From Terriglobia bacterium (GTDB lineage: Bacteria; Acidobacteriota; Terriglobia; JAIQFV01): a stretch of DNA of 32,087 nucleotides. The translations under genes and the position numbers were made by a program. Below the pieces are notes generated by a model. That model saw nothing but the letters and a program-made list of their open reading frames with translations. It was not told the DNA's origin and ran no database searches. Within the stretch, counting starts at the first letter, position 1. Each line of letters opens with the position of its first letter. This document shows, piece after piece, positions 1 to 32,087 of this stretch. The DNA lies in assembly GCA_028716525.1 (NCBI GenBank), contig JAQUPQ010000042.1, positions 1 to 32,087 on the forward strand. Direction: 5' to 3'.

Positions 1-137
1 ATTTTCGCGGGCGCTTCCAGAACTGTTGCGTGGTGAGTCCAAGCTTGATCCACGACAACACCACATCTTGAACAGGAGTGAGGCTTCTGCTAAAGTTCGA
101 GGCGCATGTCCAACTTGATCTTCATCCAACTGCCCTG

Positions 138-1136
138 ATGAAATCTTCCAAACGTCTTCTTTTATTTCCACCCGCTGCATTGGCGGTTCTTCTCTGCCCG
201 TTCGCAGGGCTCTATGCCGGAGAGGAGACCGCAGCAACCAACCAACCCGTCGGGAGTTTGATTTCGAGTGACCCGGTTTCGGTGCAAGGCCGCACCCAAT
301 GGACCACTCCGACCGAAGAATTCGATGAACCTTCATTGCTGGTTTTTGGAGGCAATAAAATCAGCTTCCCGAAGGGAATTGCCATCCTTCAATTGGGAAA
401 CAAAGGTGGCGCCGTGGGTTTCTGCGGGCACACTTCGGTATCGATGATTCCGTCGAAAAACATGATGTTATACGGGCTGCAGGTGGGAACCGTGAGTTTG
501 GACGTCACCGCGCCGACGTTGGACCGCATCATGACCGCGGAGTTTGTTGTCGACTGGAAACCACAGGGAGGAAAAAAGCAGGGTGTCGTCAGTTCCGATG
601 ACCGGGGTGCCTTGTGCGCTCAGGATATTGCGGGGACCTTGCGCATTCAGGACCAACTCTCGGGAGCATCGCTCGATTTACAGCCAGGACTTTCGGTGCG
701 GTTTGCTCCGGGAAAAATGAATGAGGCCAATCTTCTGAAAGATTTTGACTGCGGGTGTTCCGGGCCGCAAGCATCGCCTTCGAGCAGCTCCATAACGCCG
801 GCGCCGGAAAGCTTCGATTCGACGACCATCAAGAATCCACCCACCAGCCCTTCGGGAGCCGCCCGCCCGCCTGTTCATCCGGTTGTGCCGCCCGCGATTC
901 CCCCGCCAAGAACAGTGCCCATTTCAAGTCCGGCCAGAGTGAGTTCGGCAATGCCCCAATTGGAAATGGCCTCTGTTCAATCCCCCATGCCGGCCAAAAA
1001 CATTTCAGCCGAGCCCCGCCCGGTGGCTTCGGCCACCCTGGCGGTCTCGGCCGATGATATGCAAAAGGCTTCCGCAAAGAAATCATTCGGCGAAAAATTC
1101 AAAGGCTTCTTTCGCCGACTCTTCTCGAGAAAATGA
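138..1136 (+). CDS. Exported protein with FecR-like domain and proline-rich region
   Basis: I do not recognise a specific function. The ATG at 138 is preferred over the upstream GTG at 78 because it begins a clear signal peptide (residues 1 to about 28: basic MKSSKR, then a hydrophobic stretch ending near LYAG). Residues about 40-200 are beta-rich with alternating hydrophobics, including GNKISFPKGIAILQLG and a later LQVGTVSLDV segment, which resembles FecR-type periplasmic domains; this is inference from pattern. Residues about 225-310 are rich in Pro, Ser and Ala and are probably disordered. The C-terminus is strongly basic (FGEKFKGFFRRLFSRK). It converges on lemA. Most likely a secreted or periplasmic protein of unknown role. 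Confidence 0.6.
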   Translation: MKSSKRLLLFPPAALAVLLCPFAGLYAGEETAATNQPVGSLISSDPVSVQGRTQWTTPTEEFDEPSLLVFGGNKISFPKGIAILQLGNKGGAVGFCGHTSVSMIPSKNMMLYGLQVGTVSLDVTAPTLDRIMTAEFVVDWKPQGGKKQGVVSSDDRGALCAQDIAGTLRIQDQLSGASLDLQPGLSVRFAPGKMNEANLLKDFDCGCSGPQASPSSSSITPAPESFDSTTIKNPPTSPSGAARPPVHPVVPPAIPPPRTVPISSPARVSSAMPQLEMASVQSPMPAKNISAEPRPVASATLAVSADDMQKASAKKSFGEKFKGFFRRLFSRK

Positions 1137-1155
1137 AGGCCCCGGCCCTTCTCCC

Positions 1156-1734
1156 CTATTTTCCAAAATCCACTTTAGGAACTTCCTTGGCGGCCTCGTT
1201 GGCCTTGAAGTAATCGTTGTTATAAGAGAATCCCGAAAGTGACGCAAAAATATTGTGGGGAAACAGCTGGAGATATGTGTTGTAATCCTGGACCGATTCG
1301 TTATACCTCCGTCGTTCCTGGGCGATGCGGTTCTCGGTGCCTTCCAGCTGCGCCTGCAGATTGAGAAACTGCTGATCGGCCTTCAAATTGGGATAATTCT
1401 CGACAACCACCAGCAGCCGGCTCAAGGCCCCGTCCAATTGATTGTTGGCCGCAATCGCCTGCTGAGGACTTCGCGCCCCACCCAATGCCGCGCGGGCCGC
1501 GGCGATATCATCAAACACTTTCTGTTCGTGAGCGGCATATCCCTTGACGGTGGCGACCAGATTGGGAATCAGATCCGCGCGTCGCTGCATGACATTCTCG
1601 ACTTGGGACCATTTCTGCTTCACATCCTCCCTCTTTTGCACCAACGTGTTTCTAACCGAGATGAATTGGCCCACTCCCCACAACACCACCAACACAATAA
1701 CGGCCAAAAGAACAAGCAATACCTTCTTTGCCAT
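1156..1734 (-). CDS. lemA: LemA family protein
   Basis: A 192-residue protein with one N-terminal membrane segment (about residues 4-25, rich in V and L) followed by a long alpha-helical domain. Family hallmarks visible are the N-terminal RNTLVQKREDVKQKWSQVEN region, the RRADLIPNLVATVKGYAAHE motif, and a C-terminal FNxYxxxFPxNIFA-like stretch (YNTYLQLFPHNIFASLSGF). Length is typical of LemA. A good GGAGG sits just upstream of the ATG. LemA genes are often found next to TPM-domain (YgcG-like) genes; here a TPM gene lies two genes upstream on the same strand with a nucleotidyltransferase gene between them. The precise cellular role of LemA proteins is not settled. Confidence 0.93.
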   Translation of the reverse strand: MAKKVLLVLLAVIVLVVLWGVGQFISVRNTLVQKREDVKQKWSQVENVMQRRADLIPNLVATVKGYAAHEQKVFDDIAAARAALGGARSPQQAIAANNQLDGALSRLLVVVENYPNLKADQQFLNLQAQLEGTENRIAQERRRYNESVQDYNTYLQLFPHNIFASLSGFSYNNDYFKANEAAKEVPKVDFGK

Positions 1735-1757
1735 GAGTTTCCTCCCTGCTTCCAGTT

Positions 1758-1775
1758 CGCGGCGTCGGCGCCGCG
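1758..1775. repeat. GC-rich inverted repeat between lemA and the nucleotidyltransferase gene
   Basis: A perfect 7-bp stem (CGCGGCG / CGCCGCG) encloses a 4-base loop. It lies in the 119-bp spacer between the nucleotidyltransferase stop and the lemA start. No T-run follows on either strand, so it is not a standard intrinsic terminator. It may form an mRNA hairpin in the lemA leader. Confidence 0.4.
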
Positions 1776-1853
1776 ATCCTGACTCTATACCGGCCCTCCG
1801 GTCATCATTTTGCCCGCTTCGTCCGCCCTGTGCCTGTTTGCGCGGGGTTCACA

Positions 1854-2567
1854 TCACAGGGCGTCAATACGCTCAATCACCTTATGAACGGCATCAAAAT
1901 ATTTTTCAAACAGCGTGTCTAAATCTTCCCGGCGTAATTTCTTTTCTCCGCGGCGAACCGTCAGCACCTCCAGGAAGGCCGCGGGGTCGAAATGAAATTC
2001 TTGACCGGCGGCTTTGAAAATTTCCGCCTTGATGAGGGCGGCAGACTTACCGCACAAACGCAATGCATGCCGGAACAGAACCGCAAAAGAAGACAGAGAT
2101 TGCGCCAGCAACGTGGTGGCTTCACGCACATCGCCCGCCACCAAAACGTAACGACTGCGGAGGCTCAACAGCTTGCCTCGAAGTTCGTGCTCGACTTCCC
2201 ACCGCAGGTGCGTGGGGTCAATTCTCAAATCGGCCAGCACATCCCGGCCGAAGAGGATGCGGTGAGCGTCCTGCATGTCGGAAAACTCAATCGGAAACAC
2301 GTCGGCAGAAGAACGGATTTCTTCTTCGGTAAAAAACAAGGGAGGGGGATTGGACGTCTTGTTCCACCAGCGTGCGATCTGATCGGCGCGACCCAGCTTG
2401 TGATAACGGGAATTCTTGACCACGACCAGAACGTTCAAATCCGAATGGTCGGAATGATACTCGTTGGACGCGGCCGAACCGTATAAAATGACCGACTCCA
2501 ATTCCTCGCCAAAGGCCGTCTTCAATCCCTCCACCAGTTTATCCAACTTTTCCTCTTTCGTACTCAT
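1854..2567 (-). CDS. Nucleotidyltransferase-domain protein
   Basis: 237 residues from the ATG at 2567, chosen over an in-frame ATG at 2582 because a GGGAG sequence is correctly spaced before 2567. The N-terminal domain has the polymerase-beta-like nucleotidyltransferase signature LYGSAASNEYHSDHSDLNVL: G-S, then the metal-binding acidic pair, which here reads D-x-N instead of the usual D-x-D. A third acidic region follows (VFPIEFSDMQDAHRILFG). The C-terminal half is helical and has no motif I recognise. It sits between TPM and LemA genes on the same strand. Substrate is unknown; the D to N change in the pair leaves catalytic activity open. Confidence 0.75.
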   Translation of the reverse strand: MSTKEEKLDKLVEGLKTAFGEELESVILYGSAASNEYHSDHSDLNVLVVVKNSRYHKLGRADQIARWWNKTSNPPPLFFTEEEIRSSADVFPIEFSDMQDAHRILFGRDVLADLRIDPTHLRWEVEHELRGKLLSLRSRYVLVAGDVREATTLLAQSLSSFAVLFRHALRLCGKSAALIKAEIFKAAGQEFHFDPAAFLEVLTVRRGEKKLRREDLDTLFEKYFDAVHKVIERIDAL

Positions 2568-2619
2568 CGTCTCGGCTCCCATTCAAATCTTGGGCATAAA
2601 TTCAACCCGCACGCCTTCC

Positions 2620-3414
2620 TTACCAACCGCCTCCCGCTCCCCCGCCGCCACTCATACCGCCTCCAAAACCTCCAAAACCGCCGCCGCCGCCGGAAAAGCC
2701 TCCCCCGCCCCAGGAACTGCCGCCCCGACCCCCGGAGTTGAGGAAAAGCAGAAGCCACCAAGGGAATGAGGATCCCGCGCGAACGGCCGGCCGTCCCGTG
2801 GCCGCTCGAGCCGCGCCGCGGAGGACGCTAAAGAAAATGAACACCAAAACAACAATGAAGAAACCGGGGATGCGGGGCCTGGAATAAGGGCGGCTTGCCG
2901 GTGCCGGTGTTTGAAATGTTCCACCCGCCGCCGAGGCCAACATCTGGGCGCCGGTCAGCAATCCTCCATCAAAATCCCCCTGGCGGAAGTGATCCCGAAT
3001 AGTCGAGTAAATCTCATTGGCGATCGCGTCCGGGACTTTGTCTTCCAGGCCATAGCCGGCTTCAATGCGAATCTTTTTCTCATTCTTCGCAACCAGGAGC
3101 AACAATCCGTTGTCTTTTCCTTTTTTTCCAATTCCCCACTGAGCGAACAGATCCGTGGCATAGTCCTCTTCCGATCGATCGCCGATGGAAGGAACGGTGA
3201 CCACCGAAAGCTCCGCAATTCCCTGTTGATTGAGACCGCTGGCGATCTGCTCAATACGCTCCCGGGTGGCGGCAGACATCATGCCGGCGAAATCGTTGAC
3301 ATAACCGGTAGGTGAATATGGAATCTTCTCCCCGGCACTCAAAACCGGGAGCATAAGGAAAACGGCAAGGATTCCTGCATGCCAAAATTTGAGCTTATAT
3401 TTCTTCATGTTCAT
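2620..3414 (-). CDS. TPM-domain membrane protein (YgcG family)
   Basis: 264 residues. A signal or anchor segment (about residues 10-27) precedes a TPM domain (about 32-160), recognisable from YVNDFAGMMSAATRERIEQ, VVTVPSIGDRSEEDYATDLF, WGIGKKGKDNGLLLLVA and the RIEAGYGLEDKVPDA motif. A second hydrophobic segment (IPGFFIVVLVFIFFSVL) follows, then a Trp-rich hydrophobic patch, and the protein ends in a long Gly/Ser tail typical of this family. TPM proteins have been linked to phosphatase-like activity and to photosystem repair in plants; their bacterial role is unclear. The LemA gene downstream is a common partner. A second ATG two codons in is an alternative start. Confidence 0.9.
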   Translation of the reverse strand: MNMKKYKLKFWHAGILAVFLMLPVLSAGEKIPYSPTGYVNDFAGMMSAATRERIEQIASGLNQQGIAELSVVTVPSIGDRSEEDYATDLFAQWGIGKKGKDNGLLLLVAKNEKKIRIEAGYGLEDKVPDAIANEIYSTIRDHFRQGDFDGGLLTGAQMLASAAGGTFQTPAPASRPYSRPRIPGFFIVVLVFIFFSVLRGAARAATGRPAVRAGSSFPWWLLLFLNSGGRGGSSWGGGGFSGGGGGFGGFGGGMSGGGGAGGGW

Positions 3415-3504
3415 GTGGTGGCAAAAACGATTGCCTCAAGGATGGCCTCCCTGGCCTTCCTTCGTACCACAAAGTACGCATTCCGTCAAAAAGGGTTTCT
3501 TGGG

Positions 3505-3655
3505 GGTAGTGACTCATTTTGAATGGGGTGGCGCACACATGCGCTCCAGGCATGTGTGCGGAGTTCCCCTGTTGATGTACGCACACATCGTCCGCCACGG
3601 CGGCCGATGTATGCGCCACCCAGAGGTGAAAAAGGATTCAAAATGAGCCACTACC
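3505..3655. repeat. 151-bp palindromic element, MITE-like
   Basis: The ends are a 20-bp inverted repeat (3505-3524 versus 3636-3655) matching at 19 of 20 positions. An inner perfect 10-bp inverted repeat (GGGTGGCGCA at 3526-3535, TGCGCCACCC at 3612-3621) is nested inside. Further hairpins lie in the middle: CGCACACATG at 3532-3541 can pair with CATGTGTGCG at 3551-3560, which can alternatively pair with CGCACACAT at 3580-3588. No credible coding sequence is inside. It fills most of the 362-bp gap between the TPM and GTPase genes. A non-autonomous miniature element or a REP-like structured repeat is most likely. Confidence 0.6.
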
Positions 3656-3765
3656 TTCCTGGGCCGTGACGATCCCGGCTCCATCGCATTCCGCGGCAGA
3701 TAATTTATGGCTCTCTCAAATTGTGTTAAGATGCCCCAGCCTTTTTAGCCTTCATCCATCCGCTT

Positions 3766-3769
3766 GGAG
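3766..3769 (+). promoter_or_regulatory. Ribosome binding site fixing a TTG start for the GTPase
   Basis: GGAG lies 7 bases before the TTG at 3777. The longer in-frame ATG at 3666 lacks such a site, falls upstream of the conserved N-terminus and begins outside the 3505-3655 palindrome, so TTG is preferred. Confidence 0.65.
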
Positions 3770-3776
3770 CACTCCA

Positions 3777-4865
3777 TTGAAAACGGGCATCATCGGTTTC
3801 TCCCAGGTCGGCAAAACAACGTTATTTAATATCCTGACCAACGCGAAAGTCGACACGAAGTTCTCAGGGGGACGCGCCGAAGCGCACCTGGGAATCACCA
3901 CGGTTCCGGATGTCCGATTGGATGCCTTGGCACGCCAATACAATCCCAAGAAGACAATCCATGCCACCGTGGAGTATGTCGACGTCGCGGGTCTCGTAAA
4001 AGGAGAGAAGAAAGATCGTGAGCCCTCGTTTCTCGGCGACCTCCGAAATGTCGAAGCCCTGCTGCACGTGATTCGGGCTTTTGAGGACCCCTCCTCGCCC
4101 CATCCCGAAGGTTCCATCAACCCACGGCGCGACATCGAAAATTTGGAGTTGGAGCTGGTACTCACTGACCTGGCCATTGTGGAAAAGCGCTTGGAACGCT
4201 TGGAGAAGGATCTCAAGAAGGTGAAGAACCCGGAGTGGGAACGCGAACTGGAGTTGCAGCGTCTTTGCAAGACGGCGTTGGATAACGGCCGGCCGGTTCG
4301 TTCGCTGGAATTCAAAGAGGAAGACAAGAAGCGCCTGCGGGGATTCATGTATCTCTCCGCCAAGCCCATTTTGCATTGCATCAATCTGGGTGATACCGAC
4401 AGTCATCACCTCGAAGAGGTCGGGGATCGATTCAACCTCGCCGAGTCTGAAGCTCAGCCTCATGTCGCCATCACCGCCGTCTGCGGAAAGATCGAGTCGG
4501 AGTTGCTGGAATTGCCGGTTGAAGATCAAGCCGCTTTCCTCGCCGACTACGGACTGAAGCAATCGGGCTTGGAACGGATTATTCGGGCGACCTATCGTCT
4601 GCTCGATGTGATTTCCTTTTTTACGGTAGGTGAGGATGAGTGCCGCGCTTGGACAGTACCCCGGCGGGCAACGGCCTGGGAGGCTGCCGGAGCTATCCAC
4701 ACGGACATCCAGAAGAATTTCATCCGAGCCGAGGTGGTCAGCTATGAGGACCTGATCGCTTGCGGAAGTTTGACGGTAGCTCGTGACAAGGGTGTTTTGA
4801 GGTTGGAAGGCAAAGAGCACATCATCAACGACGGCGATATCGTGCATTTCCGGCACAGCGGATAG
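3777..4865 (+). CDS. ychF: YchF/Obg-like GTPase (divergent)
   Basis: 362 residues from the TTG start, close to the usual 363 of YchF. The P-loop GFSQVGKTT is at residues 7-15, the switch II motif DVAGLVKG at 69-76, and the family's helical insertion follows (two coiled helices about 120-170). The base-recognition motif is N-L-G-D at about 203-206, where YchF usually has N-x-x-E. The C-terminus is a TGS domain (ISFFTVGEDECRAWTV, then the NDGDIVHFR ending). YchF/OLA1 proteins bind ATP or GTP and associate with ribosomes. Several core positions differ from enterobacterial YchF (for example GFSQVGKTT instead of GLPNVGKST), so a YchF-like paralogue is possible. Confidence 0.85.
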   Translation: MKTGIIGFSQVGKTTLFNILTNAKVDTKFSGGRAEAHLGITTVPDVRLDALARQYNPKKTIHATVEYVDVAGLVKGEKKDREPSFLGDLRNVEALLHVIRAFEDPSSPHPEGSINPRRDIENLELELVLTDLAIVEKRLERLEKDLKKVKNPEWERELELQRLCKTALDNGRPVRSLEFKEEDKKRLRGFMYLSAKPILHCINLGDTDSHHLEEVGDRFNLAESEAQPHVAITAVCGKIESELLELPVEDQAAFLADYGLKQSGLERIIRATYRLLDVISFFTVGEDECRAWTVPRRATAWEAAGAIHTDIQKNFIRAEVVSYEDLIACGSLTVARDKGVLRLEGKEHIINDGDIVHFRHSG

Positions 4866-4891
4866 TCGGTGGCGCGCACACGAAAAACATC

Positions 4892-5623
4892 ATGAAATTT
4901 TACTCTTTCATTTTTGTCTACGGTCTGGTGGCAGCGGCGGCCAATGTGTTTGGGGGATTGATCATTGTTCAGCGCGATTGGCGCCGCGATTACCTGAAAT
5001 ACTTTGTCGCTTTGGGCGCAGGCTACATGCTGGCTGTGGCCACATTGGAGATGATTCCGGAAAGCATGTCGCGGCTTCGTATGGCTCCCGTTCTCATCCT
5101 GGCGGGTTATCTGCTGGTTCATTTTTTTGAACACACCCTCACACCGCACTTTCATTTCGGCGAAGAAACGCATCCGCACGAGGTGAGAAGCCATACGGTG
5201 GGATATTCTTCACTCCTGGGTTTGATCATTCATACTTTTTTCGATGGAGTGTCGATTGCTTCGGGATTTCTTATTTCACATCCACTGGGTCTGCTGATTT
5301 TCATCGCGGTGCTTCTTCACAAACTTCCGGAAGGATTTACCGTGGCCTCGGTGATGATGGCGGCAGGCCGAAGCCGGCGCATGGCCCTGTGGGCCGCAGT
5401 TTCGTTGGGCGTTTCGACCATGCTGGGCATTCTCTCCATGTCCCTCAATAAATCCCTGGTCCATTTCGGACTACCCCTCACGGCCGGAGTGGCGTTGTAT
5501 GTCGCCGCCTCGGACCTCATGCCTGAAGTAAACAAAGAACCGGGATTCAAAGTCGCTGCCGTCGTATTTGCAGGAGTCGTGTTTTTTTCGTTGACCAAGC
5601 TGCTGCTGCAAGGCTCAATTTAG
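4892..5623 (+). CDS. ZIP family metal cation transporter
   Basis: 243 residues, almost entirely membrane segments (about eight hydrophobic helices), matching short bacterial ZIP transporters that bring zinc or other divalent metals into the cytoplasm. The two metal-site helices are visible: H114-T-F-F-D118-G, a variant of the usual HNxxDG, and H143-KLPEG148, the classic HxxPEG motif. A His-rich stretch (HFFEHTLTPHFHFGEETHPH) in a loop probably handles metal. No strong ribosome binding site is seen before the ATG. It begins 26 bases after the GTPase gene and may be cotranscribed with it. It converges on the Dabb gene. Confidence 0.9.
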   Translation: MKFYSFIFVYGLVAAAANVFGGLIIVQRDWRRDYLKYFVALGAGYMLAVATLEMIPESMSRLRMAPVLILAGYLLVHFFEHTLTPHFHFGEETHPHEVRSHTVGYSSLLGLIIHTFFDGVSIASGFLISHPLGLLIFIAVLLHKLPEGFTVASVMMAAGRSRRMALWAAVSLGVSTMLGILSMSLNKSLVHFGLPLTAGVALYVAASDLMPEVNKEPGFKVAAVVFAGVVFFSLTKLLLQGSI

Positions 5624-5643
5624 AACCCCTCACCGATTTCTTG

Positions 5644-5937
5644 TCATCGCACCTCAAAATCCACAGAGACGACTCTCTCGTTGATGCGATGGGACTCTTC
5701 GACCACTTGTTGATGAGCGGGGTGAGGCGTATAGGCGTCGAGTGCGGCCCGATCCCCGAAGGTGAATATCAAGGCCACGTCGAAAGATCGTTCTTTGTGC
5801 ATGACGTCTTCACCGACCTCGGCGGCCTGGATTCCCGGAATCTGGCGGGGCAAGGCCCGGAGCATTCGGACAAAGTCCTGGCGCCGCGGGGCAGGCGTTT
5901 CCGATTTGTATTTGAATAAGACGATATGCCGAATCAT
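5644..5937 (-). CDS. Dabb (stress-responsive alpha/beta-barrel) family protein
   Basis: 97 residues from the ATG at 5937, chosen because GGAGGG precedes it and the family consensus starts there (MIRHIVLFKYKSE). A longer reading from 6006 adds unrelated sequence. Other family features are the central GEDVMHKERSFDVALIFTFGDRAALDAY region and PAHQQVVE near the end. Dabb proteins are small dimeric ferredoxin-fold proteins with varied or unknown functions; nothing nearby indicates a substrate. It is convergent with the ZIP gene and divergent from the sigma-54 activator gene. Confidence 0.85.
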   Translation of the reverse strand: MIRHIVLFKYKSETPAPRRQDFVRMLRALPRQIPGIQAAEVGEDVMHKERSFDVALIFTFGDRAALDAYTPHPAHQQVVEESHRINERVVSVDFEVR

Positions 5938-6240
5938 GGTGCTACCCTCCACAGGCTCAAAAGAGTGAGCAGACGTAACGCCGCAAAAAATGCGGACGTC
6001 AGCCATTATCTTGAATCCGGTGAGACCTCGGCAAGCGGAACCTTGGAGTCGGGAAAAGACCGGCAGGGCGTCACACCGGCGATGGATCGGGGAAAAGGGG
6101 CGCCTGAGCTCAGAGGGAGCAACGAGAAAGCCCTTGGTGCCGCCGGGAGGCCTCCGTGGTTCTTGCAGGCGTATGGTATAATCTGGGCCGTTTAAGCATA
6201 CATGGGCGTCAACACTTGTCGGAAGGCAGGCTGAGGAATC
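5938..6240. other. Divergent intergenic region between the Dabb and sigma-54 activator genes
   Basis: 303 bp without a credible gene. It holds the leader of both divergent genes. A two-part hairpin is at 5972-6000: GACGT / ACGTC outside and CCGCA / TGCGG inside with an A5 loop. The activator promoter candidate is at 6174-6182. Confidence 0.6.
6174..6182 (+). promoter_or_regulatory. Extended -10 promoter candidate for the sigma-54 activator gene
   Basis: TGGTATAAT is a perfect extended -10 (TGnTATAAT). No good -35 is present at the usual distance, as expected for extended -10 promoters. The start would be near 6189, giving a leader of about 50 bases. Confidence 0.55.
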
Positions 6241-7614
6241 TTGAGCGACGAGTTAATTCAAATTAGTGAGGGTGTGCTGGTTCAACCGCGCCAGTACTGG
6301 GACCAAGCCGATACCCTGCAAGCTATCCTAAACAATATCTCAGACGGGGTCATGACCTACGACTCCGACTTTAAGATCACCAGTTTCAATCAAGCCGCCG
6401 AGGAGATCACCGGTTATACCTCCGCCGAGGCCGTGGGCCGTTCCTGCAAAGAGATTTTCCGGTGCAGTTCCTGCGACACGAGCTGCGGTCTCTACACCAC
6501 CATGCACACTCGCGTCCCTGAAAGGGACTGCGAAGTGCGCTTGGAGCGGAAGAACGGGGACGTCCGTATCGCCCGCATCAGCACAGCCATTCTCAAGGAC
6601 AGTTCGGGCCAGGTCACCGGGACGGTCGTGACCTTTCGCGACATCAGTGAACTGATGTCGATGAAGAAGGAATTGTACGGACGCTACCAATTCCACAGCA
6701 TCATCGGCAAGAGCCACAAGATGCAGGAGATTTTTGCGCTCATCGAGGATGTGGGGGAATCCGACGCCACCGTTTTGGTGCTGGGCGAAAGCGGAACCGG
6801 CAAGGAACTGATCGCCCGGGCCATCCACCATCAAAGCCGTCGATCCCAATTCCCTTTTGTGAAGGTCAACTGCTCTGCTTTGGCCGAAACGCTTCTGGAG
6901 AGCGAACTTTTCGGGCATGTCAAAGGCGCCTTCACCGGCGCGTATCGCGACAAGATCGGACGGTTTGAGCTGGCCCAGCAGGGCTCCATTTTCCTGGACG
7001 AAATCGGCGACATTTCACCCAATATCCAACTCAAGCTCTTGCGCGTGTTGCAGGAACGGGAAGTGGAGCGGGTGGGTGATTCCAAAGTCATCAACGTGGA
7101 TGTCCGGATCATCGCCGCGACCAACCGGAACCTGCGGCAATTAGTGGATGAGGGTAAATTCCGCGAAGACCTCTTCTACCGCTTAAATGTCATCCCTCTT
7201 TCCATCCCGCCCTTGAAGGATCGCAAAGAAGACATTCCCTTGCTGTTGGATCATTTCATTTCGCAATTCAACGAGCAGACGGAAAAGAACATCGCCGGCA
7301 TTACAAAGGAAGCCTTAAACATCCTGATGGACTACCACTGGCCGGGAAATATCCGTCAGTTGGAAAATGCTATCGAACACGCTTTTGTGAAATCGCATGG
7401 AAAATCGCTGGAACCGGCTTCTCTCCCTGTAGAGATTTTGACTACCTCGAAACACTATCAGGCGTTTCAACCGGAGGCCAAAGACGAACGTGAAACGATA
7501 ATTGCATCTTTGCAACAGGCCGGCTGGAATAAGGCCAAAGCCAGCCGCGAACTCGGAATTGACCGCGTTACACTCTGGCGTAAAATGAAGAAATATAATA
7601 TCTCTGCACCCTAA
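6241..7614 (+). CDS. PAS-domain sigma-54-dependent transcriptional activator (Fis-type)
   Basis: 457 residues from a TTG start with GAGG just upstream. Residues about 22-135 form a PAS sensor domain (ILNNISDGVMTYDSDF) with a cysteine group C75-SS-C78-DTS-C82 that could bind a metal or Fe-S cluster or act in redox sensing. Residues about 150-390 are the AAA+ domain: Walker A GESGTGKE (182-189), the sigma-54 contact loop GAFTGA (229-234), Walker B FLDEIGD and the second-region sensor ATNRNL. The last 40 residues are a Fis-type helix-turn-helix (NKAKASRELGIDRVTLWRKM). All elements needed to activate sigma-54 polymerase are intact. There is no receiver domain, so the PAS domain is the likely input. 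Palindromes in the spacer right behind the gene are its probable binding sites. Confidence 0.95.
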   Translation: MSDELIQISEGVLVQPRQYWDQADTLQAILNNISDGVMTYDSDFKITSFNQAAEEITGYTSAEAVGRSCKEIFRCSSCDTSCGLYTTMHTRVPERDCEVRLERKNGDVRIARISTAILKDSSGQVTGTVVTFRDISELMSMKKELYGRYQFHSIIGKSHKMQEIFALIEDVGESDATVLVLGESGTGKELIARAIHHQSRRSQFPFVKVNCSALAETLLESELFGHVKGAFTGAYRDKIGRFELAQQGSIFLDEIGDISPNIQLKLLRVLQEREVERVGDSKVINVDVRIIAATNRNLRQLVDEGKFREDLFYRLNVIPLSIPPLKDRKEDIPLLLDHFISQFNEQTEKNIAGITKEALNILMDYHWPGNIRQLENAIEHAFVKSHGKSLEPASLPVEILTTSKHYQAFQPEAKDERETIIASLQQAGWNKAKASRELGIDRVTLWRKMKKYNISAP

Positions 7615-7630
7615 TTCCCCTGCTGAATCT

Positions 7631-7667
7631 GCAACGAGACCTCCGCAACAAATTCGTTGCATGCAAC
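7631..7667 (+). promoter_or_regulatory. Candidate activator-binding sites upstream of merR
   Basis: GCAAC half-sites occur at 7631 and 7645, followed by the perfect 12-bp palindrome GTTGCATGCAAC at 7656-7667. GTTGC/GCAAC half-sites are typical of Fis-type sigma-54 activators. A matching cluster is at 21035-21065. The palindrome ends about 107 bp before the sigma-54-like promoter at 7774. Confidence 0.55.
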
Positions 7668-7773
7668 AAATAAAGCGCAAAAGCCCACATTCCGCAGCCC
7701 CTCTTTTCTCTTCAGCCCACTGTAACTAAAAGAGTTCCAGACTCCTGAAATTAGTTCCAAAACTCCCTTCGTT

Positions 7774-7789
7774 TGGATAACCAATTGCG
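7774..7789 (+). promoter_or_regulatory. Sigma-54-type promoter candidate for merR-uspA
   Basis: TGGATAACCAATTGCG has the invariant GG and GC separated by exactly 10 bases, with a perfect TTGC -12 element. The -24 element is TGGATA rather than TGGCAC. It lies 75 bp before the merR ATG. Confidence 0.5.
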
Positions 7790-7863
7790 CTCTATCTCCT
7801 TGGACATGTAGGGCGAAGCATCCATAACCTCTGGAAATCGAACTGGCCCGGAAAGGCACCATA

Positions 7864-8370
7864 ATGGCAAGTATGGTTGCGAACAACCCGTACATAAAGA
7901 TCGGAACACTCGCTCGGAACGCGCAAGTCTCCTTAAGAACGCTCCGTTATTATGAAGAAATTGGCCTCATATCACCTGCATCGCACAGCCAGGGCGGGCA
8001 CCGCCTGTATACCAGCGAAGACATGAAAAGGCTGGAAGTCATCAATTACTTGAAATCTCTTCCCCTCTCATTGGAAGAGATTCGTGAGATTTTTACCATC
8101 AAGAAGACTGCCTCCGCCCGCGACAAGAAAGAGCAAGTAGCTCTCTTAATCAAAGCCCTGTACGGAAAGCTGAATGCCGTGAATACACGTCTGCGGGAAC
8201 TCACGGAAGTGAAGGATGAATTATCGGCCATGGTGGAGATCCTGAAAGACTGTGCGCGATGTGAGGGCAAGCCGTTTTTGAAAAGTGAGACCTGTGGTGA
8301 TTGCCGCGCCGTCGACCGGCGCGATCACGTTCCGTTGATCATGTCGGTTTTTCTGGAGAAAGGGGTTTAA
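7864..8370 (+). CDS. MerR family transcriptional regulator
   Basis: 168 residues. The N-terminal winged helix-turn-helix is clear: IKIGTLARNAQVSLRTLRYY, EIGLISPASHSQGGHRLY and the SEDMKRLEVINYLKSLPLSL helix. A coiled-coil dimerization helix spans about residues 90-128. The C-terminal tail has four cysteines in two C-x2-C pairs (CARC and CGDC), which could bind a metal ion or sense redox state; the ligand cannot be named. A second ATG at 7873 is an alternative start. The gene ends 3 bases before uspA, so the two are cotranscribed, probably from the sigma-54-type promoter at 7774. That is atypical for a MerR regulator. Confidence 0.9.
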   Translation: MASMVANNPYIKIGTLARNAQVSLRTLRYYEEIGLISPASHSQGGHRLYTSEDMKRLEVINYLKSLPLSLEEIREIFTIKKTASARDKKEQVALLIKALYGKLNAVNTRLRELTEVKDELSAMVEILKDCARCEGKPFLKSETCGDCRAVDRRDHVPLIMSVFLEKGV

Positions 8371-8373
8371 TCG

Positions 8374-8919
8374 ATGTTGAAGAAGATTTCCGGAGCGGAG
8401 GCGGCAGTGTTGGATCCTGTGGCCCCCAAGACTCCGGCAACCGGGTTGTCGATCAAGAAGGTTTTGTTTCCGACGGACTTCTCCAATTACGCCAATTATG
8501 CGTTGAAATACGCCATTGCCATGGCCACTCATTTCAACGCCACCTTGTATGTCCTCCACGTGAATGTGTTGCTGGCCCAAAACTATCCGCCGGAAGTTTA
8601 CCAAGGCATGGACGCGGACTATATCGCCTATTTGAAGCGTTGTGCCAGGGACAGTCTCCAGAAAGTGGTCCCGCCAGAAATTAAGAAGCAACTGCACGTT
8701 GAAGAAATCCTCGAAAAGGGCGTGCCCTATCAGGAAATCGTGCGCAAGGCCCAGGAGTTGGGAGTGGATGTGATTGTGATGTCCACTCGGGGGCGGACGG
8801 GATTGGACCATACCCTGACCGGCTCGACCACGGAGCGGGTGGTTTCTTTGGCACCCTGTCCGGTTTTTTCAATCAAGTATCCGGAGTTTGAATTCTCTCG
8901 AAGCAAATCGGCTGAATAG
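8374..8919 (+). CDS. Universal stress protein (UspA family)
   Basis: 181 residues. After a 25-residue N-terminal extension, the Usp fold starts at IKKVLFPTDFSNYANYALKY, with the nucleotide-site aspartate in PTDFS. The middle contains VLHVNVLLAQNY. The C-terminal ATP-binding motif is GRTGLDHTLTGSTTERVV followed by APCPVFSIK. This matches the ATP-binding subclass of cytoplasmic Usp proteins. It is directly behind merR (3-bp gap), which suggests a stress or growth-state response under the control of the upstream activator. Its target is unknown. Confidence 0.93.
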   Translation: MLKKISGAEAAVLDPVAPKTPATGLSIKKVLFPTDFSNYANYALKYAIAMATHFNATLYVLHVNVLLAQNYPPEVYQGMDADYIAYLKRCARDSLQKVVPPEIKKQLHVEEILEKGVPYQEIVRKAQELGVDVIVMSTRGRTGLDHTLTGSTTERVVSLAPCPVFSIKYPEFEFSRSKSAE

Positions 8920-8994
8920 CGACTGAACGTTCGCCCGCAGTTAAAAAAGTATTTGCTGATGTGAAAAAAGGGACAATCCGAATGGGGAGTCCAT

Positions 8995-9019
8995 GCCCGG
9001 TTCCACGAAATGACCGGGC
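8995..9019. repeat. Inverted repeat upstream of ald
   Basis: GCCCGGT at 8995-9001 pairs with ACCGGGC at 9013-9019 across an 11-base loop. It lies between uspA and the alanine dehydrogenase gene, 33 bp before the ATG. There is no T-run, so it may be a leader hairpin. Confidence 0.35.
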
Positions 9020-9052
9020 CGGACACGCGCGGCGGAAACGGGAGGGCAGATT

Positions 9053-10186
9053 ATGAATATCGGATTCTTAAAAGAGCCGGTGCACAAAGAGCATCGAACC
9101 GCACTCATCCCTTCAAACGTGCGGGCGCTTGTGGAAGAGGGACACTCCGTTTACTTCGAGCAGGGGGCCGGTGAAGGAAGTCATTTTAAAGATGAGGAGT
9201 ACTTGAACGCCGGAGCCCGCATTGCCTTCTCCCATGAGGAGGTTCTGACGCGATCCGAGCTGCTGCTCAAAGTGTCGGCGCCCAACGAGGATGAGCTTCA
9301 AGTCATACGCCGCGACAAAACCATCATGGCCTTTTTCCACCTGGCGGTGGCGGAAAAACCGCTCTTTGAACAACTGCTCGAGAAGGAGATTACTTCCATC
9401 GGGTATGAGGTCATTGAGACCTTGGATGGCCGCTTACCGGTCCTTCTACCCATCAGCGAAATTGCAGGACAGATGTCGGTATTCATCGCCGCCCATTTGC
9501 TGGAATCGAACAACCAGGGCCGCGGAATCCTGCTGGGAGGCGCGCCGGGAATTCCTCCGGCTTCGGTGGTCGTGCTGGGGGCCGGGGTCGTGGGAACGTG
9601 GGCCGCGGAAACCGCGGCGGCTAACGGAGCCCATGTGATGGTGTTGGATTCGGATGTCTCCAAGCTGCGGGCCCTCATGGCCCGGGACGGAAATCAGTTG
9701 GTCACGGCCGTCGCCGACAGTCACAACATCGAGCGCGCGGTGCGTCATGCCGATGTGCTCATCGGCGCGGTTTCGATCCACGGCGGCAAGACGCCTCACC
9801 TGGTGACGCAGAAGATGGTGGGCACGATGAAACCCGGCAGCGTCATCATCGATGTGTCCATCGATCAGGGCGGAAGCGTTGAAACCAGCCGGCCTACAAC
9901 ACTCAGTCAGCCGACGTTTACTTACAACGACGTGATCCATTACTGCTGCCCCAATCTCACCGCCAACATCGCACGTACCGCCTCGATTGCGTTATCGAAC
10001 GCCAGCCTTCCTTATGTCCGCGCCATCGCGGAAGGAGGCACGGAAGAAGCGCTTCGAAAACACCTGGACCTGGCGCGCGGGGTATTCACCTATCGCGGCA
10101 CATGCACGCGGGAACAAATTGCGGAGATCTTCGGGGCGAAATTCGAACCGCTGGATACGCTCACGCATTCGTTTATTTGGTCTTAG
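9053..10186 (+). CDS. ald: Alanine dehydrogenase
   Basis: 377 residues, the usual length for NAD-dependent alanine dehydrogenase (L-alanine + NAD+ + water to pyruvate + ammonia + NADH). The N-terminal domain starts IGFLKEPVHKEHRTALIP. The substrate-site lysine lies in ELLLKVSAP and the catalytic histidine in AFFHLAVAE. The Rossmann nucleotide-binding motif is VVVLGAGVVGTWAA, and the later conserved VIIDVSIDQGG and THPTFxYxxVxHY-like segment (TFTYNDVIHYCCPN) are present. The domain order is that of the AlaDH/PntA family, but PntA membrane parts are absent. It opens the metabolic block and may link amino-group disposal with the nearby aminotransferase. Confidence 0.93.
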   Translation: MNIGFLKEPVHKEHRTALIPSNVRALVEEGHSVYFEQGAGEGSHFKDEEYLNAGARIAFSHEEVLTRSELLLKVSAPNEDELQVIRRDKTIMAFFHLAVAEKPLFEQLLEKEITSIGYEVIETLDGRLPVLLPISEIAGQMSVFIAAHLLESNNQGRGILLGGAPGIPPASVVVLGAGVVGTWAAETAAANGAHVMVLDSDVSKLRALMARDGNQLVTAVADSHNIERAVRHADVLIGAVSIHGGKTPHLVTQKMVGTMKPGSVIIDVSIDQGGSVETSRPTTLSQPTFTYNDVIHYCCPNLTANIARTASIALSNASLPYVRAIAEGGTEEALRKHLDLARGVFTYRGTCTREQIAEIFGAKFEPLDTLTHSFIWS

Positions 10187-10194
10187 GCCCGGAG

Positions 10195-10214
10195 GGTTGG
10201 CCCGCGGGCCAACC
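10195..10214. repeat. 20-bp perfect palindrome between ald and the CoA-transferase gene
   Basis: The sequence reads GGTTGGCCCG then its exact complement CGGGCCAACC, starting 9 bp after the ald stop and 30 bp before the next ATG. No T-run follows. It may be an mRNA-stabilising hairpin, a weak terminator, or an operator. Confidence 0.45.
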
Positions 10215-10244
10215 GTCCCCAGCAACAGGTGAAACGGAAAAACA

Positions 10245-11573
10245 ATGAACTGGATCTCGGATTACAAGCAGAAGCTCATGCACGCCGACCAGGCCTTGGA
10301 CGTCGTCACATCAAAGGATCGCGTTTACATCCATCCCGGTTGTGCGGAGCCTGAAATCCTCGTGGAGGCGTTGATCTCGCGAGCTCCGAACCTTCGCGAT
10401 GTAGAGATCGTTCATCTACTGACTCTGGGAAATGCCGATTACATCAAACCCGAAATGGAAGGACACTTTCGTCACAATGCCATGTTTGTGGGCGGCAATG
10501 TCCGCCAGGCCGTCAATGAAGGGCGGGCGGACTATACCCCCATCTTTTTGGGCGAAATTGAAGCTCTATTTACGACCGGCGCCCTTCCCATCGACGTGGC
10601 CCTGATTCAGGTTTCCCCTCCCGACGAACATGGCTTCTGCAGCTTCGGTGTGGGCGTCGATACGACCTTAACGGCCTGCCAAGTCGCTCGAACCGTCATC
10701 GCGCACGTGAACGATCAAATGCCCCGCACGCTGGGCGATGCGTTCATCCATGTCCGCAAAATCGACCGCATCGTGGAAGACTCGCGACCGGTGCTGGAAA
10801 TCAAGCCTGTCGAAATCAGCGAACTGCACAGTCGCATCGGCAAACATGTGGCCGATTTGATTGAAGACGGCTCCACACTGCAACTGGGAATCGGCGGAAT
10901 CCCCGATGCCGCACTCTCCTTCATGCACTCCAAGAAGCATTTGGGGATCCACAGCGAGATGTTTTCGGACAGCGTCGTCGGGCTGGTGGAGGCCGGGGTG
11001 ATCAATAACGAAAAGAAAACCCTGCATCCCGGAAAAATAACGGCCGGTTTTATGCTGGGCACGCGGAAGCTGTTTTCCTTCGTGGATAACAATCCACTCA
11101 TTGAGTTGCACCCGACTCGGTACATCAACGATCCCTTCATCATTTCGCAGAACGACCGCATGGTGGCCATCAATTCCGCAATTCAAGTGGATTTGACGGG
11201 TCAGGTGTGCGCCGATTCCTTGGGCCATTCCATTTACAGCGGTATCGGGGGACAGGTGGACTTTCTTCGCGGGGCGGCACGATCCAAAGGAGGCAAGCCG
11301 ATCATCGCCCTCCCAGCGACGGCTAAAGATGGATCCGTCTCGCGAATAGTCCCCCGGCTCGATCCCGGCGCGGGCGTAGTGACCTCCCGCGGCGACGTGC
11401 ATTACGTGGTCACCGAATTCGGCGTGGCCTATTTGCACGGCAAGAACATCCGACAGCGCTGCCAGGCCTTGATCGAGATTGCCCATCCCAAGTTTCGAAA
11501 TGAGCTGAGCGAATTTGCGGTTTGTCAGAAGTGGTTGCCTCAATGCGTCCCGGTTCCGGCTGAAGTGGCCTGA
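10245..11573 (+). CDS. Acetyl-CoA hydrolase / 4-hydroxybutyrate-type CoA-transferase
   Basis: 442 residues, matching the class I CoA-transferases of the acetyl-CoA hydrolase/Cat2 type. Recognised features are the N-terminal domain ending in the VSPPDEHGFCSFGVGVD motif, the GIGGIPDAAL glycine loop, and the catalytic glutamate E238 in HSEMFSDSVV, which forms the glutamyl-CoA intermediate. The C-terminal domain has YSGIGGQVDFLRGAARSKGG and FGVAYLHGKNIRQRC. It probably moves CoA between acetyl-, succinyl- or branched short-chain acyl groups; the exact substrate cannot be read from sequence. It lies just upstream of the 2-oxoacid oxidoreductase, whose product is an acyl-CoA. Confidence 0.9.
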   Translation: MNWISDYKQKLMHADQALDVVTSKDRVYIHPGCAEPEILVEALISRAPNLRDVEIVHLLTLGNADYIKPEMEGHFRHNAMFVGGNVRQAVNEGRADYTPIFLGEIEALFTTGALPIDVALIQVSPPDEHGFCSFGVGVDTTLTACQVARTVIAHVNDQMPRTLGDAFIHVRKIDRIVEDSRPVLEIKPVEISELHSRIGKHVADLIEDGSTLQLGIGGIPDAALSFMHSKKHLGIHSEMFSDSVVGLVEAGVINNEKKTLHPGKITAGFMLGTRKLFSFVDNNPLIELHPTRYINDPFIISQNDRMVAINSAIQVDLTGQVCADSLGHSIYSGIGGQVDFLRGAARSKGGKPIIALPATAKDGSVSRIVPRLDPGAGVVTSRGDVHYVVTEFGVAYLHGKNIRQRCQALIEIAHPKFRNELSEFAVCQKWLPQCVPVPAEVA

Positions 11574-11630
11574 AGCAGTTGGGTTTTGTTGGACTCTGTT
11601 TTTGAAATTTCAATTTGAGGAAATCTATCG

Positions 11631-11882
11631 ATGCCAACTCCACGAGGGAAAGTCGAAATTGCCCAGGACCAATGCAAAGGATGCGCTGTTTGCGTGGATG
11701 CCTGTCCGCCCAAAGTCCTGAAACTCACCACGGTCTTGAATGTCCAGGGCTATCACCCGGTTCAGTACCTGGGCGATGGATGCACCGGATGCGGGATTTG
11801 TTTCTATGCGTGTCCGGAGCCGGGGGCCATCACGGTTTACAAATGGCAGGATGAAGAATCGAAGAAACAAAAAGCGGCCTGA
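11631..11882 (+). CDS. 2-oxoacid:ferredoxin oxidoreductase delta subunit (2[4Fe-4S] ferredoxin-like)
   Basis: 83 residues with two full tetracysteine motifs for [4Fe-4S] clusters: [12 protein letters not shown], and [12 protein letters not shown]. This is the delta subunit, or an equivalent small ferredoxin, of the pyruvate/2-oxoisovalerate family. It passes electrons from the thiamine site to external ferredoxin. It starts the four-gene electron-transfer set, 66 bp ahead of the alpha subunit gene, and is soluble and cytoplasmic. Confidence 0.92.
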
Positions 11883-11948
11883 GTTTGATACTTCCAGCTG
11901 AAAGGAGGGGCCTCGCCGGCCCTGGAGCTTAAACACGGAAACCTCTCT

Positions 11949-13049
11949 ATGACAAAAGAATTGATCAAAGGAAACGAAGCCATTGTCAAAGGCGCGATTC
12001 TGGCGGGGTGCCGCGCTTATTTTGGTTACCCCATCACTCCCGCCAGCGAAATCGCGGAAGCGGCCGCTTATTACTTCCCCCTGGTGGGAGGAACTTTCTT
12101 GCAGGCAGAAAGTGAAGTGGCCTCCATCAACATGATTTACGGCGCTTCTTCCGCCGGCATGCGATGCATGTCGGCCTCTTCGGGACCCGGCATGAGTCTG
12201 ATGCAGGAAGGAATTTCCTACCTGGCCGGTTCTGAATTGCCGTGCGTCATTGCCGATATCATGCGCGGCGGGCCGGGCCTGGGAAATATCGGTCCGGAAC
12301 AGGGCGATTACAACCAGATGGTCAAGGGCGGAGGCCACGGCAATTATCACAACATCGTATTGGCGCCCAATTCCGCGCAGGAGATGTGTGATCTCACGAT
12401 GCTGGCCTTCGATTTGGCCGATCAATACCGCAATCCCGCCATCGTTCTGGCCGACGGGTATATCGGCCAAATGATGGAGCCGGTCGAATTTCCAGAGGAA
12501 GGCCGGGTCGGCCCCATTAAGAACTGGGCCGTTCATGGTGATGCCGCCACACGAAAGAATGTGCTGACCTCCATTTATCTTTCACACGAAGCCCTGGAGC
12601 AGCACGAACTCAAGCTCGCTGAAAAATACCGCAAAATCCAGGAAAACGAAGTACGTTTTGAAGCCTACAAGATCGACGACGCGGAAATCATCCTGGTGGG
12701 TTATGGCATTGTGTCGAGAGTTTTGAAATCCGCCGCCGACCGGGCGCGCGAGTACGGCATCCGGGCCGGGGTGTTCCGCCCCATTACGCTGTATCCGTTC
12801 CCCACCGAAGCTCTTGCGGATTTGTCGCTGACCACGGAACGGTTTTTGACGGTGGAACTGAGCGACGGCCAACTGGTGGACGATGTTCGCCTGGCGATCT
12901 CTCGCCGTCATCCTTGTGATTTTTACGGACGGCGAGGCGGCTGCGTCCCGACCACCGAAGAAGTGTTCAACGTGCTGCGCCATACTCTGACTCATCCCGC
13001 CGAGTGCAATGACGCCATGGCGCTGCCCATGGGAATGCATGCCGTTTGA
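11949..13049 (+). CDS. vorB: 2-oxoacid:ferredoxin oxidoreductase alpha subunit (VorB-like)
   Basis: 366 residues. The start ([21 protein letters not shown]), [13 protein letters not shown], the [18 protein letters not shown] motif and the [17 protein letters not shown] segment are close to alpha subunits annotated as VorB (2-oxoisovalerate oxidoreductase). Domain order is pyrimidine-binding domain (about 1-230) then transketolase C-terminal-like domain (about 250-350). The family oxidatively decarboxylates 2-oxoacids to acyl-CoA with ferredoxin reduction. Branched-chain 2-oxoacids are favoured because of the VorB likeness and the branched-chain aminotransferase gene nearby. 2-Oxoglutarate or pyruvate cannot be excluded from sequence alone. 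Confidence 0.88.
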
Positions 13050-13082
13050 AAACTAAATTTTGAAGAACCGGAGCTCTGAATC

Positions 13083-14741
13083 ATGTTCAATGTAATTCAG
13101 CAAAAACCGGAAACATTCTACGACCTGTTCGAGCGCAAGGACGGTGATCCGCATGTCACGCATTATTGCCCCGGCTGCGGACATGGCGTCGCCCACAAGA
13201 TGATCGCGGAGTGTTTGGAAGATTTGGGTATTCAAGACCGCACCATCCTGGTGAGCCCGGTGGGATGTTCCGTGTTTGCTTATTATTATTTCGACGTCGG
13301 CAACGTGCAGGCGCCTCACGGACGCGCTCCTGCCGTTGCGACCGGCATCAAGCGCTCCCGCCCCGAAGCCATCGTGTTGAGTTATCAGGGGGACGGGGAC
13401 CTCGCCGCCATCGGGGGCAACGAAATTCTTCACGCCGCCAACCGCGGTGAAAACATCACCGTGTTTTTCATCAACAACGCCATTTATGGGATGACCGGGG
13501 GCCAGATGGCGCCGACTTCCCTAATAGGTCAGAAGACCACCACGTCGCCATTCGGCCGCAGCCTGAAAAACGAAGGCTATCCCATGCGCGTCTGTGAACT
13601 GCTCGCGGCGCTGGAAGCACCGGTGTACCTCGAACGGACCGCCATTTTCGACAACAAGAACAACATGCGAACGCGAAAAGCCATTCGCAAGGCCATTCAG
13701 AACCAGATCGATGGCCTGGGATTTTCGCTGGTGGAAATTCTCTCGCCGTGTCCCACCATTTGGAAAATGACGCCGCAAGAATCCCGGCAATGGGTTCGCG
13801 ATCAAATGATGCCCTATTTCAAGCTGGGAATCTTCCGCGACAAGACCACTACTCAAACCCCGTCCGCAGTCGCCGCTTCCGAAACACCCGCAGGATTGGA
13901 GGCGGGTTCCGCCCAGGCCGCATCACCCCAGGGCGCTTCGAAAAACGAGCCCAGCTCCCCGCCTCCAACCAACTCTTTGGAGGAGCTAAAGCCGCGAACC
14001 GATGTTTCTCTCGATGAAGTGCCCGCCATTCTTGGAATCCGGGCCACCGAACGTCCGGGCGAAACTCACGGTCAGGCCGTTTACGGCGGCAACTACAATG
14101 AACGATCCAAATTTTATGAGGCGGCTTCCGCAACGCCTCAGGGATCGGGGGAAGAATTCTTCCCGCGTGATGTGCCGGAACAGTACCGGGATCCTCAGAT
14201 CAAGATTGCCGGATTTGGAGGCCAGGGAGTTCTGCTTCTGGGTGAAGCCTTGGCTGAAAGTGGAATGCTCAGCGGTTATCGGGTTTCGTGGCTTCCTTCC
14301 TATGGACCGGAAATGCGGGGGGGCACAGCTCATTGCCACGTCCGTCTCTCCCAAAACGAGATTGGATCACCGCTCGTGTCTCGACCCACCATTCTCTTGT
14401 CTCTGAATAAACCTTCCCTGGAGAAGTTCCTTCCGGAAGCGGTACCGGGAGCACTGGTCATTTACAACTCTTCATTGATTGACCAACCTCCGTCGAGAAC
14501 TGATATTGAAGCCCTTCCACTTTCAGCCACTGAAATTGCAGAAAAGATCGGCTCCCCCAAGATCACCAACATGGTGGTGGTGGGGGCGCTGATTGCCAAG
14601 ACCCGTTTGCTCACCAAAGAAAGTGTGTTCGCCGCCATCGAGGCCCTGGTGAAGAACCCCAAGCTGGTGGAGATGAACCGGCGCGCGGTGGAAGCGGGAA
14701 TGCAGGCGGTGATGGAAAAAGAAGAGGCGGTTAAAGTTTAG
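13083..14741 (+). CDS. 2-oxoacid:ferredoxin oxidoreductase, fused beta and gamma subunits
   Basis: 552 residues in three parts. Residues 1 to about 256 are the thiamine-diphosphate-binding beta subunit: C29-PG-C32-GHG, G103-DGD106 and the FFINNAIYGMTGGQMAPT stretch. Residues about 257-369 are a Pro/Ser/Ala-rich linker with an acidic segment. Residues about 370-552 are the gamma subunit: IKIAGFGGQGVLLLG (GFGGQG at 377-382), then SYGPEMRGGTAHCHVRLS. No stop or frameshift separates the halves, so the fusion looks real. Together with the delta and alpha subunits it makes a full four-domain enzyme, oxidizing a 2-oxoacid to acyl-CoA, CO2 and reduced ferredoxin. The beta-gamma order is less common than separate genes. 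Confidence 0.92.
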   Translation: MFNVIQQKPETFYDLFERKDGDPHVTHYCPGCGHGVAHKMIAECLEDLGIQDRTILVSPVGCSVFAYYYFDVGNVQAPHGRAPAVATGIKRSRPEAIVLSYQGDGDLAAIGGNEILHAANRGENITVFFINNAIYGMTGGQMAPTSLIGQKTTTSPFGRSLKNEGYPMRVCELLAALEAPVYLERTAIFDNKNNMRTRKAIRKAIQNQIDGLGFSLVEILSPCPTIWKMTPQESRQWVRDQMMPYFKLGIFRDKTTTQTPSAVAASETPAGLEAGSAQAASPQGASKNEPSSPPPTNSLEELKPRTDVSLDEVPAILGIRATERPGETHGQAVYGGNYNERSKFYEAASATPQGSGEEFFPRDVPEQYRDPQIKIAGFGGQGVLLLGEALAESGMLSGYRVSWLPSYGPEMRGGTAHCHVRLSQNEIGSPLVSRPTILLSLNKPSLEKFLPEAVPGALVIYNSSLIDQPPSRTDIEALPLSATEIAEKIGSPKITNMVVVGALIAKTRLLTKESVFAAIEALVKNPKLVEMNRRAVEAGMQAVMEKEEAVKV

Positions 14742-14801
14742 TGGCGCGTTGTTATTGGAACTTCGGATCTCAAATCTTACATAGAGGAGCTTGAACAACC
14801 C

Positions 14802-15059
14802 ATGGCATTAATGATTACGAACGATTGTATTTCCTGCGGCGCCTGCGAGCCGCCGTGTCCCAATCAGGCGATTTCGCAAGACGGCCTTTACGTCATCAAT
14901 TCCGATCGCTGCACCGAATGCAAAGGTTTCTTTGACGAACCGCAGTGCATTCCGCTGTGTCCGGTGGAATGCATTGTTCCCGATCCCAATCATCAGGAAA
15001 CGCCGGAACAGCTGCTCGCCAAGAAAGAACGATTGCATACCGGGGAAGCGGTTCAATAG
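14802..15059 (+). CDS. fdx: Chromatium-type 2[4Fe-4S] ferredoxin
   Basis: 85 residues. The first cluster motif is C-IS-C-GA-C-EPP-CP. The second has the extended spacing C-TE-C then KGFFDEPQ, C-IPL-CPVE-C, which marks the Alvin/Chromatium-type ferredoxins of about 80 residues. Ferredoxins of this type are the known electron donors of benzoyl-CoA reductase in Thauera-type bacteria, where one is encoded in the bcr cluster. Here it is 60 bp behind the oxidoreductase gene with a GAGGAG-like site before its ATG. It is likely the shuttle between the oxidoreductase and the benzoyl-CoA reductase; this is inference. Confidence 0.93.
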   Translation: MALMITNDCISCGACEPPCPNQAISQDGLYVINSDRCTECKGFFDEPQCIPLCPVECIVPDPNHQETPEQLLAKKERLHTGEAVQ

Positions 15060-15113
15060 GTCGGGCGCGCGGCCGAGGAGACCCCGCGGATCACCTCATC
15101 AAATTCGTGAAAT

Positions 15114-15176
15114 CGGGGCGGGAGGAAGCTTGCGGGGAGGTTTCCATGCGCTTCTTCCGCCCCGTCATCTCCCCGC
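15114..15176 (+). promoter_or_regulatory. Interlocking hairpins in the ilvE leader
   Basis: Stem A can form between 15114-15129 and 15150-15164 (CGGGGCGG with CCGCCCCG, plus GGAAGC with GCTTCC-like bases and small bulges). Stem B can form between GCGGGGAG at 15132-15139 and CTCCCCGC at 15169-15176. The left arm of B lies in the loop of A and the right arm outside, so they form a pseudoknot or exclude each other. Located 38 bp before the ilvE ATG. Confidence 0.4.
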
Positions 15177-15213
15177 CCCGCACCGTCCAAAGATCCTTCG
15201 GGAGGACGCCTTC

Positions 15214-16173
15214 ATGAATTCCAAAATGGAACTGGGTAAGGTGCAAGTTTATTTTCGAGGCAATTTCGTTCCGTTGGAAGACGCCAACGTGAACATTTTG
15301 ACGCAGGCTCTGCATTACGGCACGGCCATCTTTGAAGGTATTCGAGGCTACTGGGATGCCGACAGCGAGGACCTCTATTTCTTCCGGCTGCGGGAACACT
15401 ATGAACGCATGAAGCGCAATTGCAAGCTGCTCAAAATCAAGCTTCCCGTGGGCGTGAACGAGATGTGTGATTTCTCGGCCGAGTTGGTGCAGCGCAATCA
15501 GTTCAAACAAAACGTGTACGTGCGCCCGTTGGCGTACAAGGCCACGCGTGGGATCGGCGTGAAATTAGGCGCCGAAGACGATTTTTTCATTGTGACGGTT
15601 CCCTTCGGAGATTATCTGGACACCCACAAGGGTTTGAGCGTGTGCACCTCGTCGTGGCGGAGAACGGAAGACAATGCCATCCCCTGCCGCGGAAAAATCT
15701 CCGGCGGATATGTCAATTGCGCCCTGGCGGCCGACGAAGCGCTGGCTTCCGGTTTCGATGAGGCCGTCATGTTGACGGAAAGCGGACACGTCAGCGAAGG
15801 ACCGGGGTTCAACCTTTTCATGGTTCGAAACCACAAGCTGATCACCCCCGGAGAAACGGAAAACATTCTGGAAGGTATAACGCGCGATGCCATCATCCGC
15901 CTGGCCCAAGAGGAACTGCATCTCACGGTGGAAGTCCGCAAGATCGATCGCAGCGAACTCTATGTGTGTGATGAGTTGTTCTTCTGCGGCACCGCAGCAC
16001 AAATCGCCCCGATCGCTTCGGTGGACCACCGTGTCGTCGGGAACGGGCAAATGGGCTTGATTACCGCGGAATTGCAGAAGCTTTATAACGCCGTGGTCTT
16101 GAACAAATTTCCGAAGTATTCGGAGTGGTGCACCGCGGCCTATCGCTATCAACGCGCCGCGGTGGAAGCATAA
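15214..16173 (+). CDS. ilvE: Branched-chain amino acid aminotransferase
   Basis: 319 residues from the ATG at 15214, which has GGGAGG 9 bases upstream; a longer upstream frame overlaps ferredoxin and is not credible. It is a fold-type IV PLP enzyme. Visible features are FEGIRGYW, YVRPLAYK, the PLP lysine K161 in CRGKISGGYVN, the phosphate-site EGPGFNLFMV, which usually reads GEN rather than GFN, and GITRDAIIRLA. It interconverts leucine, isoleucine and valine with their 2-oxoacids using glutamate/2-oxoglutarate. Its position behind a VorB-like oxidoreductase supports a joined route between branched-chain amino acids and branched acyl-CoAs. Confidence 0.92.
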   Translation: MNSKMELGKVQVYFRGNFVPLEDANVNILTQALHYGTAIFEGIRGYWDADSEDLYFFRLREHYERMKRNCKLLKIKLPVGVNEMCDFSAELVQRNQFKQNVYVRPLAYKATRGIGVKLGAEDDFFIVTVPFGDYLDTHKGLSVCTSSWRRTEDNAIPCRGKISGGYVNCALAADEALASGFDEAVMLTESGHVSEGPGFNLFMVRNHKLITPGETENILEGITRDAIIRLAQEELHLTVEVRKIDRSELYVCDELFFCGTAAQIAPIASVDHRVVGNGQMGLITAELQKLYNAVVLNKFPKYSEWCTAAYRYQRAAVEA

Positions 16174-16296
16174 GAGATTTTTTCAGGGGGCCGGGAAGGC
16201 TTCGGTTAGTGATGCTCAGCGGCCCCGGCAGTCGGCCATTCTTATTTCATAGCACAGCACTACATATTCTCAACCTTTCACAACGAGGAAAAACCC

Positions 16297-17598
16297 ATGG
16301 GCAACGAAACTTTAACCATCACAGACAATCGAACCGGCAAGACTTATGAAGTACCCGTTCAGAACGGCACCATCAAGGCGCTGGACCTTCGTCAAATCAA
16401 GATCGGTCCGGACGATTTTGGGCTGATGACTTACGATCCTGCATTTATGAATACGGCCTCTTGCAAGAGCAAGATCACATTCATCGATGGCGACAAAGGC
16501 ATTTTGCGGTATCGCGGTTATCCCATCGAACAACTCGCGGAACGCTCCACCTACCTGGAAACAGCCTTTTTGTTGATCAACGGCGAGCTTCCAACTCGCG
16601 CTGAGCTGGAAGATTGGACCTACCAGGTCAACCACCACACCATCATCCACGAGAACATCAAGAAATTCATGGATGGCTTTCATTACGACGCCAATCCCAT
16701 GGGGATGCTGGTGGGAACGGTGGGGGCGCTCTCCACGTTTTACAAAGAGGCCAAGAACATTCATGATCCCGAGAATCGGCAGAAGCAGATCTATCGGCTG
16801 ATCGGCAAGATGATCACGCTGGCGGGATTTGCGTATCGGCACTCGCGGGGGCTTCCCTTTGCCTATCCCGACAACGAACTGAGCTATGCCGGAAACTTCC
16901 TGAACATGCTTTTCCGCATGACGGAGCCCAAGTACAAACCCCACCCGGTTCTCGAAAAGGCCCTGGATGTGTTGTTCATCCTGCATGCGGACCACGAGCA
17001 AAACTGCAGCACGAATGCCATGCGCAGTGTGGGCAGTTCTCACGTGGATCCCTTCTCGGCCGTCGCCGGGGCTGCCGCCGCGTTGTACGGCCCTCTCCAT
17101 GGCGGCGCGAACGCCGAAGTGCTCTACATGCTCGATCTGATCGGCACCATGAACAATATTCCGGACTTCATCAAGAGCGTCAAAGAGGGAAAAGGCAAGC
17201 TGATGGGCTTCGGACACCGCGTCTACAAGAATTACGACCCGCGGGCCAAGATCATCAAGCACCTGGCCGATCAGGTGTTCGAAGTCACCGGCCGCAATCC
17301 CAAGCTGGATATGGCCCTGGAGTTGGAACGTATCGCGCTTAGCGACGAGTATTTCATCAAGCGCAAGCTCTATCCGAATGTCGATTTCTACTCCGGCTTG
17401 ATTTATCAAGCCATGGGCTTCCCCATCGACATGTTCCCGGTGCTGTTCGCCATCGGTCGCACCTCCGGATGGATCGCGCAGTGGCAGGAAATGTTGATGG
17501 ACGGCGAGCAGAAGATCGCGCGGCCGCGCCAGATCTATTTGGGCTACGACAAACGCGATTACCAAACACTTGATCAACGTTCCGCTACGGCAGCCTGA
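16297..17598 (+). CDS. gltA: Citrate synthase
   Basis: 433 residues, typical of the longer bacterial type. Signature segments are ITFIDGDKGILRYRGYPIEQL, the oxaloacetate-site histidine in LHADHEQNCSTNAMR, the catalytic histidine in GPLHGGANAEVL, the arginine region GFGHRVYKNYDPRA, and the catalytic aspartate in NVDFYSGLIY. It condenses acetyl-CoA with oxaloacetate and so feeds acetyl-CoA from amino acid or aromatic breakdown into the TCA cycle. A GAGG ribosome site precedes the ATG. It lies 123 bp behind ilvE, with no clear terminator between. Confidence 0.96.
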   Translation: MGNETLTITDNRTGKTYEVPVQNGTIKALDLRQIKIGPDDFGLMTYDPAFMNTASCKSKITFIDGDKGILRYRGYPIEQLAERSTYLETAFLLINGELPTRAELEDWTYQVNHHTIIHENIKKFMDGFHYDANPMGMLVGTVGALSTFYKEAKNIHDPENRQKQIYRLIGKMITLAGFAYRHSRGLPFAYPDNELSYAGNFLNMLFRMTEPKYKPHPVLEKALDVLFILHADHEQNCSTNAMRSVGSSHVDPFSAVAGAAAALYGPLHGGANAEVLYMLDLIGTMNNIPDFIKSVKEGKGKLMGFGHRVYKNYDPRAKIIKHLADQVFEVTGRNPKLDMALELERIALSDEYFIKRKLYPNVDFYSGLIYQAMGFPIDMFPVLFAIGRTSGWIAQWQEMLMDGEQKIARPRQIYLGYDKRDYQTLDQRSATAA

Positions 17599-17652
17599 GG
17601 GTGCACGGTCTTCAAGTTCGCCGCAGCCACGTCAAAAACACCAGACCCCGGG

Positions 17653-17687
17653 TTCGGCTCGATGGTCCTGGGGGCCATCGAGCCGGA
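17653..17687. repeat. Strong hairpin between citrate synthase and YbaK-type genes
   Basis: GGCTCGATGG at 17656-17665 pairs perfectly with CCATCGAGCC at 17675-17684 across a 9-base loop. Three more pairs (one G-U) extend the stem to about 13 bp. No T-run follows, so it is either a factor-dependent end or an mRNA hairpin. Confidence 0.45.
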
Positions 17688-17753
17688 GACCTGGCTATCG
17701 GCGCGGGAGATCGGAAACGGTTTTCCGGGCCACAGCAAGGAAAGGCGGCGACG

Positions 17754-18233
17754 ATGGCAATCCCAGATCGCTTGAAAGAGTATCTCGAAGCGCAGGCCGT
17801 TCCCTATACGCACTGCACTCATCGCCTGGCATATACCGCCCAAGGTGTGGCGGCAGCTCAACACGTCCCCGGCAGCGCCATGGTCAAGACGGTGATCATG
17901 CGTGGGGGTGAGAAGTTCTTCATGGTGGTTCTTCCGGCGACTCGCAAGGTGGACCTCCCCGCCCTCGAACATGCCCTGCCCTATGACAAAATCCAATTGG
18001 CCAGCGAATACGAATTTGCGGTTTTGTTTCCGGACAGCGAGGTCGGCGCCATGGCGCCGTTCGGAAATTTGTATGGATTGCCTGTTTTTGTCGATACCCA
18101 CTTGTCCGGATGCAATGAAATTGTCTTCAACGCCGGAACCCATACCGACACCATCCGGATGAGCTATCAAGATTTCAATCGCTTGGTTCACCCGACCGTC
18201 ATCTCCCTGACCCGAGACTTGGTGGCGGCATAG
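17754..18233 (+). CDS. YbaK/ProX-type aminoacyl-tRNA deacylase domain protein
   Basis: 159 residues from the ATG at 17754; the frame is open upstream but the extra 51 residues look non-coding. YbaK-fold features include the start RLKEYLEAQAVPYTHCTH, the AAAQHVPGSAMVKTVIMRG segment with the lysine common to this fold, FFMVVLPATRKVD, and GAMAPFGNLYGLPVFVD followed by EIVFNAGTHTDTIRMSYQDF. Members remove wrongly attached amino acids from tRNA. The exact substrate is not clear; this clade is often annotated only as a YbaK domain protein. It is flanked by TCA-type genes with no obvious link. Confidence 0.85.
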   Translation: MAIPDRLKEYLEAQAVPYTHCTHRLAYTAQGVAAAQHVPGSAMVKTVIMRGGEKFFMVVLPATRKVDLPALEHALPYDKIQLASEYEFAVLFPDSEVGAMAPFGNLYGLPVFVDTHLSGCNEIVFNAGTHTDTIRMSYQDFNRLVHPTVISLTRDLVAA

Positions 18234-18586
18234 GTTGAGAAGTAAGAGTTCTGTCGCTCGAGCGCGTTCCCGAGGGGCCGAAATCAGAGTCTTTGGAATG
18301 GGCCGTTGATTCGAGGCCATTATTTAACGCCTTCACTCGCCGTTGCCGTGAGTGGGTGCATCAGCAAGGTGGAGTCGAGGCGTGTTTTTACGTCCTTATT
18401 TACATTCCGGTCCAGTGACGAGACCGAAGGCGGCTTGCTGCTGCCCTCGGATCCCATCCATGGATGTTCATCAAAGCGTTTCGTTCATAGATCTTCTCAC
18501 CCACAAACGCACATTCTTGAGGGGAACCCTTTCGCACGATCCACCCTCGAGGATCAGATTTTTTCATTCATCCGAGAGGAGAACTT
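18234..18586. other. Intergenic leader before the malic enzyme gene
   Basis: 353 bp without a credible gene. It holds a CGCTCGAGCG palindrome near 18256 and a small CACTC/GAGTG hairpin near 18342. A GAGGAG ribosome site lies just before the ATG at 18587. I see no convincing sigma-70 or sigma-54 promoter, although the length suggests one is present. Confidence 0.4.
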
Positions 18587-20872
18587 ATGGCCATACGAAA
18601 ACAAGACGCACTGAATTATCACGCGCTGGGGCGCCGCGGAAAAATTGAGGTGACTTCGAGCAAGCCGTGTCGAACGGCGTTTGACCTGTCTCTCGCTTAC
18701 ACGCCCGGCGTGGCGGAACCCTGTCGCGAGATTGAGAAAGATATCGAAAACGTTTATCGCTATACCGCCAAAGGAAATCTGGTGGCGGTGGTTTCCAACG
18801 GCACGGCCGTTCTAGGCTTGGGAGATATTGGCGCGGCTGCCGGCAAACCGGTGATGGAAGGCAAGGGCGTATTGTTCAAGAGATTCGCCGACATCGACGT
18901 GTTCGATCTCGAGCTCGACACCCACAATCCCGATGAAATTATCCGCACCGTGCAATTGTTGGAACCCACCTTTGGAGGAATCAACCTGGAGGACATCAAG
19001 GCGCCGGACTGCTTCTACATCGAAGAAACGCTCAAGAAAACCATGAACATTCCGGTCTTTCATGACGACCAGCACGGCACCGCCATCATCTCGGGCGCCG
19101 CCTTGATCAACGCCCTGGAATTGGTGGGCAAGGACATTTCAAAAGTCCGCGTGGTGTTCAACGGCGCGGGCGCAGCCGGCATCGCGTGCGCCAATCATTA
19201 CGTCCGGCTGGGAGTAAAGCGCGAAAACGTCACCCTGTGCGATTCTGTTGGCGTGATTTACAAGGGGCGCGAGAAAGGCATGAACCCCTACAAGGAACAA
19301 TACGCCCAGGAAACGCGCCTGCGAACGCTGGCGGAGGCGATGGTCGGGGCGGATGTATTCTGCGGAGTCTCGGTCGCCAATTGTGTGACCAAAGACATGG
19401 TTCGATCCATGAATTCCAACCCCGTTGTCTTTGCTATGGCCAATCCCGATCCGGAGATTACCTACGAAGACGCTAAATCCGCTCGCAGCGATCTGATCAT
19501 GGCCACCGGGCGCAGCGACTATCCCAACCAAGTGAATAATGTGCTGGGATTCCCGTTCATTTTCCGGGGCGCCCTGGATGTCCGGGCCAAAGCCATCACC
19601 GAAGAAATGAAGATCGCCGCCACGTACGCGCTGGCGCAACTGGCCAAGCAGGACGTCCCCGATACCGTCATGCGCGCTTACGGAGGTGAACGCTTCAAAT
19701 TTGGTCCTGATTATATTATTCCAAAACCGTTCGATCCCCGCGTCTTGGTCTGGGAAGCTTCCGCGGTCGCTAAAGCCGCCATGGACGGGGGCATCGCCGC
19801 CGAGCCGGTGAACCTGGAGGAATACAAGGAGCAGCTTGAGATGCGTCTGGGCCGCAGCCGCGAATTGATCCGGCACGTCGTTCAAAAAGCGCGCAAGGAT
19901 CCCAAACGCATTGTCTTTCCGGAGGGGGAAGAAGAAAAAATCCTCCGCGCCGCCAACATCCTGGTCGATGAAAACATCGCCCGACCGATTCTGTTGGGAA
20001 ACAGCGAAATCATCCAGGAGAAAATCAAACAACTGGATCTCTCATTGGAGGGCATCGAAGTCATTGATCCCGAGAAGTCTCCTCTGATGGAAAAATTTGT
20101 GATGGAATTCCATCACATGCGGCGGCGCAAAGGGGTCTCGGCCGTGGACGCCCGGGAATTTATGAAAAACCGAAACTACTTCGGCACCATGATGGTGCAC
20201 TTCCATGATTGCGACGGTCTCATTTCGGGACTTACCCAGCAATACCCCGAAACGATTCGGCCGGCACTTCAGATCCTGAAAACCAAGAGTGGAACCCATC
20301 GTGTTTCGGGACTTTATATTTTGATGACCAAGAAAGATACCTTCTTCTTTGCCGACACCACCGTCAATATCGATCCCACCCCCGATGAACTGGCCGAAAT
20401 TGCCATGGGCAGCGCCGAAGTGGCTCGGGCGTTTGATGTCGAACCCCGCATCGCCATGCTGTCGTTTTCGAACTTCGGATCCACCAATCATCCCTTTGCC
20501 GAGAAAGTGCGGGTGGCAACGGAGATTGTCAAACAGCTGATGCCCGATTTGATGATTGATGGAGAAATGCAGGCCGACACGGCGGTGGTTCCCGAAATCA
20601 TCAATGAGACCTATCCCTTCTCCACTCTCAAAGGGGGCGCCAACGTGCTGATCTTCCCGAATCTCGAAGCCGGGAACATTGCATATAAATTGATGATGCG
20701 GATTGGGGGAGCGGAAGCTGTGGGGCCCATCCTCATGGGAATTGGACGGCCGGTTCACGTTCTGCAGCATGGCGCAGAGGTTAACGATATCGTAAACATG
20801 ACGGCCATCGCCGTGGTGGACGCCCAACTCCTGGAAAAGCAAACCCGGGAAATGGCTGCGGCCAGCCACTAG
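18587..20872 (+). CDS. maeB: NADP-dependent malic enzyme with C-terminal phosphotransacetylase-like domain
   Basis: 761 residues, the usual size of the MaeB hybrid. Residues 1 to about 165 are the malic N-terminal domain ([43 protein letters not shown]). Residues about 165-410 are the nucleotide-binding domain ([18 protein letters not shown]). Residues about 430-755 are a PTA/PTB-like domain ([20 protein letters not shown], and the [14 protein letters not shown] region), which in this family is generally regulatory rather than catalytic. It converts malate to pyruvate and CO2 with NAD(P)+, supplying pyruvate and reductant. It is followed by a strong terminator. Confidence 0.95.
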
Positions 20873-20918
20873 TTTCGTACGGTTTTCGACAGCAATCCCG
20901 TTCGCCTTCTAACGCCAT

Positions 20919-20955
20919 CGGTCGGGGCAGGCATCAATAAGCCCCGACCGTTTTT
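20919..20955 (+). terminator. Rho-independent terminator after maeB
   Basis: A perfect 10-bp stem (CGGTCGGGGC at 20919-20928, GCCCCGACCG at 20941-20950) with a 12-base loop is followed by TTTTT. It ends the metabolic block 47 bp behind the maeB stop. Confidence 0.92.
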
Positions 20956-21034
20956 GTTTGATGACTTGACCGCTCATCCTATTCCGACTGGATTGTTTTC
21001 CCAATTTATATTGAAAATAAATTCACAAACTAAC

Positions 21035-21065
21035 GTTGCGTGCAACGCAACCGTTGCGTACAAAA
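21035..21065 (+). promoter_or_regulatory. Candidate activator-binding sites upstream of the benzoyl-CoA block
   Basis: GTTGCGTGCAAC at 21035-21046 differs by one base from the palindrome at 7656-7667. It is followed by another GCAAC half-site (21047-21051 region) and by CGTTGCGTACAA at 21052-21063. The arrangement of several GTTGC/GCAAC half-sites matches the cluster behind the sigma-54 activator gene. Confidence 0.55.
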
Positions 21066-21089
21066 CCGCCAAAAGTGTTTCACAGGCCT

Positions 21090-21105
21090 GAGCACACAAC
21101 TTGCT
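21090..21105 (+). promoter_or_regulatory. Sigma-54-like promoter candidate 1
   Basis: GAGCACACAACTTGCT has a perfect TTGCT -12 and a GAGCAC -24 with correct 10-base spacing, but the first of the two conserved G residues is A. It is only about 25 bp behind the putative activator sites, closer than usual. Confidence 0.35.
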
Positions 21106-21163
21106 TCGGCTCAAAACAACCTCATTTTAAAAGCGAAAAGGCTCCGGTATAAATATCCAACTT

Positions 21164-21179
21164 TGGCACTCCAAATGAT
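21164..21179 (+). promoter_or_regulatory. Sigma-54-like promoter candidate 2
   Basis: TGGCACTCCAAATGAT has a perfect TGGCAC -24 element, correct spacing, and an imperfect -12 (ATGA instead of TTGC). It is about 118 bp behind the palindrome at 21035, similar to the 107 bp at merR. Confidence 0.35.
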
Positions 21180-21301
21180 GATTGATATTCGGAATCCGGA
21201 AGTCCAATTAAAAGTGTTGAGCAGTTAGGCCGTTCGGCATATCGGCTCTTTGACAAAAGAATCTTTATGGGGAACCGCGCGAGTTCTTCAATCCGCAGGA
21301 A

Positions 21302-21338
21302 AGGTGGTACCGCATTCAACTTTTTGAAATTACCACCT
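21302..21338. repeat. Hairpin with T-box-like core
   Basis: AGGTGGTA at 21302-21309 pairs with TACCACCT at 21331-21338. The left arm continues as GGTGGTACCGC, which resembles the T-box core. No specifier stem or downstream T-run was found, so a riboswitch call is not supported. Confidence 0.3.
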
Positions 21339-21727
21339 ACATTCTGGAACTGATCAGACCATTTCTAAAAAACACCTACAAAAACCCACACACGTCGAGG
21401 CAAATCCGATGTGAAACCCCTCCCTCTTGCGTATCACCTTCTTCTTGCGGATCGAAGGATTCACGAACCCCAAAAAGCCAACCGCATTCGGATGCGTCCC
21501 CGCACCTCCTTGGACCTCTCCCGAAATATCCTCGACCATCTGCACACTGAGCTCTTGCCATGTGACTTTTGTCATCGTCCATTTCCGGGTCCAATTGTAA
21601 TCTTCCCTTGATGGAAGGTATTGCATTCGAATCTATTTTTTGAATCGGATGCCCAGGTCCATCCGGTATTCCGTCCTGTTGCGATTGAATCCGTTTCCAA
21701 AAAATCAATTTTGAAGGGAGTAAAAAA

Positions 21728-22228
21728 ATGTCGAACCCGGAGTTGATGCATCCGACTGATGAACTAAAAAAGGAGCATGTCTCGGTACTTGAATTGCTAC
21801 GAGAAATTACGGCACTGACTGCCACAGAGCAGCTTTCCAGCGCGACCGAATGGGTGGATTCCTTCGATCGAGCTTGCATCTTTCTTCAGACCGACGTTGC
21901 TCGTCATTTTGAAAAGGAAGAAAAAGCCTTGTTTCCAGTATTAGCCAAGTATGTGGGAAATCAAACCGGTCCGGTGGCGGTCATGTTGCAGGAGCACGAG
22001 CAGCACCAGGCATTGCTTTCACAGTTATGTGCAGCGGTTCAATCCCGCGATTGGGGGTCTGTGCGTTCGGCCTGGAACCCCTTCGCCCAACTTTTGGGTC
22101 TGCACATCATGAAGGAAGACTCGGTTTTGTTCCCCATGGCGGAGCGACTAATGAATGCAGAGGAGCGGACCGAAGTACACAACAAGATGGAGGCCATCAA
22201 TCGCTCGATTGAGATACCGATGTCGTGA
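21728..22228 (+). CDS. Hemerythrin-like (HHE domain) protein
   Basis: 166 residues forming a four-helix bundle. Probable iron ligands sit in LKKEHVSVLELL, DVARHFEKEEKALFP, QEHEQHQALL and GLHIMKEDSVLFPMAE, the standard H...HxxxE...H...HxxxxD pattern. Hemerythrin-like proteins carry a di-iron site that binds oxygen or NO, or stores iron. A GGGAG ribosome site precedes the ATG. It stands directly ahead of the oxygen-sensitive benzoyl-CoA enzymes, and a second family member closes the block, which suggests oxygen protection or sensing; this is inference. Confidence 0.9.
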   Translation: MSNPELMHPTDELKKEHVSVLELLREITALTATEQLSSATEWVDSFDRACIFLQTDVARHFEKEEKALFPVLAKYVGNQTGPVAVMLQEHEQHQALLSQLCAAVQSRDWGSVRSAWNPFAQLLGLHIMKEDSVLFPMAERLMNAEERTEVHNKMEAINRSIEIPMS

Positions 22229-22353
22229 CTGCGGAAGCCGCCAAGCCCTTCCTCAAATCCCGGATCCCTGAAACGTATTCTCACATCGAGCTGATTTGTA
22301 CCCTTGCGCCTCCAGTTCGCCTTCATCGACAGACTTCACAACGGAGATTCAGA

Positions 22354-23307
22354 ATGACATTCTTTCAACCCAAGCCTGCTACGGATTTCAAATTCAAAGA
22401 CATCCTTTATGAGAAGAAGGACTGGGTCGCTCGTGTAACGCTCAATCGTCCGCAGGTCCATAACGCCTACAGTTCTCTGGCATTGCAAGAAATGTGCGCC
22501 GCGTTTCGAGACGCCTCCTGGGACGACCACGTGGCCGTGGTTGTACTGACAGGCGCCGGCGACAAAGCTTTTTGTACAGGCGGCGACGTGAGTGAGTACG
22601 CCGACAGTTACACCCAGCGTCCTCGGGATTATTGGAAATGGATGGGACTGTTTGTAGAGTGCCATGACGTGCTGCGCAACATCGGCAAACCCACCATTGC
22701 CCGGCTCAACGGCATGGTTGTGGGCGGGGGAAACGAGCTCAATATGGCGTGCGATCTGGCCGTTGCCGCCGACCATGTGGTAATTCGTCAGGTGGGAACC
22801 CGCGTCGGTTCGGTGGCGGCCGGTGGAGCCACTCAGTGGCTGCCCATTTTGATCGGGGATCGCCGCGCCCGCCAGATGTTGATGCTGTGCGAAGAGGTCA
22901 ATGCCCAAACGGCCCTCGCCTGGGGACTGGTCAACGAAGTCGTGCCTCTTGCCGAACTGGATGCCGCCGTCGACCGGCTATGCCAAAAACTTATCGACAA
23001 ATTTCCGGAATGCATGCGCTACACCAAGCAGCAAACCAACTTTTGGAAAGACCTGGCGTGGTCTTCCACCATCGGCCACGCTCGTGACTGGTTGGCGCTG
23101 CACTACACTTCCCTGGAACCCTACGAGGGAATGAAGGCCTTCGTTGAAAAGCGCAAAGTGGATTACCGCGGCCTGCGTCAAAAGGCAGCGGACGGAAAAT
23201 CCAGCGAATTTCTGTGGGGTCCCTACAGCAAGACGTGCCGGTCCTGTCAAGCCAAGGGCATTCCGAATGAATTTGAATTTTGCGGCAAGTGCGGATCGAA
23301 GCTCTAA
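22354..23307 (+). CDS. oah: 6-oxocyclohex-1-ene-1-carbonyl-CoA hydrolase-like protein with C-terminal zinc ribbon
   Basis: 317 residues from the ATG at 22354 (GGAG 7 bases upstream); 43 further codons upstream are not family-like. It is a crotonase-fold enzyme whose core follows the ring hydrolase Oah/BamA: TGAGDKAFCTGGDVSEYAD, NGMVVGGGNELNMACDLAVA, AAGGATQWLPILIG and LCQKLIDKFPECM. Oah opens the ring by adding water to the 6-oxo compound to give 3-hydroxypimelyl-CoA. It is shorter than the about 377-residue Thauera enzyme because a segment before the LDAAVDRLC helix is missing. The last 25 residues add a zinc-ribbon-like C-x2-C...C-x2-C tail (CRSC ... CGKC). The gene context supports the role, but a related crotonase is possible. 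Confidence 0.8.
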   Translation: MTFFQPKPATDFKFKDILYEKKDWVARVTLNRPQVHNAYSSLALQEMCAAFRDASWDDHVAVVVLTGAGDKAFCTGGDVSEYADSYTQRPRDYWKWMGLFVECHDVLRNIGKPTIARLNGMVVGGGNELNMACDLAVAADHVVIRQVGTRVGSVAAGGATQWLPILIGDRRARQMLMLCEEVNAQTALAWGLVNEVVPLAELDAAVDRLCQKLIDKFPECMRYTKQQTNFWKDLAWSSTIGHARDWLALHYTSLEPYEGMKAFVEKRKVDYRGLRQKAADGKSSEFLWGPYSKTCRSCQAKGIPNEFEFCGKCGSKL

Positions 23308-23379
23308 GGCCGCGAGCCACACACCCGGTCCGGCGCGTCAATAGGGGCGAAATCAGAGTCCTCGAGCGGGGGCAATTCG

Positions 23380-24156
23380 ATGACAACCATGGTTTCAAAA
23401 TATGCTGAATTAAGTTTTCGCGGCCACGTCGCTCAGCTCACGCTGAATCGCCCACCGCTGAACGTCATGAATCTCGAAATGATTCAGGAGATCAATACCG
23501 CCCTGGCGCATCTCCTTGCTGAGGATCGGTGCCAGGCCGTCCTTTTGCGGGGAGCGGGAAAGGCGTTCAGCGCCGGAGTGGATGTCGCGGATCATGTGCC
23601 CGAACGCACCGAATTAATGATCCAAACCTTCCACCGGACGTTTCATCTACTCAACGAGTTTGATGTTCCCACGATTGCCTCGGTGCACGGCATGGCACTG
23701 GGCGGGGGCTTCGAGTTGGCCACCTTCTGCGATTTTGTGATTGCCTCGCGCGAGGCCAAGCTGGGTCTACCCGAAATCAAGGTGGGAGTCTTTCCGCCGG
23801 TCGCTTGCGCCATCCTGACCCGCTTGTGCAATCCCCGCCGTGCCTTGGAACTCATCCTGACCGGGGAATCCATCTCCGGTGAAGAAGCCGAACGCATTGG
23901 ACTGGTCAACCGGGCGGTCGAGAGCGCCGAGCTCGATATTCAAACTTGGGCGTTTTTAGACCGCATCCTGGTCAACAGTAATGCCGTCGTGAAAATGGCG
24001 CGGAAGGCCATCCGCGCATCGCGAGGAAAACCCTTCGCCGGCAAGCTGGATGCCATCGAAGACATTTACCTGAACGAACTGATGAAACTGGAGGACGCCC
24101 AGGAAGGGTTAAACGCCTTCATGGAAAAACGACCTCCCGCGTGGAAGAATCGTTAG
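23380..24156 (+). CDS. dch: Cyclohexa-1,5-diene-1-carbonyl-CoA hydratase
   Basis: 258 residues with the crotonase fold. The Dch-like signatures are [36 protein letters not shown] and the second oxyanion region [20 protein letters not shown], followed by [16 protein letters not shown]. Dch hydrates the dienoyl-CoA product of benzoyl-CoA reductase to 6-hydroxycyclohex-1-ene-1-carbonyl-CoA. It lies between the hydrolase and dehydrogenase genes of the same pathway, which supports the specific assignment. A second ATG three codons in is possible. Its spacer of 72 bp from oah shows no terminator. Confidence 0.88.
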
Positions 24157-24194
24157 CCGCGTTTGATTGTGGCGCGAGGATCTTTTCTAAAATT

Positions 24195-25217
24195 ATGAAA
24201 GCAGCACTTTTTATCGGACCCCACCAACCTTTGAAGATGGACGTGTGGCCGGATCCGGCCATCGGTGACGAAGACGTTCTGGTGAAGGTGTCGGCCTGCG
24301 GGGTGTGTCATACGGATCTGCATTACATCGATCACGGCACTCCCACGTTCAAGAAACCTCCTCTGGTATTGGGACACGAGCCTTCCGGGATTGTGGCGGA
24401 GTGTGGCAGCCGCGTCGAAACATTCAAGAAAGGCGACCGGGTTTTGCTTCCCTCGGTTTATGGATGTGGCCGTTGCTTTTTTTGCCGTACCGGCCGCGAA
24501 AATATTTGCGAACAGATGGTGATGTTTGGAAACAACGTCGACGGCGCTTACGCGGAATTCATCAAAGCCCCGGCCAAAGACATCTTTCATCTGCCCGCGG
24601 AGATTCCTTTGGAAGAAGGTGCCATCATCGCCGACGCCTTGTCCACTCCTTATCACGCTGTCCGTAACCGGGCCGAAGTGAAAGCCGGCGATACCGTCGT
24701 GGTGCTTGGTTGCGGCGGGGTGGGCATCAACGTGGTTCAAATCGCGGCAGCGGTTGGCGGTTCCGTCATTGCGATCGACAAGATCCCGCAGAAACTGGAG
24801 TGGGCCAAAAAGCTGGGCGCATCGGCCACTCTGAATCCCGATGAGGTCGGCGACGTTGCCAAAGCCGTCCGAAAACTCACCGCCGGAGGAGCCGACATCG
24901 CCATCGAAGCCATCGGCAATCCCAAGACGATCGACCTGGCCTTTCAATGCGTCCGGACCGGAGGGCGTCTCGTGATCGTCGGTTATTCCGCCGAAAATGC
25001 CACGCTGTTTGCCAGCCGTGTGATGTACCGCGAAATGGAAATCCGCGGGTCGCTGGGATGTCGGCCGGTCGATTATCCCAAGCTCCTGGAACTCGTGCGA
25101 TTGGGAAAAGTGAAAGTGAAGGAGTTGGTAACACACAAATTTCCGTTGGAAGACATCAATACTGCGTTTGATTATCTTCGCCGCGGTGAATCGTTGCGTT
25201 CGGTGGTGATTCCATGA
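24195..25217 (+). CDS. had: 6-hydroxycyclohex-1-ene-1-carbonyl-CoA dehydrogenase
   Basis: 340 residues from the ATG at 24195; an earlier in-frame start overlaps the dch end and adds non-family sequence. It is a zinc-dependent medium-chain dehydrogenase: catalytic zinc motif C-GV-C-HTD, GHEPSG, the structural-zinc cysteines in [16 protein letters not shown], and the NAD-binding motif [15 protein letters not shown]. Had oxidizes the 6-hydroxy group formed by Dch to the 6-oxo substrate of Oah with NAD+. Family likeness plus position between dch and bcrC makes this assignment firm, although sequence alone would only show an alcohol dehydrogenase of this type. Confidence 0.9.
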
Positions 25218-25262
25218 GGTGCCATCTTCGGAGCGCGACCGGGTCCTTTCTTTCTTAAACAC

Positions 25263-26444
25263 ATGACACGATTGAGACCGACGGTCGCTGAGATCGTCGA
25301 ACAAACTCTGGCCTTGTACGAGGACTTGGATTTCAGCTATGTCCGCGCCTGGAAATCCAAGTCGACCTCACGCCGTGCGGTGGGATTCATGCCGGTCTAT
25401 ATGCCGCGTGAAATCATCCATGCTGCCGGCATGTTGCCCGTGGGTGTCATGGGAGGAGGAGATCGGCTCGACATTATCAAAGGCGACGCGTATTTCCAAT
25501 CCTATCTCTGTCACATTCCCCGCAGCACCATCGAACTGGCGCTCTCCCATCGCTTGGACAGCCTCGACGGCATGGTCTTTCCTTCCATCTGCGACGTCAT
25601 CCGCAATCTTTCCGGGATGTGGAAGCTGTTATTTCCGGAGAAAATGGCGCGGTATCTCGATTTCCCGCAAAATTTTGACCCCGCGCTGGGCGGCAGATTC
25701 TATCGCCAGGAATTGGAGTCCTTGCGTTCCGCTCTGAGTGAGCTGAATGCCTTGCCTCCTCAAGATTCGGCGCTCACACACTCCATCTGCCTGTTCAACA
25801 AGAACCGCCGTCTGGTGAAAGCACTCTACGACCTGCGCGCCTCCAAACCCTGGCTCGTGCCCACCTACGAAGCCTACCTCTTGTTGAGGGCTGGAAATAT
25901 TTTGGACGTGGAAGAGCACACCCAATTGCTTGAAGACTATCTCGTGCGCGTGGAGTCGGAGCCTCGCAAGCCCATGGACAATATCCGCGTCATCGTGGTG
26001 GGCTCGTTTTGCGAACAGCCGCCGCTGGGATTGATTCTGACTCTGGAACGTGCCGGTTGTTATATCGTCGATGACGATTTTGTTCTGGCATCCCGATGGA
26101 TCACCGCCGATATATCGAAGACGGGGGATCCCCTGGAGGCGCTGGTCGAGGCGTATTTGAAAAACAGCACGTTTCACTCCTCCAAGTTTGAAGGTTCGAC
26201 ACCCAAATGGCGGCACCTGATTGAACAGGTGAAAGCGCGCCAGGCCGATGGCGTCGTCTTTGCTGCGCCCAGCTTTTGCGATCCCGCCTTGCTGGATCAA
26301 CCGCAATACGAAAAGGGATTGGAAGAAGCCGGGATTGCGCACACCACATTCAAGTATGCCGAGAACACCGGGCAGTTCCAAAACATTCGTGAACAAATCG
26401 GTACCTTTTCAGACTCCTTAAAACTTTGGAGTGAAGCCCCATGA
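25263..26444 (+). CDS. bcrC: Benzoyl-CoA reductase subunit C
   Basis: 393 residues. The N-terminal TLALYEDLDFSYVRAWK, FMPVYMPREIIHAAGMLPVG, and the C-HIPRSTIELALSHRLD-like region match BcrC/BadD. Likely [4Fe-4S] ligands are in YLCHIPRS, PSICDVIRNLSG, and later VGSFCEQPP and APSFCDP. BcrC and BcrB form the module where the ring is reduced; electrons come from the BcrA/BcrD ATPase module. The reaction is benzoyl-CoA + 2 reduced ferredoxin + 2 ATP to the 1,5-diene. The stop overlaps the bcrB start by ATGA, so translation is coupled. Extra N-terminal residues (MTRLRPTVAEIVEQ) are normal for the family. Confidence 0.93.
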   Translation: MTRLRPTVAEIVEQTLALYEDLDFSYVRAWKSKSTSRRAVGFMPVYMPREIIHAAGMLPVGVMGGGDRLDIIKGDAYFQSYLCHIPRSTIELALSHRLDSLDGMVFPSICDVIRNLSGMWKLLFPEKMARYLDFPQNFDPALGGRFYRQELESLRSALSELNALPPQDSALTHSICLFNKNRRLVKALYDLRASKPWLVPTYEAYLLLRAGNILDVEEHTQLLEDYLVRVESEPRKPMDNIRVIVVGSFCEQPPLGLILTLERAGCYIVDDDFVLASRWITADISKTGDPLEALVEAYLKNSTFHSSKFEGSTPKWRHLIEQVKARQADGVVFAAPSFCDPALLDQPQYEKGLEEAGIAHTTFKYAENTGQFQNIREQIGTFSDSLKLWSEAP

Positions 26445-27742
26445 CCACCCCTCCGGCTGCCCGCCCTCCCGAGATACACAAGGAGCCCAGCATGCTCCTG
26501 CAAAAAAACATGCTGGCCGACTACTTCACCCGGGTATCCAAAGCTCGCGAAGAAGGAAAGAAAATCGCCTACACCTTCGTTCCCGGAAATTTGACGGAGT
26601 TGCTTCACGCCTTTGACGTGGTGCCGGTCTATCCCGAAATCAATGCCCTGCAGAACGGCATGCGAAAGCGCAGCGCCAAGTTCATTTTGGACGCGGAGAA
26701 AATCGGGCACTCCGAGGATGTTTGCACCTACGTCAAAGCCGACCTGGGAATGTTGTTGAACGGCAACGTCGGCCCTACCGGAGAAATCATCCCGGAGCCC
26801 GACATTCTCTTGCTTTCATACACGGGTTGTTTCACGTTTATGAAATGGTTTGAGATATTGAAGCAGCATTATCCCAAGGCCGAAGTGGTGATGCTGCAGG
26901 TGCCGTATCAGGGCGAAGGCACGCCCACTCCGGCCATGCGCGAATACATCGTCCGGCAGCTTCGCGAAAGCGTCATTCCGGCATTCGAGAGAATTTCCGG
27001 GCATCGCTTCGAAGAGGATCGATTGCGTGAGCAACTGCGCCGCTCCGCCGAGGCCGAAGAGGGCCTGGTGTTTGCGCTGCAGTCGGCGCGCCGGCGGCCG
27101 TCACCCATCGACGCCTATTTCGGCGGGGTGTATTACATCGGCCCGATGTTCACGGCCTTTCGCGGAACCCCGGAATGTGTGGACTACTACGACACCTTGC
27201 GGGAAGAAATTCAAAACCGCATCGATGCCCATGCCGGACCCATCACGCCCGAGGGTCCCATGGCCGAAGAAAAATATCGCCTGATCGTTGAAGGCCCGCC
27301 CAACTGGACTCATTTTCGGGAATTCTGGAAGCTTTTCTACGACGAAGGCGCTGTCGTGGTGGCCTCCACTTACACCAAGGTGGGGGGATTGTATGACCAG
27401 GGTTTCCGTCACAACCCCGACGATCCGCTGGGCACCTTGGCGGATTATTGCATGGGCTGCTACACCAATCTCAATCTGCCGACTCGTGTGGAGTTGATCG
27501 AAAAGTACATTCGAGACTTCGAGGCGGATGGGTTCCTGATCAACTCCATCAAGAGCTGCAATTCGTTTTCTTCAGGCCAACTTCTGATTTTGAGAGAACT
27601 GGAGCGCCGGACCGGAAAGCCCGGAGGGTTTTTTGAGAGTGACTTGGTGGACCCGCGATATTTTTCTGCGGCCAACATAAAAAATCGGTTGGAATCCTAT
27701 CTTCAAATGTTAGATCAACGACGGTCGCAAGCGGTGGCATGA
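26441..27742 (+). CDS. bcrB: Benzoyl-CoA reductase subunit B
   Basis: 433 residues, about the length of Thauera BcrB. Conserved regions are AYTFVPGNLTELLHAFDVVP, LLSYTGCFTFMKWFEILKQH, FGGVYYIGPMFTAFRGTPE, and a C-terminal group of probable cluster ligands in YCMGCYTNLNLP and KSCNSFSSGQLL. It is related to 2-hydroxyacyl-CoA dehydratase D subunits and partners with BcrC. It is the start of a coupled set: the ATG overlaps the bcrC stop, and bcrA begins 9 bases after its own stop with GAGGAG before it. An internal ATG at 26491 is less likely because it lacks the overlap. Confidence 0.94.
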   Translation: MTTPPAARPPEIHKEPSMLLQKNMLADYFTRVSKAREEGKKIAYTFVPGNLTELLHAFDVVPVYPEINALQNGMRKRSAKFILDAEKIGHSEDVCTYVKADLGMLLNGNVGPTGEIIPEPDILLLSYTGCFTFMKWFEILKQHYPKAEVVMLQVPYQGEGTPTPAMREYIVRQLRESVIPAFERISGHRFEEDRLREQLRRSAEAEEGLVFALQSARRRPSPIDAYFGGVYYIGPMFTAFRGTPECVDYYDTLREEIQNRIDAHAGPITPEGPMAEEKYRLIVEGPPNWTHFREFWKLFYDEGAVVVASTYTKVGGLYDQGFRHNPDDPLGTLADYCMGCYTNLNLPTRVELIEKYIRDFEADGFLINSIKSCNSFSSGQLLILRELERRTGKPGGFFESDLVDPRYFSAANIKNRLESYLQMLDQRRSQAVA

Positions 27743-27751
27743 GGAGCGCCC

Positions 27752-29071
27752 ATGGGCTATACCTTAGGAATTGATTTGGGATCGACCACCACCAAGGCCA
27801 TCCTGTTGGACGCCAACGATCGCATTGTCGGCCGGGGGCTTACCAATACGCGCAGCAATTACGAGGTGGCCACCGCCGTTGCGGAGAGCGAAGCGAAGAT
27901 CAACGCGCACTTTACCTTTCTCAAAGAGGCCGTGGATTCATCTCCGAAGCTTTCCTCCCAGGCCGCGCCTCTCCTGAACAATTTGGAGAATCGCTTTCAC
28001 CTGGTCCAGCATCTTCATCGGGTGAATCGACTGCGGCGACAGTGTCTTTTTGAGGCCGCCGCCGATCGCCTTCTTCCCCATCAACCTCGACTCACAACGG
28101 TCCTGAATGCCCTCTTCGATCAGATTCATGAGCGTGCCGAACGCAGTTTTTCGACGGCCGACGTGGATCGGTCGCGCTTCTTCCGCGATATTGTCGGCAG
28201 TGAGTACATGGCCCTGGCGGAAGAGCAGTCCCGGGAGAGTTCCATCGCTCTGGATCTCCTGATGGGACTGTACGACAAATCGATTCTCGTTGAAGAGAAC
28301 CAGGTTCTTGATTTGAGCTTCGTGGAAGCCATTCAACAAGCCGTGGAAGCGGCAGGAGAAAGCGAGACGCTGACGCGTGTTCAACAGAAAGCGCTTCGTG
28401 AGGTGGTCGAAGAGGCCGCCTCTCAGACTCTTGAAGTCGACAACATGGTGGGGACCGGATATGGACGCCAGCGGCTCCCGTTTCGAAAAGATCAGATTCG
28501 ATCCGAGATTCTATGCCATGGCCTCGGAGCCCACTATTTCTTCCCGGGAACACGCACCGTCCTGGACATCGGGGGTCAGGACACCAAAGCCATCCAGGTC
28601 GATTCGCAGGGAATCGTAACTTCATTTCAGATGAACGACCGATGCGCCGCAGGTTGCGGTCGTTATCTGGGATACATTGCCGACGAATTGAATCTCGGCC
28701 TGCATCAACTGGGGCCGCTGGCTCTTCAGGCCAAGCGACCGGTGCGCATCACCTCCACCTGCACGGTGTTTGCGGGCGCGGAATTGCGCGAGCGGTTGAG
28801 CATGGGTGATGCACGCGAAGACATTCTGGACGGTCTCCACCGCGCCATCATTCTTCGCGCCATGTCGCTGCTGGCCCGGTCGGGCGGCATCACCGATGAG
28901 TTTACTTTCACCGGCGGGGTCGCCAAAAACCCGGCGGCCGTCCGGGCGTTGACCCGCTTGGTGGAAGAAAATTACGGAACTATGAAAATCAACATTCATC
29001 CGGACTCCATTTTTACGGGAGCCGTCGGGGCGGCCTTGTATGCCCGACACACCCAGGGAGGCATTGCATGA
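27752..29071 (+). CDS. bcrA: Benzoyl-CoA reductase subunit A (ATPase)
   Basis: 439 residues, in line with Thauera BcrA. It is an ASKHA-fold ATPase of the BcrA/BadF type. The N-terminal phosphate loop is GIDLGSTTTKAILLDAN, followed by a helical insertion (about 40-230), then MVGTGYGRQRLPF, VLDIGGQDTKAIQVD, C298 in DRCAAGCGRYLG and C337 in TSTCTVFAGAELRE; these cysteines help form the [4Fe-4S] cluster shared with BcrD. The FTGGVAKNPA segment binds adenosine. It uses ATP to lower the potential of electrons from ferredoxin. The ATG of bcrD overlaps its stop. Confidence 0.94.
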   Translation: MGYTLGIDLGSTTTKAILLDANDRIVGRGLTNTRSNYEVATAVAESEAKINAHFTFLKEAVDSSPKLSSQAAPLLNNLENRFHLVQHLHRVNRLRRQCLFEAAADRLLPHQPRLTTVLNALFDQIHERAERSFSTADVDRSRFFRDIVGSEYMALAEEQSRESSIALDLLMGLYDKSILVEENQVLDLSFVEAIQQAVEAAGESETLTRVQQKALREVVEEAASQTLEVDNMVGTGYGRQRLPFRKDQIRSEILCHGLGAHYFFPGTRTVLDIGGQDTKAIQVDSQGIVTSFQMNDRCAAGCGRYLGYIADELNLGLHQLGPLALQAKRPVRITSTCTVFAGAELRERLSMGDAREDILDGLHRAIILRAMSLLARSGGITDEFTFTGGVAKNPAAVRALTRLVEENYGTMKINIHPDSIFTGAVGAALYARHTQGGIA

Positions 29072-29895
29072 TCCTGACTGCAGGCATCGATGTGGGCGCC
29101 AGTTCCGTGAAGATCGCCGTCCTGGAATATGGGACAAAAAACGCGGGATCACCCCACCGGGCGATTTACCTGGCCGGCGAGCGCTTTCACAAACGAGATC
29201 CGAAACTGGTCATCCGCGGCTGTTTCGAGTCGGCGCTCCGGGCCTGCGACCTGTCGGAAGACGATTTCGCTTACATCGCGTCCACCGGAGAAGGCGATTT
29301 GATTTCATTTCGGCGCGGACACTTTTATGGCATGACGACGCATGCGCGGGGCGCTCAATTTCTCTTTCCCAGCACCCGTTCGGTGCTCGATATCGGCGCG
29401 CTTCACGCCCGGGCCATGCGCGTTGACGAGCGATCCAAAGTTCTGCAGTACCAAATGACGGGACAATGCGCCTCCGGGTCGGGTCAGTTCTTGGAGAATA
29501 TTGCCCGCTATCTGGGCGTCGGACTGGAAGAAGTCGGACCGCTCTCCATGAGGGCGAGACGACCCGAGATCGTTTCCGGGATATGCGCGGTGCTGGCGGA
29601 AACCGACGTCATCAACATGGTTTCACGAGGCGTGGAGACCGCCGACATTCTCAGAGGAATCCATGAATCCATCGGGGGGCGGCTGGTGCGTCTTCTGCGG
29701 GCGATCAAAGCCGAATCCCCCGTCACCATCACGGGCGGATTGGCACGTGACACCGGCTTGATGGCTGTCCTTCGTGAAAAACTCAGCTCCGAAGGGACAC
29801 CCCTGGAAATCCAAACGCATGACCATTCGGCCCTGGCCGGCGCCCTAGGCGCTGCTTTGTGGGCCGGGTTTCGACATGAAAGGCTGGCCGCATGA
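29068..29895 (+). CDS. bcrD: Benzoyl-CoA reductase subunit D (ATPase)
   Basis: 275 residues, the short ASKHA-type partner of BcrA. Features are the N-terminal loop AGIDVGASSVKIAVLE, IASTGEGDLISF, RSVLDIGALHARAMRVD, C134 in GQCASGSGQFLENIA, C173 in GICAVLAETDVI, and TITGGLARDTGL. The two cysteines are the expected ligands of the cluster bridged with BcrA. In the usual motif the VLDIGGQD of BcrA reads VLDIGALH here, so some nucleotide-site residues differ between the two subunits, as known for BcrA/BcrD pairs. Overlaps both bcrA and the next gene by ATGA. Confidence 0.93.
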   Translation: MILTAGIDVGASSVKIAVLEYGTKNAGSPHRAIYLAGERFHKRDPKLVIRGCFESALRACDLSEDDFAYIASTGEGDLISFRRGHFYGMTTHARGAQFLFPSTRSVLDIGALHARAMRVDERSKVLQYQMTGQCASGSGQFLENIARYLGVGLEEVGPLSMRARRPEIVSGICAVLAETDVINMVSRGVETADILRGIHESIGGRLVRLLRAIKAESPVTITGGLARDTGLMAVLREKLSSEGTPLEIQTHDHSALAGALGAALWAGFRHERLAA

Positions 29896-30422
29896 AATCC
29901 ACAATTCCTCTTCCCCATGCTCTGGAGTCTGTTAAACTGAAGGTGCTGATTCGCATCTTTCAACAAGAGGATCTGCCGGGGGTGACCCGGCTGGATCGAA
30001 ACGTCGGCGGCAAGGACCGCACCAAGTACTACGAACGCAAGCTGCAGCACCTTTCAAACAAGGACCAGATCCGAACATCCCTGGTGGCGGAGGTGGATGG
30101 GAACCTGGTCGGCTTTCTCATGGGATACATTTATTACGGCGAATATGGAATTCCGGAAAATTCCGCTTCCATCGATACGATCCTTGTTCACCCGGAATTC
30201 CGCGGCCGCACCATTGGGGAACAATTACTTCGAACTTTTGTTTCGCAAATGCGGGCGTTGGGAGTGGATCGAATTTACACGCTGGTGGATTGGTCCGATA
30301 CCGGCCTCTCGGGATTTTTTGCCAAGTGCGGATTTCGCCCGTCCCCAAAAATGAATCTGGAGTTGGATGTTCGAGAGGCGTCGGAGAATTCTAACCTGGA
30401 GATGGTTTCTGAATATCTATGA
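29892..30422 (+). CDS. GNAT family N-acetyltransferase in the bcr operon
   Basis: 176 residues. The GNAT fold is recognisable from IRIFQQEDLPGVTRLDRNV, the central VAEVDGNLVGFLMGYIYY strands, the acetyl-CoA loop LVHPEFRGRTIGEQLLR, and GFFAKCGFRPSPKMNLELDV near the end. Its start overlaps the bcrD stop and its stop overlaps the next start by ATGA, so it is part of the operon. Rhodopseudomonas has a GNAT gene (badL) in its benzoate cluster and controls acyl-CoA ligases by lysine acetylation; one of these roles may apply here, which is inference. The substrate cannot be told from sequence. Confidence 0.85.
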   Translation: MKSTIPLPHALESVKLKVLIRIFQQEDLPGVTRLDRNVGGKDRTKYYERKLQHLSNKDQIRTSLVAEVDGNLVGFLMGYIYYGEYGIPENSASIDTILVHPEFRGRTIGEQLLRTFVSQMRALGVDRIYTLVDWSDTGLSGFFAKCGFRPSPKMNLELDVREASENSNLEMVSEYL

Positions 30423-30970
30423 ATGCCATTGAATCCTTAAAGGATGATCATCGATTGATTGAGCAGGGCCTCTTGGCTCTGGAGAGAATGTGCACGGCGT
30501 TGGAGGCCGGTCAGGCGATCAATTCCAACTCCCTGGAAAAGTGGATTGAGTTCATTCAAATTTTTGCGGATCGCTACCACCATCTCAACGAAGAGCGGAT
30601 CCTCTTCGAGCGGCTGAGCGAACGGGGCATGCCCCGACTGGGCGGGGCGCTGGAAGTGCTCGAGAGTGAGCATGAGGAATCGCGCATGCTCATCCGCGCC
30701 ATCGCAGACACCGTGCCCTGGGTGCATCGACGTGACCCCGCTGCCTTGGAACGCTTCTTACTTCAATCGCGAAATTATGTTCAACTTCTTCGAAGCCATA
30801 TCCAAACCGAAGAAGACGATGTGTTCCCGCAGACCGATTCCTACCTAACGGCAGCGGACCATGCCGAAATCTCGAACGCCTTCGATCAGGCAGTAGACAA
30901 TGGAATCGTGGCGTTCCGTAAAGAATGGGAGAATACCCTGCACGGTATAGTCTTTAAACTCAACCACTGA
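30419..30970 (+). CDS. Hemerythrin-like (HHE domain) protein, end of bcr operon
   Basis: 183 residues, all helical. Probable di-iron ligands are H11 in KDDHRLIEQGL, DRYHHLNEERILFERL, LESEHEESRMLI, and LLRSHIQTEEDDVFPQTD. It is not a close copy of the hemerythrin at 21728: the helix II and IV motifs differ, so it is not a recent duplicate. Its ATG overlaps the GNAT stop, tying its expression to the benzoyl-CoA reductase. An oxygen, NO or iron-handling role beside an oxygen-sensitive Fe-S enzyme is plausible but unproven. Confidence 0.9.
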   Translation: MNAIESLKDDHRLIEQGLLALERMCTALEAGQAINSNSLEKWIEFIQIFADRYHHLNEERILFERLSERGMPRLGGALEVLESEHEESRMLIRAIADTVPWVHRRDPAALERFLLQSRNYVQLLRSHIQTEEDDVFPQTDSYLTAADHAEISNAFDQAVDNGIVAFRKEWENTLHGIVFKLNH

Positions 30971-31089
30971 GCAGCGTTACGTGGTGCTTCAGTATTTCCC
31001 TTTCCATCCCCGTCCAAACAGAATTTCATACACGTCTTTTGCTCTCTCTAAAATCGCGGATTTTATTCAGGAAATAGGTTTTTTAAGGA

Positions 31090-31177
31090 TGGTGCGGGGG
31101 AAGGGACTTGAACCCTCACGCCCTTTTGGGGCTTGAGATTTTAAGTCTCATGCGTCTGCCGATTCCGCCACCCCCGC
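31090..31177 (-). tRNA. tRNA-Leu (anticodon UAA)
   Basis: Read on the minus strand, the acceptor stem GCGGGGG pairs with CCCCCGC at the 3' end, followed by discriminator A and an encoded CCA. The anticodon arm is TGAGA - CTTAAAA - TCTCA, giving TAA. A long variable arm and the GGTTCAAGTCC T arm are present, as expected for leucine tRNA. Confidence 0.95.
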
Positions 31178-31193
31178 CTTCGATGGTGGCACG

Positions 31194-31223
31194 AATATAC
31201 TCGCACGACGCAATAAAAGGCAA
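31194..31223 (-). promoter_or_regulatory. Sigma-70 promoter for tRNA-Leu
   Basis: On the minus strand, TTGCCT (31218-31223) and TATATT (31194-31199) are 18 bases apart. The start would be about 10 bases ahead of the mature tRNA 5' end. Confidence 0.6.
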
Positions 31224-31247
31224 ATGCCCTTATCCCACTAAACTCGA

Positions 31248-31275
31248 AGGTCGCAGTTCTTTGAGACTGCGACCT
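31248..31275 (-). terminator. Hairpin behind the methyltransferase gene
   Basis: AGGTCGCAGT and ACTGCGACCT form a perfect 10-bp stem with an 8-base loop, 27 bp behind the minus-strand stop at 31302. Only a weak T-run follows (TTT a few bases on), so it may be a weak terminator or just a leader hairpin ahead of the tRNA. Confidence 0.4.
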
Positions 31276-31301
31276 CCAGGCGCTCTCGTTATCCTGTTCC
31301 T

Positions 31302-31844
31302 CTACCAAAGGCCGCGGAAAAGCCGATAGGGAGTCTTCTTCCGATATTCCAAATAATCACCTCCCCGGGCCTCAATCATTTGACGTTCCTCCACAGGAAT
31401 GAACGCAATAAATGTCGCTCCAATTAATCCGGCCCAAAGCAACTGCCCGGCGTTGGGATGGAAGATCATGGAGCAAAGGCCCGTGAAAATGGCAGCGCGG
31501 TACATCGGATGGCGCACACGGGCATAAGACCCTTCGGTGAACAGAGGCGTCTCGGGTCCATGGCTATGGGAAATGGTGGCGCCGGGGACTCCCAACAACC
31601 CGTCAATCATGGGAAAAGTGACGCCTTCAAAGAAAGCCACAATGGACAGGATGAATCCCAGCATTCCCATAAACCTCAGCCATTCGGGAACTACGACAAC
31701 CGGGCCCGGAATGGGGCGATGATAAACAAACACCAGGATCCAAGTGAGAACGCTGATCGTAATGTAAACCTGGCGTTCCCCGATCGATCCGGCGGCACTT
31801 CCCCACACGGCCTTCTTGAACCAGCTCCTCGTCATCACCAAGTG
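31302..31844 (-). CDS. Isoprenylcysteine/NnrU-type methyltransferase, 5' truncated
   Basis: About 180 residues of a multi-span membrane protein. Matches to the phospholipid/isoprenylcysteine methyltransferase family are SYARVRHPMYRAAIF, the FIPVEERQMIEARGGDYLEYRKKTPYRLF ending, and two to four hydrophobic segments. The first recognisable residues, HLVMTRSWFKK, correspond to the family's internal QHSVMARPWFK motif, so the N-terminal membrane segments are missing. The frame runs on past 31844 but only into the antisense of another gene. An ATG at 31835 exists without a ribosome site. It is cut by the junction at about 31845. Confidence 0.7.
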   Translation of the reverse strand, partial: HLVMTRSWFKKAVWGSAAGSIGERQVYITISVLTWILVFVYHRPIPGPVVVVPEWLRFMGMLGFILSIVAFFEGVTFPMIDGLLGVPGATISHSHGPETPLFTEGSYARVRHPMYRAAIFTGLCSMIFHPNAGQLLWAGLIGATFIAFIPVEERQMIEARGGDYLEYRKKTPYRLFRGLW

Positions 31845-31845
31845 C

Positions 31846-32087
31846 GGGATATCTGAAATTTTGAAAATTGCTGCAGACCATTTTAAGACCATAAAAGTAA
31901 TTGCAACTGGCTCTTCAACTCTTTCGGCTAAACAAAAATTTCGAGATACTCTAACAGGTAGGAAAACCGAATTATTATTAACTCCTTTAAATAGCATAGA
32001 TTTGCTTGATTTAAAAGCATATGATTTGGAAAAACGAATGCTGCATGGAGGCTTACCTGAGTTTTATCTTTCAGAAAAACCAGATGA
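31846..32087 (+). CDS. AAA-family ATPase of the DUF4143 type, internal fragment
   Basis: 80 codons open to the window end with no start codon. The translation contains EILKIAADHF, VIATGSSTLSAKQKFRDTLT, GRKTELLLTP and LHGGLPEFYLSEKP, matching the middle of ATPases with a C-terminal DUF4143 domain. The Walker A part and about 100 N-terminal residues are absent. GC content is about 34 percent (76 of 227 bases counted from 31861), against about 55 percent next door. It is either a piece of a foreign genome joined in assembly or an acquired gene fragment. Confidence 0.7.

Follow-up and report, generated by a model that had tools for sequence, protein, structure and literature searches.

Chimeric reads have been documented in Illumina libraries, where their level depends on the amplification method (PMC3312816), and chimeric contigs have been documented in metagenome assemblies (PMC11261854); neither source tests the present case. 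At a chimeric metagenome contig end that stems from a chimeric library molecule or read, unrelated sequences are joined without apparent homology, the genes on both sides are cut, the base composition changes in a step and the native continuation lies on another contig. The window analysed here is the complete contig C42 (32,087 bp, positions 1-32087) of an assembly with 104 contigs and 4,196,486 bp. Its right end has all of these traits: two genes are cut and the composition steps 237 bases from the contig end, and contig C56 holds the native continuation. No trait was seen in which C42 differs, C42 being known from assembled sequence alone.

We observed an overlap between C42 and C56, a continuation of the genome on C56, synteny in two relatives and a deviant composition of the C42 tail. 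The end of C42 is very probably chimeric, with native sequence up to 31850, a genome that continues on C56, and an AT-rich tip of 237 bp from another organism. The join thus most likely arose in sequencing or assembly and is not a biological feature. An earlier note on this DNA had made a chimeric contig end its first choice, a reading that the C56 continuation and the gene order in two genomes now support, as does a tail that recurs nowhere else in the genome and apparently has no base in common with the native side where the two meet. The features concerned are:

31090 to 31177, minus strand: tRNA-Leu (anticodon TAA), the only tRNA in the window and the anchor for synteny
31302 to 31850, minus strand: native portion of a membrane methyltransferase gene, comprising codons 49-231 of the joined gene with its stop
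31611 to 31850: overlap of 240 bp with the right end of C56 (C56 19767-19528), 235 of 240 bases identical
31850 to 31851: join, with 31850 as the last native base and 31851 most likely as the first foreign one (comparison with C56 and AAA homologues)
31851 to 32087, plus strand: foreign tail with an AAA_14 ATPase fragment (Pfam AAA_14 profile, homologues, single place in the genome)

Where exactly does native sequence end? Compared base by base, C56 and C42 agree up to 31850 and are unrelated from 31851 onwards. From the other side, the join can be approached through AAA homologues of the tail; a scan of genome contigs gave 130, and the best 80 were examined. Local alignments begin at 31852 in 79 of these 80. 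When the homologues are read upstream without gaps, codon 31849-31851 is ATA (Ile) in the window and Pro in 80 of 80. Pro codons are CCN; because base 31850 is T, and a Pro codon would need C there, the foreign sequence most likely starts at 31851. Provided that the tail's own gene keeps the Pro of its homologues, the two sides would thus be joined without any apparent base in common. No shared sequence of the kind that mediates misassembly at repeats was found at the join, the comparison being with C56 and the AAA homologues. The earlier claim that two unrelated genes are cut at one point holds in so far as both are cut; the join is at 31850|31851 and not at 31844/31846, and by the divergence from C56 and the Pro codon of the AAA homologues the earlier placement was about 5 bases too far to the left.

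That the assembler went astray in a repeat or k-mer common to two genomes is extremely unlikely in the light of this junction: with no base apparently common to the two sides of 31850|31851, the graph would have had no repeat to cross. That an assembler crossing a repeat produced the join is improbable for the same reason. The apparent lack of a shared base points to a chimeric molecule in the library and away from a repeat-driven misassembly. Most likely, two unrelated pieces of DNA were ligated or amplified together when the library was prepared, and the resulting molecule would have persisted in the assembly as the dead-end tip of a strain branch with low coverage.

Searched against the own genome, window positions 31200-31870 have a second place at C56 19528-19767, the exact right end of this 19,767-bp contig. 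All 5 differences between the overlapping copies are synonymous, and none of 80 residues differs, as would be expected of strains in one species. The genes of C56 that bear on the join are the following:

C56 19384-19767: start of the methyltransferase gene, an open frame of 128 codons with the first 48 codons beyond the join
C56, before the methyltransferase, same strand: ribonucleotide reductase gene (Pfam), which we take to be nrdJ
C56, before the methyltransferase, same strand: gene for 314 aa
C56, before the methyltransferase, same strand: gene for 734 aa, presumably a membrane pyrophosphatase
C56, before the methyltransferase, same strand: gene for 379 aa, presumably mnmA

The minus-strand methyltransferase had been said to lack its N-terminus on C42, and the missing part is indeed present on C56, where the first 48 codons are located. 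Joined across C42 and C56, the frame runs uninterrupted to its stop and encodes 230 residues. On C42 itself, the truncation is invisible as a broken reading frame because, by coincidence, no stop codon interrupts the minus-strand frame between the join and an ATG in the tail at 31997 (231 aa). Against NF045656, the MddA profile, the joined native protein scores 55.9 bits and covers profile positions 47-234 of 238, compared with 44.8 bits for the C42 read-through into the tail. The joined protein falls short of the curated cut-off of 270 bits and is not assigned to MddA. Scores against the NCBIfam profiles NF045656 and NF040696 both lie below their curated cut-offs, and those against Pfam PEMT and ICMT are also below cut-off. 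Because both NF045656 scores are far below 270, the protein appears to be only a distant relative of MddA/isoprenylcysteine-type methyltransferases. The joined methyltransferase is weakly backed by 200 genomes of the class, its own among them: of the 84 matches listed from other genomes, 22 (counted by eye) begin no later than residue 40 and therefore span the join, with identities of 24-33%. The alignment of C42 itself in this comparison also begins, by chance, at residue 42, seven residues past the join.

Could the join instead be a real rearrangement, present in part of the population? A low-GC island inserted inside the methyltransferase gene of a minority strain, or a deletion there that joined foreign DNA, would make C42 the left boundary in that strain and C56 the uninterrupted strain. 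A real minority-strain insertion would likewise yield one contig that enters foreign DNA and one that does not, and the last 240 native bases of C42 do form a distinct allele, with the 5 differences described above. We regard such a rearrangement as very unlikely. Only one side of it is visible, 237 bp long, and the tail opens in the middle of a domain of its gene.

For the chimeric end, gene order in related genomes supplies an independent view of how C42 and C56 belong together. The native continuation lies at the right end of C56, and synteny supports this in 2 of 2 genomes of the same family. These two, the only ones found (G001 and G002), have the genes of C56 in the same order, at 65-86% identity, and the order of the genes upstream of nrdJ is also that of C56. 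Both carry tRNA-Leu(TAA) some 0.4 kb past the downstream end of nrdJ, in the same orientation and as the sole tRNA in a 19.9-kb stretch of each. On C42, the tRNA-Leu(TAA) stands between the rest of the contig and the end that overlaps C56, and once C42 and C56 are joined its orientation is that of nrdJ. Since the tRNA-Leu(TAA) follows nrdJ at about 0.4 kb in both same-family genomes, the order C42-C56 can be taken as native. It is most likely the ancestral one, in which the methyltransferase would stand between nrdJ and tRNA-Leu and the tail would interrupt it.

The methyltransferase itself gave no match in G001 or G002 at E up to 0.001, so that synteny cannot be argued through this gene. With the acetyltransferase and a BadF-type ATPase of C42 as queries, the matches in the same-family genomes were weak or unlinked. 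Within the two 19.9-kb stretches, the hemerythrin, acetyltransferase, BadF-type ATPase, methyltransferase and tail proteins found no match. As no C42 protein tried matches these stretches, synteny is anchored on the C42 side by the tRNA-Leu alone. Its presence about 0.7 kb from the join also speaks for a rearrangement, tRNA genes being a common integration site, but the join is not at the tRNA. A minority strain in which a recently acquired low-GC island, joined without homology, disrupts the methyltransferase between nrdJ and tRNA-Leu is very unlikely.

The tail that marks the chimeric end differs sharply in composition. GC content had been noted to fall at the join, and it does so from 52.6% in the kilobase inward to 32.9% in the last 237 bp, the largest step among the 208 contig ends. 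GC is lower in the tail than in 9,461 of 9,461 overlapping 237-bp windows of the own genome, sampled from 778 kb or about 19% of it. The tail sequence occurs at one place only in the own genome; with its GC below all sampled windows, this sets it apart as foreign. The absence of a second copy also counts against a rearrangement.

The 237-bp tail encodes an AAA_14 (PF13173) fragment that runs off the contig end and matches profile positions 77-124 of 129, in agreement with the earlier description of an AAA ATPase fragment opening in mid-domain. Being only a fragment, it differs from the AAA_14 family in lacking whatever would precede the join. The loss includes an Asp-Glu pair, which we take to be Walker B-like and which 80 of 80 homologues possess. 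Among these best 80 of 130, identity to the tail reaches 66%, and the homologues are spread over many phyla; they were rejected as donors of the tail on both counts. In 41 genomes (the own and 40 relatives, E up to 0.001), the tail protein was found only on its own contig and in one relative, at 38% identity. A search of viral contigs gave 15 pattern matches, of which 0 were confirmed, and a search of plasmids and phages at E up to 1e-5 gave no match. At these limits, no viral, plasmid or phage relative was found, which again argues against a rearranged minority strain and for a chimeric end.

Is such an end exceptional in this assembly? With alignments at E up to 1e-4 and at least 90% identity, the longest kept for each pair, and with parallel matches and those joining two ends of the same contig left aside, we counted 47 facing pairs of contig ends whose overlap reaches both termini to within 10 bases. 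They comprise 18 exact overlaps of 127 bp, 3 other exact overlaps and 26 inexact ones; 5 of the 47 clean overlaps measure merely 25-54 bp and may be chance matches. Beyond the 47, there are 6 pairs with a one-sided overhang and 4 others that are neither terminus-to-terminus nor one-sided. From 17 of the 26 inexact pairs entered for measurement, 16 gave results, one being skipped for more than 60 position mismatches; 11 of the 16 match without a break over exactly 126 bases counted from one terminus. Such runs would be strain-variant breaks in a de Bruijn assembly with k=127, where we infer both k and the type of assembler from the overlap lengths.

The 26 inexact facing overlaps suggest a mixed population, a point in favour of a rearranged minority strain. 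Under the reading of a chimeric end, C42 and C56 were probably left unmerged because the population carries strain variants, and the C42 copy of the last stretch would run into a dead-end tip of foreign AT-rich DNA. The C42/C56 pair is one of the 6 with an overhang, with an overlap of 240 bp at 97.9% identity and an overhang of 237 bp, which places the join near the contig terminus, as expected of a chimeric end. The exact run from the C56 terminus is 81 bases and not 126, a departure from the commonest pattern; the end of C56 may have been set by a third variant or by another cause.

Among the 6 overhangs, that of C42 is the longest and the most AT-rich. Those of C5R and C22L, and 132 of the 226 bases of that of C76L, recur elsewhere. 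Two others, at C1L (126 bp; L116 1-126, 40% GC) and C7R (70 bp; L202 1931-2000, 43% GC), were found nowhere else in a search of the own genome, and besides their own place they have only exact overlaps with other contig ends. We dropped the idea that the C42 overhang is the only orphan, as those of C1L and C7R are also without recurrence. Because these two are likewise found nowhere else in the genome, the end of C42 is extreme rather than unique in kind. The overhangs of C1L and C7R may be similar tips.

For curation alone, the last 237 bp of C42 should be set aside and the ATPase fragment counted neither as a gene of the organism nor as a transfer event; C42 and C56 may be treated as neighbouring contigs.

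Three further observations concern C42 as a whole. Its left end (window 1-117), one of the 26 inexact overlaps and compared base by base outside the 17 pairs entered above, overlaps the left end of C4 over 117 bases with one mismatch, 10 below the usual 127. C42 (32,087 bp) precedes C43 (32,096 bp), 9 bases off and the sole break in length order among the 104 contigs. C42 is out of order as if about 10 bases had been trimmed, and a loss on the chimeric side or at the left end would explain this equally well, the left end because its overlap with C4 is 117 and not 127. Finally, window positions 22225-29892 hold in a row two enoyl-CoA hydratase-family genes, a zinc dehydrogenase gene, two 2-hydroxyglutaryl-CoA dehydratase D-component-like genes and two BadF/BcrA-type ATPase genes, a row that resembles a cluster for anaerobic aromatic or acyl-CoA degradation of the benzoyl-CoA reductase type.
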